DNA from: a virus
Virus record (IMG/VR): IMGVR_UViG_3300048687_000070
Location: 24,185 to 88,184 of that record
DNA length: 64,000 nucleotides
Strand: one strand, 5' to 3'
Shown: positions 1-64,000 of the stretch, in pieces
Layout: each line of letters starts with the position of its first letter
Numbering within the stretch: position 1 is the first letter of the stretch
Made by a program: the position numbers and the translations under genes
Notes under the pieces: model-generated
The model's input: only the letters and a program-made list of their open reading frames with translations
What the model was told of the DNA's origin: nothing
Database searches by the model: none

Positions 1-2
1 CA

Positions 3-42
3 GGCCCGCCGGGGCGACCCCCCCCCGGAGCCCCGGCGGGCC
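3..42. terminator. Perfect 13-bp hairpin before the early operon
   Basis: Bases 3-15 are the exact reverse complement of bases 30-42, with a 14-nt loop. No long T tract follows. The hairpin ends about 20 nt before the ribosome binding site of the first gene. A hairpin in the equivalent place (62735-62777) precedes the homologous gene pair at the right end of the window. It probably separates an upstream early transcript from the recombination genes. Confidence 0.65.
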
Positions 43-71
43 TCCCTTCGCACACCCTTTTGGAGCTCGAA

Positions 72-362
72 ATGCAGAACATGAGCCGCGAGGAACTCAT
101 CAGCCTCCTCGACAACATCAAGGACCGCGTTGCCTCCGGTGACAGCCTCGAAGGCAATCTCCAGTACCTGCTCGCCGATGTTGATGCCGAACATCCCTAC
201 GACGTAGCCGCCACCTTCCGAGTCGGCAACCGGACGGGGCAGGGCGGCTGCATCCTGATCGGCGCCGACTCCGGCCCTCTCGGCTGCAAGTGCGGCGACA
301 CGGTCGGCCCGTTCGACGCGAAGACCGGCCGCTGCGAGACCTGCACCGAGGCCGCCGCATGA
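72..362 (+). CDS. Small zinc-ribbon early phage protein
   Basis: A 96-residue acidic protein of unknown function. The start ATG at 72 was chosen because GGAG (62-65) lies six bases upstream; a TTG at 60 and an ATG at 81 are alternatives. The C-terminus has a CxC...CxxC pattern (CKCGDTVGPF then CETC), which looks like a zinc ribbon. The stop overlaps the nuclease start (ATGA), implying translational coupling. The paralogue at 62805-63134 shares only this C-terminal ribbon, so the N-terminal halves were exchanged or diverged separately. Confidence 0.75.
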   Translation: MQNMSREELISLLDNIKDRVASGDSLEGNLQYLLADVDAEHPYDVAATFRVGNRTGQGGCILIGADSGPLGCKCGDTVGPFDAKTGRCETCTEAAA

Positions 363-1234
363 CCACGATCGCCGAGCCGACGACCACCGAGGCGCCCGCC
401 CTGGGCCTGCACACGGACCTCTCCAACGAGGCCTACCACGCGGACAAGACGAGCCTGTCGTCGTCCGGCGCCCGCAAGCTCCTGCCGCCGTCCTGCCCCG
501 CCAAGTTCCGCTGGGAGCAGGACAACCCGCAGCCGGCCAGCAAGACGTTCGACTACGGCAACGCCGCCCACAAACTCGTGCTCGGCAACGGCCCGCAGCT
601 CGTCGTCATCGACCACGACACCTGGAACACCAAGGCCGCCAAGGCCGCGGTCGCCGAGGCCCGCGCCATGGGCGCCATCCCCCTCAAGCGGCACGAGATG
701 CAGATGGTCGCCGACATGGCCACCGCCATCCGACGCCACCCGCTCGCCGCCGCGCTCCTCGACCCCGCCTACGGGGCGCCCGAACAGTCCGGGTTCTGGA
801 TCGACGGCCCGTCCGGGATCCGGCGCCGAGTCCGCTTCGACTGGCTGCCCTCCATGCAGGGAGGCCGACTGATCGTCCCCGACTACAAGACAGCCGCCGA
901 CGCCAGCGACGACGCCTTCCAGAAGGCCATCGACAAGTACGGCTACAACCAGCAAGCCGCCTGGTACGAGGAAGCCGCCCAAGCCCTCGACTTCGGAGAC
1001 GAGACCACCGAACTCCTCTTCGTGGTCCAGGAGAAGACGGCCCCCTACCTGGTCAACGTCATCGGCCTCGACTACTTCGCCCGCGAGATCGGCCGCGCCA
1101 AGAACCGGGCCGCCATCGAGACCTTCGCCGAGTGCACCGAGAGCGGCAACTGGCCCGGCTACGCCGACGAAAACCCCAACTACGTGCCTCTGCCCGGCTG
1201 GGCCGAGAACCGCGACAAGGAGATCTACCTGTGA
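359..1234 (+). CDS. RecE-like PD-(D/E)XK exonuclease
   Basis: A 291-residue protein resembling phage exodeoxyribonuclease VIII/RecE nucleases (DUF3799-type PDDEXK domain). The N-terminal LSSSGARKLL segment followed by PAKFRWE matches the family's opening motif. The candidate catalytic core is D161 (RFDWL) and D175-Y-K177 (PDYKTA). These enzymes resect double-strand ends to give ssDNA for a partner annealase, and the next gene is a plausible partner, overlapping this one by GTGA. Start ATG 359 overlaps the preceding stop. A paralogue (63131-63997) differs at eight positions over about 279 aligned residues. Confidence 0.85.
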   Translation: MTTIAEPTTTEAPALGLHTDLSNEAYHADKTSLSSSGARKLLPPSCPAKFRWEQDNPQPASKTFDYGNAAHKLVLGNGPQLVVIDHDTWNTKAAKAAVAEARAMGAIPLKRHEMQMVADMATAIRRHPLAAALLDPAYGAPEQSGFWIDGPSGIRRRVRFDWLPSMQGGRLIVPDYKTAADASDDAFQKAIDKYGYNQQAAWYEEAAQALDFGDETTELLFVVQEKTAPYLVNVIGLDYFAREIGRAKNRAAIETFAECTESGNWPGYADENPNYVPLPGWAENRDKEIYL

Positions 1235-2103
1235 GCTTCCCCGCCCCCACCCAGCCGGCCACCCAGATCGGGCAGGCCACCGCGATCGAGCTCTCGCGTG
1301 CCGAGGCCGAGGTCAAGGCCGCCGTGTTCGTCGCCAAGCAGAACCCGCGCAACATCCAGACCGCGCAGGCCGAAATGCGCTTCGTGTGCAGCCAGCTCGC
1401 CGTCGCCGAGAAGGCGTTCTTCTCGTACCCGAAGGCGAAGCAGATCATCAAGGGCCCGTCCATCCACCTCGCCCGCGAACTCGCCCTGATCTGGGGCAAC
1501 CTCCAGCACGGAACCATGGAACTGTCCCGCGACACCGCGGCCGGCCAGTCCGAGATCCTCGCCTACGCCTGGGACCTGGAGCGCAACTCCCGCAGCTCCC
1601 AGATCTTCATCGCCCCGCACGTCACGGACACCAAGCAGGGCAAGAAGAACCTCACCGATCTTCGCGACATCTACGAGAACAACAGCAACCTCGGCGCCCG
1701 CCGCCTCCGAGAAGCGATCTTCGCGGTCCTGCCGGCCTGGTTCGTCGCCGAAGCCGTGACGCTCTGCCAGCAGACGATCGACAACGGCAACGGAACCCCG
1801 CTCGCAGAGCGGATCGAAACGGCCGTCCGCGAGTACAAGGCCGTCGGCGTCACGCTCCAGCAGCTGGAGAAGAAGCTCGGCCGACCGCAGGCCGAGTGGA
1901 CCGACAAGGACGCAGGCGAACTCCAGGTCATCTACCAGTCCGTGTACCGCGGCGAGATCACCCGCGACCAGGCCTTCCCGCCCGAGCACATCACCGGCGC
2001 CGAGATCACCAAGAAGCGCGAGACGCCGACGGCGAACGACCACGCGCAGGAACCCAAGCCCGAGCCGGCCGACTGGCCCGAGACCGTACAGCCCCCGCAG
2101 TAG
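1231..2103 (+). CDS. Probable RecT-like ssDNA annealing protein
   Basis: A 290-residue protein starting at GTG 1231 behind an AAGGAG, overlapping the nuclease stop. I recognise it by context and overall character rather than by a firm motif. Single-strand annealing proteins sit directly after RecE-type nucleases in phage operons. The central region combines alternating helices with a predicted beta core (about residues 60-130), and the charged Pro/Glu-rich tail (about 255-290) resembles the disordered tails of annealases. It could also be a Sak-type or unrelated recombination mediator. A second copy begins at 63994. Confidence 0.6.
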   Translation: MSFPAPTQPATQIGQATAIELSRAEAEVKAAVFVAKQNPRNIQTAQAEMRFVCSQLAVAEKAFFSYPKAKQIIKGPSIHLARELALIWGNLQHGTMELSRDTAAGQSEILAYAWDLERNSRSSQIFIAPHVTDTKQGKKNLTDLRDIYENNSNLGARRLREAIFAVLPAWFVAEAVTLCQQTIDNGNGTPLAERIETAVREYKAVGVTLQQLEKKLGRPQAEWTDKDAGELQVIYQSVYRGEITRDQAFPPEHITGAEITKKRETPTANDHAQEPKPEPADWPETVQPPQ

Positions 2104-2116
2104 CCCGCACACGCCT

Positions 2117-2145
2117 GACCCGGCTGCGGGCAATGCAGCCGGGTC
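2117..2145. terminator. Perfect 11-bp hairpin
   Basis: GACCCGGCTGC (2117-2127) pairs exactly with 2135-2145, with a 7-nt loop. It lies between the annealase stop and the next ribosome binding site (AGGAG at 2152-2156). There is no T tract, so it may attenuate transcription or stabilise mRNA rather than fully terminate. Confidence 0.55.
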
Positions 2146-2163
2146 CCCAACAGGAGACCACAC

Positions 2164-2439
2164 ATGACCAACCAGACGTCCGACTTCCGCTCCACCTCCG
2201 CGCAGGAGTGGGCTGACGCCCTCCAGACGAGCAAGCTCCAGCCCGGCCCGACCTTCGGCTACCAGATGGTCGACGGCACCTGGACCTGCGCCCTGCACCT
2301 CGCCATCAGCAGCGAGCTCACGGCCGACGCGCAGCGCCTCCTCGCCGCCGAACTCCAGCAGGCCATCAGCGACACCGTGAACCGCGTCCTCTACCTGGAC
2401 CCCGTCAGCGTCCGCGTCCGCGAGGAGGCGGCCCGATGA
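2164..2439 (+). CDS. Small phage protein of unknown function
   Basis: A 91-residue protein with ATG 2164 eight bases after CAGGAG. It has a WADALQ helix near the N-terminus, a short beta-type segment (FGYQMVDGTWTCALH), and a helix ending in a basic C-terminus. Cysteine content is low and no membrane segment is seen. The stop overlaps the start of the ASCH gene (ATGA). No family recognised. Confidence 0.7.
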   Translation: MTNQTSDFRSTSAQEWADALQTSKLQPGPTFGYQMVDGTWTCALHLAISSELTADAQRLLAAELQQAISDTVNRVLYLDPVSVRVREEAAR

Positions 2440-2831
2440 AGGCACTGACCATCAAACAGCCCTGGGCGGACGCGATCGCCCACAGCACGAAGCGGACCGA
2501 GAACCGCACCTGGACCACTCGCTACCGCGGCCCGATCCTCATCCACGCCGGCGTCAGCTACGACCGCCACGCCGACCTGCCCGACGGCACCGTCGTACTC
2601 GACTGGCCCGACTACCGGGGCGCGATCATCGCGACCGCCGAACTCGCCGACGTCCACTTCTCTGCTGGTTGCTGCACGCCGTGGGGCGAACCGGACGTCT
2701 ACCACTGGCAGCTCACCGAGGTGTACGCCCTGCCGGAGCCCGTACTCACCAAGGGACGCCTGCAGCTGTGGACGCCAGCGCCCGCCATCATCCGCGCCGC
2801 CCTCGACCAGGTCGAGGAGGACGCGTCATGA
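2436..2831 (+). CDS. ASCH-domain protein
   Basis: A 131-residue protein that looks like an ASCH domain over nearly its whole length. It opens with MKALTIKQPWADAI, followed by KRTENRTW, and has a later GAIIATAEL strand and a Trp-rich C-terminal strand. ASCH domains have a PUA-like fold and bind RNA or modified nucleosides; phage members are common, but their targets are mostly unknown. A role in nucleotide or RNA metabolism during infection is inference. Both ends overlap neighbouring genes by four bases. Confidence 0.8.
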   Translation: MKALTIKQPWADAIAHSTKRTENRTWTTRYRGPILIHAGVSYDRHADLPDGTVVLDWPDYRGAIIATAELADVHFSAGCCTPWGEPDVYHWQLTEVYALPEPVLTKGRLQLWTPAPAIIRAALDQVEEDAS

Positions 2832-3193
2832 GCGCCCAACTTCAGTTCCCCGAGCCGGTCCACGGCGCCATCAGCCCCGCCGCGGCCGAGCAGGCGAAGG
2901 CCAACGGCATAGCCCGCGCCACCGAGAACACGAACCCCGACTGGGCGACGGCCTGCCGCAACGCGATCACCGTCATGGCCCGCCGCGGCATCCCGTTCCA
3001 GGCCGCCGACCTCATCGCCGAACGCCTCGTCGACGAGCCGGACTCCACCGCCCGCTGGGGCGCCGCCTTCAACGGCGCCGCCCGCGCAGGCCTCATCGAG
3101 GAAGCCGGCTTCGTCAAGTCCAAGCGCGCCACCGTCCACGGCTCCATCTGCAAGCAGTGGACCGGCACCGCGCAGGGGAGGGCCGCCGCGTGA
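2828..3193 (+). CDS. Small phage DNA-metabolism-type protein, unknown
   Basis: A 121-residue protein with ATG 2828 after GAGGAGG (2814-2820). The sequence is helical and winged-helix-like: an RNAITVMARRG helix, a QAADLIAERL segment and a final beta-hairpin. That pattern resembles small phage proteins sometimes predicted to be wHTH factors. I cannot name a family. It sits between the ASCH gene and a membrane protein gene in an unbroken chain of four-base overlaps. Confidence 0.7.
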   Translation: MSAQLQFPEPVHGAISPAAAEQAKANGIARATENTNPDWATACRNAITVMARRGIPFQAADLIAERLVDEPDSTARWGAAFNGAARAGLIEEAGFVKSKRATVHGSICKQWTGTAQGRAAA

Positions 3194-3453
3194 AAGAGGA
3201 CGTCCTCGCCGCGATCGCCACGTTCGCGACGCTCACCGAGCTCATCACCTGGCTCCTCATCGCCGCCGCCGCCATCGGCTACACGGTCATCGGCTGGCTC
3301 ACCTACCGGATCGTCCACCTCACCGCCGCCGCCATCGCCGACCGGCACCGCCTCCGCCGCGACCTCCGCCGCCTGGAGAGCTACATCAACCACCCCAGCG
3401 TCCGCCGCTACCACGACAGCGTCCAACCCGCCCGGAAGGAGGAGACGCCATGA
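3190..3453 (+). CDS. Small single-pass membrane protein
   Basis: An 87-residue protein starting at GTG 3190, overlapping the previous stop. One long hydrophobic stretch (about residues 12-45, including TELITWLLIAAAAIGYTVIG) is followed by an Arg-rich cytoplasmic-type tail. It is probably inner-membrane anchored. The function is unknown. Its place inside the replication operon could suit membrane attachment of a phage complex or superinfection control, but that is speculative. Confidence 0.7.
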   Translation: MKEDVLAAIATFATLTELITWLLIAAAAIGYTVIGWLTYRIVHLTAAAIADRHRLRRDLRRLESYINHPSVRRYHDSVQPARKEETP

Positions 3454-4301
3454 CCAGCACCAAGACCCTCCCGCCGCACGGAACCTACGCCCGCGCCAAC
3501 GGCAGCCCCGGAAGGCGCCCCGCATGCCACTGCGAGCCGTGCCGGACCACACGTAACCGCATCAAGAAGCGCAACAAGGTCAACCGAGAGCTCGGCCGCG
3601 CAGCCATGGTCAACGCCACCTCCGCGCGAGCCCACTTGGCATTACTGCGGCAGACCATGACCTGGCCGCAGATCGCGGACCGCACCTCCTGCGAAGAAGG
3701 GCACCTCCGGGAGATCGCTGTCGGCAAGGTTCCGACCATCCGGCGCACCACGCTCAACAAAGTGCTCGCAACGAAGCCCGAGCCGCCAGCCCCCGGCAAG
3801 TTCGTCGACGCCACCGGCACCATCCGCCGGGTACGTGCCCTCCGAGCCGTCGGCTACTCGGCGACGAACATCGCCACATCGTTCGGGTTCGCCGAGACCC
3901 ACGTCCGCCAGATCTCCCGCGGCACCCAGCCGACCGTGCGGCAGCGCATCGCCGACAAGATCGCCGCCGTCTACGCGGAAATCAGCAACCTGCCTGTACC
4001 CATCGGTGCGGGCGCGACCATGTCCCGCAACTACGCGGCAGCCCAAGGATGGGCGCCACCCGGAGCCTGGGACGACATCGACGACCCAAACTCCACGCCG
4101 GATACGACGGTCATCGAGCTCAACTTCCACGAGCGTGCCGAACTCCGCCGCGAAGAGATCATCCACTTCGCCTGGTGCGGCCACACCCCCGAGCAGATCC
4201 TCGACCGCCTCAACGGCGAAGTGTCCATCTCCACCGTCCGCGCCGTCGTGCACGAGTGGCGCACCGGGGAGAAGCGCGACCGGAAGCAGGTGGCCGCGTG
4301 A
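3450..4301 (+). CDS. HTH DNA-binding phage protein with N-terminal zinc ribbon
   Basis: A 283-residue protein. The N-terminus has a CHCEPC knuckle. Three segments then look like sigma-4/resolvase-type helix-turn-helix units: TWPQIADRTSCEEGHLREI (about 72-90), YSATNIATSFGFAETHVRQI and a C-terminal HTPEQILDRLN...STVRAVVHEW unit. Tandem HTH proteins of this type are common in actinophage early regions. The neighbour at 4298 has a similar unit and overlaps its stop. Likely a DNA-binding regulator of phage genes or replication; the target is unknown. Confidence 0.75.
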   Translation: MTSTKTLPPHGTYARANGSPGRRPACHCEPCRTTRNRIKKRNKVNRELGRAAMVNATSARAHLALLRQTMTWPQIADRTSCEEGHLREIAVGKVPTIRRTTLNKVLATKPEPPAPGKFVDATGTIRRVRALRAVGYSATNIATSFGFAETHVRQISRGTQPTVRQRIADKIAAVYAEISNLPVPIGAGATMSRNYAAAQGWAPPGAWDDIDDPNSTPDTTVIELNFHERAELRREEIIHFAWCGHTPEQILDRLNGEVSISTVRAVVHEWRTGEKRDRKQVAA

Positions 4302-4729
4302 ACGCCAACCGTGTCGGCGCCGGCCAGCGCGAACGCCTCTACGCCTCCACCACCGTCACCTTCGACGGCGACCTCGACCTCATCGCCATCGACCGTGCCC
4401 TCAACGGTGAACACGTGAAACTCACCGCCGATGAGAAGCGGTACGCGGCACGGATCCTCGACGCCCGCGGATATGACTTGACTGCCATCGGGAAGCGCAT
4501 CGGCTCCGACCGCACCACCGTCGAGGGCTGGAAGAGGAACGACTGGAAGCCCGGCCCTTCGTCCATACCGCCGACGTACAGCCTCCCCGCCGAGCCGAAG
4601 TGCGGCGAGCCCCGCATGTACCGCCGACACCTCAAGAACGGCGAGAAGCCGTGCGACGCCTGCCGCGCCGCCAACGCTGCCGCCGACCGCCGATACCGGC
4701 TCACCGGCAGCCGCGCACCAGCCGCGTGA
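4298..4729 (+). CDS. HTH DNA-binding phage protein with C-terminal zinc ribbon
   Basis: A 143-residue protein starting at GTG 4298. An HTH-like unit (YDLTAIGKRIGSDRTTVEGW) is followed by a C-terminal CGEPRMYRRHLKNGEKPCDAC segment. That Cys-rich tail is often found at the end of actinophage HTH proteins. It mirrors the upstream gene, whose zinc knuckle is at the N-terminus. Probably a DNA-binding protein; paired action of the two is inference. Confidence 0.7.
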   Translation: MNANRVGAGQRERLYASTTVTFDGDLDLIAIDRALNGEHVKLTADEKRYAARILDARGYDLTAIGKRIGSDRTTVEGWKRNDWKPGPSSIPPTYSLPAEPKCGEPRMYRRHLKNGEKPCDACRAANAAADRRYRLTGSRAPAA

Positions 4730-4790
4730 CCGGCCGCCGCGCCGGGACCTGACCAACCCGCCTCACCCGCTCCGCCAGAGAGAAGTTCTC

Positions 4791-5816
4791 ATGCCCTGGG
4801 TCCGTTTGGACGATCGCTTCCCCTCGCACCGCAAGGTGGCGCTGCTGTCCGATCGCGCCTTCAGGCTGTACATCTCGGGCCTCTGCTGGTGCTCGGAGAA
4901 CCTCACCGAAGGCAAGATCCTCGACCGTGAACTCGCCGTCGTGTCCCGAGTCCGAGGCCTCAAGGCCGCCGCGAAAGAGCTCGAAGAAGCCCACCTGTGG
5001 GATCGGGTTAGCGGCGGCTGGCAGATCCACGACTACCTCGAATACAACCCCGAGCGCGCCAAGATCCAGGCCGATCGTCAGGCCAATGCCGCCCGGCAGC
5101 AGTCATTCCGCGACCGGAAGAAAGCGGAGCGCGCAGCCAAGAAGGTCGCCGAAGAAGCAGCCCGTAACGCCATGCGTAACGGCGTTACGGACCCTGCCGA
5201 GAACGGCGAAAACGATACGACGGCGACAGGAACGCGACACGACGACGACACGACGACGCGAGAAAGCCACGCGCAAAATCAGCGATCGTCGCAGGTCAGC
5301 GAGATTCGTAACGCCGTTAATAACGGCACCCCCGTCCCACTCCCCGTAGTTCCTCCTACGGAGGAACTACAACAACAGAAAGCTAGCTACGAAGAGCCCG
5401 CCCGCATCGGCGATCGCCCCCGCATCCCCGATGCCTCGCGCCCCCTCGTCGACAAGATCACCGCCCAAGGCATGGTCGTCGGCTGGGACCTGCAGCCCAA
5501 CGAGTGGTTCCTCATCGACGCCCTCATCCGTCGCTGCGGCGTGGACGCCCTCGTCGTCTCCGCGGTCGGCAGCTGGCAGGGCGCCCGCAGACAGCCCCGT
5601 TCCGCCCGCTACTTCATCCCGGCATGGCGAGACGTGCCCGACGCGATCACCCCAGAAGCGCCCCACGAACACTCCCTGCCCATCGCGGTCGGACAGGTCG
5701 TTCCGATCAACGGCCAGCAGCGCCCCGCCACTTCAGACCTCCGCACCCAACAGGCGATCGAGACCGGTCGCCGCCTGCAAGCCCTCGCCGACGCCAAGAA
5801 CCAGGAGAACCGATGA
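4791..5816 (+). CDS. Phage replication initiator (DnaD/O-like)
   Basis: A 341-residue protein with ATG 4791 behind AGAGAGAAG. The N-terminal ~100 residues open with WVRLDDRFPSHRKVALL and form a winged-helix type domain as in actinophage replication initiators. A long polar, low-complexity linker (about 100-215) follows, then a compact C-terminal domain with WDLQPNEWFLIDALIRRCG. The linker-coding DNA holds repeats and inverted repeats that look like an origin (see 5163-5370), an arrangement like gene O of lambda. It would recruit host replication proteins to the origin; no helicase gene is seen nearby. Confidence 0.7.
   Translation: MPWVRLDDRFPSHRKVALLSDRAFRLYISGLCWCSENLTEGKILDRELAVVSRVRGLKAAAKELEEAHLWDRVSGGWQIHDYLEYNPERAKIQADRQANAARQQSFRDRKKAERAAKKVAEEAARNAMRNGVTDPAENGENDTTATGTRHDDDTTTRESHAQNQRSSQVSEIRNAVNNGTPVPLPVVPPTEELQQQKASYEEPARIGDRPRIPDASRPLVDKITAQGMVVGWDLQPNEWFLIDALIRRCGVDALVVSAVGSWQGARRQPRSARYFIPAWRDVPDAITPEAPHEHSLPIAVGQVVPINGQQRPATSDLRTQQAIETGRRLQALADAKNQENR
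5163..5370. other. Candidate replication origin inside the initiator gene
   Basis: Within the linker-coding part of the initiator gene there are three CGTAACG(C/G)C elements (5163-5171, 5175-5183, 5307-5315). The second is part of the palindrome CGTAACG-G-CGTTACG (5175-5189). The third runs into GCCGTTA-A-TAACGGC (5313-5327). A perfect 11-bp inverted repeat follows (5346-5356 with 5360-5370, 3-nt loop). The stretch is visibly richer in A and T than its surroundings. Internal origins in initiator genes are known from lambdoid phages; applying that here is inference. Confidence 0.5.
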
Positions 5817-6499
5817 TCAGCTACGAAGAGGCCGGACAGCTCCTAGGTCTCGCCGCCGCCCGAGACCAGCGCACCGTCGGAGACGCCGACGTCCTCGCCT
5901 GGCACGCAGACCTCAACACGGCGGGCGTCTCCTACGCCGACGCCAGCGCCGCCCTCACCCGCTTCTACGCCGTCGACATGGCCGGCCTCGAACCCGAGAA
6001 GCGCCGCCGCGTCACCACCCCCGACGTCATCGGCATCGCCCGCAAGATCCGCAACGAGCGCCTCGCCAACTTCACCTACGAACCGCCACCCGGTGACTCC
6101 GACCCGGACTATGTCCGGCGCCTCCGCGGCCAGATCGAAGCCACCGCCAGCGGGCAGGTACCGCCACCGCGGGAGCGCCCCGCCCTGGAGGGCGAGCCCA
6201 GCGCGCAGATGCGAGCCCTCGTTGCCGGGATCGGGCGCCCCGTCGCCGACACCGACGAGGAAGCCGCCGCGGAGGCCGAGCGCGACACCGTCCGCCGCTC
6301 CGGACCGCTCGGCCGGGAGTGCCCCAAGTGCGCGGCTGCCATCGGCCGGCCGTGTCGCACACCCCGCGGCAAGGAGCGTGCACCGCATCCGGCCCGCAAG
6401 GGCGAGACAGCGAACCCCGAGGAAGAGCGCGCCGAGATGGACCGGCGCCGCGCCGCCTCCGCCGCCTCCCTGCAACGCCGCCAAGAGGAGATCGCCTGA
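5813..6499 (+). CDS. Replication-associated protein with phage zinc finger
   Basis: A 228-residue protein directly coupled to the initiator (ATGATG junction). The N-terminal ~90 residues are helical and resemble small proteins placed after actinophage initiators. The C-terminal half has CPKCAAAIGRPCRTPRGKER followed by HPAR, the pattern of a phage DNA-binding zinc-finger domain. The tail is a charged coiled-coil-like helix. Its position suggests a helicase-loading or initiation accessory role, but I see no motif that proves it. Confidence 0.65.
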   Translation: MISYEEAGQLLGLAAARDQRTVGDADVLAWHADLNTAGVSYADASAALTRFYAVDMAGLEPEKRRRVTTPDVIGIARKIRNERLANFTYEPPPGDSDPDYVRRLRGQIEATASGQVPPPRERPALEGEPSAQMRALVAGIGRPVADTDEEAAAEAERDTVRRSGPLGRECPKCAAAIGRPCRTPRGKERAPHPARKGETANPEEERAEMDRRRAASAASLQRRQEEIA

Positions 6500-6792
6500 T
6501 GGACGCCAACGACCCGCGCATGGACCTCGTCGACTGCGAGCTCGCCCGCATGCGCTACGAGGCCGGCGACACCGGCATCCAGATCGCAGAAGGCTGGGCG
6601 GCCGCCGCGGTGTACGCGATCCTCGCCGTCCACGAAGGCCGGGCCAAAGACCCGCGATCCTTCCCGGGCTTCGGTGACGGCACTCCGGAGGAGACAGCCC
6701 GCCGCATCGTCGCCCGGCTCCTCGACGCCGGATGGCGACCACCGGACGCCGAATGCCTCGACGTGCCGGAGATCCCGGAGTCTGCGTCGTGA
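6499..6792 (+). CDS. Small early phage protein, unknown
   Basis: A 97-residue protein starting at ATG 6499, one base into the previous stop. It contains a helical ELARMRYEAGDTGIQ segment and an RRIVARLLDAGWRPP segment of the kind seen in many small Streptomyces phage proteins. No catalytic or metal-binding motif. Coupled at both ends. Confidence 0.65.
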   Translation: MDANDPRMDLVDCELARMRYEAGDTGIQIAEGWAAAAVYAILAVHEGRAKDPRSFPGFGDGTPEETARRIVARLLDAGWRPPDAECLDVPEIPESAS

Positions 6793-7106
6793 GCGACTTC
6801 GAGCCGGAGATCGACGACATCCGGGCGATGCGCCGCGAGAACGGCGGCGCCGACCTGAAGGCGTTCCTCCGCCAGCAGATCGCGAACGGCCGCACCCGCC
6901 GTGAACAGCCCGCCGCAGGGCCGGTGTTGAAGCCGCCCGGCCACCGCCCCGGCGCCTGGCCGCCCGGTTGTAGCCCGCCCGGCCCACCGCCGGAACGCCA
7001 GATACCCGACCACGTGTGGCGGGCCGCAGCCCGCCACACCAGCAACGAGACCAACCGACCCGACGAGCCGTGCGACTGCGGCAACTGCCCTGAGGAGACC
7101 CGATGA
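6789..7106 (+). CDS. Small Pro/Arg-rich early protein, unknown
   Basis: A 105-residue protein starting at GTG 6789 in overlap with the preceding stop. An acidic helical N-terminus is followed by a proline-rich disordered middle and a C-terminal CDCGNC cluster that could bind a metal. Function unknown. The reading frame is supported mainly by four-base overlaps on both sides. Confidence 0.6.
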   Translation: MSDFEPEIDDIRAMRRENGGADLKAFLRQQIANGRTRREQPAAGPVLKPPGHRPGAWPPGCSPPGPPPERQIPDHVWRAAARHTSNETNRPDEPCDCGNCPEETR

Positions 7107-7408
7107 CCCTGCATTCCGGCGCCCCGATGCCCGACAGCCTGCGGCACTTCATGCGCGCCAAGCAGCACCCGGCCCGCTCCGTGCCGTGCCCGCACTGCGG
7201 GGCGCACGCCCACCAGCCGTGCCATCTCCGCACTGCCAACCGGCAGTTGGTTCAGCCGCACCCGCAGCGGGTCTCGGACTGGGCGCAGACGACGGCCTGC
7301 TGCCCCGAGTGCCAGGTCGAGCCGGCCATCCAGTGCCACGACGACGGCCGCGCCCGCAACACCGTTCACGCCCGCCGCTACCAGGAAGCCGAGGAAGTCG
7401 CCGCATGA
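7103..7408 (+). CDS. Double zinc-ribbon phage protein
   Basis: A 101-residue protein with two Cys/His clusters: CPHCGAHAHQPCHLRTANR and CCPECQVEPAIQC. Both resemble the phage zinc-finger pattern CPxC...PC found in the protein at 5813. It is likely a small nucleic-acid-binding protein. It lies directly before an HTH/zinc-ribbon regulator with ATGA overlaps. Confidence 0.7.
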   Translation: MTLHSGAPMPDSLRHFMRAKQHPARSVPCPHCGAHAHQPCHLRTANRQLVQPHPQRVSDWAQTTACCPECQVEPAIQCHDDGRARNTVHARRYQEAEEVAA

Positions 7409-7749
7409 CCGCCAACCGCAAGGCTCGCACTGAGGGCGACACGGCGATCTCCCGGGTCGTGGGGCAGAACCTCAAGCGCCTGCGGGCCGCCCGTGGGCTG
7501 TCCCAGCGCCGACTGGTGGCACTGGCGCAGGAGAAGGGTTTCCGCCTCAATCACGCCTCGTACTCCCGAATCGAGCTGGGCCGCAATGCGAAGGGCGGGC
7601 TGCGCGCGGTCACCGTTGACGAACTGGTGGCCTACGCCACGGTTCTCGAGGTCCGGCCCGAGCGCTTGCTTGAGGAGCCGACGTGTCTCGCCTGCTGCGG
7701 CGCGCCGCCTGCAGGGTTCGCATGCCGCGAGTGCGGAGCCGAGTCGTGA
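7405..7749 (+). CDS. XRE-family HTH protein with C-terminal zinc ribbon
   Basis: A 114-residue protein. The XRE/Cro HTH spans about residues 20-85: an NLKRLRAARGLSQRRLV helix, the recognition part HASYSRIELGR, and a closing TVDELVAYATVLEV segment. The C-terminus has CLACCGAPPAGFACREC, a short zinc ribbon. Likely a Cro-like transcription regulator expressed from within the early operon. The ribbon after the HTH is unusual for XRE proteins. Confidence 0.8.
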   Translation: MTANRKARTEGDTAISRVVGQNLKRLRAARGLSQRRLVALAQEKGFRLNHASYSRIELGRNAKGGLRAVTVDELVAYATVLEVRPERLLEEPTCLACCGAPPAGFACRECGAES

Positions 7750-7961
7750 CTGCGCTCGACCGCCTGATGGCGGAGTCTCTGCCGACAGGCACGTTCGGTC
7801 ACGCCGTCCCCGAGAGGCCGCGCGTCCTCGAGCGGCGGTCCCTCTGGACGGCGACCGAGCAGGCCGCCCATGTGGCAGCGCTGGAAGCCGAGTTGGACCG
7901 CCTCGAAGGCCGTGGCACCGGCAAGCCGGCGCTGCGGGTGATTGACGGCGAGGCCGCGTGA
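7746..7961 (+). CDS. Small early phage protein, unknown
   Basis: A 71-residue protein starting at GTG 7746, overlapping the XRE gene stop. It has a helical EQAAHVAALEAELDRLE segment with coiled-coil character, so it may dimerise or bind the HTH protein encoded just before. Function unknown. Confidence 0.6.
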   Translation: MTALDRLMAESLPTGTFGHAVPERPRVLERRSLWTATEQAAHVAALEAELDRLEGRGTGKPALRVIDGEAA

Positions 7962-8167
7962 TGCCGCGCGTCGTGTCCCGCCTGGGTGACCGGTGGCCGC
8001 CCGGGTCGCGCCCGCGGGGCCTGTGCGGCGGTCTGGAGCACCGCTGGACGCCTCAACCCGGCCCCGGCGGCCCTCGCGTCGTCCGGGAGGCTCCTGGGCG
8101 CTCTCAGAGCCGCACAGGGCGTCGCGGCGCCACTGGCCTCAACCCCGGGCCGTGGGGCCGCGGATGA
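7958..8167 (+). CDS. Arg/Gly/Pro-rich small ORF, uncertain
   Basis: A possible 69-residue product. Its GTGATG start overlaps the previous stop (7959-7961), and its stop overlaps the next start (ATGA at 8164-8167). The exact fit at both ends argues for a coupled gene. The composition (Arg, Gly, Pro, no clear secondary structure) argues that it could be spacer sequence. Not recognised. Confidence 0.4.
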   Translation: MMPRVVSRLGDRWPPGSRPRGLCGGLEHRWTPQPGPGGPRVVREAPGRSQSRTGRRGATGLNPGPWGRG

Positions 8168-8367
8168 CCACCCCGCCCGCCCCGCGCTGCGCCGCCTGCC
8201 GTCGCCGCCTGAGGCGCCCCACCACATCGGGTCTCGGCCCGGTCTGCGAGAAGCGCCTCCAGCCCATCCACACCCCGACCGCCGCGAGCAGCGGGCCAGT
8301 GCCCGTGACCGACGGCCAGGTCGAACTGCCGCTGACCGAACACCAACCAACCCTCTGGAGCCTGTAA
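8164..8367 (+). CDS. DUF6011-like small zinc-ribbon protein
   Basis: A 67-residue protein whose N-terminus CAACRRRLRRPTTSGLGPVC follows the pattern CxxCxRxL...SxGxGPxC seen in small actinobacterial DUF6011 proteins. Probably a structural zinc site. Biological role unknown. Start ATG 8164 overlaps the preceding stop. Confidence 0.65.
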   Translation: MTTPPAPRCAACRRRLRRPTTSGLGPVCEKRLQPIHTPTAASSGPVPVTDGQVELPLTEHQPTLWSL

Positions 8368-8804
8368 TGACCACACGAGTTCGCACCCATACGCCGGACC
8401 GCGAGAACCCGGACGGCTCGACGACGATCCACCTGAAGCGCGCCTGCAACGGCTGCGGTCTGAAGCTCGGTGACGTCGAGGACTGGGACGTCGACGACCG
8501 CGGTGAACTGACCGACGTGCGTGACGAGTGCGCGCACTGCCAGCCGGTCGTCGAAGCGGAGCTCGCCGGCTGCCGTACCTGGGAGTTGCTGCCGCGGAAC
8601 ATCGCCCGCGTCGACAACGACATCGACCAGTACGGGGTGTTCGCGAAGGGCCACTGGCAGGAGGTCGACGGCAAGCTGCAGGTTGTCGGGCTGCGCATCG
8701 GCGCGGGCGAGGACCGGGTGGTGGCCCGATTCGGCGACTGGATCATCCGCCGCCCGGACGGGACGTGGGCCGTGCACGCCGCGCCGAAGGAGGCGCAGCG
8801 ATGA
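8367..8804 (+). CDS. Zinc-binding early phage protein
   Basis: A 145-residue protein with a first ribbon at CNGCGLKLGDVED and a second Cys pair in CAHC. The C-terminus (RFGDWIIRRPDGTWAV) resembles the GDWII motif of the protein at 11947. Function unknown. It is translationally coupled on both sides (TAATG upstream, ATGA downstream). Confidence 0.65.
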   Translation: MTTRVRTHTPDRENPDGSTTIHLKRACNGCGLKLGDVEDWDVDDRGELTDVRDECAHCQPVVEAELAGCRTWELLPRNIARVDNDIDQYGVFAKGHWQEVDGKLQVVGLRIGAGEDRVVARFGDWIIRRPDGTWAVHAAPKEAQR

Positions 8805-9010
8805 CCGATCCCCGTGTCCGCGCTCTCGCCGAGGCCTACCACCGCACCGTCCAGCCGAAGACCACGGAGCCCCGGGCGTGGAACGACCTGACCGGTGCCG
8901 AGCAGAACCGGCTCCTGTGGGACGCCGAGCGCTGGCTCACCGCAGCCGTCGAGGCCGGTATCGCACCCGCCCAAGAGATCAGCAGCCCGACCCGAAGGAG
9001 CAGCAAGTGA
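8801..9010 (+). CDS. Small early phage protein, unknown
   Basis: A 69-residue protein with ATG 8801. It contains W-rich helices (RAWNDLTGAEQNRLLWDAERWL), a pattern common in small actinophage proteins. No motif that would name it. Confidence 0.6.
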   Translation: MTDPRVRALAEAYHRTVQPKTTEPRAWNDLTGAEQNRLLWDAERWLTAAVEAGIAPAQEISSPTRRSSK

Positions 9011-9285
9011 CCACCTACCGAATCGAGTTCGGCCCGGCCTGGCCCGTCCCGCCGATCACCGTCGACTTCAGTGACCGCACTCAGGCTGCCCGCACTGTCG
9101 CCGAGCACGCCATCCCTCACCTGCGTCCCGTCCTCGCCGAGAAGGGGCGGTCGGAGCTGGCGGACTGCTTCTTCCAGACCAACCGGGAGCTGACGGCGGG
9201 CCAGTTCATGTGGCTCGACCTGGCGGGCGAGAAGGCCGCCCAGTTCTGCCCGGCCCGGCTGACCGTCGTGGAGGCGCAGCGATGA
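9007..9285 (+). CDS. Small early phage protein, unknown
   Basis: A 92-residue protein starting at GTG 9007 in overlap with the previous stop. It has alternating beta strands (TYRIEFGP, FMWLDLAG, ARLTVVEA) around one helix, suggesting a compact alpha/beta fold. No known family seen. Confidence 0.6.
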   Translation: MTTYRIEFGPAWPVPPITVDFSDRTQAARTVAEHAIPHLRPVLAEKGRSELADCFFQTNRELTAGQFMWLDLAGEKAAQFCPARLTVVEAQR

Positions 9286-9674
9286 GTGCCCCGACTCGTA
9301 TCCAGCGCCGCCGTACCGCCGGGTGGCGCGCCCCGGAGGGTGCCGTGTATGTCGGTCGCCCGACCCGCTTCGGGAACCCGGCTCGCCTGATCCGTGTCGA
9401 CCACGGCCAGTTGATCGTCCGCTGGGATCTGAACGGCATCCCTGTCGGCACTTGGCCGGCCGACGGAGTGGATGCCCGCCGCTACGCCACCGAGCTGTAC
9501 GCATCGTGGATCAACCAGCCCGAGCAGGAGAGCGCCCGGAAGCTTTTCCGCGCCCTGCTGTATGGCCGCGATCTCCTGTGCTGGTGCCCGCTCCCGGAGC
9601 CCGGCCAGCCCGACCACTGCCACGGTGCGGTGCTGCTGCGGCTCAGCAACTCGACGGCCGGGGTGCAGCGATGA
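9282..9674 (+). CDS. DUF4326 protein
   Basis: A 130-residue protein with the two hallmarks of DUF4326: YVGRPTRFGNP near the N-terminus and LCWCPLPEPGQPDHCHGAVLL near the C-terminus. Members occur widely in phages and mobile elements. The Cys/His set looks metal-binding or catalytic, but the reaction is not established. Coupled to neighbours by ATGA overlaps. Confidence 0.85.
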   Translation: MSAPTRIQRRRTAGWRAPEGAVYVGRPTRFGNPARLIRVDHGQLIVRWDLNGIPVGTWPADGVDARRYATELYASWINQPEQESARKLFRALLYGRDLLCWCPLPEPGQPDHCHGAVLLRLSNSTAGVQR

Positions 9675-10093
9675 CCGGCCAGCCCGCCGTGATCGAGTGC
9701 CTGTACGGCATTGAGGCCGGTCACTACGACGGCAACGACGAGTGGCAGCCGCAGCGTGTCGTCGCCTTCCGGATCACGAAGAAGACCGCTCGGCGGATCT
9801 ACTACGACGCCAACCTGACCGGCAACCGGGCGGCGCAGATCCGCTTTGTGCCACGGCAGTTGATCGAGGCCGAGGGCACGGTCTGCCGCAAGTCCGCTGG
9901 TTGGTGGGAGTCCGACCTTCAGCTGTGGCTGGAGCCGCCGCAGACATGGCCGCCCAAGCAGCAGCCGGACTTGAACCAGCTGAAGTCCGAGATGGCCGCA
10001 GCGCACCCCGACCGCGGCGGCACAGATGAGGCGTTCATCGCGGCCAGGCGCCGATACGAGGACGCAAAGGCCGCCAGCACCCCCGCCCCGTGA
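9671..10093 (+). CDS. Phage protein with C-terminal J-domain-like HPD segment
   Basis: A 140-residue protein. The N-terminal ~100 residues form a beta-rich domain of unknown type. The C-terminus carries LKSEMAAAHPDRGG and then FIAARRRYEDAK, matching helix II, the HPD loop and helix III of a DnaJ J-domain. The usual helix I is hard to see, so this may be a truncated J-domain. J-domains stimulate Hsp70 ATPase, so recruiting host DnaK for replication or assembly is plausible but inferred. Confidence 0.65.
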   Translation: MTGQPAVIECLYGIEAGHYDGNDEWQPQRVVAFRITKKTARRIYYDANLTGNRAAQIRFVPRQLIEAEGTVCRKSAGWWESDLQLWLEPPQTWPPKQQPDLNQLKSEMAAAHPDRGGTDEAFIAARRRYEDAKAASTPAP

Positions 10094-10167
10094 TCACAGC
10101 AGCGCACCGCCCGGCGCGTATCCGGGCGGTGCTCCGCCGATCGTCCCACAGCCCACAGGAGAACCCC

Positions 10168-11169
10168 ATGACTGAGAAGCCCGAGACCTGCCCGAACTGC
10201 CATCACTCGCACCACCTGCCCGGCACTGAGTGCGCGACCCCGGTCAACCACGGCCCGAACCGATTCCACCTCTGCCTCTGCCTGGCCCGACCGGGCGCGG
10301 CGGCTGCTTGCCCGCCCCAGATGACCTGCCAGGGCGGGACGCTCGGATACAGCGACATCTGGTATCTCCAGCGCGGGCACACCGTGTCGACACCAGACGG
10401 AGAGATCTCGCCGGAAGTCCTGACCGCCGCCCCGTCTGCGCCCGCCGACCAGAACCTCCGCGACCGCATCCGCCGCGCGATTTGCGAGGCTGAGGGCTTC
10501 GCTTGGGACACCGACATGCTGGAGCCCGACGAGTACGGCGAAGTCGCCGACGCCGTCCTGGCCGTCCTCCCCGCGGGGGCCACGGCTGACATCCGGAAGC
10601 TCGTCAAGCGCCTTGTCGCCCACGCGAAGGGCTTTCAGGACGTGCTCGACGAGGGCGATAGCGGGGCGTGGGGGAGGACGGTCGGCGCGGACATCGAGGA
10701 GCTGCGTGCCGCTGTGGTCGACCGTCCCGCGCCCGCCGACCGGGCCGCCGTGGCAGACGTCGCAGCGGCCATCGTCGCGGCGCTCCAGGAGCGGGCCGGT
10801 GAACTGTCCGATCTGGCCGAGGAGCAGATGCGCCCGAGCCTGGAAGAGCGAGCGCAGGAGTGGCGCGAGGCAGCGTCCGTCGCGCGCCGCATGGTCGACG
10901 AGGCGCAGCAGGCTCCGCCCGCCGTCGATCGCCGCGACGTGCAGGCCGTCCTCACCGAAACCGTCGCCGTGTACGCCGCCGACCGGCTCGGCGTGAGCGT
11001 GGCCGATGTCCTGGACGCCGCCGCCGACGCTTCGGCCGCCAAGCGCGCCCCGACACGGCCTGCCGGGTGGGCGCAGGGCCGGGAGTGGAAAGCCGACCTG
11101 CTCCACCAGCAGGCCGACGCGATGCGGGCCGCCGACGAGGCGCAGCAGGCGGGGGAGGGTCGTGGCTGA
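10168..11169 (+). CDS. Large early protein with N-terminal zinc knuckle, unknown
   Basis: A 333-residue protein with ATG 10168 after CAGGAG. The N-terminus has CPNCHHSHHLPGTEC and then CLCLARPG with further Cys (a possible zinc site). The rest is helical and acidic, with Ala-rich coiled-coil-like stretches (about 190-310). Many Streptomyces phages carry such modular proteins of unknown role. The end overlaps the next gene by eight bases. Confidence 0.65.
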   Translation: MTEKPETCPNCHHSHHLPGTECATPVNHGPNRFHLCLCLARPGAAAACPPQMTCQGGTLGYSDIWYLQRGHTVSTPDGEISPEVLTAAPSAPADQNLRDRIRRAICEAEGFAWDTDMLEPDEYGEVADAVLAVLPAGATADIRKLVKRLVAHAKGFQDVLDEGDSGAWGRTVGADIEELRAAVVDRPAPADRAAVADVAAAIVAALQERAGELSDLAEEQMRPSLEERAQEWREAASVARRMVDEAQQAPPAVDRRDVQAVLTETVAVYAADRLGVSVADVLDAAADASAAKRAPTRPAGWAQGREWKADLLHQQADAMRAADEAQQAGEGRG

Positions 11170-11527
11170 CGACCAGGCGACGTGGGGCCGCTACGGAACG
11201 CCGTGCGCCAACGAGCGCTACCTCGCGCACTTCGGGCTGCAGGTCGATCCGTGGCGGCTCGATGAGTGCCGGGAGTGCGAGTTCTGCGGGAGCTGCCAGA
11301 TCCACATCTGCTACCGCGACGACGCGTCCACGCTCCTGCACCGCGACTGGTTCAAGGACTTCGCGAACCCAGACGACACCGTGTGCGGGCATGTGGGCGG
11401 ACCGGCGCATCTCGTGCCGAGCCAATACCAGCCCCGGCCCTGCCAGCTCCCGGCCGGCCATGAGGGCAAGCACCGGTCCCGCATGGGCTGGTCCTGGCCC
11501 GTCGCCAAGACAGCACCCGCCAACTAG
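11162..11527 (+). CDS. Cys-rich early phage protein, unknown
   Basis: A 121-residue protein starting at GTG 11162, inside the end of the preceding gene. Its CRECEFCGSCQIHIC cluster is very Cys-dense, and a later CGHVGGP...CQLPAGHEGKHRS segment resembles the CxxxxGHxGxH zinc motif common in actinobacterial phage proteins. It probably binds one or two zinc ions. Role unknown. Confidence 0.65.
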   Translation: MADDQATWGRYGTPCANERYLAHFGLQVDPWRLDECRECEFCGSCQIHICYRDDASTLLHRDWFKDFANPDDTVCGHVGGPAHLVPSQYQPRPCQLPAGHEGKHRSRMGWSWPVAKTAPAN

Positions 11528-11548
11528 CCCACCCACCTGGAGGAATCC

Positions 11549-11947
11549 GTGTCATATCCGCAACTGCTCACCCCCGCCGAGAAGCTCACCGACGCGAAGG
11601 AGCGGCTGAGTATCCCGACGGTCGTCGCCATCTGCGGCTCCACCCGCTTCATGGACGACATGAACGCCGCCGACGCCGAGCTCACGTGGGCCGGCCACAT
11701 CGTCGTCAAGCCCGGCTGCAACATGAAGCAGCCCCACGAACTGTGGGCCGACGAGACGGAAGCCGAGGCCGGGAAGCAGCGGCTCGACGATCTCCACCGG
11801 GCGAAGGTCAGGCTCGCCGACCAGGTGCTCGTCGTCGGCAACTACGTGGGCGACTCGACCCGCGCGGAGATCGCCTACGCGCGGGAGTTGGGCAAGCCCG
11901 TCACGTTCACCCACCCCGAGGTGGACCCGGCAGGGGATGCGGCCTGA
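11549..11947 (+). CDS. Nucleoside 2-deoxyribosyltransferase-like protein
   Basis: A 132-residue protein; the GTG start at 11549 is five bases after GGAGG. It shows the fold signature of the nucleoside 2-deoxyribosyltransferase/SLOG superfamily: the P-loop-like ICGSTRF after a first strand, and the C-terminal STRAEIAYARELGKPV helix-strand with the conserved Glu. In phages such proteins may rework deoxynucleosides or sense nucleotides. The substrate cannot be read from sequence. Confidence 0.75.
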   Translation: MSYPQLLTPAEKLTDAKERLSIPTVVAICGSTRFMDDMNAADAELTWAGHIVVKPGCNMKQPHELWADETEAEAGKQRLDDLHRAKVRLADQVLVVGNYVGDSTRAEIAYARELGKPVTFTHPEVDPAGDAA

Positions 11948-12210
11948 TGCCCCGATTCCGTAAGCGGCCTGTCGAGATCGAGGCGCAGCAGTTCACCCGC
12001 GAGACGTTCCGCGCCGGAGTCCGCTTCGTACCGCTCGACCAGTTCGGATCGGCCGGAGAGGCGGACGACGGCACCGTCTTCATGACCATCAAGACGCTCG
12101 AAGGCGTCATGCGCGTCGACGAAGGCGACTGGATCATCCGAGGCGTCGAAGGCGAGCACTACCCCTGCAAGCCCGCGATCTTCGACAAGACCTACGAGCC
12201 CGCCAACTAG
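11947..12210 (+). CDS. Conserved phage protein (GDWII motif)
   Basis: An 87-residue protein starting one base inside the previous stop. It has RKRPVEIEAQQF at the start and GDWIIRGVEGEHYPCKPAIF near the end, a pattern repeated across many tailed-phage small proteins of unknown function. A beta-barrel-like fold is likely. No catalytic assignment. Confidence 0.75.
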   Translation: MPRFRKRPVEIEAQQFTRETFRAGVRFVPLDQFGSAGEADDGTVFMTIKTLEGVMRVDEGDWIIRGVEGEHYPCKPAIFDKTYEPAN

Positions 12211-12254
12211 CCCACCCCCTTGGGGTGGGGCGGCATCCTCCGCCGCCCCACCCC
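12211..12254. terminator. Overlapping alternative hairpins
   Basis: A 13-bp stem pairs 12222-12234 with 12242-12254 (loop 7 nt). The left arm can instead pair upstream: CCCACCCC (12211-12218) with 12222-12229. Only one can form at a time. This resembles an attenuator, although simple overlap of two GC-rich terminators is also possible. Confidence 0.5.
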
Positions 12255-12274
12255 GCACCGACAGGAGACGCACC

Positions 12275-12859
12275 GTGCATGATCCGCTGACCGTCGCGTT
12301 CGAGATCCGCCGCCCCTGGCCACGGACCGAAAACTGGAAGACTGAGCAAGCCGCGCGCACCGGACAGCGCTGGCAGATCGGCGCCGCCTTCTGGGTGCTC
12401 GCTGGCCGTGGCCTCTACTGGCCCTGCATGATCACCGTCTGGCACCGGGACCCGTCTGGCTATGACGACACCACCTGTCACGGCAAGCGGTGGCGTCTCC
12501 ACCTTCACCACTGGCGCATTCAGGTGTCGCTCCTACAGCATCTGCGCCGCCGCCTCCGTACCCGGTGCGCATGGTGCGGCGGGCGTGACCGAAAGGGTGA
12601 CGCGATCAACGTGTCCCATGACTGGGACCGCCCGCGAACCCGGTGGTGGCAGGGCGAACGGGGTCTCTACCACCGCGACTGCTCGCTGATCAGGAGCGCT
12701 CACTCGACCTGCGTCTGTGATCAGCCCGTACTCGAACACGACGGGTGGGGGAGGTGCGCGCGCTGCACTCGTCACCGGAGCTACGGCGCGACAGCCGAGT
12801 GGATAGACCGGGCCCGAATGCTGTCTGCCCTCCCGCACGGAGAGCGGAGCCAGTCGTGA
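12275..12859 (+). CDS. Cys/Trp-rich early phage protein, unknown
   Basis: A 194-residue basic protein. GTG 12275 is seven bases after AGGAG; ATG 12279 is in another frame. It has a His/Trp-rich middle (WRLHLHHWRIQ), then CAWCGGRDRKGD and CVCDQPVLEHDGWGRCARC, suggesting two zinc sites. The CAWCGG...H spacing is loosely reminiscent of HNH-type modules, but the catalytic HNH residues are not clear. Function unknown. Confidence 0.65.
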   Translation: MHDPLTVAFEIRRPWPRTENWKTEQAARTGQRWQIGAAFWVLAGRGLYWPCMITVWHRDPSGYDDTTCHGKRWRLHLHHWRIQVSLLQHLRRRLRTRCAWCGGRDRKGDAINVSHDWDRPRTRWWQGERGLYHRDCSLIRSAHSTCVCDQPVLEHDGWGRCARCTRHRSYGATAEWIDRARMLSALPHGERSQS

Positions 12860-13053
12860 CCGCCCGCCGACAGCCCGTCATGCCGTCGCTGCGTATGTGG
12901 CAGATCCTCACCCGCTGCTACCGCGGCGAGAACCGCGGCGATGTCCTTGAACGCGCCCTCGTCATGCTCGCCAACGCCGACGGCCACCTGCTGCCCAACG
13001 GGCAGATCAAGAACGGCGTCGGCGGCAGGCCTGTCACCCGGAGGCCGTCATGA
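12856..13053 (+). CDS. Small basic early protein, unknown
   Basis: A 65-residue basic protein starting at GTG 12856. It has one helix-rich block (LRMWQILTRCYRGENRGDVLERALVML, here read in two parts) and a Gly/Arg-rich tail. No known family. Overlaps both neighbours by four bases. Confidence 0.55.
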   Translation: MTARRQPVMPSLRMWQILTRCYRGENRGDVLERALVMLANADGHLLPNGQIKNGVGGRPVTRRPS

Positions 13054-13214
13054 CCGGCCCGTCGTCCACCCCCCGCGCCGAGCACACGCCCCGCCCCAAC
13101 GTTTGGTGGATCACCACCGTCGGATGGTCCGGCGAGCAGGTCATAGCCGACGACGCTCCCGACCCCAAGCCGAACCGGGCCACCCGACGAGCCGCACGAC
13201 GGAGGAAGAAGTGA
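13050..13214 (+). CDS. Very small basic protein
   Basis: A 54-residue product, ATG 13050 to TGA 13214. The middle holds an NVWWITTVGWSGEQVIADD beta-like segment, and the C-terminus is strongly basic (RATRRAARRRKK). Both ends overlap neighbouring genes by four bases, and this is the main support for it being real. It may bind nucleic acid. Confidence 0.5.
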   Translation: MTGPSSTPRAEHTPRPNVWWITTVGWSGEQVIADDAPDPKPNRATRRAARRRKK

Positions 13215-13417
13215 ACCGCCACACCGCCAACACGATCACCGACGAAGCCCTCGACGCCCTGTACGACGAGCTCGACGCCCTCCGCGTCCCCGGCGCCGAC
13301 GGTGCGCCGACCGTGCCGCTGTACCGGTGGCAGGACGAACGCCGCCGCCGCGTCATAGCCGAACGCGAACTCGCCGGCGTCCGCGCCGAACTCGCCCGGC
13401 GCCGCAACCACCGCTGA
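13211..13417 (+). CDS. Small helical early protein
   Basis: A 68-residue protein starting at GTG 13211. It is predicted almost wholly helical, with an acidic first half (DEALDALYDELDAL) and a basic second half, giving coiled-coil character. Unknown function. Confidence 0.55.
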   Translation: MNRHTANTITDEALDALYDELDALRVPGADGAPTVPLYRWQDERRRRVIAERELAGVRAELARRRNHR

Positions 13418-13458
13418 GCCACAGCCCGCCCCGCACGCCCGCCAAGGAGCACCACGCC

Positions 13459-14097
13459 ATGCACCTCGACGACGCCACTGTCCCCGCCTGCTCGATCTGC
13501 CGCAGCGGCCTGTACGAGTACGAGTTGAACCACCAGGCCTGCCGGCCGTGTGCCGACCGCATTGACCAGCAGCTGCGGGGGCTCGCCGGATCGGACGGCC
13601 TGTACGCCCGCCTGCGCCTTGCTCTCACCCCCGGATCGGGCGGGGGCGGCCCCGCGGTCTCGGGGAGCCGCACAGCCCCGCTCCCGGTCCGCCTGGAGCC
13701 GCTGTCGCTGTCGTCCCGCGGCGGCATCGTCACGATCCTGCAGACCTGGCTCGTCGACTGGCACGAGCAGCTCGCGTACCGGTACCCGCGGTGGGACGGC
13801 AACCTGCAGCAGCAGTGTGACCAGGCCGTCCAACGCCTCCGCGTCCTCCTGCCCTGGGCGGTCGAACAGCACCCCGCCATCGCAGAGTTCGCCCACGAAC
13901 TGGCCACGATCACGCGCCAGTGCCGCGGACAGGTCGACGGCGAACGCCCGCCCCGCCGCGTCCACGTCGAATGCGGCTGCGGGCAACGGCTCAGCTTCAC
14001 GCTCGACACGCTCGGGCTGCGCTGCCCCACCTGCCAGACCCAGCACGGGCACGGGGAGCTGTTGCGGCTCCCGCTGGCGGAGAGACGGGCGGCGTGA
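13459..14097 (+). CDS. Zinc-ribbon protein ending the early operon
   Basis: A 212-residue protein with ATG 13459 after AAGGAG. It has an N-terminal CSICRSGLYEYELNHQACRPC ribbon, a helical middle with a DRIDQQL/LQTWLVDWHEQL region, and a C-terminal CGCGQRLSF...CPTCQTQHG ribbon. Proteins of this layout are frequent as the last early gene of Streptomyces phages. Its role is not known. A strong terminator follows. Confidence 0.7.
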   Translation: MHLDDATVPACSICRSGLYEYELNHQACRPCADRIDQQLRGLAGSDGLYARLRLALTPGSGGGGPAVSGSRTAPLPVRLEPLSLSSRGGIVTILQTWLVDWHEQLAYRYPRWDGNLQQQCDQAVQRLRVLLPWAVEQHPAIAEFAHELATITRQCRGQVDGERPPRRVHVECGCGQRLSFTLDTLGLRCPTCQTQHGHGELLRLPLAERRAA

Positions 14098-14138
14098 AGC
14101 ACTCGACCCGCTAACAGATCTCCGAATCCACGACGAGT

Positions 14139-14174
14139 AAGGCCCCCGTCAGGCATTGGCCTGGCGGGGGCCTT
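14139..14174. terminator. Strong terminator of the early operon
   Basis: A 15-bp stem (14139-14153 with 14160-14174, one G-T pair) with a 6-nt loop; AAGG on the left arm faces CCTT on the right. It follows the last early gene by about 40 nt and marks the border between the replication genes and the conjugation-like module. Confidence 0.8.
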
Positions 14175-14196
14175 CTGCATCCCTGAAGGAGTCTCC

Positions 14197-14385
14197 ATGA
14201 AAGACATCGCCAATGCCGACCCTGCCGTCCTCGCCATCCTTGGTGGAACCGCATGCACCATCACCTTGATTATCGTCGTCGGATGGATCGCTAACGGCAT
14301 CGTCCAGGCAGGTGACCGGACTGGCGTCGCCGCGTGCTTCCGGGCCCTCGGCGAACTGGTGAAGTCGTTTCGGCGACGAGCGTGA
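14197..14385 (+). CDS. Small membrane protein
   Basis: A 62-residue protein with AAGGAG six bases before ATG 14197. It has one transmembrane segment (about residues 13-33, ILGGTACTITLIIVVGWIA) and a basic C-terminus. It stands alone after a terminator and faces convergent genes, so it may have its own promoter. Function unknown. Confidence 0.65.
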   Translation: MKDIANADPAVLAILGGTACTITLIIVVGWIANGIVQAGDRTGVAACFRALGELVKSFRRRA

Positions 14386-14387
14386 CC

Positions 14388-14585
14388 TCAATCCCGGGAC
14401 GGCACCCGGGCGGCCAGGTTCCCCAGCAGGTACCGGGCGAACTCCTCGTCGACCCTGTCGCCGTCGAGGACCGCGGCGAGCAGCATCAGCAGCTCCTGCG
14501 CCTCCTCCAACGTCAACAGGGGGAGGCGCACGGCCGGCGGATCCACGGCCATCGGCACGTCAGGGAAATCGTCCACGAGCAGCAC
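14388..14585 (-). CDS. Small acidic leftward protein, unknown
   Basis: A leftward reading frame ending three bases from the convergent gene. A GTG at 14585 was chosen because a 12-bp hairpin (14594-14622) lies just upstream and would sit inside any longer version; ATG 14552 is another option. The product has an LTLEEAQELLMLLAAVLDGD helix and looks like a small regulatory protein. The start has no clear ribosome binding site. Confidence 0.45.
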   Translation of the reverse strand: MLLVDDFPDVPMAVDPPAVRLPLLTLEEAQELLMLLAAVLDGDRVDEEFARYLLGNLAARVPSRD

Positions 14586-14593
14586 AACGACAC

Positions 14594-14622
14594 GGCCCCC
14601 ACCTCGACACGAGGTGGGGGCC
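14594..14622. terminator. Perfect 12-bp hairpin between leftward genes
   Basis: GGCCCCCACCTC (14594-14605) pairs exactly with 14611-14622, with a 5-nt loop. It lies downstream of the leftward HTH gene at 14658-14954, so it probably ends that transcript. Confidence 0.6.
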
Positions 14623-14657
14623 GCGGTCGTGCGTGCGGGGTCAGGCGGCAACGGGCC

Positions 14658-14954
14658 TCAGCCCGCGTCAGGCAGCTGCTCATCCGCAGGCAGCGGCGGC
14701 ACCTCCTTGAGCCCGGCCGCCTTCGCGGCCTCTCGCCGCGGATCCCTCAACACCGATCGGATCCACGACTTCGTCAACCCCAGCCGTGCAGCCAGCGCAT
14801 CCATCGGCACCCCACGCCGGTTAGCCGCACTCAACGCCAAATTCCGGCGCAACTTCAGCCGGCTCACCGCAGCATCCGACGCCAGCCAGCGATGCCATAC
14901 CGCCGCGAACGCCAACAATGCCTGACCGGATAAGTGGTCCCACTTGTCCTTCAC
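14658..14954 (-). CDS. Small HTH DNA-binding protein
   Basis: A 98-residue leftward protein. GTG 14954 was chosen because GGGGGG lies about four bases upstream; an ATG at 14981 would add nine residues. The centre (NRRGVPMDALAARLGLTKSW, then IRSVLRDP) is a clear helix-turn-helix. Likely a DNA-binding regulator of the transfer module. Its target is unknown. Confidence 0.7.
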   Translation of the reverse strand: MKDKWDHLSGQALLAFAAVWHRWLASDAAVSRLKLRRNLALSAANRRGVPMDALAARLGLTKSWIRSVLRDPRREAAKAAGLKEVPPLPADEQLPDAG

Positions 14955-15108
14955 GAGGCCCCCCAGAGGTTGAAGCCACAACCCGTTGAAAGGTCACCGT
15001 CAGACGGAATGCGGGCCTCGACAAGAGCGCAGAACGGCGCACACAACGCCCCCGCAACTGCGACGGCGCAGCAACGGGGGCGCATGCGGGGCTCGCGGGG
15101 GAGCCGTC

Positions 15109-15225
15109 TCAGGCGCGAGAAACCTCGAGCCCCTCCGGCAGTACCGGTCGCGGCCAGTCGAATACCTCCGCCAGGAGCATCCGCGCCGCGGTGTCGTGCT
15201 CGAACTCCGACCGGTTCGGCGGCAT
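15109..15225 (-). CDS. Possible 38-residue leftward ORF
   Basis: ATG at 15225 to TGA at 15109, encoding a 38-residue acidic peptide with FEHDTAARMLLAEVFDWPRP in the middle. It lies 23 bases downstream of the GIY-YIG/GntR gene in the same direction. The composition is protein-like, but the ribosome binding site is weak. Unknown function. Confidence 0.4.
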   Translation of the reverse strand: MPPNRSEFEHDTAARMLLAEVFDWPRPVLPEGLEVSRA

Positions 15226-15248
15226 TGCCAGAAGGCGAGGGCTCGGTG

Positions 15249-15842
15249 CTAGGCGCCGGCCACGCTAGTGCTCATGCCAACGATCAGCGCTTTGCCGGTG
15301 GAGCGACTCACTAAGCCTTGGGCGACTAGTAGCTGAAGTCCACGGCGGACGGTGAGTTGACTGACGCCGAACTCGAAGGCCAAGGACACGACTCCAGGAA
15401 GCTGCGCCCCCGTGTCGTAATCTCCGGACGTGATCTGTTGCGAGATCTGCTCGGCGACAAGCTCAGGCATTGAGATCTTCCGCCGCCTGCTCTCCTTGTC
15501 CACGGCGAGACCTCGCAGGAAGAGAGCTTCCTTCGCGGCCTTGGCGCGAGGAGATGCGGCCTGCTTAGGGGGCTGCCAGCCTTGATCCCGATCAGCGACA
15601 GTCGGGACGTGTGCCCGATTGTGGATTGCGCCCTCGGTGCGTATCGCGGCGAGTTCAGCGACTTCCGCCTCCCGTCGAGACTCGAACCACTGGACTCGCT
15701 CCCCGCGGACATCTGGCCACCAGGTCTTGGCGTGTTCCAGGGCGTGCTGCTTCCACCGGCGGTGCGGGTTGCTAGAGATCCCGACGTACAGGAGGCGGTC
15801 GTCCGCGTCGTAGAGGCGGTATAGAGCGGTCCGTTCCGTCAT
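15249..15842 (-). CDS. GIY-YIG domain fused to GntR-type winged helix
   Basis: A 197-residue leftward protein joining two domains. Residues 5-75 look like a GIY-YIG nuclease-type domain: LYRLYDADDRLLYVGISSN, then HRRWKQHALEHAKTWW. Residues 120-190 are a GntR winged helix: ELVAEQISQQITSGDY, GVSQLTVRRGLQLL, LVSRSTGK. AICEs often carry a GntR repressor (KorSA-like) controlling transfer. Here the nuclease-like domain may bind or nick DNA, or may simply be a sensor. Start ATG overlaps the stop of the upstream XRE gene, so they are co-expressed. Confidence 0.8.
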   Translation of the reverse strand: MTERTALYRLYDADDRLLYVGISSNPHRRWKQHALEHAKTWWPDVRGERVQWFESRREAEVAELAAIRTEGAIHNRAHVPTVADRDQGWQPPKQAASPRAKAAKEALFLRGLAVDKESRRRKISMPELVAEQISQQITSGDYDTGAQLPGVVSLAFEFGVSQLTVRRGLQLLVAQGLVSRSTGKALIVGMSTSVAGA

Positions 15843-16588
15843 TCTGGCCTCCGGCTATACCGTGCCAGCGCGCCCTGGGTTGTGGACGCTTCCTGAAGTG
15901 AGAGCGCCCATGGTCCGGTGTTGGTGTCCATGTCCTTGCCGAAGCCCACCCACTTGCCGATCATGCGTGTGCCTGTCGGCTCGACGAGCATCTGGATCGC
16001 CCCGTGGTAGCGGGCGCCCCGGTAGTAGCCGTCGGTTGCGGTCTGCTCAACCCAGGTGCCGGTAATGACGCTGCCGTCGACCGTCAGGTCCATGGTCAGC
16101 GGGGAGTCCGGGTTCGTGGACGCGCCAGGGAGGGATCGGACCGTGAGGCGGTTCCCACGCTGGAGCACGAGCACGTAGTGCTGGGCGACGAAGGTCTCGT
16201 CGCGCCCACTGGAGTAGAACTCGTAGCGCGACAGCCAGACACCGTTGTAGCTGCTCCGGGGGGACGCCTGGGGTACCGGGCCCGGGGCCGGCGGGGCGAC
16301 ACCTTCCGGAGATGGCCGGACGTCGTGACCACCAGAGCCGTCTTCGGAGACGTGAGGGAAGTTGGCCGACGCGGAGAAGCCGAGCTCCTCGACCGCCATT
16401 CCGGTTACTGCTTCAAGGGCGCGAATGTAGGGCGGCTGAGGGCGCCGTGTCTGCCCTGACTCCCATCGTTGGACGAGCCGCTTGTTGGCTGCTGCTGCCC
16501 CGTTCTCCTTGAGCGCGGATGCGAAGCCCTCCTGACTCAGGAGCATGCCCATGCGGACAGCCCGGAGTGTGGCGTTTGGTGTCGTCAT
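15839..16588 (-). CDS. XRE-family regulator with C-terminal beta-rich sensor domain
   Basis: A 249-residue leftward protein. The N-terminal HTH (about 5-65) reads LLSQEGFASALKENG, KRLVQRWESGQTRRP and YIRALEAVTGM. A Pro-rich linker (75-110) leads to a beta-rich domain (110-235) with NGVWLSRYEFYSSGR and VITGTWVEQTATDGYYRGA repeats. Such two-part regulators are common in Streptomyces mobile elements and probably sense a signal to release a promoter. Coupled to the GIY-YIG/GntR gene downstream. Confidence 0.8.
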   Translation of the reverse strand: MTTPNATLRAVRMGMLLSQEGFASALKENGAAAANKRLVQRWESGQTRRPQPPYIRALEAVTGMAVEELGFSASANFPHVSEDGSGGHDVRPSPEGVAPPAPGPVPQASPRSSYNGVWLSRYEFYSSGRDETFVAQHYVLVLQRGNRLTVRSLPGASTNPDSPLTMDLTVDGSVITGTWVEQTATDGYYRGARYHGAIQMLVEPTGTRMIGKWVGFGKDMDTNTGPWALSLQEASTTQGALARYSRRPE

Positions 16589-16641
16589 GCAAGTAACGGT
16601 AGCCAGCGAAGCTAGGGAATGACACCGGTTTGACGCCCTAA

Positions 16642-16661
16642 TGACGTCAAAGGGACGTCAC
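16642..16661. promoter_or_regulatory. TGACGTC elements upstream of the XRE gene
   Basis: The palindrome TGACGTCA (16642-16649) is followed by a GACGTCA in opposite sense (16654-16660). A further TGACGT occurs at 16988-16993 before the next leftward regulator. These may be operator half-sites for one of the module's own regulators. No convincing -10 box could be assigned. Confidence 0.4.
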
Positions 16662-16735
16662 GTTTGCCGTCGCGGGAAGCGGAGGTGCGGGGTCACTGTG
16701 TGGTCATGACTGATCACGGCATGCCCCCGGCTCGG

Positions 16736-16954
16736 CTATTCCTCGGTCCCTGGCGTCTCGCTGGCGCCAGCGGCCAGCACGATCCGCCGCACCTGTTGGC
16801 GGGTGTACCCCGTCGCGTCGCAGATGTCCTTCTGGGTTACGCCGTCGCTGTCGGCGTCCCGAATGGCGACAGCAAGCGCCTGGCGCAGGACTTCAGTCCG
16901 CATCTCGGCGTCCCTGAACTGCTTCGCCACCTGCTCCAGTGATCGCTTGTCCAT
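16736..16954 (-). CDS. Small HTH protein
   Basis: A 72-residue leftward protein, ATG 16954. After a helical N-terminus (MDKRSLEQVAKQFRDAEMR) it has an HTH: DGVTQKDICDATGYTRQQV followed by RRIVL. It is divergent from the operon that begins at 17163 and likely regulates the shared intergenic region. The short size and fold resemble small AICE regulators. Confidence 0.75.
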   Translation of the reverse strand: MDKRSLEQVAKQFRDAEMRTEVLRQALAVAIRDADSDGVTQKDICDATGYTRQQVRRIVLAAGASETPGTEE

Positions 16955-17028
16955 GCAAGTTAGTGTCCCATCCGCTGGCATGTGACATGACGTTACGTGA
17001 ACAGCTCGAAATTGCCTAGGTCTAACGC

Positions 17029-17058
17029 TTGACGGAGGGAACATCGTGTTCCTATGGT
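17029..17058 (+). promoter_or_regulatory. Rightward promoter with palindromic operator
   Basis: TTGACG (17029-17034) and TATGGT (17053-17058) are separated by 18 bases and look like a vegetative promoter for the small-gene operon starting at 17163. The spacer holds the perfect palindrome GGAACA-TCG-TGTTCC (17038-17052). A repressor bound there would block RNA polymerase directly, as expected for a transfer operon held off by a GntR or HTH protein encoded next door. Confidence 0.65.
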
Positions 17059-17162
17059 GGAGCTCGTTGGAAGGCAAGACGCCAACAAAAATGGCCCCGC
17101 CCGGTGTTGGAGCACCGAAGCGAGGCCTAGGTCAGACGCCCTCAGTACAGGGAGACCAACTC

Positions 17163-17606
17163 ATGAGCACAACCGTACAGCCCGCGCCCCTGGCGCTGGA
17201 GTCCACTTCCCGTCTCGTCCCGGCGATGGTTGGCCGGCCGGGCGCCACGCAGACCGTATGGATCACCTGCCCCGCATGGTGCTCCCAGGACCACCTCGCT
17301 GACCGTGAGGTCGCGATCGAGGACATCGACCACTACTCGACCCCGTCGGGCTGGAGTGTCGGTTCGATCCTCGCCCCTGACGAGGCCGTGCACGACCTGT
17401 ACGTGCGGGTCCACTCGGACCCGATGCACGAGCTGCCCGCTCTGCGTGAGGCGCATGTCCTCCTCGGCAACGGCTCGCCGTTCGACTCGTACCTGACGCC
17501 GGACATGGCGGAGGCGACGGCCGACGAGCTGGTCGCCATGGCCTCCCAGATCCGCCAGGCCGCCACCATCGCCCGCGAGCAGCAGGTCGGGGAGGTGTCG
17601 TCATGA
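17163..17606 (+). CDS. DUF6907-like protein
   Basis: A 147-residue protein; ATG 17163 follows GGGAG. The middle segment TVWITCPAWCSQDHLADR and the following Asp/His residues match the Cys/His pattern of DUF6907 proteins, which are frequent in Streptomyces mobile elements. A metal site is likely, the function unknown. First gene of the rightward operon under the operator-containing promoter. Confidence 0.75.
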   Translation: MSTTVQPAPLALESTSRLVPAMVGRPGATQTVWITCPAWCSQDHLADREVAIEDIDHYSTPSGWSVGSILAPDEAVHDLYVRVHSDPMHELPALREAHVLLGNGSPFDSYLTPDMAEATADELVAMASQIRQAATIAREQQVGEVSS

Positions 17607-17821
17607 CGACCACCCTGAGCCCCGCCGACGTTGCCGCCCACGAGCTGGCCTCCTATGTCCGTCCCCGCCGGATCCTGCAGCGTTTCCCGGCTGGTGGCCC
17701 GCGCGGCTCCTGGCCGGCGGAGGAGTACGCGAACCAGCGTCGCCTGGAGGGTCAGCCCGCCGAGGTCGTGATGGATCTTCGGTCTGACGCGTTCCTGGTG
17801 ATCGTCCGGGAGGCGTCGTGA
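17603..17821 (+). CDS. Small protein of the transfer operon, unknown
   Basis: A 72-residue protein, ATG 17603 overlapping the previous stop. It has a VRPRRILQRF segment and a C-terminal beta strand pair (EVVMDLRSDAFLVIVRE). No family recognised. Confidence 0.6.
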   Translation: MTTTLSPADVAAHELASYVRPRRILQRFPAGGPRGSWPAEEYANQRRLEGQPAEVVMDLRSDAFLVIVREAS

Positions 17822-18081
17822 GTGGCTCTCGGTTGACGTCCGCGGTGCAGGCGGTGATTGCGGTCGGTCGGGCGATGCGGGCTGCGGATCCGTTGCCGGA
17901 TGCGTCGCCGTGGCTGGTGTTTGAGCTGCGGGATCCGGCCGGCGAGCTGCTTTTTGACGGTCATCTGTCGTGGCTGGGTGCGGAGCGGGTGGTGGCGGTG
18001 TTGGAGGCGGCTGCGGCCGTGCAGCACCGTCGGCCGGCCGCTCCGACTCGCCCGCGGTTGCATCTGGTGCGTAACCCCTAG
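17818..18081 (+). CDS. Small protein of the transfer operon, unknown
   Basis: An 87-residue protein starting at GTG 17818. N-terminal helices are followed by WLVFELRDPAGELLFDGHLS, a beta-hairpin typical of small AICE proteins. Codon use here (many GTG, TTG and GCG) is slightly less C-ending than in neighbouring genes. Unknown function. Confidence 0.6.
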   Translation: MSGSRLTSAVQAVIAVGRAMRAADPLPDASPWLVFELRDPAGELLFDGHLSWLGAERVVAVLEAAAAVQHRRPAAPTRPRLHLVRNP

Positions 18082-18166
18082 ACCGCCGCGGTCGACGGTC
18101 GATCCCCCCATCCCGTCGGCCGCGGCGCCCACCCACACCCCAACTTCCCGAGAGGGCTTGATCGTG

Positions 18167-18406
18167 ATGTCTCCGTTCCTGTCCGACGCCGATCTGGGCG
18201 TCACCGACATCGGCCGCAAGAAGCGCGCCTCGACGACCGTCGGCGACGTGTCGGACGCCTACGCCGCCCAGCTGATCGACGAGTACCTGGCCGCGCGCGC
18301 CGCCCGCAGCTTCGAGCTCATGGCGTTGATCCGCGACCACGCCGCCGCGATCGACCCGCTCCTCGTCGACGAGCTCGACGGCATCGACTACCCGGCCGCC
18401 GCCTGA
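18167..18406 (+). CDS. Small helical protein of the transfer operon
   Basis: A 79-residue protein. ATG 18167 is used; GTG 18164, one codon upstream, fits the AGAGGG ribosome binding site slightly better. The product is acidic and helical (AYAAQLIDEYLAARAARSF). Unknown function. The stop touches the start of the next gene. Confidence 0.6.
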   Translation: MSPFLSDADLGVTDIGRKKRASTTVGDVSDAYAAQLIDEYLAARAARSFELMALIRDHAAAIDPLLVDELDGIDYPAAA

Positions 18407-18549
18407 TGTGGGGCCAGCTGCTGGTCATCGTCATCGTCGGCGCCCTGTTCCTCGCGACGGGCTGGCTTCGGTGGCGCATCGAGCAGCCGGAGCGGGTCGA
18501 GTGTCGTGGCCACGGCTGCTGCCACACCTGCTGCAAGGGAGCTGCGTGA
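18406..18549 (+). CDS. 47-residue membrane peptide with Cys-rich tail
   Basis: ATG 18406 overlaps the last base of the previous stop, and the stop (18547-18549) overlaps the next start. An N-terminal membrane segment (LLVIVIVGALFLATGWL) is followed by a tail with five Cys (CRGHGCCHTCC). It could be a small membrane-anchored metal-binding or redox peptide. Unknown function. Confidence 0.6.
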   Translation: MWGQLLVIVIVGALFLATGWLRWRIEQPERVECRGHGCCHTCCKGAA

Positions 18550-18929
18550 TGGCCGCCGTTGACATCACGTCGTTCGGCTACCTGCACGACGGGCCGCCGG
18601 CCGCGCACCTGACGGTCGATCTGCGCCAGCACTTCCGCGACCCGCACGTTAGCCCGGAGCTGCGCCACATGACCGCCGACGACGAGCCGGTCCGTACCGC
18701 GGTCCTGAACACGCCCGGCCTCTCTGCGCTGGTGCAGGCCGTGACCGCGGCGGTCGAGGCGTTCGCGTCCGGCCCGTCCGCCGGTGCCGTCACGGTCGCC
18801 GCCGGGTGTGCGGGAGGCCGGCATCGCGCTCCCACATTTGCCCGCGCTCTTGCCGACCTGCTTTCTGCAGCCGGCCACCAAATCACCGTCCAACACCGCG
18901 ACATGGACAAGCCCGTCGTCCAGCGGTGA
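18549..18929 (+). CDS. Stand-alone RapZ C-terminal domain protein
   Basis: A 126-residue protein equal to the C-terminal half of RapZ. It carries GCAGGRHRAPTFARALADLL, then HQITVQHRDMDKP, matching the family's glycine-rich loop with conserved His-Arg and the final strand. In E. coli this half of RapZ binds the small RNAs GlmY and GlmZ. The N-terminal kinase-like half is absent. The last codons lie inside a degenerate tRNA-like sequence (18911-18978), which could be its RNA partner (inference). Copies of this gene are frequent in Streptomyces mobile elements. Confidence 0.8.
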   Translation: MAAVDITSFGYLHDGPPAAHLTVDLRQHFRDPHVSPELRHMTADDEPVRTAVLNTPGLSALVQAVTAAVEAFASGPSAGAVTVAAGCAGGRHRAPTFARALADLLSAAGHQITVQHRDMDKPVVQR

Positions 18930-18978
18930 ACCGGCAGCCCCGATGGTCGCAGGCCGGGTTCGACTCCCGGCCGGGGCA
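18911..18978 (+). ncRNA. Degenerate tRNA-like element
   Basis: GTCGTCCAGCGGT (18915-18927) equals the D-arm region of actinobacterial tRNAs. A perfect 7-bp stem GGCCGGG/CCCGGCC (18952-18958 with 18966-18972) carries the classic T-loop TTCGACT. The closing GGGC (18974-18977) can pair with GCCC (18911-18914). At 68 nt it is short, the anticodon arm pairs badly, and no CCA follows directly, so it is not a working tRNA. It overlaps the end of the RapZ-like gene. It may be an RNA ligand, a tRNA fossil, or an old attachment site. Confidence 0.5.
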
Positions 18979-19017
18979 CGCACCACCAACTCGTTCACCG
19001 AATCAAAGGAGTACGTC

Positions 19018-19248
19018 ATGGGCCTGTGGCCGCGCAGCAACCGTTTCGAGGACGCCCGTCAGCAGCCGATCAGCGAGAGCAGCACGCGTGAGGCGGTGTC
19101 GAACCTGTCCGCGATGGCGAAGGCGTCGGAGGCCTCCGGGGACAGCCAGTCGGCGGCGACGGCGCGGGAGGCGTTGGACATGGAGCTGGACACCCTCCAC
19201 GAGATCAGGAACCTGCAGGCGCACGGATTCAAGCAGCCGAAGCGCTAA
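19018..19248 (+). CDS. Small helical protein of the transfer operon
   Basis: A 76-residue protein; ATG 19018 is seven bases after AAAGGAG. It is almost wholly helical, with SNLSAMAKASEASGDSQSAA and EALDMELDTLHEIRNLQ. Unknown function. The CGCACCACCAAC motif (18979-18990) in its leader recurs before the gene at 19392. Confidence 0.6.
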   Translation: MGLWPRSNRFEDARQQPISESSTREAVSNLSAMAKASEASGDSQSAATAREALDMELDTLHEIRNLQAHGFKQPKR

Positions 19249-19258
19249 CCCCCTGGTC

Positions 19259-19302
19259 GCCGCGGGCGGGTGTTCACGGTTCCCCTCCGTCCCGCCCGCG
19301 GC
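19259..19302. terminator. 12-bp hairpin in the transfer operon
   Basis: GCCGCGGGCGGG (19259-19270) pairs exactly with 19291-19302, with a 20-nt loop. It may lower expression of the downstream membrane and DNA-pump genes. Confidence 0.55.
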
Positions 19303-19391
19303 TCCCAGCCTCGGCCCGAGTTCCCGTCGTATGCCGCAAGGCAGACCGAGGCGCGCACCACCAACCGAACCCAACCCGAGAGGAGCCCTTC

Positions 19392-19541
19392 ATGGGCCTG
19401 CGCGACAAGATTTTTGGCACGCCGGAGCAGCAGGAGCACAACGCCCGCTTCAACAACCGGGACACCGACCCGGACAGCGAGGAGTACCTGGCCTCCCACG
19501 ACCGGGTCATCGCCGCGGAGAAGACGGCGAAGAAGGCGTGA
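19392..19541 (+). CDS. 49-residue charged protein
   Basis: ATG 19392 lies nine bases after GAGAGGAG. The product starts MGLRDKIFGTPEQQEHN and is highly charged and helical. The opening MGL and the leader resemble those of the gene at 19018, suggesting an old duplication of the leader. The stop overlaps the next start. Confidence 0.6.
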   Translation: MGLRDKIFGTPEQQEHNARFNNRDTDPDSEEYLASHDRVIAAEKTAKKA

Positions 19542-19723
19542 TGGCCGCCTACCACTGCAAGCAGGACGAGACGCACGCCGAACTGCACGCCGGCGGGGCG
19601 AACCTGCCGTGCACCCAGTGCAAGGCCCACGCGAACAGCATGCCCATCGCGGGCGGCTGTCTGATCGTGACGCTCGTGTCCACCGCCATTGGCGCACTGC
19701 TGTACGGCCGGAAGAAGACCTGA
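19541..19723 (+). CDS. Small membrane protein with zinc-like Cys
   Basis: A 60-residue protein. A Cys/His-rich N-terminus (YHCKQDETHAELHAGG, CTQC) precedes one membrane segment (CLIVTLVSTAIGALLYG). Unknown function. Small membrane proteins are typical of Streptomyces spread (Spd) functions, but similarity cannot be shown here. Confidence 0.6.
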   Translation: MAAYHCKQDETHAELHAGGANLPCTQCKAHANSMPIAGGCLIVTLVSTAIGALLYGRKKT

Positions 19724-19755
19724 ATCCGAACCAACCGCCTGGAGAGGAGGCCGTC

Positions 19756-19959
19756 ATGCGGCCCCTGAAAGTCCTGCTCGTGACGGCCGTCCTCGCCCTG
19801 TTCGGCGCCTGCCCGTCGCTCGCCACCGCCCTCGGTGACGCGCTCGGCCTCGTGTTCGGCGGCGCCGCACAGATCGTCACCCAGCCCGCGCTGTTGCTCG
19901 CCGTGGCCCTCGGTGGCCTCGTTGCCGTCGTCGCCCGGCGTGGCCGGAGGGCCATCTGA
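19756..19959 (+). CDS. Small membrane or exported protein
   Basis: A 67-residue protein behind a strong GAGAGGAGG. It begins with a signal-like sequence (LKVLLVTAVLALFGACPSLA) and has a second hydrophobic stretch (LLLAVALGGLVAVVA) before a basic end. It could be a two-pass membrane protein or a secreted peptide. Unknown function. Confidence 0.6.
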   Translation: MRPLKVLLVTAVLALFGACPSLATALGDALGLVFGGAAQIVTQPALLLAVALGGLVAVVARRGRRAI

Positions 19960-20246
19960 TGCCGATCACCCTGCCCGCGTTCCTGACCCGCCATAAGGAG
20001 AGCCCGGTGTCCGAGACCACCGCCCCTGCCGAGAACGGACCCAATGTCCTGATGCGGTTCCTCACCCTGGGAGGAGCTATCGCGATCGTCACCGGGTCCG
20101 GCAGCTACGGGGCCGAGGACTGCCACTGGAAGTGCCTCGGCTGCGACGACACGGACAACGGCATCCCCCGATGGGGCTGGAACGCGCGGGACGCAGCCAA
20201 CGCCCACGCGGGGCAGTGCCGGGCGATGCCGAAGCCGGGGGCGTGA
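19959..20246 (+). CDS. Small Cys-containing protein, unknown
   Basis: A 95-residue protein beginning one base inside the previous stop. The C-terminal half (CHWKCLGCDDTDNG, then AHAGQC) resembles a zinc-binding domain found in small AICE proteins. An internal GTG at about 20008 could give a shorter product. Unknown function. Confidence 0.6.
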   Translation: MPITLPAFLTRHKESPVSETTAPAENGPNVLMRFLTLGGAIAIVTGSGSYGAEDCHWKCLGCDDTDNGIPRWGWNARDAANAHAGQCRAMPKPGA

Positions 20247-20247
20247 C

Positions 20248-21060
20248 GTGAACAGCCCACCTTCCCGCGCCCGGTGGGATCCGCTCGTCGCGGTATCCCT
20301 GATCGCCGGTGTCGGCTTCACTGCGATCGCCGAGTACCAGCTCGCCAGAAAGATCGGCTCCCCGGTACCCGTGGCGGTACTACTGCCCGTGGCATTGGAC
20401 GTGTACGTGGTCGCCGCCATCCGCCGCTCTCGCGGCCGGGACATCGCACTCGCACTCCTCCTCATGGGCGTCGCGCAGGTGTCGGCGCACATGCTCGAAG
20501 CCGGCGTCGTCGAGATTTCAGTACCGCTCGTCGCGGCCGTCTCCGTCCTGGTACCGCTCGTCATCTGGCGGGTGCACGCGCTGGCGGTACTGCCGAAGAA
20601 GCAGCCCGCCGGTACCGGTACCGCCCCGGCCGTGAGCGAGCCGGTTCCGGACGCCACCGTCGAGCGAGTACCGGCATCCGCGCCCGCCCCGGTACCGCCT
20701 GCGGTACCGGTACCGCCCGCGAGCCGCCCGGAACTCGAGGCCGTACCGGAAGCAGTACCGGCCCCGGTACCGGTACGGCCGCGCCGCCCGAACAGCCAGA
20801 AGACGCCGCGCAGTACCGCCCCGAAGTCCCGGCAGAAGAAGACCGGTACCGGCTCGTTCGACGACCACGTCCGCACCGCCATCGGCTGGCTCGGCGACGA
20901 ACCGGACCTGTCCGGTACCGCCATCGGCGAGCGGCTCGGTACCGGCGACTCCTACGGCCGCCGCGTGCGCCGCGAAGCCCTCGCGAAGGCCGGTACCGAA
21001 CCGGCTCCTGGCCCCGAGCACCGGGACCACAACACCGACCAAATCCTCACCGGAAGCTGA
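20248..21060 (+). CDS. DUF2637/SpdB-like membrane protein
   Basis: A 270-residue protein, GTG 20248. The N-terminal ~110 residues hold three or four membrane segments (VAVSLIAGVGFTAIAEYQLA, VAVLLPVALDVYVVAAI and others) as in DUF2637/SpdB proteins placed before tra genes in AICEs. A Pro/Val/Ala-rich middle (about 125-210) leads to a C-terminal HTH-like domain (GTAIGERLGTGDSYGRRVRR). It would assist spread of transferred DNA between mycelial compartments. The DNA carries twelve GGTACC sites, forcing the rare Val codon GTA and Gly codon GGT. Confidence 0.75.
   Translation: MNSPPSRARWDPLVAVSLIAGVGFTAIAEYQLARKIGSPVPVAVLLPVALDVYVVAAIRRSRGRDIALALLLMGVAQVSAHMLEAGVVEISVPLVAAVSVLVPLVIWRVHALAVLPKKQPAGTGTAPAVSEPVPDATVERVPASAPAPVPPAVPVPPASRPELEAVPEAVPAPVPVRPRRPNSQKTPRSTAPKSRQKKTGTGSFDDHVRTAIGWLGDEPDLSGTAIGERLGTGDSYGRRVRREALAKAGTEPAPGPEHRDHNTDQILTGS
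20364..20997. repeat. Cluster of twelve GGTACC sites, candidate clt
   Basis: GGTACC occurs at 20364, 20550, 20611, 20617, 20691, 20703, 20709, 20766, 20845, 20914, 20938 and 20992, mostly followed by G. At this base composition I would expect well under one. Related AGTACCG and CGTACCG words add to the array. The sites fall in different codon phases (GGT-ACC and GTA-CCG), so protein sequence alone does not explain them. In Streptomyces, TraB pumps recognise short repeats next to traB; this array is 70-700 bases before the pump gene. Confidence 0.6.
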
Positions 21061-21063
21061 CCC

Positions 21064-23205
21064 ATGAGCGCCCACCACACCGCGCCGGCCGACCCGAAGC
21101 CCGCCCTGAAACTCGTTCCCTCGACCGACACGGCCGTGCAGGTGTCGACTCGCCCGGAGCGGCGCCGCCTGCGCGCGGACCGACTGCGGCGCATCGTCGT
21201 CGCCACCCGCAACAACCCGGGGTACCGGCTCGCCGTCCGGCACGGCGCCTACACCCTCGGCGGGACCCGCATCCTGACCCGTCGCGCCTGGGACGCACGG
21301 ACCGCGGCCCGGTACGAGCGGATGATGCGCATCGCCGAAGCGTCCGGGAACGAGGAGGCCACACGGGTGTGGGAGCAGCGGGCCCACGCCTACCGGTTCG
21401 CCCGGCGCCGCGGACGCATGGAACTCCTGCAACTGATCCTCAACGCGCCCAAGGCGGTAGCCATGGGCGCGGGCGCAACCGCTGGCGTTCTCCTGCTGCT
21501 CGGGATGATGCTGGCCGCTGCCAGGGAAGACATCAGTGACGTCCTCGTCCCGCTCAACGCCGTGATTCAGCTGGTCAGCTGGGTTGCGTTCATCGCGGGC
21601 GTCGTCTGGCGGCCGTTGCTGGTGTCGCTGCCGTTCCTCGCTCTGGCCGGGGCGTGGGCGGTCGGACGCCACCAGAAGTCCGCACCGGTATGGGCACTGC
21701 CCGTCGACCCCGGCGAGCAGGGCATCGTCCCGGACGAGAACGCCATCATGCGGGCGCTGGGCAAGCTGAGCATCGCGGAGCTCAATGCGGCCATCAAGGA
21801 GGGCTGGCAGCCGCGTTGGGTGCAGGGCACCGTCCGCTCCGGCAACGGCTATCACGCCCAGCTGCAGCTTCCTCTTGGCGCCCCCGTCGAGATGATCATC
21901 AAGAAGAAGAATGTTCTCGCGCACAACCTGCTCCGCAAGCCCGTCGAAGTGTGGCCCACCGAGCCGCCCCGCATGCCTGGCGTCCTCGACCTGTGGGTCG
22001 CCGACCAGGGCTCCCTGTCCGGGAAGATCCCGAGTTGGCCGCTGCTGCACGAGGGCACGACCGACTACTTCGAGGGCGTTCCCCTCGGCGTGTCCCAGCG
22101 CGGTGATCCGATCATCGGGAAACTGATGGCCGCGAACTACATGGTCGGCGGGATCATGGGATCCGGTAAATCGTCGCTGGTCATCTCGCTGCTTCTGGGC
22201 GCCGCCCTCGATCCGATCGTCGACATCGAGGCCTACGTCATGGCCTACAACGTCGACTACGACCCGCTCAAGCCCCGCATGAGCGTCCTGGTCAAGGGCG
22301 ACGACGACGAGCAGCTGAAGACCGCCCTCGACCGGCTGCGCAGCCTGACCAACGAGGTCACCGAACGCGGCAAGCTGCTGGAGGAGCTCGGCGGCGAGAC
22401 CACCAAGCTGACGCGGGAGCTTTCGCTGAGGGACCAGCGGATGCGGCCCAAGGTCATCGTTTTCGACGAGTGCCACGAGCTGTTCATGCACAAGGGCTAC
22501 GGCAAAGAGGCCGCTGAACTGGCCATTCGCGTCATGAAGAAGGCCCGCAAGGTCGGTATCACCCTCATCTGGGTCACCGTGTCGCCGACCGCCGACAGCA
22601 TCCCGCGCGACGTCACCCGCAACACGAGTCACCGTGTCGCGTTCGCCGTCGGCGACCACGTCGCCAACGACGGACTGCTCGGCTCCGGCCGCCACAAGGC
22701 CGGCATCACCGCCACCACACTCATCCCCGGCGAGGACGTCGGCACCGCCGTCACCGTCGGCTTCACCAGCAAGCCGTTCGAGGTGGTGCGCGCCCACTAC
22801 GTGGCCCGCGACCCGGAAAAGAACATCGACCAGGTCACGCCCGTCGTCGAGCGCTCCTTGACGGCGTACAAGCGCGGCGACGTGTGGGAGGTGCCCGCAC
22901 CCGAGAGGGTCGACCACCTCGTCGACATCGCGAAAGTCCTCGGCCACGAACCCAAGCTGCTCACCCAGGACGTCCTGCACGAACTCCACAACCTGAACCC
23001 GGACGTCTACGGCGAGTGGACGTTCCGGGACCTGCGCAGCGTCCTCGACACGGCCGGCCACGGCGAGTACAAGACCGGCGGGCGCCAGCACGTCAGCCTC
23101 GACCGCATCCTCGACGCCATCGCCGCCCGCGACGAATACGCCTCCGAGGACGCCGTAGAGATCGGCTACAGCGAGGGAGGCGATGAGGGAGGAAGCGATA
23201 CGTGA
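21064..23205 (+). CDS. TraB/FtsK-like DNA translocase
   Basis: A 713-residue protein. The N-terminus is basic, followed by two hydrophobic regions (about 129-150 and 165-200). The motor domain has Walker A GGIMGSGKSS (363-371 region) and Walker B KVIVFDE (463-469), then a GITLIWVTVSP sensor-type strand. The tail (about 610-713) may be a winged-helix DNA-recognition domain. Length and layout fit AICE FtsK/SpoIIIE-type transfer proteins, which move double-stranded DNA between mycelia as hexamers. It has no relaxase partner, as expected for this mechanism. Phage packaging uses a separate terminase. Confidence 0.85.
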   Translation: MSAHHTAPADPKPALKLVPSTDTAVQVSTRPERRRLRADRLRRIVVATRNNPGYRLAVRHGAYTLGGTRILTRRAWDARTAARYERMMRIAEASGNEEATRVWEQRAHAYRFARRRGRMELLQLILNAPKAVAMGAGATAGVLLLLGMMLAAAREDISDVLVPLNAVIQLVSWVAFIAGVVWRPLLVSLPFLALAGAWAVGRHQKSAPVWALPVDPGEQGIVPDENAIMRALGKLSIAELNAAIKEGWQPRWVQGTVRSGNGYHAQLQLPLGAPVEMIIKKKNVLAHNLLRKPVEVWPTEPPRMPGVLDLWVADQGSLSGKIPSWPLLHEGTTDYFEGVPLGVSQRGDPIIGKLMAANYMVGGIMGSGKSSLVISLLLGAALDPIVDIEAYVMAYNVDYDPLKPRMSVLVKGDDDEQLKTALDRLRSLTNEVTERGKLLEELGGETTKLTRELSLRDQRMRPKVIVFDECHELFMHKGYGKEAAELAIRVMKKARKVGITLIWVTVSPTADSIPRDVTRNTSHRVAFAVGDHVANDGLLGSGRHKAGITATTLIPGEDVGTAVTVGFTSKPFEVVRAHYVARDPEKNIDQVTPVVERSLTAYKRGDVWEVPAPERVDHLVDIAKVLGHEPKLLTQDVLHELHNLNPDVYGEWTFRDLRSVLDTAGHGEYKTGGRQHVSLDRILDAIAARDEYASEDAVEIGYSEGGDEGGSDT

Positions 23206-23232
23206 GGGAGAAATCCCTCCGCGCCTCCCCAC

Positions 23233-23348
23233 CTGCCTCCCCACGCCTGACCTGCACAAAGGCCCGGTTGGGGAGGCAAGGGAGGCAAGGGAGGCAGCCC
23301 TCCCAAGACCCCGGAAAACGCGCTGCGGCCTCCCCTCGGCTGCCTCCC
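23233..23348. repeat. GGGAGGCA repeat cluster after the DNA pump gene
   Basis: Three tandem 9-mers GGGAGGCA(A/G) occupy 23271-23297. The complementary CTGCCTCCC lies on either side (23233-23241 and 23340-23348), with partial copies at 23223 and 23329. The 173-base gap between the pump gene and the next gene is made up largely of these. It could be a second DNA-recognition site for transfer, or a structured mRNA leader. Confidence 0.5.
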
Positions 23349-23378
23349 TCCCCACCCCGACACCGAAGGAGAACCGGC

Positions 23379-24008
23379 ATGAGCGGCACGGTGAAAGTGC
23401 AGCAGATGACGGTCGACGGGGCACCGTACACGTGCCCCGAGTGCGACTCGCACACGTTCACACTCGACGGCCACCCGGTCTTCGACGCGCTCCCCGCGAT
23501 AGCCAACTGCGACTTCTCGCACCACTGGGACGACTCGTTGATCACCGGTGACACGCTCGTGATGATCCGCGGTTCGCGTACCGGCCGCCCCCGCGCCCAC
23601 GACGAGGACACGTTCGACGTCACCCACAACGGCATCCGGTTCGAAGGCACCCTCGTACCCGAACTCGTCTACGACGACCTCCGTCAGGCCGGCCGCATCT
23701 ACTGGAAGCGGATCATCAAGCCCACCGTGCGGAAGAAGAAGCGGGCCGCGCTGCGCACCCTCGCCCGCCCCGGAAAGCAGGCTGCACGCAAGGCCCGCGA
23801 CGCCGCATCGGCAACCAAGGCCGCCACCATCGCCGCCGCCTGGACCGCCCAGACCGGCGGCTACCAAGACGACGCCGACTACCAGAGCGAGTCCGTCATC
23901 CCCTGCGGAGCGGGCTGCACCGACGGCTACTTCCCCCTCGACACCCATATCCACGGCGCCGCCCAAGTCCGGTGCTCCGTATGCCACGGAACCGGCGAAA
24001 CCCTGTAA
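23379..24008 (+). CDS. Transfer-module protein with zinc motifs, unknown
   Basis: A 209-residue protein; ATG 23379 follows GAAGGAG. It has an N-terminal CPECDSHTF ribbon half, a GRPRAHDEDTFDV region, a basic helical linker rich in Lys/Arg/Ala (about 120-160), and a C-terminal CGAGCTDGYF...CSVCHGTG pair resembling a DnaJ-type zinc site. A DNA- or RNA-binding role is likely. Its place directly after the pump gene suggests an accessory transfer role. Confidence 0.65.
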   Translation: MSGTVKVQQMTVDGAPYTCPECDSHTFTLDGHPVFDALPAIANCDFSHHWDDSLITGDTLVMIRGSRTGRPRAHDEDTFDVTHNGIRFEGTLVPELVYDDLRQAGRIYWKRIIKPTVRKKKRAALRTLARPGKQAARKARDAASATKAATIAAAWTAQTGGYQDDADYQSESVIPCGAGCTDGYFPLDTHIHGAAQVRCSVCHGTGETL

Positions 24009-24022
24009 GGAGATCCAACCCC

Positions 24023-24511
24023 ATGACCATGCCGCTGCCCGAGCCGCGCCCGACCATCCAGGCCGGGCAGCGGCAGCTCTCCCCGGAGACCCGGAAGATT
24101 CTCGACGAGATCGAGACCGTGTACAGCAAGTCCGTACCGACATCGGTGCGCGTTGAGGAAGTGCCGCACCCGGCCCCGCCAGCCGTCCAGCAGCCCGGCC
24201 GGCCCCCCATGAGCCCGCGGGCGACCGGGGTGTCCGTGATGCTCGTCGCCGGCGGCTTCTTCTCCCTGTGCCTCGGCGCGGCGACCTCGATGGTCCTGTA
24301 CTTCTCGCAGGCCGCCAACGAGACCGTCGTCATCACCCTGTGCGCGGCGCCCCCCGCCGTGTTCCTGTCGCTCGGCGCCCTCGTCAAGAAGATCCGCAAG
24401 GCGATGCCCGACGAGCACCACCACCACTACGAGGCGCCAGTGTTCCAGGACCAGCGCACCACCCACACCGAGACCCGCGGCGTGTGGGCGCGCACCAACA
24501 ACACGCAGTAG
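24023..24511 (+). CDS. Two-pass membrane protein (Spd-like)
   Basis: A 162-residue protein with AAGGAG before ATG 24023. A Pro-rich cytoplasmic N-terminus is followed by two membrane segments (VSVMLVAGGFFSLCLGAATSM and VVITLCAAPPAVFLSLGALV) and a His-rich polar tail (EHHHHYEAP). Small two-pass proteins after the pump gene are typical of AICE spread genes; the assignment rests on topology and position. Confidence 0.65.
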   Translation: MTMPLPEPRPTIQAGQRQLSPETRKILDEIETVYSKSVPTSVRVEEVPHPAPPAVQQPGRPPMSPRATGVSVMLVAGGFFSLCLGAATSMVLYFSQAANETVVITLCAAPPAVFLSLGALVKKIRKAMPDEHHHHYEAPVFQDQRTTHTETRGVWARTNNTQ

Positions 24512-24525
24512 TTGACGCGTTGACG
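24512..24525 (+). promoter_or_regulatory. Tandem TTGACG boxes before the late region
   Basis: TTGACG occurs twice (24512-24517 and 24520-24525) right after the last transfer-module gene. Candidate -10 sequences 17 bases on are poor (GTAACG, TGATTC), so promoter activity might need an activator. The following terminator would block it unless anti-terminated. Confidence 0.35.
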
Positions 24526-24565
24526 TGGGCGAACGTAACGTGTGATTCGCTGGTCTTAAGTGTCA

Positions 24566-24594
24566 AGAGGGCTACCTGATGCAGGTGGCCCTCT
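24566..24594 (+). terminator. Intrinsic terminator between transfer and late modules
   Basis: A 13-bp stem (24566-24578 with 24582-24594, one G-T pair), a 3-nt loop and a short T run (CTCTTT) after it. It is the best-formed intrinsic terminator in the window and separates the conjugation-like operon from the late genes. Confidence 0.8.
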
Positions 24595-24614
24595 TTGCGT
24601 TCCCGGAGGTGACC

Positions 24615-24851
24615 ATGACCGCCTCCACCCGCGGCCTGCTCACGGAGGGCGAGGCCGCCTACTACGCGGGCCGGCCCGGCGCCACGATCCGCCGGTGGGC
24701 CCACGAAGGCCGCATCCACCGGCACGGCTCGGGCCGCGGCAACGTCCGCTACAGCGTGTTCGAGCTCCCCAAAGCCGAACGCGACGAATGGACCCGCGCG
24801 CTGCTCGCGCCCGGCGCAACCCCACCTCTCCCCGCGGTCCGCGCCGCATAG
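24615..24851 (+). CDS. MerR/excisionase-like HTH protein
   Basis: A 78-residue protein; ATG 24615 is six bases after GGAGG. LLTEGEAAYYAGRPGATIRR followed by WAHEGRIHRHGSG matches the HTH_17/excisionase type winged helix, with a basic wing (GRGNVRY). It might be a directionality factor left from an AICE, or the activator of the late genes just downstream. It stands alone between two terminator-like structures. Confidence 0.75.
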   Translation: MTASTRGLLTEGEAAYYAGRPGATIRRWAHEGRIHRHGSGRGNVRYSVFELPKAERDEWTRALLAPGATPPLPAVRAA

Positions 24852-24853
24852 AC

Positions 24854-24919
24854 CGGGGCGGCTGCTCACCGCCCCGACGTCCCGCCGCCCCACTACCCCC
24901 CAGGTACAGGCGGCGGGAC
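24854..24919. terminator. Two consecutive hairpins before the late genes
   Basis: The first stem pairs 24854-24861 with 24869-24876 (8 bp). The second pairs 24879-24887 with 24911-24919 (9 bp). They follow the HTH gene by a few bases and precede the first structural gene by about 40. Confidence 0.55.
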
Positions 24920-24962
24920 ACCCCCACCCCGCGCCACGCGGCGCCCAGTTGAAGGAGGCCGC

Positions 24963-25349
24963 GTGGCCGACAACCTCAGCGCGACAGCCGAGAACCTCGC
25001 CCTGGACTGGCTCACAGGCGTCGGCGCACCGACCCGGCCCAGCGCGCCGCTCAAGGTCGCACTCGTCACCGCCAACGGCTCTGACACCACCGCAGGCACC
25101 GAAGTCACCGGCGGCTCCTACACGCGGCAGACGCTCACCGTCGCCGCAGCCGCAACCGGCGCCACCGCCAACGCGGCCGACATCGTGTTCACCGGCATGC
25201 CCGCCACAACCATCGTCGGAGTCGAAGTCTGGGACAGCGCCAGCACCCCGATACGCCTCTGGTACGGGGCGCTCGCCACCCCCCGCACGCCAGCCGCCGG
25301 AGACGACAGCCGCTTCACCGCAGGACAGCTCACTCTGTCCCTGTCCTGA
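24963..25349 (+). CDS. Phage tail fibre-type structural protein
   Basis: A 128-residue Ala/Thr-rich beta protein; GTG 24963 follows GAAGGAGG. The N-terminus (NLSATAENLALDWLTGVGAP), central KVALVTANG and C-terminal RLWYGALATPRT strands match a small actinophage tail-fibre or minor structural family. It begins the late region, ahead of the other receptor-binding genes. Confidence 0.65.
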   Translation: MADNLSATAENLALDWLTGVGAPTRPSAPLKVALVTANGSDTTAGTEVTGGSYTRQTLTVAAAATGATANAADIVFTGMPATTIVGVEVWDSASTPIRLWYGALATPRTPAAGDDSRFTAGQLTLSLS

Positions 25350-25361
25350 CAGGGAGGCGCC

Positions 25362-26471
25362 ATGCCGTCGCTCTCCCTCCTCGTGGACAACTTCAACGAC
25401 AACGACATGGGCCCCGAATGGGGCGACTCCTACGCCGGCGCCACCGAGACCGGAGGCCGGGCCCGCGTCCCCGTCGTAGCAGGAACCTACGCCGGCTACC
25501 AGACCGGCCGAGCCTGGACCTTCGCCGGCGCCACCGTCTACCTCAAGCTCGCCACCAGGCCCGCCGCATCCACAGGCACCGACGTGTCCGCGAACTTCCT
25601 CGTAACCAGCAGCGTCGACGGCACGTCGATCGGCTTCAAGTACAACGCGGTCACCGCCATGCTGCGCATGCAGTCGAACGTCGACTACTACGACACGGAC
25701 GGCGTCGAGATCGCCTACTCGGCGACCGATCACCTGTGGCTGAGACTCCGCGAAGACGGCACCAACGTCTACTGGGACACCTCGCCGAACGGCAGCACGT
25801 GGACCAACCGGCGGACGCTCGCCACCCCCTCCTGGATTACAGCGGCCGTCGACACGTGCGCGCTCGACCTGTACGCCTACCGCAACGCAGGCGTCAGCGA
25901 CTACGCCGAGTTCGACAACGTCAACACGATGTCCGACGGGGCTGTGTGGGACCTGGTGGCAGCCCTGTCGGGCCAGTCGGCCCTCACGGCAGCAGTCAAG
26001 TCGACGACAGTCCTGACAGCCGCACTGAGCGCGGAAAGCAGCCTCACCGCATCCGCCACACAGGCCCTGAACGTGTCGGCCGACCTCGCTGTAACAGGCA
26101 CGCTGACCGCCGACCTGAACAACACCGAGATTCCGGAGGTGGCAGCAATGGCCGCCGGAGACCTCGACCTGTACATCGAGCAAGGCGCCACGTTCGTCCA
26201 GACGTACACGGTCACCGACCTCGACTTCACATGGGCCGGCTGGGCGGCGCGAGGCCAGATCCGGTCCGCCGCCAACAGCGCGGGCGAACTCCTCCTCGAC
26301 CTCACCGCACACCTGACCGTCGATGGGCCCGCCGTGCGCCTCGCCATTCCCGCCACCGTCACCCAGACCCTCACCCGCAACGGGCGCTGGGACCTGGAGA
26401 TGGTCAACGGGCCGACCGTCGTCCGCATCCTCAACGGGCGCGTCCACATCAGCCCGGAGGTGACCCGGTGA
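25362..26471 (+). CDS. Minor tail/baseplate protein with carbohydrate-binding-like domain
   Basis: A 369-residue protein. Residues 1-190 form a jelly-roll-like domain (DNFNDNDMGPEWGD at the start, SIGFKYNAV, HLWLRLREDGTNVYW) as in concanavalin-type lectin folds. A Thr/Ala-rich spacer with SALTAAV repeats (about 195-250) leads to a C-terminal domain starting DLYIEQGATFVQTYTV, a motif of phage baseplate upper/tail proteins. Probably a receptor-contacting tail component. Overlaps the tailspike gene start by four bases. Confidence 0.65.
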   Translation: MPSLSLLVDNFNDNDMGPEWGDSYAGATETGGRARVPVVAGTYAGYQTGRAWTFAGATVYLKLATRPAASTGTDVSANFLVTSSVDGTSIGFKYNAVTAMLRMQSNVDYYDTDGVEIAYSATDHLWLRLREDGTNVYWDTSPNGSTWTNRRTLATPSWITAAVDTCALDLYAYRNAGVSDYAEFDNVNTMSDGAVWDLVAALSGQSALTAAVKSTTVLTAALSAESSLTASATQALNVSADLAVTGTLTADLNNTEIPEVAAMAAGDLDLYIEQGATFVQTYTVTDLDFTWAGWAARGQIRSAANSAGELLLDLTAHLTVDGPAVRLAIPATVTQTLTRNGRWDLEMVNGPTVVRILNGRVHISPEVTR

Positions 26472-28393
26472 AAATCCAGGTCACCGGCGAAACCACCGCC
26501 GACGAGATCACCGTCAACGGCGGCAAGCCCTCCACCGTCATCGAAGTCGCCGCCGGGCTCGTCTCCTCCGTCAACGGGCGCACCGGCGGAGTCGACGGCC
26601 TCGCCGAAACCGCCGCCATCCCCGGCATCGCCGCCGACGTCGCCACCGGCATCAGCGACGCCGCGGTCGGCGCCCACAACGGGCAGACCGCAGGCGTGCA
26701 TGGCATCCCCGACACGACGGCGCTCCTCACCGCCGTCCCGTTCGACGACGACGCCATCCGCGACATCACCGCCAACTCGCAGGCGGGCACCAGTAGTCAT
26801 GCGGCCCGCGCCGACCACACACATGGCGGAGGCGGCGGGAGCGGCCTCACCGGCGTCTACGACGTCACCCGCGGGCCGTACAACGCTGTCGGCAACGGCA
26901 GCCACGACGACCTCGATGCGATCCAGGACGCGCTCGACGACGCGTATGCAGCCGGCGGCGGCATCGTCTACCTGCCGCCCGGACGCACCTACGCGATCAG
27001 CGACTACCTGCACATCCTCACCGGGACGACGGTCCTAGCGCACGGGGCCACCATCAAGGGCATCGCCAACCGCGGCCTCGTGAAGCTGTTCCGGGACTCG
27101 GAGACGACGACGACCGGCTACAACGGGCACTCCCGGATCCGGATCCGTGGCGGTATCTGGGACGTCAACGCCGCCAACGCGGGCGTCGGCACGGTCACGG
27201 CGATCGTCGACGGATTCCTGATGGGCCACAACAACGACGTGCTCTTCGACGGCGTCACCGTGCGAAACGTGTCCGGCGCGCACGGCATCGACATGACTGC
27301 CTCGCAGAACGTGCGGATCATCGGCTGCCGCTTCGAAGGGTTCAAAGACAACACCAGCGACCAGTCCTCCAGCTTCCGTGAGGCGATCCAGCTCGACTAC
27401 GCGATGACCGGCTCTGGTATCAACGGCGCCTTCGACAACACGCCTTCGCGGAACGTGTACATCGAGGGCTGCTACTTCGGGCCGTCCTCCCGCCTCGGCG
27501 GCTTCGGGCGTGCGGTCGGCTCCCACACCAGCGTCAGCGCGACCGTCTGGTGCGAGAACATCCACATCCGTGGCTGCCGCATCGAAGCCACCACGCAAGA
27601 GGGCATCCGTGCCTACGCGTGGCGCAACGCCGTCATCGCCGACAACATCATCTCCGGAACCGGCCTCTCCGGAATCATGGTCACCGGGCCCGACCCGGCC
27701 GTCGCCGGATACGCCAACCTGTGCCAGAACATCAGCGTCGACAACAACACCGTCGCCGCACCCGGCTCCGCCAGCGGCAGCCCCATCCGCGTCACCGGAT
27801 ACGCCACCGCCCGGCCCACCGGCATCACCATCACCCGCAACACCGTGACCGGATCCCTGTCGACCGGCATCTACGTGTCCCAGGCCGACACCCCGCAGAT
27901 CGCCACCAACCGAATCCTGGCCTGCACCAGCAGCAGCATCTACGCGATCAACAGCGCCGCTCCGCACATCGCGACCAACCATGTCAACGGAGCTGGCGGT
28001 GCCAGCATCGGCGTCGACACCTGCACCGGCGGACACGTCACCGGCAACGACGTCGAAGGCGCCGGAGGCCACGGCATCCTCATCGCCGGCGCCTCCAACG
28101 TCAGCGTCGCCACCAACCGCGTCGTCGGCGCCATCGGATCAGGCATCCGGGCTGCAGGCACCGGCACGGTCCGGCCCCGGATCATCGGCAACACCATCCT
28201 CCGGAACGGCGTCGCCGCCACCTTCGGGCTCGACGTCGCCGCCTCGGCCACCGACGCCCTGGTCATCAACAACGACCTCACCGGCTCGACATGGCCCGGC
28301 AGCACCGCCTACAACCTGGTCGGCACCCGGCAAATCCTCGACTGGACAGGCGCCGTAGGCGTCACCGCCCCCGGCCAGAACCTCGCCAGCTAG
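26468..28393 (+). CDS. Right-handed beta-helix tailspike
   Basis: A 641-residue protein starting at GTG 26468. The N-terminal ~140 residues look like an attachment region with collagen-like/HTHGGGG hinge. Residues ~145-640 form a parallel beta-helix of the pectate-lyase/GH28-like type: DDLDAIQDALDDAYAAGGG and IVYLPPGRTYAI at the cap, then repeated coils with NIHIRGCRIEATTQEGI-type rungs and stacked Asn/Gly. Such spikes bind or cut cell-surface polysaccharide. The catalytic residues cannot be set from sequence. Confidence 0.8.
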   Translation: MKIQVTGETTADEITVNGGKPSTVIEVAAGLVSSVNGRTGGVDGLAETAAIPGIAADVATGISDAAVGAHNGQTAGVHGIPDTTALLTAVPFDDDAIRDITANSQAGTSSHAARADHTHGGGGGSGLTGVYDVTRGPYNAVGNGSHDDLDAIQDALDDAYAAGGGIVYLPPGRTYAISDYLHILTGTTVLAHGATIKGIANRGLVKLFRDSETTTTGYNGHSRIRIRGGIWDVNAANAGVGTVTAIVDGFLMGHNNDVLFDGVTVRNVSGAHGIDMTASQNVRIIGCRFEGFKDNTSDQSSSFREAIQLDYAMTGSGINGAFDNTPSRNVYIEGCYFGPSSRLGGFGRAVGSHTSVSATVWCENIHIRGCRIEATTQEGIRAYAWRNAVIADNIISGTGLSGIMVTGPDPAVAGYANLCQNISVDNNTVAAPGSASGSPIRVTGYATARPTGITITRNTVTGSLSTGIYVSQADTPQIATNRILACTSSSIYAINSAAPHIATNHVNGAGGASIGVDTCTGGHVTGNDVEGAGGHGILIAGASNVSVATNRVVGAIGSGIRAAGTGTVRPRIIGNTILRNGVAATFGLDVAASATDALVINNDLTGSTWPGSTAYNLVGTRQILDWTGAVGVTAPGQNLAS

Positions 28394-28403
28394 GAGACCC
28401 GTC

Positions 28404-28736
28404 ATGCCCCGCACCACACTCACCGCCGTCCAGGCTTCGCGCGCGGGCACGACGCTCCCGACCGCGACCGCGGGCGATGCTGTCAACGGCAATCAGATCA
28501 ACAACGACGGCCGCGTCGTCCTCATCGTCAAGAACACCAACGCGGCCACGACCGCACGCACGATCACCTTTGCGACCACGGTGAAGGTCGACGGGCTCAC
28601 CGCACCCACCCGCAGCGAGACCATCCCCGCAGGCGAGACCCAGGCGTTCGGGCTGTTCCCGCCCAACGACTACGGCACCGTGCTCCAGATCAACGTCGAC
28701 AACGCCGAGCTCACCATCAGCGCCATCCACGTGTGA
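28404..28736 (+). CDS. Small beta-sandwich structural protein
   Basis: A 110-residue protein, ATG 28404 after AGGAG. Regular beta strands (RVVLIVKNTNAATTARTITF, ETQAFGLFPPNDYG) suggest an Ig-like or trimeric capsid/tail decoration fold as seen in many phage genomes. Exact location in the virion is unknown. Confidence 0.65.
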   Translation: MPRTTLTAVQASRAGTTLPTATAGDAVNGNQINNDGRVVLIVKNTNAATTARTITFATTVKVDGLTAPTRSETIPAGETQAFGLFPPNDYGTVLQINVDNAELTISAIHV

Positions 28737-28827
28737 GCGACAGGAACGTTACGACCCTGCCACAGGCGTACCCGCGTGTGCGCGATGCCTCTACTCTCCC
28801 TATGTCAACAGGACATTGGGGGGATTC

Positions 28828-29004
28828 ATGGCAAAGATCAGAACACGGCAGAAGATGGGATGGATCGCGATCACGTTCCACTGGACGATGATCGTATGCA
28901 CTGTGGGGCTCTGGACGCCCATCTACCTGGCTGCACGCAGAAGGCGCGTCACCATCACACAGATCCCCAACGGATACCAAGGGCCCGTACCGCCCATGCG
29001 CTAG
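28828..29004 (+). CDS. Small membrane protein of lower GC
   Basis: A 58-residue protein; GGGGGG is five bases before ATG 28828. One membrane segment (WIAITFHWTMIVCTVGLWTPIYLA) lies between basic ends. Base composition is less GC-rich and codon use (ATC, ATG, ATA) less biased than in the surrounding late genes, which suggests a recent insertion (moron). Unknown function. Confidence 0.6.
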   Translation: MAKIRTRQKMGWIAITFHWTMIVCTVGLWTPIYLAARRRRVTITQIPNGYQGPVPPMR

Positions 29005-29027
29005 GCGACGTACAGGTGGGGTGACTG

Positions 29028-29411
29028 ATGCCCGTTGCCCCGCCTACACGATGTTGCATCGCTGCATGCCATGAGCTGGCCATCAAGCGTGGTCGATGTG
29101 AGGAGCATCAGCCTGAGCCATGGGCTGATCGCCCCTCGCCTCAAGAGCGTTACGGCATGAGCAGTGGCACGATGCGCGCACTCAAGGCCAGGGTCATGCA
29201 GCGTGATCACGGATGCTGCTATGTGTGCGGCGGCGAGGACGCCGACGAGCTGGAACACAAGATCCCCGTGAGCCAGGGCGGAGCCGCACGTGACCTCGAC
29301 AACCTCGGACTGATCCACTCCGAGCCCTGCCACCGCGAGAAGACCGCGCGCGAAGCCCTCGAAGGCAGCCGGCGCGCCCGCGCCAAGCGCGCGACCCGAT
29401 CCCGGGGGTAG
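29028..29411 (+). CDS. HNH endonuclease
   Basis: A 127-residue protein. Zinc knuckle Cys pairs (CCIAACHE near the start and CYVCGG) flank the ββα-metal motif: ELEHKIPVSQGG, then DNLGLIHSEPCHREK. HNH proteins placed directly before terminase genes assist DNA packaging in many long-tailed phages by supporting terminase cleavage at cos. That role fits here, as the terminase small subunit gene follows. Confidence 0.85.
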   Translation: MPVAPPTRCCIAACHELAIKRGRCEEHQPEPWADRPSPQERYGMSSGTMRALKARVMQRDHGCCYVCGGEDADELEHKIPVSQGGAARDLDNLGLIHSEPCHREKTAREALEGSRRARAKRATRSRG

Positions 29412-29533
29412 GGGAGTCAAAATCACGGCGCAAGATCACTGGGGGACCGACGCGGCCAGTCAGGATGGCGCGCGCTCACTACGTACATAAGGGGCAGGCC
29501 TCCGACCTGCGGCGATGCCGAGGGGAGACGATC
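29412..29533. other. Candidate cos region
   Basis: 122 bases without a gene between the HNH and small terminase genes. It contains GGGGGAC and the interrupted inverted words CACTGG/CCAGT (29438-29452), with AT-richer flanks. Cohesive-end sites of actinophages commonly lie at this spot. No overhang can be defined from one sequence. Confidence 0.35.
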
Positions 29534-29998
29534 ATGCCTCGTACCGCCAAGCCGGCGACCCTGAAGTTGATCGAGGGCCGGGCGGTCGGCCGGGACTCCG
29601 GGGGCCGCAAGGTCGAGAAGGGGCCGGCCTTCAAGCGGGTCCCGCCGGAGGCCCCGGAGTGGCTGTCCGAGGAGGCGGCCGCGGAGTGGGAGCGGGTGAT
29701 GCCGGAGCTGTCCCGCCTGGATCTGGTGAAGGAGTCGGACCGGGCGGCCCTGGCGTCCTACTGCGAGGCGTGGGCGACGTTCCGCGAGGCGACGGAGACG
29801 GTTCAACGCGACGGTCTGACGATCGAGGCGCGGCAGGGAACGCTCGCGCACCCTGCGGTGGCGATCGCCCGCGCGGCGGGCCGCGAAGTGCGGTCGTGGG
29901 CGGCGCACTTCGGGCTGACTCCGTCGACGGAGCAGGCTCTGGCGCGAAGCGGGGGCGACGATGGCGACGAAGCGAACCCGTTCGCCGGCTCCGGCTGA
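29534..29998 (+). CDS. Terminase small subunit (P27-like)
   Basis: A 154-residue protein; ATG 29534 follows GAGGGGAG. It opens with a basic segment (RTAKPATLKLIEGRAVGRDS), then PEWLSEEAAAEWERVMPEL and YCEAWATFREATETV helices, the pattern of P27-type small terminases. It recognises phage DNA and recruits the large subunit, whose gene overlaps by 38 bases. Confidence 0.85.
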   Translation: MPRTAKPATLKLIEGRAVGRDSGGRKVEKGPAFKRVPPEAPEWLSEEAAAEWERVMPELSRLDLVKESDRAALASYCEAWATFREATETVQRDGLTIEARQGTLAHPAVAIARAAGREVRSWAAHFGLTPSTEQALARSGGDDGDEANPFAGSG

Positions 29999-31682
29999 GC
30001 TGGGGATCAGTGCCGAGGTCGCCTGGTACATGAAGGAGCGGGGTATCCCGCTGCCGGACTGCCCGCCGAAGGTGCAGACCCCGAATCCGGGCGAGGCGCC
30101 GGGTGCGGTGTTCGATCCGGCGAAGGTGGACCGGGTACTGACGTCGTTCCATCTGCTGCGGCACACGCAGGGCAAGTGGGCGGGCAAGCCGCTGGATCCG
30201 GATCCGTGGCAGGTGGCCTATGTGCTTGCGCCCGTCTTCGGGTGGGTGCGCTGGGACGACGAGGCCGAGGGCTACGTGCGGATCGTCCGCAAACTGTACG
30301 TGGACGTGCCACGGCGTAACGGTAAGACGACGCTGTCGGGAGGCATCGCCGTCTACCTGATGGCGGCGGACTCCGAGCCGGGCGCCCAGGTGTACGCCGC
30401 GGCGACCAGCGAGAAGCAGGCCCGGTACACGTTCGACCCGATCAAGACGATCGCGGAGCGGGCGCCGGCGTTGAAGGGCAACGTCAAGGCGTACACGAAG
30501 AAGATCACGCACCCGGCGTCGGGCTCATACTTCACGGTGGTCTCGTCGGTGGCGGAGGCCCTGCATGGGGCGAATGTCCACGGTGGCATCATCGACGAGC
30601 TGCACGTCCACAAGAGCCCGGATCTCGTCGAGACGATCGAGACGGGCACCGGCTCCAGGCGTCAGCCTCTCGTGGTGATCATCACGACGGCGGATGAGGG
30701 CAAGCAGGAGTCGATCTACGACCGGAAGCGGCAGTACATCGAGCAGCTGGCCCGCGGCTCCCTGCACGACCTGGACACCTACGGCGTGGTGTGGGGCGCG
30801 GACGAGGACGACAATCCTCACGACGAGGCGACCTGGCGCAAGGCGAACCCCGGCTACGGCGTATCCCCTTCGGCCGCGTACCTGCGCGGCGCGTCCGCCG
30901 AGGCCCAGCAGTCGCCCGCGGACCTGGCGAAGTTTCTGCGCCTGCACTTGGGTATCCGCACCAAGCAGTCGACGCGCTTCCTGATGATGGACTCCTGGGA
31001 CAACAACGCGGGCCTCGTCGACGAGGAGGCGCTGCGCGGCCGGGACACCTGGGGCGGCCTCGACCTCGCGTCGACGTCCGACCTGTGCGCGCTGTGCTGG
31101 CTGTTCCCGGACGACGAGACGGGAACGCTGGATGCGCTGTGGCGGTTCTGGACACCGGAGGACAACCTCAAGGCGCTGGACAAGCGCACCGCGGGCGCGG
31201 CGACGAAGTGGGTGCGGCAGGGCTACCTGACGACAACGCCCGGCAACGTCGCCGACTACGACTTCATCGTCGAGCAGATCAAGCGCGACCGGGACGCGTT
31301 CACGGTGAAGAGCATCGGCTACGACCCCTGGAACGCCTCGCAGTTGACGAACACACTGGTCGCGGAGCGGGCGCCGATGGTGAAGGTCCGGCAGGGCTTC
31401 GCCACCATGAGCCCGGTCTTGAAGGAGATTCAACGGCTGGTGCTGCAGGGCACCCCGCGGGCTCCGGCGTTGCGGCACGGCGGCCATCCGGTGGTGCGCT
31501 GGTGCGTCGACAACCTTGCCGTGACCATGGACCCGGCGGGCAATGTGAAGCCCGACAAGGCCAACTCGGGTGACAAGATCGATGGCGTGTCTGCGCTGGC
31601 CACCGCCATGGCAGAGATCGTGGCCCGGCCCCCGAAGCGGCGTTCCGCATACGAGGACGCCGACGAAATGATGATCGTGTGA
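29961..31682 (+). CDS. terL: Terminase large subunit
   Basis: A 573-residue protein of the HK97-type Terminase_1 family. The ATPase has Walker A VPRRNGKTT (116-124) and Walker B GGIIDE (208-213). The C-terminal RNase H-like nuclease has GGLDLASTSDL as its first acidic strand and KIDGVSALATAM near the end. It pumps DNA into proheads and cuts genome units. Length is normal and no frameshift is seen, so packaging is probably functional. Separate from the TraB-like motor at 21064. Confidence 0.95.
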   Translation: MATKRTRSPAPAELGISAEVAWYMKERGIPLPDCPPKVQTPNPGEAPGAVFDPAKVDRVLTSFHLLRHTQGKWAGKPLDPDPWQVAYVLAPVFGWVRWDDEAEGYVRIVRKLYVDVPRRNGKTTLSGGIAVYLMAADSEPGAQVYAAATSEKQARYTFDPIKTIAERAPALKGNVKAYTKKITHPASGSYFTVVSSVAEALHGANVHGGIIDELHVHKSPDLVETIETGTGSRRQPLVVIITTADEGKQESIYDRKRQYIEQLARGSLHDLDTYGVVWGADEDDNPHDEATWRKANPGYGVSPSAAYLRGASAEAQQSPADLAKFLRLHLGIRTKQSTRFLMMDSWDNNAGLVDEEALRGRDTWGGLDLASTSDLCALCWLFPDDETGTLDALWRFWTPEDNLKALDKRTAGAATKWVRQGYLTTTPGNVADYDFIVEQIKRDRDAFTVKSIGYDPWNASQLTNTLVAERAPMVKVRQGFATMSPVLKEIQRLVLQGTPRAPALRHGGHPVVRWCVDNLAVTMDPAGNVKPDKANSGDKIDGVSALATAMAEIVARPPKRRSAYEDADEMMIV

Positions 31683-31694
31683 CGGGGGTGGGCT

Positions 31695-31913
31695 GTGTTC
31701 GCGTGGCGTCGTACCGCAGTGCGTAAGCGGGTTGTGGTGAACCTGGCGGACAAGGCTTTCTCCGGGGTGCTGTGGGCGCAGCGCGGCCCGCTCCTGGTCC
31801 TGCGCGACGTGGAACTGCTGGAGGCCGGCCGGGAGGCTGCGCGGGTGGATGGCGAGGTCGTCGTGGAGCGGTCCCGCATCGAGTTCACCCAGGTGCTGGC
31901 GGGCGGTGGCTGA
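31695..31913 (+). CDS. Small protein between terminase and portal
   Basis: A 72-residue protein, GTG 31695. Beta-rich (RKRVVVNLADKAFSGVL, LLVLRDVELLEA). Small genes at this place are frequent in HK97-type phages of actinobacteria; their role is unclear. The last base of the stop is the first of the portal start. Confidence 0.65.
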   Translation: MFAWRRTAVRKRVVVNLADKAFSGVLWAQRGPLLVLRDVELLEAGREAARVDGEVVVERSRIEFTQVLAGGG

Positions 31914-33847
31914 TGGCGTTCGTGGTGTCCTCTGGGCAGATGCAGCTGACGGGTGCGGGGTCGCTGCTGTCGTATGGGGCGGCGTCGCCGCTGTCGCAGG
32001 CATCGTGGGAATACGCGGCGATGTGGCGGGCTCAGCCGCAGGTGCGCACGGTGGTCAACTTCCTGGCCAGGAACATTGCGCAGCTCGGCCTGCACACGTA
32101 CCGCCGGGTGTCGGACACGGACCGGCAGCGCCTGACGGATCATCCTGTGGCGCAGCTCCTCGGCGAGCCGCTGCCACGGGTGACGACATACCGGCTCATT
32201 GAGCGCCTGATCTCGGATCTGGCGATCTACGACGAGGCGTACTGGATCAAATGGAATCGTGACGGCCGCCGACTGCTGCTCCCGGTCCCGCCCACGCTGA
32301 TCCGCCCCTCTGAGGGCAACTGGGTCGCACCCAAGGAGTACGTGACGGCCGGCGGGATCAAGTTCGATCCGGAGCAGGTCGTGCACTTCCACGGCTATTC
32401 GCCGGAGGATCTAGTCGTCGGGGCCTCGCCGTTGGATGCCCTGCGTGCGCTGCTCCTTGAGGAGAGCGAGTCGACGAAGCAGCGGGCCGCGATGTGGCGC
32501 AACGGCGCCCGCGCGACCGGTGTGCTGGTGCGTCCCGCGGATGCCGAACCGTGGTCGCCGGAGGCGAAGCGGCGGTTCGGTGAGATGTGGCGGACGTTCT
32601 CGCAGGGGGGTGGCGCCGAGGGCGGTACGCCGATCCTTGAGGACGGCATGACGTATGACCAGATCGCGATCGATCCGCAGCGCGCCCAGTACATCGAGTC
32701 CCGCAAGCTGTCGCGCGAGGAGGTCGCTGCGGCCTACCACATTCCTCCGCCGCTGGTCGGGATCCTGGATCACGCGACGTACTCGAACATCACCGAGCAG
32801 CACAAGATTCTCTATCAGGACACGCTCGGCCCTTGGCTGACGATGGTGCAGCAGGAGGTTTCGGCGAACCTGCTCTCCGACCTGCCGGACAGCAAGGACG
32901 TCTACGTCGAGTTCAACATCGCGGAGAAAATGCGCGGGAGCTTCGAGGAGCAGGCCGCCGCCGCGTCGACGGCGACGGGCGGGCCGTGGATGACCCGCAA
33001 TGAGCAGCGCGCCCGGTTCAATCTGCCGCAACTGCCGGACGGCGACGAGCTGATCACGCCGATGAACGTCACCGAGGGCGGGATGGCATCACCTCGGGAC
33101 ACCGCGCCGGAGCCTGACGCACTCCCAAAAGCGCGAGCCCGGCAGGTGACCACCAAGGCCGGGCAGCCTTCGGAGGCGTCTCCGCTCGATGACCTGCGCG
33201 AGCAGTTCGCGACGGAGCTCGGTGGTCTCACCGACGCGCAGTTCGCCGACCTTGTCGAGTCGGCGCCGGGTGGCGTGGATACGGTGAGGGCCTGGTGGGA
33301 GAGCGGGCGCGCGGTGCGCCAGGCCCGCTTCCTGAAGGTCATCAACGACTACATGGTCCGCGCTGGCCTGCTTGCAGCGCGCCGCGTCCTGGATGAGTTC
33401 AACGCGTCCGGAGATGGCTGGTCCGCAGAGGTGATGGATCCCTGGCTGGCCGCGGCGGCACTGCACCACGCGGAACTGCATGACGCGGCCGGCCAGCAGG
33501 CGGCGGTGGAGGCGGCCGAAGCCCCGACCGAGGAGGGCGGCATCGCGGGCGCCCTGCTTCTGGCCGGCGGCCTGTGGGCGCTGGCCGCACTGCGGCGCAG
33601 CGAGACCGCGGTGACCGAGGCGGTGTCCTTCGGTGGTCACGATGCCGCGACGGCGTCCGGACTGAGCCACAAGGAGTGGCACACGACGAGCGGTCATCCC
33701 CGCTCGCAGCATGCCGCCTTGAACGGGGAGAAGGTCCCCGTCGACGCCCTGTTCTCCAACGGGCTGCGTTGGCCCGGCGATGCGACGGGCGATGCGGATG
33801 AGACAGCGAACTGCCGCTGCGTATTGACGTATTCACTGACGGAGTAG
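31913..33847 (+). CDS. Portal protein fused to MuF-type head protein
   Basis: A 644-residue protein joining two usually separate proteins. Residues 1-420 are an HK97-type portal: QVRTVVNFLARNIAQL, VVHFHGYSPED, LSREEVAAAYHIPPPLVGI. Residues ~470-644 resemble the Mu gpF minor head domain, ending with HKEWHTTSGHPRSQH and NCRCVLTY. The portal forms the 12-mer DNA gate; MuF domains help head assembly. Fusion would place twelve MuF domains at the portal vertex. No stop or shift separates them. Confidence 0.85.
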   Translation: MAFVVSSGQMQLTGAGSLLSYGAASPLSQASWEYAAMWRAQPQVRTVVNFLARNIAQLGLHTYRRVSDTDRQRLTDHPVAQLLGEPLPRVTTYRLIERLISDLAIYDEAYWIKWNRDGRRLLLPVPPTLIRPSEGNWVAPKEYVTAGGIKFDPEQVVHFHGYSPEDLVVGASPLDALRALLLEESESTKQRAAMWRNGARATGVLVRPADAEPWSPEAKRRFGEMWRTFSQGGGAEGGTPILEDGMTYDQIAIDPQRAQYIESRKLSREEVAAAYHIPPPLVGILDHATYSNITEQHKILYQDTLGPWLTMVQQEVSANLLSDLPDSKDVYVEFNIAEKMRGSFEEQAAAASTATGGPWMTRNEQRARFNLPQLPDGDELITPMNVTEGGMASPRDTAPEPDALPKARARQVTTKAGQPSEASPLDDLREQFATELGGLTDAQFADLVESAPGGVDTVRAWWESGRAVRQARFLKVINDYMVRAGLLAARRVLDEFNASGDGWSAEVMDPWLAAAALHHAELHDAAGQQAAVEAAEAPTEEGGIAGALLLAGGLWALAALRRSETAVTEAVSFGGHDAATASGLSHKEWHTTSGHPRSQHAALNGEKVPVDALFSNGLRWPGDATGDADETANCRCVLTYSLTE

Positions 33848-33849
33848 CC

Positions 33850-34737
33850 ATGCGGATCAAATCCTGCCCGGTGCGGATCAAGGCCGCGGGCACCCATGAA
33901 GGCACCGACGAGGGCGTGTTCGAGGCCATCGTCGCCGCCTACAACCTGGACAGCGTCGGCGACAAGATCGCGCCGGGCGCATTCGCCGAGACCCTCGCCG
34001 AGTGGAAGGGGCGCGGCGACCCGATCCCGGTCCTGTGGTCGCACATGTCCCACGACCCCGAGTACCACATCGGCTACGTCGAGGATGCCGAGGAGCGCCC
34101 TGAGGGCCTGTGGGTGAAGGCCCGCATCGACCTCGACGAGGGCACGAAGGCCGCCCAGGTCTACAAGCTGATGAAGGGCCGCCGGGTCACCCAGTTCTCC
34201 TTCGCCTACGACGTGGAAGAGGGCTCCTGGGTCGACGAGAAGGAAGGCCCCGGCCACTACGAGCTGCGCAAGCTGAAGCTGTACGAGGTGGGCCCGACAC
34301 TGATCGGAGCCAATCAGGCCACCGAGCTGCTGGACGTGAAGTCCGCGGCCGGTGCCTCTCTGCGCATCGCCATGGACGGCGCGACCACGCAGTTCGCCGA
34401 CGAGGCGTGCACGGCCGTCGAGAAGGCCATGGACGACCACCTCACGCACGTGCGCGAGGCCGTGACCGCGGCCATCGACGCCAAGGCTGGCAGGACGCTG
34501 TCGGCCGCCAACGAGGAACGCGTTCGTGAGATCGCGCGCCTTTCCACGGAGCTGCTGGACTCCCTGCCCTCCAGCACCGAAGACGCCGAGAAGGCCACGC
34601 CGACCCCGCCTGAGTCCGCCTCGCCGCAGGAGCCTGCGGCCAAGGCCGACGAGCAGGCCCGGCCCGGAACCGCCTCGCTCCGTCTGCGCACCGACATCGA
34701 GGTTTTCGCCCTCGGTGCCTCCACGCTCACGGACTGA
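33850..34737 (+). CDS. HK97-family prohead protease with C-terminal scaffold
   Basis: A 295-residue protein. Residues 1-160 are the U35/S78 protease, with candidate catalytic His65 (LWSHMS) and Ser117 (VTQFSFAYDV) and the KLYEVGPTLIGAN segment. The long helical and disordered C-terminus (about 165-295, with ETPPE-like acidic repeats) probably works as scaffold and is removed on maturation. It cleaves the capsid N-terminal delta domain. Confidence 0.9.
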   Translation: MRIKSCPVRIKAAGTHEGTDEGVFEAIVAAYNLDSVGDKIAPGAFAETLAEWKGRGDPIPVLWSHMSHDPEYHIGYVEDAEERPEGLWVKARIDLDEGTKAAQVYKLMKGRRVTQFSFAYDVEEGSWVDEKEGPGHYELRKLKLYEVGPTLIGANQATELLDVKSAAGASLRIAMDGATTQFADEACTAVEKAMDDHLTHVREAVTAAIDAKAGRTLSAANEERVREIARLSTELLDSLPSSTEDAEKATPTPPESASPQEPAAKADEQARPGTASLRLRTDIEVFALGASTLTD

Positions 34738-34746
34738 GGAGACTCA

Positions 34747-36057
34747 ATGAGCAAGGTCAAGGAGCTCACGGACGAGCTCACGCATCACTTGAAGGCCCTG
34801 CAGGACATCTCGGCGAAGACCGAGGAAGAGAACCGGGACTTCACCGACGAGGAGCGTTCGCTCGTCGTCGAGCACATGGAAAAGGCCAAGGCCGCCAAGG
34901 AGTCTCTGACCCAGGCCAAGGCGGACGGCGACATGCTGAAGGCCATCGCCGAGCTCGGTGACAGCATCGGTGTCACCGAGACCAAGAGCGAGAAGCGCAC
35001 CCCGTCCGGGCTGATCGTGCCCGAGCGCAAGAGCGTTGGCGAGCACTACGTCGACTCGCCGGAGTACAAGAGCCTGCTGGCCACCGCCCCCAACGGAGGG
35101 TTCGGCGCCAAGCAGCGCGTGCAGTCCCTGCCGACCGGGTTCAAGAGCCTGGTCACCGGCACCTCGGACACCTCCGGCGGCGCGTTCGTGCAGAACGACT
35201 ACCTCGGCCTGCAGGTCGCCGCAGACGCCTTCCAGCGCCCGCTGACCCTGCGCGACGTCGTCACGTCCGGCACGACGACGTCCGACACCGTCGAGTACGT
35301 GCGGATGACCAGCTACACCAACAACGCGGCCCCGGTGGCGGAGGCCACGTCGTCGGCAGCCCCGACGGCTCCGGGCGGAGCGGGCGCCCTGGTCAACAAC
35401 GCGGGGGGCGGCTACAAGCCGGAGTCGGCGCTGGCCGCGGCGAAGGTCACCACGCCGGTCCGCACGATCGCCCACTGGATCCCGATCACGAAACGGGCCC
35501 TGTCGGACGCCGCGCAGATCCGCACCCTCATCGACGCCTTCCTCCGCTACGGCCTGGAGGAGGAGCTCGAAGACCAGATGATCGGCGGTGACGGCACCGG
35601 CGAGAACTTCGAGGGCCTCGGCAACGTGTCAGGCGTGCAGGCGCAGGCCTGGGACACCAACGCGCTCACCACGCTACGCAAGGCCAAGACGAAGGTCCGC
35701 CTCGTCGGCCGCTCGCTGGCCAACGCCTACCTGCTCAACCCGGCCGACCTGGAGTCCATCGACCTCCTGCAGGACAACGAGGCCCGCTACTACTTCGGCG
35801 GCCCTGCCGGCGTCGGCACTGCAGGCACCCTGTGGGGCCTGCCGGTCATCGAGACCGAGGCCGTCCCCTCAGGCGTCGGCTACGTCGGCGACTTCCGCAA
35901 GGCGATCCTGTGGGACCGCGAGCAGGCATCGATCAGCGTCACCGACAGCCACGCCGACTTCTTCGTCCGCAACCTCGTCGCGATCCTCGCCGAGATGCGG
36001 GCCGCGTTCGGCGTCATCCAGCCCAACGCCTTCGTCGAGGTCGACCTCACCGCCTAA
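34747..36057 (+). CDS. Major capsid protein (HK97 fold)
   Basis: A 436-residue protein. Residues 1-100 are a charged coiled coil (delta domain; KVKELTDELTHHLKALQDIS). The HK97-fold body follows: E-loop region near TSGTTTSDTVEYVRMT, spine and P-domain strands, and the family's GLEEELEDQMIGGDGTG and AILWDREQASISVTDSHADF segments. It builds the icosahedral head. High C-ending codon use fits strong expression. Confidence 0.95.
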   Translation: MSKVKELTDELTHHLKALQDISAKTEEENRDFTDEERSLVVEHMEKAKAAKESLTQAKADGDMLKAIAELGDSIGVTETKSEKRTPSGLIVPERKSVGEHYVDSPEYKSLLATAPNGGFGAKQRVQSLPTGFKSLVTGTSDTSGGAFVQNDYLGLQVAADAFQRPLTLRDVVTSGTTTSDTVEYVRMTSYTNNAAPVAEATSSAAPTAPGGAGALVNNAGGGYKPESALAAAKVTTPVRTIAHWIPITKRALSDAAQIRTLIDAFLRYGLEEELEDQMIGGDGTGENFEGLGNVSGVQAQAWDTNALTTLRKAKTKVRLVGRSLANAYLLNPADLESIDLLQDNEARYYFGGPAGVGTAGTLWGLPVIETEAVPSGVGYVGDFRKAILWDREQASISVTDSHADFFVRNLVAILAEMRAAFGVIQPNAFVEVDLTA

Positions 36058-36067
36058 GGAGGCTGAC

Positions 36068-36280
36068 ATGACGTACCTGAATGCAGCCGCCGGCGCGGCC
36101 CGGGAGGGCAAGCAGACGGCGGCCGTCGCCGACGCAGGCGCGGCGACCTCGGTTGTCGCCGCTGGGGCCAACCCGACGAAGGCCGAGTACGACGCGCTGC
36201 GTGCCGACTATCTGGCGCTGCGCACCAAGGTCAACGCGCTGCTGGCGGCGATGCGCACGTCCGGCCAGCTCGCGCCGTGA
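36068..36280 (+). CDS. Small Ala-rich head-associated protein
   Basis: A 70-residue protein with AAGGAGG before ATG 36068. Ala/Gly-rich N-terminus and a C-terminal helix (AEYDALRADYLALRTKVNALL) typical of trimerising head-fibre or decoration proteins. Placement after the capsid gene supports that. Confidence 0.65.
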   Translation: MTYLNAAAGAAREGKQTAAVADAGAATSVVAAGANPTKAEYDALRADYLALRTKVNALLAAMRTSGQLAP

Positions 36281-36621
36281 CGCTCATCAACTCGCGGATG
36301 GTTCGAGGGCGGTGTCCGTGCGGCGCCGAGCATGCGGCGTGCGGTCCGCCCTCCACCAGTCAGCCGGTCCTCGAACATCTGGAGGTGGCCGCCGTGGGCG
36401 GACCGCTGAAGAAGTACACCGTCACCTCGGCCAGCGGCGTCGAAACGGTCATGAAGCTCAACCAGGCCGACGCCCGATTCCATGGCGTCCTGGGCGAGCC
36501 GGAGCCTGCTCCTGTCGCAGGCGAGGGCGAAGAGAAGGCCCCCGTGAAGAAGCGCGCCACCAGCAACAAGGCCCGGACCGCGGCCAACAAGGACGGCGGT
36601 ACGAACGGTGGCGACGACTGA
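36277..36621 (+). CDS. Small head-region protein, unknown
   Basis: A 114-residue protein starting at GTG 36277. An early CPCGAEHAAC motif may bind zinc. The middle (LKKYTVTSASGVETVMKL) matches a short conserved stretch found in many phage head-tail proteins; the tail is Lys/Ala-rich. Role unclear. Confidence 0.6.
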   Translation: MTLINSRMVRGRCPCGAEHAACGPPSTSQPVLEHLEVAAVGGPLKKYTVTSASGVETVMKLNQADARFHGVLGEPEPAPVAGEGEEKAPVKKRATSNKARTAANKDGGTNGGDD

Positions 36622-37162
36622 TTATCTGGCCGAACCGGCAGACCTGGCGATCTGGCTGGGCGTACCGGCCACGGACCCGAAGCTGCTACAGGCCCTGGCC
36701 GCGGCATCCAGCCGGTTCCGCGGCCAGGTTCGCCACCACGTCTCACTCGTCACCGACGACCTCCTGACGCTGGACGGCAACGGCTCGCGGTCGGTCCTGT
36801 TGCCCGCCGAGCCGGTCGCTGCCGTCACCTCGCTGCTACTGAACGGCGACCCGCTCGTGGACGGTACGGACTTCGAATGGTCCGAGGACGGCTATGTACG
36901 GCGCCTGGGCTGCGGCCTGTGGCCCAACAAGCTGCGCTGCATCCGGATCACGTACAGCCACGGCTACGCCGAGATTCCGGAGGACATCGCGGAGGCTGTT
37001 ATCGATCAGGCGCGCGCCCAGCACGCTGTCCGACCTGGTGTGCAGTCCGTACAGGTGGGCGGCCAGTCGGTGGCGTTCGGCGCCCAGGCGTCGATCGGCG
37101 TGACCGCGCAGTGGTCGGCTGCGGTCGCCAAGTACCGGCTCAACCGGGGTGACCGGACATGA
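36608..37162 (+). CDS. Head-tail connector (gp6/adaptor-like)
   Basis: A 184-residue protein, GTG 36608, overlapping the previous gene by 14 bases. It begins with DYLAEPADLAIWLGVPATDP and has the ASSRFRGQVRHHV helix, LLPAEPVAAVTSLLLNG strand and ITYSHGYAEIPEDI segment of head-completion adaptors that bind below the portal ring. Confidence 0.8.
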   Translation: MATTDYLAEPADLAIWLGVPATDPKLLQALAAASSRFRGQVRHHVSLVTDDLLTLDGNGSRSVLLPAEPVAAVTSLLLNGDPLVDGTDFEWSEDGYVRRLGCGLWPNKLRCIRITYSHGYAEIPEDIAEAVIDQARAQHAVRPGVQSVQVGGQSVAFGAQASIGVTAQWSAAVAKYRLNRGDRT

Positions 37163-37512
37163 CGCTGATGTTCGAACAGGCCATCGTCATCGTGAGGGCC
37201 CCGCTCGTCGCGGACCGCTACCAGAACAAGACGCGGGACTGGAGCAACGCTGCCCGTGTTCCCGTCGAGGGCGTCAACGTACAGCCGGCTGGCGCTCCCG
37301 TGCGCTCCGAGGAGGACACCGTGGACCGGCAGACCACGGTCACCACATGGACCCTGCAGACACGGGAGGGCGTCGACCTCGATCTGATGGCGACGGACCG
37401 GGTCGAGTTCGACGGCATGACGTTGGAAGTCGACGGCAAGGTCGGGCGCTGGCCCGATCCGTTCACCGGAGCCGTGCACCACGTCGAGGCCCGGCTGAAG
37501 GAGATCGACTAA
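37159..37512 (+). CDS. Head closure/stopper protein
   Basis: A 117-residue beta protein starting in overlap (ATGA). It has an IVIVRAPLVADRYQNKTRDW start, TTWTLQTREGVDLDLMA strands and a VDGKVGRWPDPFTG end, as in small stopper proteins placed between adaptor and tail-completion genes. The call is by position and length. Confidence 0.7.
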   Translation: MTLMFEQAIVIVRAPLVADRYQNKTRDWSNAARVPVEGVNVQPAGAPVRSEEDTVDRQTTVTTWTLQTREGVDLDLMATDRVEFDGMTLEVDGKVGRWPDPFTGAVHHVEARLKEID

Positions 37513-37880
37513 TGGCCCGCACCCAGTTCATCCTGGACCGGCGCATGTTCAGTCAGATCGCTTCCAGTCCCGAGATGGCCGCGTACCTGCTCGCCCTGGC
37601 CAATCGCGGCAAGGCGATCGCGGACGCGCTTGCCCCGTCCTATAGCGGCCCGACCTGGGGCGGCGGGACACGCGCGAACGACTACAAACGATCTCTGGAA
37701 GCGAAGTTGGACCGCACCAGCTTCGGCTGGCGCAGCGAGATCGCAGCGAACGTCGCCTACGCCGTGCAGGTCGAGTTCGGCACCGGCCGCCCGTACACGT
37801 CCCAGGAGCGCCCCCAGGAAGGCCATTCACCGAAGTGGCGAACGCTGGGCCGCTCCCTGGAAGCCCTGAGGAGCACCTGA
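37512..37880 (+). CDS. Tail completion / neck protein (HK97 gp10-like)
   Basis: A 122-residue protein. AYLLALANRGKAIADALAP helix, RTSFGWRSEIAANVAYAVQVEFGTG and a C-terminal HSPKWRTLGRSLEAL segment match the gp10-like neck family (the 'ANVAYAxxxEFGT' motif). It joins the head connector to the tail. Confidence 0.8.
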   Translation: MARTQFILDRRMFSQIASSPEMAAYLLALANRGKAIADALAPSYSGPTWGGGTRANDYKRSLEAKLDRTSFGWRSEIAANVAYAVQVEFGTGRPYTSQERPQEGHSPKWRTLGRSLEALRST

Positions 37881-38083
37881 TGCCCCGTATCAAGCTCGCC
37901 CACTGGCTGGGCTCTCGCAGGCCCGGCGACGAGATCGACGTGAGCGACGGGGAGGCTGCCGCGCTCGCGCGCGACGGCCGTGTCGCAGAGGTCGTCGCAC
38001 CGCCTGCAGCGCTCATGCCAGAGCCCGCCCGGGAGGCGCCGGCCGAGCCCGAGCCTGTTGTGACGGGCCGCAAGCGGCGATGA
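37880..38083 (+). CDS. Small neck-region protein
   Basis: A 67-residue protein with a basic start (PRIKLAHWLGSRRPGDEIDV), a short helix and a Pro/Glu-rich tail. Small genes of this type occur between neck and terminator genes in Streptomyces phages. Unknown function. Confidence 0.6.
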   Translation: MPRIKLAHWLGSRRPGDEIDVSDGEAAALARDGRVAEVVAPPAALMPEPAREAPAEPEPVVTGRKRR

Positions 38084-38481
38084 CGCTGCCGGTGGCGCCG
38101 ATGCCCGACGTCGAGCAGGTGGCCATCGGCCTGCTGTCCGAGGTCCTCGATCCTGCGGTGACGGTCACGAGCGAGTGGCCGGAGGGGCTCGCACAAACCC
38201 TGCCGGTCGTCGCCGTATCCCTCGGCCCCGGAGGCGGATCCGGCGTCAAGGCGGTGACCGCCAACCGCGGACTCGACATCGACATCCTCGCCGAGACGAA
38301 GGGCGAGGCGTTCGACTTGGCGGCGCTCGTCTCCGCTCAGCTTCTGGCAGCGCAGGGCACGGTCCGGCCCGGCGCCCGCATCTACGGCGTTGAGGAGACC
38401 AGCCTCATCTGGCTGCCTGACCAGGTCACGAACATCCCCCGCTATGTGCTGGTGATGTCCCTGGTGGTTCGCCCCGCGTAG
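38080..38481 (+). CDS. Tail terminator protein
   Basis: A 133-residue protein with the alpha/beta look of tail terminators (gpU-like): VEQVAIGLLSEVLDPAVTV, LPVVAVSLGPGG, FDLAALVSAQLLAAQ, and strand-rich end YVLVMSLVVRPA. It caps the tail tube and precedes the tube gene, the usual order. Confidence 0.75.
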   Translation: MTLPVAPMPDVEQVAIGLLSEVLDPAVTVTSEWPEGLAQTLPVVAVSLGPGGGSGVKAVTANRGLDIDILAETKGEAFDLAALVSAQLLAAQGTVRPGARIYGVEETSLIWLPDQVTNIPRYVLVMSLVVRPA

Positions 38482-38562
38482 CTCGACCAACCCGCGCTCC
38501 CTCACCCATTTCACCCGTCGGCGTGTGGCCGTGCGGGTCCTCGCTATGCCTGGAGGCATCCC

Positions 38563-39126
38563 GTGGCAAACGACGCCGACAACGTGCGCGTTGGTCTCAA
38601 CGGTTCTGTGTACATCGCCCCGAAGGGCACGACCGCCCCGGTCGATCTGGATGCGGCGTGGGCGGACGGCTGGGTGGATCTCGGCTACCTGTCGGACGAC
38701 GGCGTGGAGATGTCGTACTCGACGGACTCGGAGGACGTGGGCGCCTGGCAGTCCCTCAGCCCGATCCGGAAGATCCTGACGGGTGTCGACATGACGCTGG
38801 CGTTCACCGCGCTGGAGTTGAAGACGTCCACGATGACGCTCTACTTCCCGAGCGCCACGATGGAGGACATCGGCGGCTCGGTCCACAAGCTCAGCATCCC
38901 GGCCGCTCCGGCGCCGGATGAGCGGGCGATCGGTCTGGAGTGGGTCGACGGCGACATCAAGAACAGGCTCGTCATCGCCCGCGGCGAGGTCACCGACCGT
39001 GAGTCGATCACGATGGCCCGCTCCGGTGCGGTCGGTCTCGGCATGACCGTGTCCGCCTATGCCGACACAGCGCCGGAGATCGCCGTGTGGCTGTCCAACG
39101 ACCCCGCATGGGGTGCCGCCGCGTAG
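38563..39126 (+). CDS. Major tail tube protein
   Basis: A 187-residue beta-rich protein, GTG 38563 after GGAGG. NVRVGLNGSVYIAPKGT, WVDLGYLSDDGVEMSYSTD and IRKILTGVDMTLAFTALEL are typical of siphophage tube subunits. Strong C-ending codon use and a hairpin after the gene fit high expression. Confidence 0.9.
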   Translation: MANDADNVRVGLNGSVYIAPKGTTAPVDLDAAWADGWVDLGYLSDDGVEMSYSTDSEDVGAWQSLSPIRKILTGVDMTLAFTALELKTSTMTLYFPSATMEDIGGSVHKLSIPAAPAPDERAIGLEWVDGDIKNRLVIARGEVTDRESITMARSGAVGLGMTVSAYADTAPEIAVWLSNDPAWGAAA

Positions 39127-39137
39127 CTCCCTCTTCT

Positions 39138-39174
39138 CCCCGGCAGGCACGCACGCGGGTCGCGCCTGCCGGGG
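39138..39174. terminator. Hairpin after the tail tube gene
   Basis: CCCCGGCAGGC (39138-39148) pairs exactly with 39164-39174 (11 bp, 15-nt loop). It probably raises tube expression relative to downstream genes by partial termination or mRNA protection. Confidence 0.7.
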
Positions 39175-39204
39175 TCCAACCCGCGAACCCGCAAGGAGAA
39201 CCGC

Positions 39205-39534
39205 ATGCCCAGCAAGACCACCGGTACCGAGGTCGTCGACCTCAACTCGCTTGCCCAGCAGCGCCGCGATGCGCTGCCGGAGCCGACGACGTACAACCTG
39301 TTCGATGTCGAGTTCACGCTGCCACCCATCAAGGGCCTGCCCTTCTCGCTGCAGGAGCGGGTCGGTGACCTCGACAACACCGTCGAGGTCCTCAAGGAGC
39401 TCCTCGGCGCTACGAAGGTCAAGGAGATGTATGCCGCCGGGTACACGTTCGGCGACCTGGAGCTGATCGCCGAGCAGTGGCAGCAGCGTTCCGGGATGGA
39501 GCCGGGGGAATCGGTGGCCTCCGCCGCTTCCTAG
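39205..39534 (+). CDS. Tail assembly chaperone, short form (gpG-like)
   Basis: A 109-residue protein. NLFDVEFTLPPIKGLPFSLQ and DNTVEVLKELLGATKVKEMY match the upstream chaperone of siphophages, located between tube and tape-measure genes. Ribosomes can slip at GGGGGAA (39504-39510) into the -1 frame to make the longer form. Chaperones hold the tape measure during tail assembly. Confidence 0.8.
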   Translation: MPSKTTGTEVVDLNSLAQQRRDALPEPTTYNLFDVEFTLPPIKGLPFSLQERVGDLDNTVEVLKELLGATKVKEMYAAGYTFGDLELIAEQWQQRSGMEPGESVASAAS

Positions 39535-39953
39535 AGCGGTACGGGGAGGCCGTCGAGTGGGACATCGCCCGGTACTGGCCGGGCCGGTCCCTGCTGGAGC
39601 TGTACCGCGGGGACATGTCGTGGCGTGAGCTGCGGGTCTTCCTGAAGTTCCTGCCGGCGGATGCGGCGACCGCGCGCGCGGTACGCGGCTCGTCGGCGGA
39701 AGAGGACGCCTGGACGCTCGACCGGCAGCTGCTGGCGTCCGCCGTGGACGCGATCCGCGAGAACACGTTCGCCACGGTCAAGCTCGGCGGCGATCCGAAG
39801 AAGACCGGGCGCCTGAAGCCGCCGAAGCCGATTCCGCGGCCGGGTGTGGCTGAGCCGAAGAACAGCAACACGATCCGTTTCGGGGGCCGTCACGGCTCCG
39901 GGGCAAAGCAGTTGGCGGCCGTCTTCGGGAGGCCTGCCGCGAACCAGTCGTAG
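39205..39953 (+). CDS. Tail assembly chaperone, frameshifted long form (gpGT-like)
   Basis: A -1 slip after codon GAA at 39508-39510 continues with ATC-GGT-GGC at 39510 and reads to TAG 39951-39953, giving about 249 residues. The -1 part contains RFLERYGEAVEWDIARYWP and FLKFLPADAATA and ends in a basic Pro-rich tail. It has no good start codon or ribosome binding site of its own at 39477. Two-frame chaperones at this place are the rule in long-tailed phages. Confidence 0.8.
39504..39510 (+). promoter_or_regulatory. -1 ribosomal slippery site GGGGGAA
   Basis: In the short frame the codons are CCG-GGG-GAA. After slipping back one base, GGG re-pairs fully with GGG and the GAA tRNA pairs with GGA with one mismatch. 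The site is 22 bases before the short-form stop, the usual arrangement for actinophage tail chaperones. Confidence 0.7.
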
Positions 39954-39963
39954 GGGGTGCGCG

Positions 39964-42900
39964 GTGGCCGGTGGTGTGCTCGTCGGGCGCGGATACGTCA
40001 GCATTCGCCCGGAGTTCGAAGGGGACTGGTCCCGCTCCGTGTCGTCCCGCGCTTCGAGTGCGGGCCGGTCCGGGGCGGGCGCTTTCTCGAAGGCGTTCGG
40101 CGCTGGCCTGAAGGGGATCGGTGCGCTCGCCGGCGTGGCGATCGGCGCGAACCTGTCGTCGGCCGCTGCCGGTGCCGCCGTCCTCGCCCCGGCTCTGGCT
40201 ACGGCCGGTGCCGCCGCGGGCGCGCTCAAGCTCGGGCTGTCGGGTGTGGGTGACGCGTTCAAGGCGGCGTTCGCCGACTCGTCGTCGCAGGCATCCTCTG
40301 CCGCGTCCGCGACGAAGGCCGTCGAGTCCGCACAACGCGGCCTGGCGAAGGCGCAGCAGGGACTGGCGGACGCACGCGTGCAGGCGGCCGAGCGCATCAA
40401 GGACGCGCAGAAGGCCGTCGGGGAGGCCGAACAGAACCTGGCCCGGGTCGTCGAGGAGTCGGCGCAGCGGCAGAAGGACGCCCAACTGTCCGTCATGGAC
40501 GCCGAGCGCGACCTCAAGGACGCCCAGGCTGACGCCCGGCAGGCGCAGCTGTCCCTCAACGACGCCCGCAACGAGGCGGTCCGCTCGTTGCAGGACATGA
40601 ATGACCAGCTTGCCGGGGCCCGCCTCGACGAGCGCGAGGCCGTCATGCGGCAGGCCGAAGCGGAGAAAGCGCTCCGCGCGGCACAGCAGAACCCGGGCGT
40701 CACCCCCGAGCAGCTCGCCAAGCTGCAGCTCGCCTACGACCGGGCCGCGCTGAACCTGTCGGAGCAGCGCCGCGAGACGAAGGAACTCGCGACCGACACA
40801 GCCAAGGCGAACAAGGCCGGAGTCGAGGGCTCAACGCAGGTCACGCAGGCCAAGCAGCGCATCGCCCAGGCCAACCAGACGGTCGTCGACCGCGAGCGCG
40901 ACCTGACGAAGGCGCGCGAGACCCAGCGGCGTACCGCCGTCGACTCGGCGCGCGACATCGCCGACGCACAGCAGGGGGTCGCGGACGCGCAGGCGGATGT
41001 AGCGAAGGCCCGTCAGGAGGGCTCTCGGCAGATCCGCGACGCGGAGCAGGCGGTCGCCGACGCCGCGTCGGCTGTGGCGGACGCGCAGGCGGCAGCGGCA
41101 GCGCAGACGTCTGCCTACGCGCAGGCCATGGCGAAGTTGGCGCCGAACGCGCAGAGCTTCGTGCGCGCCGTACAGGGCCTCGCGCCCGCGTGGGACGCGA
41201 TGAAGATGTCCGTGCAGAACAGGCTGTTCGAGGGCCTCGACAGCACGGTCACGTCACTGGGCAGGACAACGATCCCGATCCTGCAGCGGCAGCTGACCGC
41301 GACGGCCGGCGTGTGGAACTCGATCGCGAAGAACGCTGCGGGCGCCGTCATGGAGATGGCCAAGTCCGGGCAGCTCGACCAGATCCTCGCCGGAGCGACC
41401 AAGAATCTGGCGGTGTTCCAGAAGACGCCGGGCCAGATCGTCACGGCATTCGGACAGCTGGCGGTCGCTGCGCAGCCCGCGTTCAATCAGTTGCTCACCC
41501 AGTTCGCCGGCGCCATCACCAGTTTCACCGACGGAATTGCCGCCTCGTTCACCTCGGGCGGTTTGCAGGATGCCATCACGACGGCGTTCGGGATCCTGTC
41601 CAGTTTCGGGACGCTGCTGGGCAACGCGCTCGGCGTCGTCACCGAAATCTTCAAGGCCGCCTCCGACGCGGGCGGCCAGATCGTCGGCGTGCTCGGAACC
41701 GTCCTCGGCACCATCCGGGACGTGCTGGCCGGGCCGGAGATCCAGGCTGCGCTACGCCAACTCTTCGGCTCGATCGGTCAGATCGTGGCCGCGATCGCGC
41801 CCGTCTTCGGGTCCATCGTGCAGGCCGTGGTGCCGCTGCTTGCGACGATCGCCCCGTTCGTCGCGCAGCTGGCCGAGGTGCTCGGCCCGGTACTTCAGCA
41901 GCTGGTCACCTCGCTGGGCGCCGCACTGATGCCGGTGATCCAGGCATTGATGCCGGTGCTGCTGCAGGTCGGTACGGCGATCGTGCAGATCGTGCAGGCG
42001 GTGATGCCGCTCTTGCAGCCGATCGGCGAGCTGATCGCCGGGGTGATCTCGGCGCTGGCGCCCGCGCTGACGCCGATCATCAACATCATCACGCTGCTGG
42101 TACGACAGTTGGTCGGCCCGCTGTCGACGGTCGTGCGTGCTCTGACGCCTGTGTTCGTCACCCTCGGTAAGATCATCGGTCAGGTGTTCACGGCTCTGGG
42201 GCCGCTGCTCACGCCGCTGATCAAGCTCGTTGGCCAGGTCGCGCAGATGCTCGCCGGGGTGCTGTCGAAGGCACTGATGACCGTGATGGGCGCGCTGCGC
42301 CCGCTGATCCCGGTAGGTATCCAGCTCATCCAGTCCGTGATCGGTGCACTGACCCCGGTGCTCCCGGTCCTCGGCAAGGCTTTCGGCATGGTCGCGCAGG
42401 CACTCGTGCAGATCGTCGCGGCCATCGTCCCGGTCGTCGCCCAGTTCGCCAGCAGCCTCGGCCCGGTCATCAAGGCGCTCGTGCCGGTGATCTCACAGAT
42501 CGCGACCACGATCGGCAGCACGCTGATGGCGGTCCTCCCGCCGCTGCTGCAGGCCCTGGTCACGCTGGCGCCCGCGTTCGGTCAGATCGTCGGCCTGGTC
42601 GTGAAGCTGGGCGCGGACGTGATCACGGCGCTCCTGCCGTCACTGGGGAAGCTGATCCCGGCTGCCGTGCAGCTCGTCCTCGCGCTCGTCCCGATCCTTC
42701 CGCCGCTCGCGAAAATCATCTCCCTGGTTGTTCAGCTGGCGGTACGGGTGCTGTCGTGGCTGCTGCCGCCACTGATCAAACTGGCCGGGTTCCTGATCGG
42801 CAAACTGGCCGGCGCGCTGGCGACGGCGATCCGCTGGATCTCCAACATCATCGGCTGGATCGTCAAGCTCGTCGGCTGGGTGCGCGACAAGCTCGGCCCG

Positions 42901-44613
42901 ATCATGAACTGGCTGAACGGCAAGGTCATCCAGCCGGTTTGGCGGCGCATCCGAGAAGCCGTCTCCGCCGCCTGGGGCAAGATCCGGCCCGTGTTCGACA
43001 CGCTCAAGACGGCTGTCGGGCGCGTCGGAGACGCCTTCAAGTCGGCCCGTGACGCGATCAAGAAGGCGTGGGGGCAGCTCCAGGACATCACGAAGAAGCC
43101 CGTCAACTTCGTGATCAAGTGGGTGTACACCAACGGCATCAAGGCCGTCTGGGACAAGGTCGCCTCGTTCGTCGGGCTCAGCAAACTCCCCAAGGCGCCC
43201 AAGCTCCTCGCGAAGGGCGGCACAGTCGGCGACGGCTTCGGCCCGGCGCGGCCGATGGTCACCAACCGGCCGACAGCGATCGTCGGTGAAGGCAACCCGC
43301 GCTTCCCCGAGTTCGTCATCCCCACCGACCCGAAATACCGGACGCGGGCGCTCGCGCTGCACCAGGCAGCCGGAACCAAGCTGATGGCGGACGGCGGGAT
43401 CCTCGGCAGCATCGGCTCGGCCTGGGACTGGACCAAGGACAAGGTCTCCGACGTCGTCGGCAAGGGCATCGACTGGGCGAAGAAGGGCGCCGACCTTCTC
43501 GCCAACCCGTCGAAAATCTGGGACTCCCTGATGAAACCCGTCATCGGGAAGATCGCCAAGGGGGTGGGGGACTCCCAGATGGGCAAAGCCATCGGGAAGA
43601 TCCCCCGCAAGATGATCAGCGGGCTGAAGGACAAAATCGTCTCCGCCGCAAAGAGCCTCTTCGCCGACGGCGGCCAGTGGGTCAAGCCCGTCGACGTCCC
43701 CTACGGCACACCGTTCGGCAAACGCGGCCCCATGTGGTCCTCCGGCTATCACACCGGCCTGGACTTCCCCGCCGCTGTCGGCAAGGCCGTGAAGGCGGTC
43801 GCTGACGGCTCCATCACCTCCGCATCCAGCGGTGGCCCCTACGGCAAGCACATCTCCATCTCCCACGGCGGCGGCCTGTCGTCGCTGTACGCCCACCTGT
43901 CCAACATCATCAAAAGCTCGGGGGTAGTGAAGGCCGGCCAGCGCATCGGCTCCGTCGGCGCCACCGGCAACGTCACCGGACCACACCTGCACTTGGAGGC
44001 CCGGAGAAACGGGCGCGCGGTCGACCCGATGCCGTTCCTCACCAGCGGCGGCGGCTTCAACGCGCAGGCCGTGGGAGCCGCCCAGCAGTACGCGAAGTCG
44101 ATCCTCTCCCGCTACGGGTGGGGGCCGAGCCAGTTCGGGCCGCTCAAGAAGCTCTGGCAGGGCGAGTCGGGTTGGCGCTGGAACGCGAAGAACGCCAGCT
44201 CAGGGGCGTATGGCATCCCGCAGGCACTGCCTGCGAACAAGATGGCATCCGCCGGCCCCGACTGGCGGACGAACGCAAAGACGCAGATCCGGTGGGGCCT
44301 CAGCTACATCAAGGGTCGCCCGGACTATGGGAGCCCGTCGCGTGCATGGTCCAAGTGGCAGTCGCGGTCACCGCATTGGTACGACTCCGGCGGCTTCCTG
44401 CAGCCCGGCCTCAACCTGGCCTACAACGGGACCGGCAGCCCGGAGCCCGTACTGACCGGCCAGCAGTGGAACCTGCTCGCCAACCAGTCGGGCACATCGT
44501 CGGAGCCGGTCGTCATCGAAATCCACACCCGCGATCAGGCGCTCGCCGAGTTCATCGACGTGCGCGTCATCGGGCACCAGGACGCGCTCGTTCGCACAGT
44601 CCACGCCATGTGA
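39964..44613 (+). CDS. Tape measure protein with M23 peptidase and lytic transglycosylase domains
   Basis: A 1549-residue protein, GTG 39964. Order: short Ala/Gly N-terminus, long coiled coil rich in Ala/Gln/Asp repeats (about 115-420), hydrophobic helical region (about 540-970), a linker, an M23 metallopeptidase (about 1245-1360; Y-H1263-TGLD1267 and H1341-L-H1343) and a lysozyme-like transglycosylase (about 1370-1465; candidate Glu1401 in GESGWRW, then GAYGIPQ). It sets tail length and opens the wall during DNA entry. The C-terminal domains cut peptide and glycan bonds. Confidence 0.9.
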   Translation: MAGGVLVGRGYVSIRPEFEGDWSRSVSSRASSAGRSGAGAFSKAFGAGLKGIGALAGVAIGANLSSAAAGAAVLAPALATAGAAAGALKLGLSGVGDAFKAAFADSSSQASSAASATKAVESAQRGLAKAQQGLADARVQAAERIKDAQKAVGEAEQNLARVVEESAQRQKDAQLSVMDAERDLKDAQADARQAQLSLNDARNEAVRSLQDMNDQLAGARLDEREAVMRQAEAEKALRAAQQNPGVTPEQLAKLQLAYDRAALNLSEQRRETKELATDTAKANKAGVEGSTQVTQAKQRIAQANQTVVDRERDLTKARETQRRTAVDSARDIADAQQGVADAQADVAKARQEGSRQIRDAEQAVADAASAVADAQAAAAAQTSAYAQAMAKLAPNAQSFVRAVQGLAPAWDAMKMSVQNRLFEGLDSTVTSLGRTTIPILQRQLTATAGVWNSIAKNAAGAVMEMAKSGQLDQILAGATKNLAVFQKTPGQIVTAFGQLAVAAQPAFNQLLTQFAGAITSFTDGIAASFTSGGLQDAITTAFGILSSFGTLLGNALGVVTEIFKAASDAGGQIVGVLGTVLGTIRDVLAGPEIQAALRQLFGSIGQIVAAIAPVFGSIVQAVVPLLATIAPFVAQLAEVLGPVLQQLVTSLGAALMPVIQALMPVLLQVGTAIVQIVQAVMPLLQPIGELIAGVISALAPALTPIINIITLLVRQLVGPLSTVVRALTPVFVTLGKIIGQVFTALGPLLTPLIKLVGQVAQMLAGVLSKALMTVMGALRPLIPVGIQLIQSVIGALTPVLPVLGKAFGMVAQALVQIVAAIVPVVAQFASSLGPVIKALVPVISQIATTIGSTLMAVLPPLLQALVTLAPAFGQIVGLVVKLGADVITALLPSLGKLIPAAVQLVLALVPILPPLAKIISLVVQLAVRVLSWLLPPLIKLAGFLIGKLAGALATAIRWISNIIGWIVKLVGWVRDKLGPIMNWLNGKVIQPVWRRIREAVSAAWGKIRPVFDTLKTAVGRVGDAFKSARDAIKKAWGQLQDITKKPVNFVIKWVYTNGIKAVWDKVASFVGLSKLPKAPKLLAKGGTVGDGFGPARPMVTNRPTAIVGEGNPRFPEFVIPTDPKYRTRALALHQAAGTKLMADGGILGSIGSAWDWTKDKVSDVVGKGIDWAKKGADLLANPSKIWDSLMKPVIGKIAKGVGDSQMGKAIGKIPRKMISGLKDKIVSAAKSLFADGGQWVKPVDVPYGTPFGKRGPMWSSGYHTGLDFPAAVGKAVKAVADGSITSASSGGPYGKHISISHGGGLSSLYAHLSNIIKSSGVVKAGQRIGSVGATGNVTGPHLHLEARRNGRAVDPMPFLTSGGGFNAQAVGAAQQYAKSILSRYGWGPSQFGPLKKLWQGESGWRWNAKNASSGAYGIPQALPANKMASAGPDWRTNAKTQIRWGLSYIKGRPDYGSPSRAWSKWQSRSPHWYDSGGFLQPGLNLAYNGTGSPEPVLTGQQWNLLANQSGTSSEPVVIEIHTRDQALAEFIDVRVIGHQDALVRTVHAM

Positions 44614-44624
44614 GAGGAGCCTCG

Positions 44625-46856
44625 ATGCCGATCCCCGGGAATCTCCTCTCGGCGACGACGGAGATGGTCGACCCCAACTCCAGCGGCTGGACACCCAAGT
44701 CGAACTGCACGTTCCTGGTCGGTGTTGGCGGCCGGAACGGGAACGGCTGCCTCGCCGTCAAGAGCACGGCGGCGGGGGAGGTGCAGGCCCGCACCGTCAC
44801 CGCCTACCCGGTGACCGCGGGCACGCTCTACCAGTGTTTCGCGGATGCGGCGGGCGCGGTCCCGGAGCGGATCGGGATCCGCTGGCTGACCGCTGCCGGA
44901 TCGGAGATCAGTGTCGCCTGGTCGCTGACCACGCTGACCGCCTCGTCGGGCTGGCATCGAGTCGGCGTCGCCGGTACCGCGCCTGCGGGCGCGGTCACGG
45001 CGCAGGTACTGCTGTCGTCGACGGAGACCGCGGCGAACGCTCAGCACTACTGGGAGAACGTCTACCTCGGCCTCCCGATCAGGACCGTCGGCAACCTGTT
45101 CGCGTTCACGACGGAGAGCAGCGAGGTCGACGCCAGCGGCTGGACACCGCAGGTCAACGCAACGATCTCCCGCCAGGTCCCCATGATTCAGTGGGCGGTT
45201 GACACCTATACGGCGGGCGGGCACACGCTCGCCATGACGGCGGTCGCCGCAGGCAACGCGTCGATCGCGGCCGTCGACAGGCCGGGCGTGACACCGGGTG
45301 TCGAATACCTGGCCTACGCCTACCTCAGCCCGCCGACTCTCGCGTCCGTCGCCTGGATCGAGTTGCGGTTCTACGACAGCAACGGCAACCAGTTCAGCAC
45401 CCAACGGTCAACGCTCGTCGTTCCGCCTTCGGGCGCCGGCATGTACCGGCAGTACGCTTCCGCGACCGCCCCGGCCACGGCGGCAACCGCCTCCGTGGCA
45501 GTCGGCATGGACGGCGCGTCGGCCGGCCAGGTGCTGCGCGTCGAGACCGTCGTCATCACCGTCGCACCGCCACTCCAGGCGGGCAGCGTCCTGCCCTACG
45601 CCGACGCATCGTTCGAGCAGGGCATCGCCGGATGGACAAAGATCAGCGGTGTGGCGACGATCGCCCGCTCCACCCCGTGGGGGAGCGGGGGGTACGGCTA
45701 CTACGGCATGCTCGTCAGCTCGTCGACCGCGACCGCGTCGACGATCCGCTCGGCGAGGTTCCCGCTCGGCGCGGGTGCGGGCGGGCAGAACTGGCGTGCC
45801 TGGATCGCCGCCAAGGTCGGCGCGGGCTCGTGGGCGTCGGTGCGCGTCCAGATCCGCTACTACGACGCCGCCACCGCCGATCTCGGCGTCGGCGGGGCGA
45901 CGTGGACGATGGGCGTCGCCGGCTGGGTCGGCCTGCCCGCGGACGTGCTGGCTCCGGCGACGGCGACGCAGGCGGCGATCGAGCTCGTCGTCACCGCCTC
46001 GGCCGCGACGTCGACGCTCATCCTCGACGCGGCGCTGCTGTATCCGGTGCTGCCGCTCGTCGAGGTGGAGGCCGTCGACTCCGGCGGCTACACCGTGCTG
46101 ACGCTGCGGGAGCTGGCTCTCGACCATCGGATCTCGGTGTACCGGGTGATGCCCGATGGTGCGCGCGTTCTCGTGCGCGGCGCGTCCGGGCTCATCGACC
46201 GGCAGGCCATCACGTCGGACCTGCTCGTCGTCGAGGACCATGAGGCGCCGCTGAACGTCGAGGTCTACTACCGGATCGAGCTGCTGCAGCCGAACGGGCT
46301 GGTGGGCACACGCACGTCGGACACCGTGACGCTGACGCTCGCCGACGCGAACGAGGCGTGGCTGAAGGATCCGGGGAACCCTCAGCGGAACACCGTGGTC
46401 GTGGTGCAGGCGGCGCCGGACTGGCAGCGGCCGGTCGAGCAGTCCGCGTACATCGTGAAGGGCCGCCGCAACAAGGTGGTGCTCAGCGGCCGACGCCAGG
46501 GCCTGGAGGGCGAGCTCGCCGTGTGGACCCGTACCGACGAGGAACGCAAGGCCCTCCACCTGCTCCTCGACAGCGGCAACACCCTGCTGTGGCAGGCGGT
46601 CCCGGGCATGGGCGTCGACGACATGTATGTCACCGTCGGCGCCGTCGACGAGGCCCGCATCGGCCCCCTCGCACAGGAGCAGTGGCGGGCCTGGAAGCTC
46701 CCGCTCATCGAAGCCGACCGCCCGGTCACGACCGGCGTCAACGGCAGCGGCGGCCGGACCTGGCAGGACGTGATCGCCGAGTTCTCGACGTGCGCCGACC
46801 TGCTGCCCGTGTACGCGACCAGCGAGGCACTGCTCCTCGACAGACGGACGGGGTGA
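44625..46856 (+). CDS. Minor tail protein with repeated carbohydrate-binding-like domains
   Basis: A 743-residue protein. Three jelly-roll modules follow each other (about 5-155, 155-320, 320-480). The first two open with NLLSATTEMVDPNSSGWTP and NLFAFTTESSEVDASGWTP, so they are internal duplicates. The C-terminal ~260 residues are a minor tail domain (VEVEAVDSGGYTVLTLRELA and later YRIELLQPNGLVGTRTSD). It probably forms part of the tail tip and helps binding to the cell surface. Confidence 0.75.
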   Translation: MPIPGNLLSATTEMVDPNSSGWTPKSNCTFLVGVGGRNGNGCLAVKSTAAGEVQARTVTAYPVTAGTLYQCFADAAGAVPERIGIRWLTAAGSEISVAWSLTTLTASSGWHRVGVAGTAPAGAVTAQVLLSSTETAANAQHYWENVYLGLPIRTVGNLFAFTTESSEVDASGWTPQVNATISRQVPMIQWAVDTYTAGGHTLAMTAVAAGNASIAAVDRPGVTPGVEYLAYAYLSPPTLASVAWIELRFYDSNGNQFSTQRSTLVVPPSGAGMYRQYASATAPATAATASVAVGMDGASAGQVLRVETVVITVAPPLQAGSVLPYADASFEQGIAGWTKISGVATIARSTPWGSGGYGYYGMLVSSSTATASTIRSARFPLGAGAGGQNWRAWIAAKVGAGSWASVRVQIRYYDAATADLGVGGATWTMGVAGWVGLPADVLAPATATQAAIELVVTASAATSTLILDAALLYPVLPLVEVEAVDSGGYTVLTLRELALDHRISVYRVMPDGARVLVRGASGLIDRQAITSDLLVVEDHEAPLNVEVYYRIELLQPNGLVGTRTSDTVTLTLADANEAWLKDPGNPQRNTVVVVQAAPDWQRPVEQSAYIVKGRRNKVVLSGRRQGLEGELAVWTRTDEERKALHLLLDSGNTLLWQAVPGMGVDDMYVTVGAVDEARIGPLAQEQWRAWKLPLIEADRPVTTGVNGSGGRTWQDVIAEFSTCADLLPVYATSEALLLDRRTG

Positions 46857-46860
46857 TGCG

Positions 46861-47952
46861 TTGTACCCCGTCTCCGACCGGTTCCTCGCCCGCCTCGCAG
46901 AGAGCCACACGCCGGTGACGCGCGTGCAGCTGTTCCTGACGGACGGCCGCGTCGTCGACCTCGACCACACGGGCGGCTCCGTGTCCGTGGACCGGTCGCA
47001 GGCCATCCGCCGCACCTGCTCGATCACCTGCCCCGACCCGTCGCTGATCCCGCGCACTGCTACCGACAAGCTCGCCGTCTACGGATCACGGCTGCGTGTC
47101 GCCCGCGGTGTCGAGTACGGCGACGGCACGCAGGAGCTCGTGCCGCTCGGCGTGTTCCGCCTCGACAGCGTCGACGGCGACGTCAGCGACGGACCCGTCA
47201 CCCTCGCAGGCAAAGCCCTCGAAGCGGCGGTCGCGGACGACAAATTCACCGAGCCGTACACGGCGACGGGCACGGTCGTCGGCGCCGTGACCGCGCTTAT
47301 CGAGCGGACTCTCCCGGACGCCGACGTCCTCTCCACCATCGTCGACGTCCCCATCGGCTCCCGCGCGTTCGACGTCGAGGCTGACCCGTGGGCGGGCGCG
47401 CAGGAGATCGCCGCCACCGCAGGCGCCGAGGTCTACACGAACGCCGACGGGGTTTTCGTCATCGCCACCCTCCCGGACCTGCTGACGGCGGATCCGGTGT
47501 GGGCGGTCGAGGCGACCGAGGGCGGCGTCTACATCTCCGGCAACCGGGCCATGACCAGCGACAACGTGTATAACGGGGTGCTCGCGCGCGGGGAGAACAC
47601 GGCGGACGACGCTCCGGCGGTGAGTGCGCTCATCGTCGACGCCGACACCGGATCACCGACCTACTGGGGCGGACCGTATGGCAGGCGACCGAAGTTCATC
47701 TCCTCGTCGACACTGACCACGGTCAACGCGTGCGCGCAGGCCGCCGCCCTGGAGCTCGCGAAGGCGCGGGCGCCGAACGCCTCGGGGGACATCAGCAGTC
47801 TGCCGAACCCCGCATTGGAGCCCGGCGACGTGCTGCGGGTCGCGCACCCGGACGACACCCGCGAACTCCACCAGGTCGCGAGCCTCTCCGTCCCGCTCGA
47901 CGAAGGCGGCGACTTCCCGATCACGACGATCAGCGCGAAGGAGGACGCGTGA
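46861..47952 (+). CDS. DUF5047-like phage tail protein
   Basis: A 363-residue protein starting at TTG 46861; the conserved N-terminus (YPVSDRFLARLAESHTPVTR) begins right there, and no ATG or GTG in frame fits. Further DUF5047-type segments are TGGSVSVDRSQAIRRTCSIT, LVPLGVFRLDSVDGD and NPALEPGDVLRVAHPD. Probably a tail-hub component. The TTG start may lower its amount relative to the neighbours. Confidence 0.8.
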   Translation: MYPVSDRFLARLAESHTPVTRVQLFLTDGRVVDLDHTGGSVSVDRSQAIRRTCSITCPDPSLIPRTATDKLAVYGSRLRVARGVEYGDGTQELVPLGVFRLDSVDGDVSDGPVTLAGKALEAAVADDKFTEPYTATGTVVGAVTALIERTLPDADVLSTIVDVPIGSRAFDVEADPWAGAQEIAATAGAEVYTNADGVFVIATLPDLLTADPVWAVEATEGGVYISGNRAMTSDNVYNGVLARGENTADDAPAVSALIVDADTGSPTYWGGPYGRRPKFISSSTLTTVNACAQAAALELAKARAPNASGDISSLPNPALEPGDVLRVAHPDDTRELHQVASLSVPLDEGGDFPITTISAKEDA

Positions 47953-48608
47953 AGAGTGCCCACGCCAGCACCCGCGACCTCGCCGCAGCACTTAAGGCGA
48001 GCGCCCAACGGACGGGCGAGCAGGCGCCGTCGGTGCGGGGAGCGGACTGGCGCACCGCCACCGTCACCGCCGTCGACGCCGGAACCATCACCGCGGACGG
48101 CATCACTGCCCGCTGCATGGAGACCTACCAGCCGCTCGTCGGCGACACCGCCGTCATCTCCCAGTCCAGCAACGGGAACTGGATCGCATTCGGGCGACTG
48201 TCCTCCGGCAATCCGGGATGGGTGCAGCCGTCGCTCGGCACCGGCTACACGCAGGGCAACACCACGTCGACCGGCAACCTGAACGGGCCGATCCGCTACC
48301 GCCGCATCCTCGTACAGGGCACCTGGTTCCTGGAATGGGACGGCGGCGCCAACCGGACCTCGGGCGCCCAGACCGACAACATCCTGCTCGCCGCACTCGG
48401 CACCGCCAACAGGCCCGCCGCCCGCGCCTCGTTCGTCACCGCCCGCAACGCGACCGCCATCACCGGAGTCGCCGCGAGCACGTCCGTCTACCACTCCCTC
48501 AAGGTCGACTTTCAGCAGGACGGCACCGTGTCCCTGGTCACCGCCACAGCAGGCGACCAGGAAGCCACCTGGTTCTCCCTTAAGGGAATCCGCTACCCCC
48601 TCAGCTAG
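47949..48608 (+). CDS. Minor tail protein
   Basis: A 219-residue protein starting at GTG 47949 in overlap with the previous stop. The first ~90 residues are a small OB-like domain (WRTATVTAVDAGTITADG, YQPLVGDTAVISQSSNGNW); the rest is a beta-rich tip domain. Typical of actinophage tail-tip genes after the DUF5047 gene. Confidence 0.7.
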   Translation: MKSAHASTRDLAAALKASAQRTGEQAPSVRGADWRTATVTAVDAGTITADGITARCMETYQPLVGDTAVISQSSNGNWIAFGRLSSGNPGWVQPSLGTGYTQGNTTSTGNLNGPIRYRRILVQGTWFLEWDGGANRTSGAQTDNILLAALGTANRPAARASFVTARNATAITGVAASTSVYHSLKVDFQQDGTVSLVTATAGDQEATWFSLKGIRYPLS

Positions 48609-48616
48609 GAGGCCCC

Positions 48617-49252
48617 GTGCCCACCACGGACAGCTACGGGCAGGGCATCAGCCTGGCCTCGCTCACCGACGCCCCCGACATGCCGAAGGCGATCTCGGAT
48701 GTTGCAGCGGGCGTGATCCCGCGCGGCGTCATGCGGTTCGCCTCCGCGTCGGCGCGCGGCGCCACCCTCACCTCACCGGCCGCCGGAATGGTCGCCTGGC
48801 TACAGGACTCCCGCTATCTGACCCTGTACGACGGCACCGCGTGGGTGGTCATCTCCGCAGGCACGCAGGCATGGACCGCGGTCAGCCTCGCCAGCGGGTT
48901 CTCGAACACCGACAACAACAACCAGGGCAACCTGATGTACCGCGTGGTCAACCTCTTCGGCGAGCCCACGTTGATGTTCAAGGGGGGCCTGCACGTCGCC
49001 TACTCGGGCTCGCCGTCGGTCATCGCGAACAGCGGGTTCGTCACGTCGAGCGCACTGCCGGCCAGCGCCCGCCCTACTGCTCTGCGCACGCTGACGGGGG
49101 CCTGCTCGACCGTCACCTCAGACGTCCTCTCCGTGAAGATCGACGTCAACACGGACGGCCGTATCCAGATCGTCGGCACCACCACGTCCACGGCAAGCCC
49201 GAAGATCCAACCGCCGTGGGTGTCCTTCAACGGGATCTTCTGCAGCCTCTGA
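48617..49252 (+). CDS. Minor tail / fibre protein
   Basis: A 211-residue protein, GTG 48617 after GGAGG. It begins TDSYGQGISLASLTDAPDMP, followed by AGMVAWLQDSRYLTLYDGTAW, a short motif common in Streptomyces tail fibres, and a beta-rich C-terminus. Likely sits at the tail tip. Confidence 0.7.
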   Translation: MPTTDSYGQGISLASLTDAPDMPKAISDVAAGVIPRGVMRFASASARGATLTSPAAGMVAWLQDSRYLTLYDGTAWVVISAGTQAWTAVSLASGFSNTDNNNQGNLMYRVVNLFGEPTLMFKGGLHVAYSGSPSVIANSGFVTSSALPASARPTALRTLTGACSTVTSDVLSVKIDVNTDGRIQIVGTTTSTASPKIQPPWVSFNGIFCSL

Positions 49253-49262
49253 GGAGCGCGTC

Positions 49263-49694
49263 ATGGCCACCGTCTGCAAGCTGTACCGCGGCGAGCAGCC
49301 GCAGCTCATCCCGCCCAACGAGTGGACGCTCGTCACCTACGAGTCCGTGCTCAGCAACGACCGCAAGATGGCCCGCGACCTGTCTCTGATCATGCCGCCG
49401 CTCGACGGGGATTTCATCTGGGCGAGGAACCACAGGTGGACCGCGATCGACATCCCCGACGGCGACCTGCGGCCACGGCAGTTCATGTCGCGGTTCATCC
49501 GTGATCCGTTCGGCGTCCGTGACGACACCGGAGCCGACGACCGGGTCGCCACACCCGGCCGCAGCTGGCAGACCGTGGCCTGGCCATTCGCCGGCCACGC
49601 CAATCAGCCGGTCGGCGTCGAGGTCTGGCACGACCACCACGAGGCGTGGGCCCTCGAACATGCCCAATTCGTCGGCACCACCAGCGACTACTGA
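49263..49694 (+). CDS. Small tail-region protein, unknown
   Basis: A 143-residue protein with Trp-rich beta strands (WTLVTYESVLSNDRKM, FIWARNHRWTAIDIP) and a His-rich end (VWHDHHEAWALEHAQF). It lies between fibre and endolysin genes. I do not recognise a family. Confidence 0.65.
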   Translation: MATVCKLYRGEQPQLIPPNEWTLVTYESVLSNDRKMARDLSLIMPPLDGDFIWARNHRWTAIDIPDGDLRPRQFMSRFIRDPFGVRDDTGADDRVATPGRSWQTVAWPFAGHANQPVGVEVWHDHHEAWALEHAQFVGTTSDY

Positions 49695-49704
49695 AGAAGG
49701 CCGC

Positions 49705-50547
49705 ATGACCCGCACCGGACCGCAGAAGTATCCCGGGGCCAGCACCACCGCGTGGTATGGCTCCCGATATCCCGGCTCCGCGATGGAGGCCAACGTCATC
49801 GTGTGGCACTCGACTGAGGGGACCGGGCTCCCGACGTACTCCGGGGGCGCCGAGGCGCCCAACTTCACTGCCGCGCCCGACTTCAAGAACAAGCGGCTCA
49901 AGTGGTTCCAGCACTTCGACTTCGACATCTCCTCCCGCGCCCTCGTCAACAAGAGCGGCGGCGCCGAGACGAACACGCTCAACGTCTGTCAGGTCGAGAT
50001 CGTCGGCACCTGCGACCCGTCCACCCACAAGAAGTGGGGCAGTACCCCGCACCTGTACACGCCGGAACTCCCCGACTGGGCGATCCGCGACCTCGCGGCT
50101 TTCGCGAAGTGGGCCAACGCCAACCACGGTGTCCCGCTCACCAGCGGCGTCACGTTCAAGGCGTACCCGTCCAGCTACGGCAACAGCTCGGTACGCATGA
50201 GCGCAGCCCGATGGGACGCGTTCACCGGCCACTGCGGACACCAGCATGTCCCCGAGAACGACCACGGGGACCCTGGCGCGCTCCCGATGGCCGCCATCCT
50301 CGCCGCCGCCAAGGGCGGCACCACTCCATCGACCAGCGGAGACCTCGACATGACCCCCGAGCAGGTACACGACGCCGTGTGGGGACGCGACGCCATCCCG
50401 TCCCCGACCACCGCCTCCACCCACACCACCAACCCGACCTGGAAGGCCGAGAGCTACCTACCGTCCTTGTACGACCAGCTCGCCGCCCTCACCGCCAAGG
50501 TCGACGCCCTCACCACGCAGGTCGCCGAACTGAAGAAGGAGGCCTGA
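49705..50547 (+). CDS. N-acetylmuramoyl-L-alanine amidase endolysin
   Basis: A 280-residue protein, ATG 49705. The catalytic domain (about 20-195) has the amidase_2/PGRP zinc ligands: H35 in VIVWHSTEG, a downstream HCGHQH cluster (176-181) and the DHGDPGAL motif (186-192). The C-terminal ~80 residues have a DMTPEQVHDAVWG helix and a heptad-like end (LYDQLAALTAKVDALTTQV), probably for oligomerisation. It cuts the amide bond between glycan and peptide in the host wall at lysis. No signal peptide, so a holin is needed. Confidence 0.9.
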   Translation: MTRTGPQKYPGASTTAWYGSRYPGSAMEANVIVWHSTEGTGLPTYSGGAEAPNFTAAPDFKNKRLKWFQHFDFDISSRALVNKSGGAETNTLNVCQVEIVGTCDPSTHKKWGSTPHLYTPELPDWAIRDLAAFAKWANANHGVPLTSGVTFKAYPSSYGNSSVRMSAARWDAFTGHCGHQHVPENDHGDPGALPMAAILAAAKGGTTPSTSGDLDMTPEQVHDAVWGRDAIPSPTTASTHTTNPTWKAESYLPSLYDQLAALTAKVDALTTQVAELKKEA

Positions 50548-50549
50548 CG

Positions 50550-50915
50550 ATGAAGGTCTTCGGGAGAGAACCGGCCCTGATCCTCAACACGCTCTCCGCC
50601 GCCCTCGGCTTGGTCGTCACTTTCAACGTCGGGCTCACCGAGAGTCAGGCCGGATGGATCGTCGCCGGCGTGTCCGCGATCCTCGGCGTGGTCGCCGCGC
50701 TCATGACGCGCCCCATCGCCGTGCAGGCGTTCACGACGCTGGTCGCCACGGCCGCGTCCGCCGTCGCGGCGTTCGGCTACGAGGTGCAGCCCACGACGAC
50801 CGCAGCCATCAACGGCGCGATCCTCGCGATCCTCATGTTCATCACCCGCGGCCAGGTCACCCCGTCCTCGCCGTCGGCACCCGCTGCGGCCAACGGTCCG
50901 ACCTCGGTGGTCTAG
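50550..50915 (+). CDS. Holin-like membrane protein
   Basis: A 121-residue protein with three hydrophobic segments (ILNTLSAALGLVVTFNVGL, AGWIVAGVSAILGVVAALM, FTTLVATAASAVAAFGYEV, then AAINGAILAILMFI) and a Pro/Ala tail. Position right after the endolysin and the topology support a holin that lets the amidase through the membrane. Confidence 0.75.
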   Translation: MKVFGREPALILNTLSAALGLVVTFNVGLTESQAGWIVAGVSAILGVVAALMTRPIAVQAFTTLVATAASAVAAFGYEVQPTTTAAINGAILAILMFITRGQVTPSSPSAPAAANGPTSVV

Positions 50916-51358
50916 TGGGATGCCGTGTGGTCCGGCGGCTGCGTAGAAGGCTGGGCCGCCGCGGCACGTTCCTGTTGATCGTCGGCACCGGCAAAACGTG
51001 CTGGGGCCTGTCCTTCCTCGTTGACCCGCCCGACGACCACGGCCTCCAGTTGCTCACCCGGGTCTGCGATCTGCGGCACTGGGCATGGCTATGGATCGGC
51101 TGCGGCATCATCACCGCAGCGTCCGCGTTCCTGCGCGTCGGCCGCGACCGGCTCGGGTTCGTTGCAGCACTGCCACCCCCACTCGTGTGGGCCACCGCCT
51201 ACACGGCCGCCGCCATCGGCGGCGACTACTCCCGCGGCGCCTACGTCGCGATCTGGTACCTCACCTCCCATGTGGGGGTCATCATGTGGGCGGCGACGGT
51301 GCCCGAGCATTCGGTCCCCCACGCGCCGAGACCGGCCCGGAAAGGCAAGGCGCCGTGA
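50915..51358 (+). CDS. Four-segment membrane protein of the lysis region
   Basis: A 147-residue protein; GTG 50915 overlaps the previous stop, and GTG 50927 is an alternative. After an Arg-rich start it has several hydrophobic segments (GTFLLIVGTGKTCWGLSFLV, WAWLWIGCGIITAASAFL, PPLVWATAYTAAAIGG, AIWYLTSHVGVIMWAATV). Possibly a second holin or a lysis regulator. The GTGKTC is not part of an ATPase. Confidence 0.65.
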   Translation: MGCRVVRRLRRRLGRRGTFLLIVGTGKTCWGLSFLVDPPDDHGLQLLTRVCDLRHWAWLWIGCGIITAASAFLRVGRDRLGFVAALPPPLVWATAYTAAAIGGDYSRGAYVAIWYLTSHVGVIMWAATVPEHSVPHAPRPARKGKAP

Positions 51359-51714
51359 CGCTATGGGCTGGGCTGGTCGCCGCGTTCGGAACCATCGGCA
51401 TGATCGTGGCAGGAGTGTTCGCCGCGCGCGCCACCACACGGGCAGCATCCGCGACCGCCGAAGCGACGCAGGCTGCGGCGCGCGTACAGGCCGAGCCGAA
51501 CCAGCGGGCCGCGGACCTCCAGGCGTTCCAAGCGATCCGCGACGACATGCAGGAAGAGATCAGCGAAATGCGCGCCGAGACGCGCTCCCTCAAATCGTTG
51601 GTGCGCGCGTTCGCCTGGTACGTGGGGGAGCTCACCACGCAGATGCGCGGCCACGGCATCGAACCGCCGGCGCCACCGAACCGCATCGACGAGTACAACC
51701 GCACCGGAGTCTGA
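51355..51714 (+). CDS. Membrane-anchored coiled-coil protein (spanin-like position)
   Basis: A 119-residue protein starting at GTG 51355. One N-terminal membrane segment (LWAGLVAAFGTIGMIVAGVFA) is followed by an Ala/Glu-rich coiled coil (about 25-90). Such proteins are common after holins in actinophages and may regulate lysis timing. Function not proven. Confidence 0.65.
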   Translation: MTLWAGLVAAFGTIGMIVAGVFAARATTRAASATAEATQAAARVQAEPNQRAADLQAFQAIRDDMQEEISEMRAETRSLKSLVRAFAWYVGELTTQMRGHGIEPPAPPNRIDEYNRTGV

Positions 51715-51716
51715 CC

Positions 51717-51893
51717 ATGCCCGACGCTCAGCCGATCTTCCGGCCGCCTGACGACAGCGCCGCCGACATCGCCTCGCTCGTCCGCCTCGGCCTCGCCGAA
51801 CCCCAGCCCGTACCCGAACCGCCCTCGACGAGCCCGTTCGTCGAACCGACATACCCGGACCCCGTCGACCAGCCGGACGACGAACCCGCATGA
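51717..51893 (+). CDS. Small Pro-rich acidic protein, last of the late operon
   Basis: A 58-residue protein, ATG 51717. Pro/Asp/Glu-rich and probably disordered (DDSAADIASLVRLGLAEPQP). Unknown function. A terminator starts four bases after its stop. Confidence 0.55.
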   Translation: MPDAQPIFRPPDDSAADIASLVRLGLAEPQPVPEPPSTSPFVEPTYPDPVDQPDDEPA

Positions 51894-51896
51894 CAA

Positions 51897-51932
51897 CGCC
51901 CCGCCCTCCTGCCTCGGCAGGGGAGCGGGGCG
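51897..51932. terminator. Terminator at the end of the late operon
   Basis: CGCCCCGC (51897-51904) pairs with 51925-51932, and an inner hairpin CCTGCC/GGCAGG lies in between. It stands between the last late gene and a convergent leftward gene, so it likely works in both directions. Confidence 0.7.
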
Positions 51933-51942
51933 CATCGTCGTG

Positions 51943-52305
51943 TCAGCGCTTGCCGAGCCACTTTCGGACGGCCATCCGATCGACACCGGCCTGCTGTGCG
52001 AACCCGGCTTCGGTGGCGTCGCCGTTGTTGATGCGGGTGACGGCGATCTGGCGAAGGGCGACGAGGGCCTTGCGCTCGGCAACGCGTGCCGCGGTGCGCT
52101 CGCCGGCGAGTTCGGCTACGAGGTCTTCCGGGGCCTCAACCTTGAGCCGGTAGGCGGCGGTGAGGGCGGCCTCTCGGTCGTCGGCGTCGTCCTGGCCGGG
52201 GTACTGCTCCTCGATCTCGCCAGCGGTGTGCAGGAGTTCATCGATCTGGTCGTCGGTGAGCTCGTGGTCGTCGCCGAGCCAGGCTTCGAGTTCGTAGCGC
52301 TGCAT
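51943..52305 (-). CDS. Leftward protein with C-terminal HTH
   Basis: A 119-residue leftward protein. ATG 52305 was chosen because GAGGGGG precedes it closely. The N-terminal part is acidic and helical (QRYELEAWLGDDHELTDDQI). The C-terminus (RINNGDATEAGFAQQAGVDR, then MAVRKWLGKR) is a helix-turn-helix. Probably a DNA-binding regulator of the accessory region. Confidence 0.7.
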   Translation of the reverse strand: MQRYELEAWLGDDHELTDDQIDELLHTAGEIEEQYPGQDDADDREAALTAAYRLKVEAPEDLVAELAGERTAARVAERKALVALRQIAVTRINNGDATEAGFAQQAGVDRMAVRKWLGKR

Positions 52306-52338
52306 GGTGGCCCCCTCTTGGAGCGCCCCTCGCTCCAT

Positions 52339-52378
52339 CTGTAGACTACTCTACAGGTGAGGTGTAGTCCTGTCTACA
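52339..52378. promoter_or_regulatory. Tandem operators with four phased TGTAG/CTACA half-sites
   Basis: CTGTAGA-CTAC-TCTACAG (52339-52356) is followed by TGTAG-TCCTGT-CTACA (52363-52378). The half-sites start at 52340, 52351, 52363 and 52374, about one DNA turn apart. The block is upstream of the leftward HTH gene and 160 bases before a rightward operon. It is a likely cooperative binding site for the HTH or GntR protein encoded nearby. Confidence 0.65.
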
Positions 52379-52476
52379 GGCTTGTGTGTGCTCAAGCCCC
52401 AACCCGGCGGGGCGAGTCGGGGCGTGGAACTCTCGGTAACCCACACGTACCGCCGACTCGGAAGCCCTGGCGATCA

Positions 52477-52513
52477 ATCAACTCCATGGTTGATAATGAC
52501 AGTTATCCAATAT
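52477..52513 (+). promoter_or_regulatory. AT-rich promoter-like region with inverted repeats
   Basis: ATCAAC-TCCATG-GTTGAT (52477-52494) and GATAA-TGACAG-TTATC (about 52492-52507) overlap in an unusually AT-rich stretch ahead of the ribosome binding site AAGGAG for the gene at 52538. TTGATA could serve as a -35 box; the -10 is uncertain. Confidence 0.45.
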
Positions 52514-52537
52514 CGGCTGCAGTGAAGGAGAGATCGC

Positions 52538-52885
52538 GTGAGCGAGTTCACGGACGACACCCTTGGCCGCTACCTAGACCAGCAGGGCGGGATGCGGCGG
52601 GCGCTTCTCGAAGACCCGGTACAGCACGCGCAGACCGAACAGATGCGGGCCCTACTCGACGTTGCCGAGCGAGCCATGGCTACGGAAGGGGTATCCGAGG
52701 ATGCTCGACGCAGGGTCGTGAACCGGATCGTCTGGGGTGAGCCCGAGGGGCGCGTGGACGTGTACGAGGAGAGGCGCAGGCAGGCAATGGCGGTATCCGG
52801 ATCTCTGCAGCCGTCCGCCGAGCAGTTGGCGGCCCTCCTCGTGGACGGCGCGGGGCCTGTGGCCCCCGGCGAGGACTCCGCATGA
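52538..52885 (+). CDS. Small protein coupled to a recombinase, unknown
   Basis: A 115-residue helical, acidic protein, GTG 52538 after AAGGAGAG. Helices such as GRYLDQQGGMRRALLEDPVQ and EQMRALLDVAERAMATEG are seen; no HTH is clear. The stop overlaps the recombinase start, so the two proteins are made together and it could be an accessory or control factor for recombination. Confidence 0.65.
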   Translation: MSEFTDDTLGRYLDQQGGMRRALLEDPVQHAQTEQMRALLDVAERAMATEGVSEDARRRVVNRIVWGEPEGRVDVYEERRRQAMAVSGSLQPSAEQLAALLVDGAGPVAPGEDSA

Positions 52886-53919
52886 CCGCCCTCGTCCCGC
52901 GCCCGTCGTCGGAGCTGTCGACCGACCGGCACGACCCCCGCGACGACTGGCCCGACGAAGCCCGCGCCCTCGCCGACCACCTCACAGGCATCTACGGCGA
53001 CCGCGACCCGCTGCCCACCCTCGCAGGAGGATGGATCGCCCGCCAGAAGAGCCGCCACACGCGGCGGGCCTACGTCCGGACGTTCAAGTCGTGGGAGGAG
53101 TACGCGCGCTCCACCGGCATCCACCCGCTCCAAGCGAAGCTGCCACTCGCCGACGCCTACGCCAAGCACCTCGCCAAGACGCCGACGAGGAACGGCAAGC
53201 CGCCCGCCGAGACCACCCAGGCCCAGGCCCTCGCCGCCGCCGGGAGCTTCTACACCTACGCCGCCCGCCTCCAGGCCGTCGACAGTGACCCGTTCGTCGC
53301 CGTCAACCGGCCCTACGTCGACCCCGACTACTCGCCCACCGAAGGCATGACCGACGCCGAGACGATGCGGCTCATCGAAACCGCACGCGACTGGGCGCCC
53401 CGCTCCTACGCGCTCGTCATGCTCCTCTACCTCACCGGCGCCCGCGTCGACGAACTCCTGTCCCTGAACGCCGACCAACTCGGCTACGACCGAGGCCACC
53501 GCACACTGCCCCTCACACAGAAGGGCGGGAAGAAGCGGCCCGCGCCCGTGCCGCCGCTGGCGCTCGACGCGCTACTCGGCTACCTCGGCGCGCGCGCCGA
53601 CGGCCCCCTGTTCGTCACCGAGTCCGGCCGTCGCTGGACGCAGCCCGAAGTGTGGAAGCACCTCCGCGTCCTCGCCCGCCGCGCAGGCATCCCCCAAGCC
53701 GCGTCGATCAAGCCCCACACCTTGAGGCATCAGTTCATCACTGACAACCTCGCCAACGGGGTACCGCTCCAAGACGTGCAGGACGCGGTGTCGCACTCCG
53801 ATCCGCGCACCACGCAGCGATACAACCGGCGGCGACGGCAGCTCGACAACCACCCCGCATACCAACTGGCGGCCAAGCTTGGTGAGCGGCTCGAACGCGA
53901 AGAAGGAGCGCCTGCATGA
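52882..53919 (+). CDS. Tyrosine recombinase (Xer/integrase type)
   Basis: A 345-residue protein. A SAM-like core-binding domain (about 45-145) is followed by the catalytic domain with R188 (TGARVDELL), Lys in the QKGGKKRP hairpin, H279-TL-R282 (PHTLRHQF), H305 (VSHSDPRTT) and Y314 (QRYNR). All catalytic residues are present. Xer-like size without a long N-terminal arm-binding domain suggests a resolvase for circular multimers, or a second integrase. Element B has its own integrase at 57031. Confidence 0.85.
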   Translation: MTALVPRPSSELSTDRHDPRDDWPDEARALADHLTGIYGDRDPLPTLAGGWIARQKSRHTRRAYVRTFKSWEEYARSTGIHPLQAKLPLADAYAKHLAKTPTRNGKPPAETTQAQALAAAGSFYTYAARLQAVDSDPFVAVNRPYVDPDYSPTEGMTDAETMRLIETARDWAPRSYALVMLLYLTGARVDELLSLNADQLGYDRGHRTLPLTQKGGKKRPAPVPPLALDALLGYLGARADGPLFVTESGRRWTQPEVWKHLRVLARRAGIPQAASIKPHTLRHQFITDNLANGVPLQDVQDAVSHSDPRTTQRYNRRRRQLDNHPAYQLAAKLGERLEREEGAPA

Positions 53920-54233
53920 AGGCAGAGATCCGCCCCACAGGGGACCCGAAGCGCTTCACGATCTACGAGGACGACGAGTGGATTGGGGAGATTGTCAAGG
54001 ATGAGGACATCTGGAATGGCGTCGTACAGAGCGACGATTTCCTCTGGCTCGTCGAGGTCTGGAGCCAGATGGGCACCGGGAAGAAGTGGGCCGAGAGCTG
54101 CGAGACCTGGGAAGAAACCGAGGAGTTCGTGCGTGAGGCCCATCAGGCGATGGTGGGCGAGCGCCGTGAACTGTCCAAGGGCTCGCGTCCGCCGACCATC
54201 AGTACGCCGATGGGTGGCCAGCGACGCAGGTGA
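53916..54233 (+). CDS. Small protein coupled to the recombinase
   Basis: A 105-residue protein overlapping the recombinase stop. Beta-rich, acidic N-terminal half (DPKRFTIYEDDEWIGEIVKD, DDFLWLVEVWSQMGTG) and a basic disordered tail. Unknown family; may be an accessory factor. Confidence 0.6.
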   Translation: MKAEIRPTGDPKRFTIYEDDEWIGEIVKDEDIWNGVVQSDDFLWLVEVWSQMGTGKKWAESCETWEETEEFVREAHQAMVGERRELSKGSRPPTISTPMGGQRRR

Positions 54234-54234
54234 C

Positions 54235-54447
54235 TCACGCCGCGTCGTAGTGGTGCGCCCGCCCGCCCCGCCACTCCACCCAGGCGGGATCGTCGAGGAG
54301 CGTCTCGGCGTCGGGGAGCCCGGCCCGCCGCAGGAACTCGATCGCGTCGTGGTCGCTGTGGGCGAGGCCGAGGATCTGGTCGTGTGCGGTGACCCGCCGG
54401 CCGCCCGTGGGCGACGGCGGATGCACGACGATCGGCGCCCGGTCCAT
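54235..54447 (-). CDS. Small leftward protein, unknown
   Basis: A 70-residue protein, ATG 54447. AHDQILGLAHSDHDAIEFLR and DDPAWVEWRGGRAHHY give it a compact helical look shared by small Streptomyces phage proteins. Convergent with the gene ending at 54233. Unknown function; weak ribosome binding site. Confidence 0.55.
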   Translation of the reverse strand: MDRAPIVVHPPSPTGGRRVTAHDQILGLAHSDHDAIEFLRRAGLPDAETLLDDPAWVEWRGGRAHHYDAA

Positions 54448-54587
54448 ACGTCCAGAGTGCGACGGGCGTGGACGTCCGGCACGCCGGGACTGTCAGTGGC
54501 CGCCGATACGCTGGTGTCATTCCATTCGCGCTGCGGACGCGGTGGCTGCTCGAAGCGCCCTGTCGACGTTATGCACCGGCGGGGCGC

Positions 54588-54803
54588 TCAGCCGTAGTAC
54601 GTGTCCGTGTAGCGTCCGTTGTCGCAGCCCTGATCGCGGTCCGGGCCGCCGCCGTGAGTGATGACGAACGCGTAGCCCGCGCCCATCGAACACCCCTTGT
54701 CCGTCCAGCCGTCGGCCACCATCGTCCACACCACGAACGCGATGATCGCCAGCACGATCCACTTGTTGTTCCGGATCAACCACTTACGCTGCGCCTCAGC
54801 CAT
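54588..54803 (-). CDS. Small membrane protein
   Basis: A 71-residue leftward protein. ATG 54803 is used; ATG 54812 would add three residues. It has a basic N-terminus, one membrane segment (WIVLAIIAFVVWTMVADGW) and an exterior-type tail with two Cys (CSMGAGYAFV, CDNGRY), possibly disulphide-linked. It might alter the cell surface in lysogens, for example superinfection exclusion (inference). Confidence 0.6.
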   Translation of the reverse strand: MAEAQRKWLIRNNKWIVLAIIAFVVWTMVADGWTDKGCSMGAGYAFVITHGGGPDRDQGCDNGRYTDTYYG

Positions 54804-54877
54804 GCGGCACATCCTCACCGCCCACACGCGCCGCACAGCCTCACGTGACGACATCGTGATGGGGAAGCAGCGATTCC

Positions 54878-55090
54878 CTACGCCGCGTCGGCTTCCGGCT
54901 CCGGGTGGCGGACGTGCCGCTTGAGCTGCATCTCGACGGCGAGCCGGGTCTCGTCGACGTCCTCGCGGGCGACGTAGGCGGCGACGGCCTCGTGGACCGC
55001 GAGCGCGGTCTCCACGGTCAGCTCGCCGGCCTGGATCTCCGTCCAGGCGGAACGTTCCAGCTCAATCAGCTCAGTGGGGAGATCACTCAC
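54878..55090 (-). CDS. Small helical leftward protein
   Basis: A 70-residue acidic protein, GTG 55090. Helices ELIELERSAWTEIQAGELTV and HEAVAAYVAREDVDE. Such sequences occur widely as hypothetical proteins in Streptomyces mobile elements. Nine bases follow the stop of the preceding leftward gene, so the two form an operon. Confidence 0.6.
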   Translation of the reverse strand: MSDLPTELIELERSAWTEIQAGELTVETALAVHEAVAAYVAREDVDETRLAVEMQLKRHVRHPEPEADAA

Positions 55091-55099
55091 GGGCGGATC

Positions 55100-55279
55100 T
55101 TACGCCGCCTCCACGATCTCTCCACGCACGGCCGCGGACCATTCGACGACGAGGATCTCGTAGCGGGTGCGGGTCTCCCCGTACAGCCAGCCGCCGCACG
55201 CCTCGACGAGTTCGCGGATCTCCGCGTTCACCGCAGCGGCAGGCCGCGGCGAGCCCGCAGGCGGGGGAGTGGGGGACAT
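55100..55279 (-). CDS. Small leftward protein
   Basis: A 59-residue protein, ATG 55279. A Pro-rich start is followed by NAEIRELVEACGGWLYGETR and EILVVEWSAAVRGEIVEA, a conserved-looking block of small Streptomyces mobile-element proteins. Unknown function; the ribosome binding site is weak. Confidence 0.55.
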   Translation of the reverse strand: MSPTPPPAGSPRPAAAVNAEIRELVEACGGWLYGETRTRYEILVVEWSAAVRGEIVEAA

Positions 55280-55344
55280 GTGGAGAACGGTAGTCCGCTC
55301 CACTGACAATGATCCAGGGCGGGCGAGAAGACGGCATATACCGA

Positions 55345-55578
55345 TCACCGGGCGACGACGAAGATCCCCATGCCGTCCACGGTTTCGACGAGGCCTTCGT
55401 CCTTGAGTACCTGGGTGGCCTTGCGGAGGGTGTCGCGGGCGACGCCGTATTCCTGTTCCATCTCCACCATCGACGGGATGCGCCGGCCGGGGGGAATCGT
55501 GCCGTCCTCGATTTTCCGGCGCAGGTCGTTGGCGATCTGGCGGTACGGGGGAACGGGCCCCTCCCTGTCGATGATCAT
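55345..55578 (-). CDS. GntR-type winged-helix regulator without effector domain
   Basis: A 77-residue protein that is only the GntR DNA-binding domain: PPYRQIANDLRRKIEDGTIP, IPSMVEMEQEYGVARDTLRK and EGLVETVDGMGIFV. It lacks the usual ligand-binding C-terminus. Small GntR repressors (KorSA-like) hold transfer genes off in AICEs. It faces a rightward gene at 55729 across a region with an inverted repeat. Confidence 0.85.
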   Translation of the reverse strand: MIIDREGPVPPYRQIANDLRRKIEDGTIPPGRRIPSMVEMEQEYGVARDTLRKATQVLKDEGLVETVDGMGIFVVAR

Positions 55579-55617
55579 GGTAGCGGACGCTAGACCACCG
55601 CCCCCACCCTGCCATAG

Positions 55618-55643
55618 CTACCCCCGGCCCTAGCAGGGGGTAG
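55618..55643. promoter_or_regulatory. Inverted repeat between divergent genes
   Basis: CTACCCCC (55618-55625) and GGGGGTAG (55636-55643) are inverted around 10 bases, in the intergenic region between the leftward GntR gene and the rightward gene at 55729. It is a likely autoregulatory operator. Confidence 0.5.
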
Positions 55644-55728
55644 TACGGTTCTGTCACCACGCAAGAAACCCCCGCATCCGAGGGCACGGACCGGGGGCAG
55701 GCCGACGACGACAAACCGGAGCGTCGAC

Positions 55729-55932
55729 ATGAACCAGCCTAGCCAGTCCGCACCGCGCGTCGAGATCGCCTACATCTGCCACATCCGCAAACCCGACGGG
55801 ACGATCCGCTGCAACCGGCCCCAGGGGCACCAGGGCAGCCACGAGAACTACTACGTCGGAGAGACGGACGCCTCCGGGATCCGCCCCGTCGTCTCCTGGC
55901 CGCGCCGCCTCGGCGAGACGCAGGCCGACTGA
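55729..55932 (+). CDS. Small protein with Cys/His motif
   Basis: A 67-residue protein, ATG 55729. CHIRKPDGTIRCNRPQGHQG followed by SHENY fits the CxxxxGHxGxH zinc motif of small actinobacterial phage proteins. Unknown function. Followed by a strong terminator. Confidence 0.6.
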   Translation: MNQPSQSAPRVEIAYICHIRKPDGTIRCNRPQGHQGSHENYYVGETDASGIRPVVSWPRRLGETQAD

Positions 55933-55936
55933 AACG

Positions 55937-55988
55937 CCCGCCCGCCATCGACGGCGGACCCCCCCGTGGGGTCTCGGTGGCGGGCGGG
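55937..55988 (+). terminator. Terminator after the small Cys/His gene
   Basis: CCCGCCCGCCA (55937-55947) pairs exactly with 55978-55988 (11 bp). The 30-nt loop contains its own short hairpin (CCCCC/GGGG). It follows the stop by about 5 bases. Confidence 0.65.
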
Positions 55989-56131
55989 TTCACCCCTGAG
56001 CGTGACCAGGTGTCACACACGGGTGTGAACGGAATGCGGCAACTCTTGCGCTATACACGCTTACCGCATATGACAATTGACGCGAGAGTAAGTAACGCCG
56101 GGCCCGGACCCTGCTCGGTGGCTTGTGTCCG

Positions 56132-56371
56132 CTAGCGGAGGAGGTCGCTGACGTGCATCCGCAGCGCGTGGGCAATGAGGAGCAGGTCCGAGTACGTCGG
56201 GTCGCGCACCGCATTTTCGTAGCGCTGGATGCTGCGCCTCTCCATGCCGGCCAGGTTGCCGAGTTCCTCCTGTGACAGATCGGCGGCGCGACGGAAATCC
56301 GCGATGCGCTTGCCGAGCGCGACACGACGGGTGAGTACCCAGTCGGGTCGGGGAGTTCGGCGGGCGGGCAC
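56132..56371 (-). CDS. XRE-family HTH regulator
   Basis: A leftward HTH protein: LGKRIADFRRAADLSQEELG, NLAGMERRSIQRYENAVRDP and LIAHALRMHVSDLL form a complete Cro/CI-type domain. GTG 56371 is used as start (79 residues); an ATG at 56494 would add 41 residues that do not look protein-like. No clear ribosome binding site, so a leaderless message is possible. Likely a repressor of element A or of the accessory region. Confidence 0.7.
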   Translation of the reverse strand: MPARRTPRPDWVLTRRVALGKRIADFRRAADLSQEELGNLAGMERRSIQRYENAVRDPTYSDLLLIAHALRMHVSDLLR

Positions 56372-56733
56372 TCGACAAACCCAATGACTGAAACGATCAT
56401 GTGTCAGTACCCAAGTAGTCGCTTTTCGTGATCTTGGCCGACTGTGGCCGGTCGTGGCGGAAAACGTGAAGAGGCGTCCGCCCCCTTGCGGCATATGCCG
56501 AAACGCCGCAGGGGTGGATCTGCTCTGATCTAATCGAACGCATGTTCACTCGAACGGGCGAATGACGGGCGCGGCCTGTATCCGTTAGACCGGGTAGCGG
56601 GTCGCACCCCCAAGGCGTGCCGGCCTGTCGCCATCGGTTGCCCCCCTCGGTGACGGACCGGCACAGGATGGCTCCCGCATGCCCTGCGGGGGCCATCCGC
56701 TCGATTCGCCTGCGTGAGCTGCGGGGATACGTT

Positions 56734-56757
56734 GATCAATTAGGGGATATTTGGGGG
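56734..56757. repeat. Imperfect repeat, possible integrase site (copy 1)
   Basis: GATCAATTAGGGGATATTTG (first 20 bases of 24). It matches 57006-57029 at 20 of 24 positions, in the same orientation. Both are AT-rich for this genome and near the 3' end of the integrase gene, where attP sites and arm-binding sites usually lie. Confidence 0.5.
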
Positions 56758-56870
56758 CCGGGGCCTTGTGTTCGTGGCGTGCACTGGCGTGACGCTGACG
56801 AGCACTGCCGGATCGTGCTTGACGGGAAGCTCAAGGATTGTGCAGGTCAAAGCGGTTTATGAGCCCGTGA

Positions 56871-56996
56871 CCTCAAGAGACAGCGTTCGCCGAGAAGTTC
56901 CTCAACTTCATCATTTCCGAAGTCATCCGCCACCACGAACAGATCGCGGAAGAGGCCGGGATCAGCGGCGGAGCCGGGACTCAAGGGGCCCAGTGA
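56871..56996 (+). pseudogene. 3' fragment of an unidentified gene
   Basis: Forty-one sense codons with typical C/G-ending third positions (product part AFAEKFLNFIISEVIRHHEQ, then IAEEAGISGG) run to TGA 56994-56996. They have no start codon: an in-frame TGA lies just upstream at 56868. This looks like the tail of a gene cut by insertion, possibly the host gene used as attB or a remnant of another element. Confidence 0.4.
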
Positions 56997-57005
56997 TCGC
57001 AAACT

Positions 57006-57029
57006 GATCATTTAGGAGAGATTTGGGAG
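57006..57029. repeat. Imperfect repeat, possible integrase site (copy 2)
   Basis: The partner of 56734-56757; 20 of 24 bases agree (GATCA-TTAGG-GA-ATTTGGG-G). It ends one base before the hairpin loop that overlaps the integrase stop codon. Confidence 0.5.
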
Positions 57030-57046
57030 ATCAACTCTCCCAGATC
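57020..57046. terminator. Hairpin overlapping the integrase stop
   Basis: An 11-bp stem (57020-57030 with 57036-57046, one G-T pair) and a 5-nt loop that includes the integrase stop codon. It may end the integrase transcript or be part of the att site. Confidence 0.55.
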
Positions 57047-58284
57047 GACCCCCAGCCCAGATTCCCCATCGCCCGCTCATACAGCAGCTGCAGACCATCA
57101 AGCCGGGCCTGCCGCATCGGCGGTGTGGGATGCCGGTACGTGCCCTTGATCCCAGGGTACTTGTGCCCCATCTGCTCGTACCCCAACACCGGCCGCACGT
57201 CGATCTGCTCCTGCCACGAGTCGTGCGTGTGCCGCAGATCCCGCATCGTCAGGCCGGGCATCAACGGCTCCCACTCCGGACAGGGCGGTCGGCCGCGTCC
57301 GCGCGGGCGTTCGTCCCGGCCGTCCGCCGCCGGGCGCAGCACCTCGTGCCAGTAGCTCCGCCACCACCACTTGCCCTTCTTGGTGGTGAACACGAAGTCG
57401 TGCGGCCACTCCTCCAGATGCTCCCGCAGCAACTGGGCGAGGAATGGGGGCAGGTCTATGTCCCGGGCCGACTTGTCGTTCTTGGGCGGCTCAAGGCCAC
57501 GGAATATCTTCCGCTTCCCCTCCTCGGTGCGCTTGTAGTACTCGGCAAGCGCCCCCTCGTCCTTGTCGACCCGGATGACGGGGCACGTGAAGAACCCGCC
57601 GTCGTGACTCTGCCGCCGCTCCAGCAGTGCGTTGCGGCGGTGCAGACCCACGAGCTCCTCGTAGCGCATACCAGTGAAGGCGTCCGTCAGGACGTGCAGC
57701 CCGTACACCGGGCCGAGGCGCCGCGCCAGCCGGAGTACCACCTCGGGCTCGGCGACCTGCTCTTCGTCGCTCTTCTTCTTCGCCGGGTCCGCAGGCAGAC
57801 CTGTGAGGCGGCGGCCGGCAAGCGGGTTGACAAGGAGGTGCCGGGAATCGACGGCGCCGTTCACGATGCGCGTCATGAGCTGCACGCAGTCCTTCGTCGT
57901 GCTGCGCGCACACTTCAGCGTGCGCGCCCATGCTTCGACGTCGAACCAGTTGACCGCGATCAGTGGGGTGTCCTTCCAGCGTGGAAGGATGTGCGCGTCC
58001 AGCCGCTCCCACCGGTTGATCTCGGTGCGCCCACGGGGTTTCTGTGCGGCCATCCATTGCTTTGCAAAGACGCCGAACCTCTTGCGCGACACCTCAGGGT
58101 CGATCCAACGGCCCTCATCCATGGCCGCTTCCTGCTTGGCGCCCCAGTCCTCGGCCAGCTTCTTCGTCGGGAACCCGGGCTCGCTGCCCCACGAGCCGTC
58201 GGGCTTCTTGTACCGAGCCCGCCACGTGAACTGCTTGGTGGTTTTCCCGTTGCGGACCTTGTAGACCTTCTCTGCGTAGGCCAT
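57031..58284 (-). CDS. int: Site-specific integrase (tyrosine recombinase) of element B
   Basis: A 417-residue leftward protein. An arm-binding domain (about 10-55: KQFTWRARYKKPDGSWGSEP) and SAM-like domain (65-165) precede the catalytic domain with R207 (GMRYEEL), K271 (PKNDKSAR), R351-H352 (DLRHTH), H374 (MGHKYPG) and Y383 (GTYRHP). The His of the usual HxxR motif is replaced by Arg (R348-DL-R351), a tolerated variant in some integrases. Lies at the left edge of element B, next to its repressor. Confidence 0.9.
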   Translation of the reverse strand: MAYAEKVYKVRNGKTTKQFTWRARYKKPDGSWGSEPGFPTKKLAEDWGAKQEAAMDEGRWIDPEVSRKRFGVFAKQWMAAQKPRGRTEINRWERLDAHILPRWKDTPLIAVNWFDVEAWARTLKCARSTTKDCVQLMTRIVNGAVDSRHLLVNPLAGRRLTGLPADPAKKKSDEEQVAEPEVVLRLARRLGPVYGLHVLTDAFTGMRYEELVGLHRRNALLERRQSHDGGFFTCPVIRVDKDEGALAEYYKRTEEGKRKIFRGLEPPKNDKSARDIDLPPFLAQLLREHLEEWPHDFVFTTKKGKWWWRSYWHEVLRPAADGRDERPRGRGRPPCPEWEPLMPGLTMRDLRHTHDSWQEQIDVRPVLGYEQMGHKYPGIKGTYRHPTPPMRQARLDGLQLLYERAMGNLGWGSIWES

Positions 58285-58308
58285 GACCGCCCCCCTCTCC
58301 GTGTGCGC

Positions 58309-58710
58309 TCAGCTGGCCCGATTCCGGGCGGCGTGCGCATCGGGCACTCGATGCCAGTGTGGCGAGCGCTCCGTCAGCTTGCGGGAGATTACGGCGGCTC
58401 CGTAGGCGCTGATGGCCTCGTCCGCAACGATGTAGGTGATCGACCGGGGGGTGTCCTCGAGGCGGAGCCGGAACGGGTTTGGCAGATCCGGTTCGCGCAC
58501 AATGCGCACCGGGACGACGGGACCGCTCTTCATGCCGGTGGGGCGCGGTACCCAGCGGCGCGCCTGCTCGGTCATGGCCTGGGAGAACCAGGTGGCACCG
58601 TCGGGCGTGATGTCGTCGTTGTGGAACGTGAACGTGCAGCCGTCATCGTGATCGACGATGAACGGCGCGAAGTGACTCCCACCCAGACGCTCAACTTGCA
58701 TGACCCACAT
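58309..58710 (-). CDS. Leftward protein between integrase and repressor
   Basis: A 133-residue protein; ATG 58710 is used, ATG 58701 is possible. Beta-rich (HFAPFIVDHDDGCTFTFHND, SITYIVADEAISAYGAAVIS). No family seen. Genes at this place in prophages often serve lysogeny, for example exclusion or defence. Confidence 0.6.
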   Translation of the reverse strand: MWVMQVERLGGSHFAPFIVDHDDGCTFTFHNDDITPDGATWFSQAMTEQARRWVPRPTGMKSGPVVPVRIVREPDLPNPFRLRLEDTPRSITYIVADEAISAYGAAVISRKLTERSPHWHRVPDAHAARNRAS

Positions 58711-58807
58711 GCTTACTTCACCGATCCGAGATGTGCCCCCCTCGGTGGCGGTTTGAGCATGTTGGCATATTCAGACGGTCAACGCACCGTCAGTACCGTA
58801 AATATCT

Positions 58808-59338
58808 TCACGTCTCTTGAGGATTTTCTGTCTCAGATGCGACTCCCTGCAGATGCCGCCGGGCCTTGCGGTATTGCTGCCATCGCCGGTCGAGCTCTTC
58901 TTCGCTCATACCCTCAGCGCCCTTGAGGACCACGATGATCCTCGTGTCGTCATCGTCATCGTCGCCGCCGAGGTGGATGACGGCGCTGTCCAGCGTCTCC
59001 CCGGAGCGGAGCTCCAGCTCGACGGCCGGCGGCAGGTTCGAGCGGACGGCACCCGAGGCGGCAGGCTCGGGGGGCTGCGGGGCGGCCTGAGGGGTGGGGG
59101 CGTCGCCGTCGAGGACGGCGTCGGGGGAGCTCTCAGTCCAGCCGACAAGACGCGCGTAGGCGCGCATCGTATTGGTGACCTTGGTGAACGGTTTGCCGTT
59201 CGACTGCCGGCCTCGCTCGATGGCCTGGATCGGTGTGCGGCTGACGTGCAGCTGCTCAGCAGCTTGGACCTGCGAGAGGCCGAGTGTTTCGCGGGCGTCG
59301 GCGAGGGCTCGGCCGAGCCGCTTCCAGTCTCGTTCCAT
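58808..59338 (-). CDS. XRE-family immunity repressor of element B
   Basis: A 176-residue leftward protein. HTH at about 5-70: LGRALADARETLGLSQVQAA, EQLHVSRTPIQAIERGRQSN and NTMRAYARLVGW. A Pro-rich linker leads to a C-terminal domain with an Asp run (GGDDDDDDTRIIVVL) and helical end. It is divergent from the early operon, as is normal for a CI-type repressor; the inverted CCATGCAACCC sites upstream are its likely operators. Confidence 0.8.
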   Translation of the reverse strand: MERDWKRLGRALADARETLGLSQVQAAEQLHVSRTPIQAIERGRQSNGKPFTKVTNTMRAYARLVGWTESSPDAVLDGDAPTPQAAPQPPEPAASGAVRSNLPPAVELELRSGETLDSAVIHLGGDDDDDDTRIIVVLKGAEGMSEEELDRRWQQYRKARRHLQGVASETENPQET

Positions 59339-59360
59339 GGCCCCTCATCATGCACTACTT

Positions 59361-59436
59361 CCATGCAACCCCCTAGCCGGGATTCGGCCTTTTGACCTGC
59401 GTCTTAGCTCGCAAATAGAGCGTTTGGGTTGCATGG
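59361..59436 (+). promoter_or_regulatory. Early promoter flanked by inverted operators
   Basis: CCATGCAACCC (59361-59371) and its exact reverse complement GGGTTGCATGG (59426-59436) flank TTGACC (59392-59397) and a -10 near 59415-59420 (AATAGAG). Repressor bound at the right site would cover the transcription start; bound at both, it could loop DNA. The left site also lies just upstream of the leftward repressor gene, so autoregulation is likely. Confidence 0.65.
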
Positions 59437-59521
59437 GGCGCGTATCGATCGAAGGTGCCTATGGGGTGTTCGACGTCAGTAAGGGCTCTAAAAAAGAGCA
59501 TTGATGTGGCGTTGATGCTTG

Positions 59522-59545
59522 CCTAGCGTGCCATTGGCGGCTAGG
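59522..59545. promoter_or_regulatory. Inverted repeat before the Cro-like gene
   Basis: CCTAGC (59522-59527) and GCTAGG (59540-59545) surround GTGCCATTGGCG, which holds a second small palindrome (GCC-ATT-GGC). It ends ten bases before the GTG start at 59555 and may be an operator or translation control site. Confidence 0.45.
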
Positions 59546-59554
59546 TTTTGTGGC

Positions 59555-59761
59555 GTGAGACCGCACTCCGGCGCTATCCGCTACAGACGGGAGGCTCTCA
59601 AGATGAGCCTTGCAGCACTATCCGCCCGCACCGGCATCCACGAGAGTCACCTCTCCAAGGTGGAGCACGGCAAGGCCGGACTGGGCGACACGAACATCCA
59701 CCGACTGGCGGACGCCCTGGGTGTCACCCCCAACGACATCACCCACGAGGAGAAGCCGTGA
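59555..59761 (+). CDS. Cro-like XRE protein
   Basis: A 68-residue protein that is just an HTH domain: GAIRYRREALKMSLAALSAR, GIHESHLSKVEHGKAGLGDT, then RLADALGVTPNDIT. First gene of element B's early operon and divergent from the repressor, so a Cro-like switch partner. GTG 59555 has no good ribosome binding site; translation may be leaderless. Confidence 0.75.
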   Translation: MRPHSGAIRYRREALKMSLAALSARTGIHESHLSKVEHGKAGLGDTNIHRLADALGVTPNDITHEEKP

Positions 59762-60036
59762 CCGCCCCCCAGGCCGCGCGCAAGCCCAGGATCCGAGAGG
59801 CGCTTCCCGCGCCCCAGACCGACGAGGGCCTCTACTTCCACTACACGCCCTACGAGGCAGCGAAGTGGGCCCCGTTTTCCGGCAGGACTCTCGCCGACAT
59901 GATCGCCCGCCGCGAGATCGACTACGTCTTCAACGGCCGCGACAACTACCTGACCGGCGCCCAGATCCTCACGCTCGTCGCCAAGTACACCGTGACGCCG
60001 TTCCAGAAGCCGGCCGCCACCCGCGCCGCCGCCTAG
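59758..60036 (+). CDS. Excisionase-like HTH protein
   Basis: A 92-residue protein starting at GTG 59758. The segment YTPYEAAKWAPFSGRTLADM followed by IARREIDYVFNG resembles the winged-HTH of MerR/excisionase proteins ('YTPEEAA' type). With the integrase 1.5 kb away it is a good candidate for the recombination directionality factor of element B. A Cro-type accessory role is the alternative. Confidence 0.65.
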   Translation: MTAPQAARKPRIREALPAPQTDEGLYFHYTPYEAAKWAPFSGRTLADMIARREIDYVFNGRDNYLTGAQILTLVAKYTVTPFQKPAATRAAA

Positions 60037-60126
60037 AGCGGCATGCGGCCCCAACCGCCGGGGGCCTAAGCCCGGCAGCCGGGGCCTCGATTCACCACCC
60101 GAACCGTGAAGAAACAGGAGTGAACC

Positions 60127-60465
60127 GTGAGTTCATCATCCCAGAACCCGCGCCCTGCGCCGAAGCCGACGGGCCTTGGTCGCGACGAAGCGAAGGCCCG
60201 CGTGCTGGCCAAGATCGAAGCAGAGAGGGCACTCCCCGCGAGTAAGCGGATTGCCAACATGCTGCACGCGGTGCACACGACCGCCGATGCGCAGGAGGTG
60301 CTGAACCGCTTCCGCGCCGAGGTGCTCCGTGAGGCGGAGGGCATCGCAGTCGAGATCTTCGACGCCGCCAATGAGCGCGGTGACCGAGCGGCCGCCAATA
60401 TCGCCGAGCAGATCGCCGACCGCCTGGAGCGTGAAGCCCGCGAGGCTGAGGGCGGTGCGCGATGA
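60127..60465 (+). CDS. Small helical early protein
   Basis: A 112-residue protein; GTG 60127 is six bases after CAGGAG. Nearly all helical (DEAKARVLAKIEAERALPAS, EVLNRFRAEVLREAEGIAVE). Many Streptomyces phages encode such proteins at the start of the early operon. Unknown function. Confidence 0.65.
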   Translation: MSSSSQNPRPAPKPTGLGRDEAKARVLAKIEAERALPASKRIANMLHAVHTTADAQEVLNRFRAEVLREAEGIAVEIFDAANERGDRAAANIAEQIADRLEREAREAEGGAR

Positions 60466-60707
60466 ACGACCGCACCCGCATCCCGACGCCGCCGGCCGTC
60501 TCGGTCTTCCGCGCCCTGCACCTGCCGCCGGTCATCTTCGAGGCGATGGTCCTCCAGGCCGACATCGAGCGCGAGCTCCCGCGTCTGCGCCCGCTGGCCT
60601 CGGTCGAGGACCAGGGCGACCGCGAGACCATCCTCGCCCGGCACGCCGCCGCCGCGAAGACGCTCGCCGCCTACCCGTCCATCGTCGGCGCCCGGAGCCT
60701 GTCGTGA
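60462..60707 (+). CDS. Small early protein, unknown
   Basis: An 81-residue protein coupled at both ends by four-base overlaps. Helical, with VSVFRALHLPPVIFEAMVLQ. No recognised motif. Confidence 0.6.
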   Translation: MNDRTRIPTPPAVSVFRALHLPPVIFEAMVLQADIERELPRLRPLASVEDQGDRETILARHAAAAKTLAAYPSIVGARSLS

Positions 60708-61210
60708 GCGCCCGCCTGTCGCCGCAGCGCGAAACCGAGATCACTGAGGAGCAGGCCCGCCAGCGAGTTGCGGACCAGATCCTTCCGATCGTCTTCGCAA
60801 CGAACGTGTCCCGCGCCGCCTGTCTCACCGAGCCGCCCGAGGCCATTCCGCTTCTGACGGCTCGCCGAATTGCCTCCAACGTCAAGAAGTGGGTGCTCAC
60901 CGGCGACTGGCAGGACAGGGCACTCACCGACCTGGAGTTCGAAAACGTGAGCCGCGCGAGCGTTCCCGCACTCCTTGCCGAACTGGTTACGGCCCGCGCC
61001 GAACGCGACGAGGCCCGCGCGCAGTTGGCGAAGTACGTCGGCCACGAGCCGACGAGCGCCGAGGAGATGGCCTACCTGTCCCGCTGCCTCGACGCCGTCC
61101 GAGACCTGTGCGACGACGCGGAGAAGCAGGCGAAGCGGTGGGAGACGCCGCTGCCGGTCCCCGAGTGGGTCGACCAGGTCCGCGCCGCAGCCGAGGGCGG
61201 TGCCCGGTGA
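60704..61210 (+). CDS. Early helical protein with coiled coil
   Basis: A 168-residue protein starting at GTG 60704. The middle (ALLAELVTARAERDEARAQL) is a coiled coil; LTARRIASNVKKWVLTGDWQ comes before. The Ala/Glu-rich end repeats the EGGAR terminus of the gene at 60127. Unknown function. Confidence 0.6.
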   Translation: MSARLSPQRETEITEEQARQRVADQILPIVFATNVSRAACLTEPPEAIPLLTARRIASNVKKWVLTGDWQDRALTDLEFENVSRASVPALLAELVTARAERDEARAQLAKYVGHEPTSAEEMAYLSRCLDAVRDLCDDAEKQAKRWETPLPVPEWVDQVRAAAEGGAR

Positions 61211-61416
61211 CCGCCGACATTGCCGCTCTGGACATGGCGCTCGCGCAGGTCGAGGCGAACGCCCGCGTCCTGACGCTCCACGCCGCCGAGGCCCGCACCC
61301 ACTCCGTCTCGGACGCGCTCGCGTACCGGCTCGACGAGTGGCTCGTCACCCACCCCGACGCCCCGGTCTCCACTGGCGCCGACTACCCGAACTGGACGCC
61401 CGGAGGCGCCTCGTGA
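61207..61416 (+). CDS. Small early protein, unknown
   Basis: A 69-residue protein, GTG 61207, coupled to both neighbours. Helix-rich (DIAALDMALAQVEANARVLT) with a polar end. Unknown function. Confidence 0.55.
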   Translation: MTADIAALDMALAQVEANARVLTLHAAEARTHSVSDALAYRLDEWLVTHPDAPVSTGADYPNWTPGGAS

Positions 61417-61784
61417 GCATCGACCTCGCCGCGGTCTACATGACGGCCGCCGACATCATCCGCGTCAACGGGCACGCCAAGGGCCACTACTTCAACCGTC
61501 CCGAGTCCGGCGTTGGAATCGAGCTGAGCGCCCGCGAGTGCCCGCCGTGCGTCGCTGGCGCCATCTCCATTGTCCTCACCGACTGGCCCGTACCGATGGC
61601 CGACGACGAGAGCGACCTCGACGACTACGAAGGCGCCGTCCTACGGCTGACCGAGCTGCTCGACCTGGAACGCGACCCGATGCTCGAACCCGTCGCCCGC
61701 CTTGCCGCCTGGAACGACGCCGACGAGCGCACCCAGGGCGACGTCATCGCCGCCCTGGAGAACGCAGCGAAGGCGGTGGCGTAG
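61413..61784 (+). CDS. DUF6197-like protein
   Basis: A 123-residue protein, GTG 61413. The pattern YMTAADIIRVNGHAKGHYFN, CPPCVAGAI and AAWNDADERTQGDVIAALEN fits DUF6197 proteins of actinobacteria and their phages. A Cys near the middle is conserved in the family. Function not known. Confidence 0.7.
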   Translation: MSIDLAAVYMTAADIIRVNGHAKGHYFNRPESGVGIELSARECPPCVAGAISIVLTDWPVPMADDESDLDDYEGAVLRLTELLDLERDPMLEPVARLAAWNDADERTQGDVIAALENAAKAVA

Positions 61785-61958
61785 ATGGTGCCCCGTCTCG
61801 CTGACGAAGAGGTCACGGAGCTCGCCCGCGTCGACCAGACCGCCCACGAGGACTTCGGCCGCGACGAGGCCAGTTGGACGCCGCCCCAGTGGCGCCGCTA
61901 CTTCGCCGACATCGACGCCATCCACGCCCAATTCCCGCACGAGGAGGTGGCCGCGTGA
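61785..61958 (+). CDS. 57-residue acidic protein
   Basis: ATG 61785 directly follows the previous TAG; the stop (61956-61958) overlaps the next GTG. The product is acidic with WTPPQWRRYFADIDAIHAQF in the middle. Unknown function. Confidence 0.55.
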   Translation: MVPRLADEEVTELARVDQTAHEDFGRDEASWTPPQWRRYFADIDAIHAQFPHEEVAA

Positions 61959-62131
61959 CCGCGCTCCTGCCCGAGCAGCCCGTCGCGATCGCCCCGCAGC
62001 TGCTCCGCGCCCTCGACCTCGTACCGAAGCCGGCCGTACCCCGCTGGGCGGCCGACCCCGACTTCATCGCATCCGTCCTCGCCGGACTCGTCGACATCCC
62101 CGACGAGTTCACCACCCAGGAGGCGCAGTGA
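61955..62131 (+). CDS. 58-residue early protein
   Basis: GTG 61955 in overlap with the preceding stop. AIAPQLLRALDLVPKPAVPR and PDFIASVLAGLVDIPDEF make a short amphipathic protein. Unknown function. Confidence 0.55.
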   Translation: MTALLPEQPVAIAPQLLRALDLVPKPAVPRWAADPDFIASVLAGLVDIPDEFTTQEAQ

Positions 62132-62631
62132 GCATCCTCAACCTTCGCGGCACCGGTACCCGCCGCGCCGTCGACAAGGTCGGCGAACTCCGTGACGAGA
62201 ACCGGCGCCTGCTGACCGCGTACCACCGCGCGGGCGACCACGTCGCGCTCCTGGAGCAGGACCTCGCCACCGCCCGCCTCCGGCAGGCCGAAGCCGAGGA
62301 GATCGTCGTCAAATTGCAGGCCGACCTCTTCGACCTCACCGCGGAACGCGACGCTCTCGCCGACGAGGTGCGGCACCTGCGCGCCGCACTCGCCAACGCG
62401 ACCGCCGTCACCGTCCCGCCCGCGGTGCGCGACACCCGGAACGGCGCCGACCAGGCGACCGCACCCATCGACGTCCGCTCCCTCCGCGACGCCGCCGACG
62501 TCGGACTCCTCAGCCCCATCGTCCGCGTCTCGACCAGCGGCGCCAGCGCCAACCCCGGCCAGCCGCCCGTCACCTGGGGGCGCGGCACCGACGACACACA
62601 GCCGCTGCCGCGCGCCAACCCCGCCGCCTGA
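62128..62631 (+). CDS. Coiled-coil early protein
   Basis: A 167-residue protein, GTG 62128. Residues ~15-95 form a long coiled coil (DENRRLLTAYHRAGDHVALL, EDLATARLRQAEAEEIVV-like heptads); the remainder is Pro/Ser-rich and disordered. It could be a structural or regulatory partner for a DNA-processing enzyme. Last gene before the terminator that precedes the duplicated recombination module. Confidence 0.6.
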   Translation: MSILNLRGTGTRRAVDKVGELRDENRRLLTAYHRAGDHVALLEQDLATARLRQAEAEEIVVKLQADLFDLTAERDALADEVRHLRAALANATAVTVPPAVRDTRNGADQATAPIDVRSLRDAADVGLLSPIVRVSTSGASANPGQPPVTWGRGTDDTQPLPRANPAA

Positions 62632-62734
62632 TCCCGCCGCCGCGCCGGATGTGACCGGCCGGCGAGGCGGCGACCCAGACAAACAAATCCATAGACCGCC
62701 GCGTCGAACCCGCCCCCAGGGCTCCGCGGCAACG

Positions 62735-62777
62735 AGGGCCGCCCCGTCCCCCTCCCCCTGTCGGGCGGGGCGGCCTT
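62735..62777. terminator. Hairpin before the right recombination module
   Basis: A 12-bp stem (62735-62746 with 62766-62777, one G-T pair). The left copy of the module also starts after a hairpin (3-42), but the two hairpin sequences differ, so the structure is kept rather than the sequence. Confidence 0.65.
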
Positions 62778-62804
62778 CACCTCGCACACCCTTTTGGAGA
62801 CCTC

Positions 62805-63134
62805 ATGAGCACCACAAGCCCCACCATTCCGGCAGAAACCGCACGCCACGTCCTGTGGCGGTACGACCGCCAAGGCGGCGCCCAGCCCGGCTCGTTCACC
62901 CAGCACCTCATGGCGGCGATCGAGAGCGCCGACGTGGTCCACCGGGCCATCCTCCGCGACGCCTACCCGGTCCTCTCTGAGGCCCTCCACCTCGCCCGCT
63001 ACGACGAAGAAGGCCTCGCCAAGCTCCAGCGCATCGCGACCGGGCAAGCGCCGCTCGGCTGCAAGTGCGGCGACACAGTCGGACCGTTTGACCTTCAGGG
63101 CCGCTGTGAGACCTGCGCCGAGGCCGCCGCATGA
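62805..63134 (+). CDS. Zinc-ribbon early protein, paralogue of 72-362
   Basis: A 109-residue protein; ATG 62805 is five bases after GGAG. The N-terminal ~80 residues (TARHVLWRYDRQGGAQPGSF, LRDAYPVLSEALHLARYDEE) are unlike the left paralogue. The C-terminal ribbon (PLGCKCGDTVGPFD and GRCETCAEAAA) is nearly the same. This points to recombination within the gene. Unknown function. Confidence 0.75.
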   Translation: MSTTSPTIPAETARHVLWRYDRQGGAQPGSFTQHLMAAIESADVVHRAILRDAYPVLSEALHLARYDEEGLAKLQRIATGQAPLGCKCGDTVGPFDLQGRCETCAEAAA

Positions 63135-63997
63135 CCGCCGCCGTCGAGGTCGACGCCCCCGCCCTGGGCCTGCACACAGACCTCTCCAACGAGGCCTACC
63201 ACGCGGACAAGACGTCTCTGTCGTCGTCTGGCGCCCGCAAGCTCCTGCCCCCGTCCTGCCCCGCCAAGTTCCGCTGGGAGCAGGACAACCCGCAACCCGC
63301 CAGCAAGACGTTCGACTACGGCAACGCCGCCCACAAGCTCGTCCTCGGCAACGGCCCGAAGCTCGTCGTCATCGACCACGAAACCTGGAACACCAAGGCC
63401 GCCAAAGCCGAGGTCGCCGAGGCCCGCGCCATGGGCGCCATCCCCCTCAAGCGGCACGAGATGCAGATGGTCACCGACATGGCCGACGCCATCCGACGCC
63501 ACCCGCTCGCCGCCGCACTCCTCGACCCCGCCTACGGGGCCCCCGAACAGTCCGGGTTCTGGATCGACGGACCGTCCGGGATCCGGCGCCGAGTCCGCTT
63601 CGACTGGCTGCCCTCCATGCAGGGAGGCCGACTGATCGTCCCCGACTACAAGACGGCCGCCGACGCCAGCGACGACGCCTTCCAGAAGGCCACCGACAAG
63701 TACGGCTACAACCAGCAAGCCGCCTGGTACGAGGAAGCCGCCCAAGCCCTCGACTTCGGCGACGAGACCACCGAACTCCTCTTCGTGGTCCAGGAAAAGA
63801 CGGCCCCCTACCTGGTCAACGTCATCGGCCTCGACTTCTTCGCCCGCGAGATCGGCCGCGCCAAGAACCGGTTCGCCATCGAGACCTTCGCCGAGTGCAC
63901 CGAGAGCGGCAACTGGCCCGGCTACGCCGACGAAAACCCCAACTACGTGCCTCTGCCCGGCTGGGCCGAGAACCGCGACAAGGAGATCTACCTGTGA
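63131..63997 (+). CDS. RecE-like PD-(D/E)XK exonuclease, second copy
   Basis: A 288-residue near-copy of the protein at 359-1234. The N-terminal eight or so residues differ (TAAVEVDAPALG). From APALGL on I count eight changes: Q/K, D/E, A/E, A/T, T/D, I/T, Y/F and A/F. The RFDWL and PDYKTA catalytic segments are unchanged. Most changes are conservative, as expected for two working enzymes from related phages. Confidence 0.85.
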   Translation: MTAAVEVDAPALGLHTDLSNEAYHADKTSLSSSGARKLLPPSCPAKFRWEQDNPQPASKTFDYGNAAHKLVLGNGPKLVVIDHETWNTKAAKAEVAEARAMGAIPLKRHEMQMVTDMADAIRRHPLAAALLDPAYGAPEQSGFWIDGPSGIRRRVRFDWLPSMQGGRLIVPDYKTAADASDDAFQKATDKYGYNQQAAWYEEAAQALDFGDETTELLFVVQEKTAPYLVNVIGLDFFAREIGRAKNRFAIETFAECTESGNWPGYADENPNYVPLPGWAENRDKEIYL

Positions 63998-64000
63998 GCT
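63994..64000 (+). CDS. Start of a second annealase gene (partial)
   Basis: GTGAGCT at the end of the window is identical to the start of the gene at 1231 and overlaps the nuclease stop in the same way. The rest lies outside the window. Confidence 0.6.

Follow-up and report, generated by a model that had tools for sequence, protein, structure and literature searches.

A leftward promoter with two built-in palindromes accompanies phrog_2311 HTH genes in actinobacterial mobile elements and resembles the ESAS of cluster K mycobacteriophages

Between a leftward helix-turn-helix (HTH) gene and a rightward recombinase operon, a virus record of 88,184 bases from IMG/VR (IMGVR_UViG_3300048687_000070) carries four phased TGTAG/CTACA half-sites, which raises the question of which gene they control and which protein binds them. 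The window analyzed here is the 64,000-nucleotide stretch at positions 24,185 to 88,184 of that record; it belongs to a Streptomyces-type phage, parts of which are related to ZL12 and VWB. Read directly on the plus strand, the half-sites start at 52340, 52351, 52363 and 52374, and positions 52340-52378 follow the pattern TGTAG-N6-CTACA-N7-TGTAG-N6-CTACA, with the letters TGTAGACTACTCTACA-GGTGAGG-TGTAGTCCTGTCTACA. The preliminary description had claimed spacings of 11, 12 and 11 bases, two inverted pairs and a shared helical face, and these positions were confirmed exactly.

The looser pattern TGTAG-N4..8-CTACA occurs twice in the window, both times within the block, against an expectation of 0 from 100 dinucleotide-preserving shuffles of the window. 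A search for TGTAG-N6-CTACA, as proposed earlier, matched only at the block in the window and in the 88-kb record, and no further exact copy of the block was found in the whole record. In a matrix scan of the window the two sites scored 25.5 and 23.0 bits, with the next best place at −2.6; the best score among 20 simulated sequences was 7.3. A chance origin of the block was ruled out by the shuffles together with the matrix scan of simulated sequences. The two 16-bp units differ from each other, the block scoring 52.0 when read leftward versus 40.3 rightward. The features discussed below are as follows.

52340..52378, minus strand: operator-promoter block of 39 bp, consisting of palindrome O1, a 7-bp spacer and palindrome O2, reading leftward
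52363..52378, minus strand: putative operator O1 (unit 1), TGTAGACAGGACTACA on the minus strand, overlapping the −35 region
52371..52376, minus strand: −35 hexamer TAGACA, 17 bp from the −10, in the sole promoter of the scan
52340..52355, minus strand: putative operator O2 (unit 2), TGTAGAGTAGTCTACA on the minus strand, overlapping the −10 region
52348..52353, minus strand: −10 hexamer TAGAGT, from the promoter scan and conservation of its final T
52340..52340, minus strand: predicted transcription start at the final A of the block, placed 7 nt from the −10
52320..52336, minus strand: 5'-UTR hairpin GGAGCG-AGGGG-CGCTCC, common to about 20 Streptomyces-type loci
51943..52305, minus strand: HTH gene of 120 aa, phrog_2311, presumed autoregulator
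51958..51981, minus strand: recognition helix, residues 109-116 (DRMAVRKW)
51973-51975, minus strand: Met111, which changes together with half-site base 4

A consensus scan of 51700-52700 returned exactly one promoter, TAGACA-17-TAGAGT on the minus strand (52376-52348), where 0.1 were expected; unit 1 carries its −35 and unit 2 its −10. The hexamers are also visible in the conservation of the 64 related blocks described below. C7 of unit 1 is kept in 61 of them, although neither the search nor the palindrome required it, and T8 of unit 2, which lies outside the palindromic arms and was likewise not required by the search, is kept in 63; these near-fixed bases are at the positions expected of a −35 and of the last T of a −10. 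Aligned blocks are 39 or 40 bp long, giving a hexamer spacing of 17 or 18 bp. In 29 of the 64, the block ends on the A of an ATG, which fits a transcription start at that base and a leaderless message. The window instead has a leader of ~35 bases between the predicted start and the ATG at 52305. This leader includes a small hairpin as well as the ribosome site GAGGGGG; covariation in the hairpin is weak, with one compensatory change only in 5 pairs among 16 sequences. Judged from its sequence, the block combines a promoter with two putative operators and is oriented towards the HTH gene on its left (51943-52305). The preliminary description had left either neighbour as the target, and only the leftward HTH gene held up: the scan of the region found no promoter other than the leftward one, and the rightward operon is poorly linked to the block, with a recombinase homologue at only 5 of the 64 block loci and the first gene of the operon at none.

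That operon begins at 52538 with a gene for a 115-aa protein, followed by a tyrosine recombinase gene. An AT-rich stretch with the inverted repeat GATAA-N6-TTATC (52490-52515) lies just 5' of the gene at 52538 and is a candidate for a separate promoter or operator of the recombinase operon. The element encodes two tyrosine recombinases or integrases, at 52882-53919 (XerC/D-like) and at 57031-58284. On the leftward side, the HTH gene stands alone behind the block promoter. An in-frame ATG at 52338, upstream of the 52305 start, would give a protein of 131 aa; at loci where a GNAT gene comes first, this ATG is out of frame with that gene.

The 120-aa HTH protein has no Pfam or NCBIfam match but matches the phrog_2311 profile (E 5e-16), and so does every aligned member (35 of 35, counting this protein). 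The PHROGs library annotates this family as an HTH DNA binding protein, without a binding site or specific function. The AlphaFold2 model is all-helical (mean pLDDT 96.2), with a long helix at residues 59-93 and a C-terminal HTH at 99-116, and confidently places Met111 at the start of the recognition helix. Sequence and fold searches of the PDB gave short HTH matches only (IstA, DeoR, Cgl2762) and no whole-protein match.

Lack of conservation in related elements, one of the outcomes that the preliminary description had named as fatal to its proposal, did not occur. Pattern scans of viral and genome contigs recovered the 39/40-bp block at 64 distinct actinobacterial loci in viruses, plasmids and chromosomes of many genera; these loci were collected mostly by the block pattern itself. 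A phrog_2311-family HTH protein with the recognition helix DRM is encoded at 61 of them. Two of the three remaining loci lie at contig or locus ends, and the third is on a multi-block contig with the HTH gene elsewhere on it. The HTH gene is mostly on the same strand just downstream of the block, alone or behind another small gene, whereas homologues of the other proteins of the window neighbourhood occur at 0 to 12 of the 64 loci. When the search started from the protein, five of six homologues without an exact block proved to have a degenerate one, keeping 21-23 of the 24 arm bases, and degenerate blocks were also found at plasmid homologues and in Gordonia phage Thimann. Exceptions were a homologue inside an operon without a block, in which GRS replaces DRM (L094), one with no detectable twin site (L135), and one with DRS that has one TGTTG-like and one TGTAG palindrome (L179). 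At the distant homologues with NRN helices (L192, L204), the scanned stretch contained no twin site. Pattern matches of the tandem-repeat, AT-rich and cyanophage-like kinds (L003, L005, L008, L016, L064, L102, L104, L108, L110, L118, L123, L223, L240 and similar) were excluded, as none was found to come with an HTH homologue. A literature search by the motif letters returned nothing relevant.

Some elements carry more than one block. A 54.5-kb viral contig has three, each followed directly by an ATG (L011 at 5630 and 8827, L051 at 2960), and with the one HTH gene found on it would make up a small regulon. A Nocardia paucivorans contig (L121, 5928-6988) has three blocks within 1.1 kb, 5' of an HTH gene and two small genes. 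The visible target in the present phage is the HTH gene only, while in these two contigs and in cluster K several genes have a site. The first genes behind the blocks vary, being GNAT-like acetyltransferases or members of several families without a Pfam match; two such kinds and a GNAT gave no PADLOC match. On a Streptomyces plasmid, a putative ATP-grasp-modified RiPP gene cluster lies near a GNAT-HTH operon (L128, 4398-4592).

Extended start-associated sequences (ESAS) were described in cluster K mycobacteriophages in 2011 (Pope 2011, PMC3203893). In Adephagia, which has seven by the published count, they were described in 2024 as SigA-like promoters with an inverted repeat; repression was suggested, the identity of the regulator was unclear, and the immunity repressor was considered unlikely (PMC11373665). 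Distant homologues of the window protein, at about 30-40 percent identity, occur in 229 phage records, nearly all mycobacterial. In the mycobacteriophages they sit between the lysis genes and the integrase, as does the HTH gene in the window, with an ESAS upstream; one ESAS copy precedes the phrog_2311 HTH gene in Adephagia (gp36), ZoeJ (gp36) and Pixie (gp38). The window block resembles the ESAS in being a SigA-like promoter (TAGACA-17-TAGAGT) beneath inverted repeats, the ESAS having a spacing of 17-18 bp and preceding small genes. The ESAS of Pixie and ZoeJ are pairs of TGTTG-N6-CAACA palindromes, which is the block geometry with one base pair changed per half-site; the two 16-bp palindromes of the phages with a DRL helix share its 5-N6-5 arrangement. 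However, the half-site is TGTAG in the window and TGTTG in cluster K, the operator starts are spaced 23/24 in the block compared with 28 or 31 5' of the cluster K HTH gene, and this 88-kb record has one block, with up to three in relatives such as the contigs above (L011 with L051; L121), whereas ESAS come in several copies per genome. The 13-bp SAS found at gene starts, GGGATAGGAGCCC, was not seen in the window, where the 52305 start is preceded by AGAGGGGGCCACC. The ESAS of Microbacterium cluster EF phages, centred on GTAGAG (PMC7302621), were rejected as the same system, because AnnaSerena 20000-56707 contained neither an HTH homologue nor a TGTAG-N6-CTACA site.

The difference in half-site is matched by a difference in the recognition helix. 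Proteins encoded at TGTAG blocks begin this helix with DRM, and cluster K proteins with DRL or NRL; the exception in cluster K is Aminay, whose protein has DRM and whose sites have TGTAG-type halves. A motif-blind finder of twin palindromes returned GTAG arms 5' of DRM proteins and GTTG arms 5' of DRL proteins. Scanning 2.9 million viral contigs revealed twin TGTTG-N6-CAACA sites in 17 of 17 DRL contigs and 0 of 22 NRL contigs, and the remaining matches were two unrelated AT-rich contigs without an HTH homologue. The NRL contigs have mixed TGTTG/TGTAT half-sites (TGTTG-N6-ATACA and TGTAT-N6-CAACA), and in M. abscessus prophages DRM goes with GGTAG or AGTAG palindromes. In a tree built with the specificity residues masked, the M-to-L and D-to-N changes each occurred once, so the matching with the operator rests on two events rather than many, and the p value obtained for this association exaggerates the independence of the cases. 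It is therefore taken, from sequence comparison, as two matched events together with strong conservation. This recurring pair of switch and protein points to the phrog_2311 HTH protein as a candidate for the ESAS regulator.

Our preferred reading, to which we assign a probability of about 0.84, is that the block is the promoter of the HTH gene with built-in operators, to which the HTH protein binds as dimers and thereby represses its own synthesis. Two 16-bp operators would be built into the −35 and −10 regions of the leftward promoter, and the phrog_2311 protein would occupy each as a dimer, the two dimers lying on the same face of the helix about two turns from each other and perhaps binding cooperatively. 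Together they would exclude RNA polymerase and switch the promoter off. In related elements the protein may also control small genes that have a copy of the block or lie in the same operon.

The most serious alternative, though an unlikely one, is that the HTH protein activates the operon through the block. Expression of gp36-gp38, the HTH gene and its neighbours, in ZoeJ and Adephagia lysogens (PMC11373665) indicates that the HTH promoter is not fully silent; nevertheless, Adephagia lysogens do not express ESAS genes 75, 76 and 92, even though they express gp36 (PMC11373665). Both operators, moreover, overlap the −35, the −10 and the start, the seat of RNA polymerase. The usual site of an activator is upstream of the −35. 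Less probable still is binding by another regulator of the element, with the HTH gene a mere target. The preliminary description had proposed the products of 51943-52305, 55345 and 56132 as binders, and the present data strongly favour the HTH protein over the other two. The GntR-type protein (55345-55578) and the XRE-type proteins (56132-56494, 58808-59338, 59519-59761) have genuine DNA-binding domains in the same element, but their homologues lie within 5 kb at 12, 6, 2 and 2 of the 64 block loci, respectively, versus 61 for the HTH family, and their binding would leave the joint change of half-site and HTH recognition helix unexplained.

The occurrence of the block in many genera would suit a conserved actinobacterial host regulator, yet this explanation is very hard to sustain. 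Seventeen whole genomes (4-10 Mb) have the block one to three times each, adjoining an HTH gene where inspected, which gives no sign of a dispersed host regulon, and the phrog_2311 family is found in a small fraction only of 395 actinomycete genomes. We consider it equally implausible that the block serves in recombination, partition or replication, as a site linked to the tyrosine recombinase at 52882 or to plasmid-like maintenance. A recombinase gene does lie about 500 bp away, and plasmid-like relatives exist; against this stand the recombinase homologue at only 5 of 64 loci, the fixed promoter position of the block, which often ends on an ATG, and the copies that precede several genes on a single contig (L011 with L051; L121).

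Autorepression from within a promoter also invites comparison with the Aca autorepressors of anti-CRISPR operons (PMC9410906). Shared with Aca are a small HTH protein and inverted repeats within the core promoter, both found in the window, and an HTH gene that frequently closes an operon of otherwise unrelated small genes, as at some of the block loci. Unlike Aca, the HTH of the window protein is C-terminal, its gene is alone behind the promoter, and no known acr gene was identified. We tentatively suggest, at somewhat less than even odds, that phrog_2311 proteins are a hitherto unassigned class of mobile-element regulator across actinobacteria, controlling accessory and possibly counter-defence genes through twin-palindrome promoters, and are the missing ESAS regulator, with a rule by which Met would read GTAG and Leu GTTG. 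The comparison names a candidate ESAS regulator, the phrog_2311 HTH protein (Adephagia gp36, ZoeJ gp36), whose binding can be checked with a built-in specificity control. It would extend the range of the element beyond a single mycobacteriophage cluster, to actinobacterial viruses, plasmids and prophages spanning many genera, and the block may serve as a guide to uncharacterised small genes under the same control.
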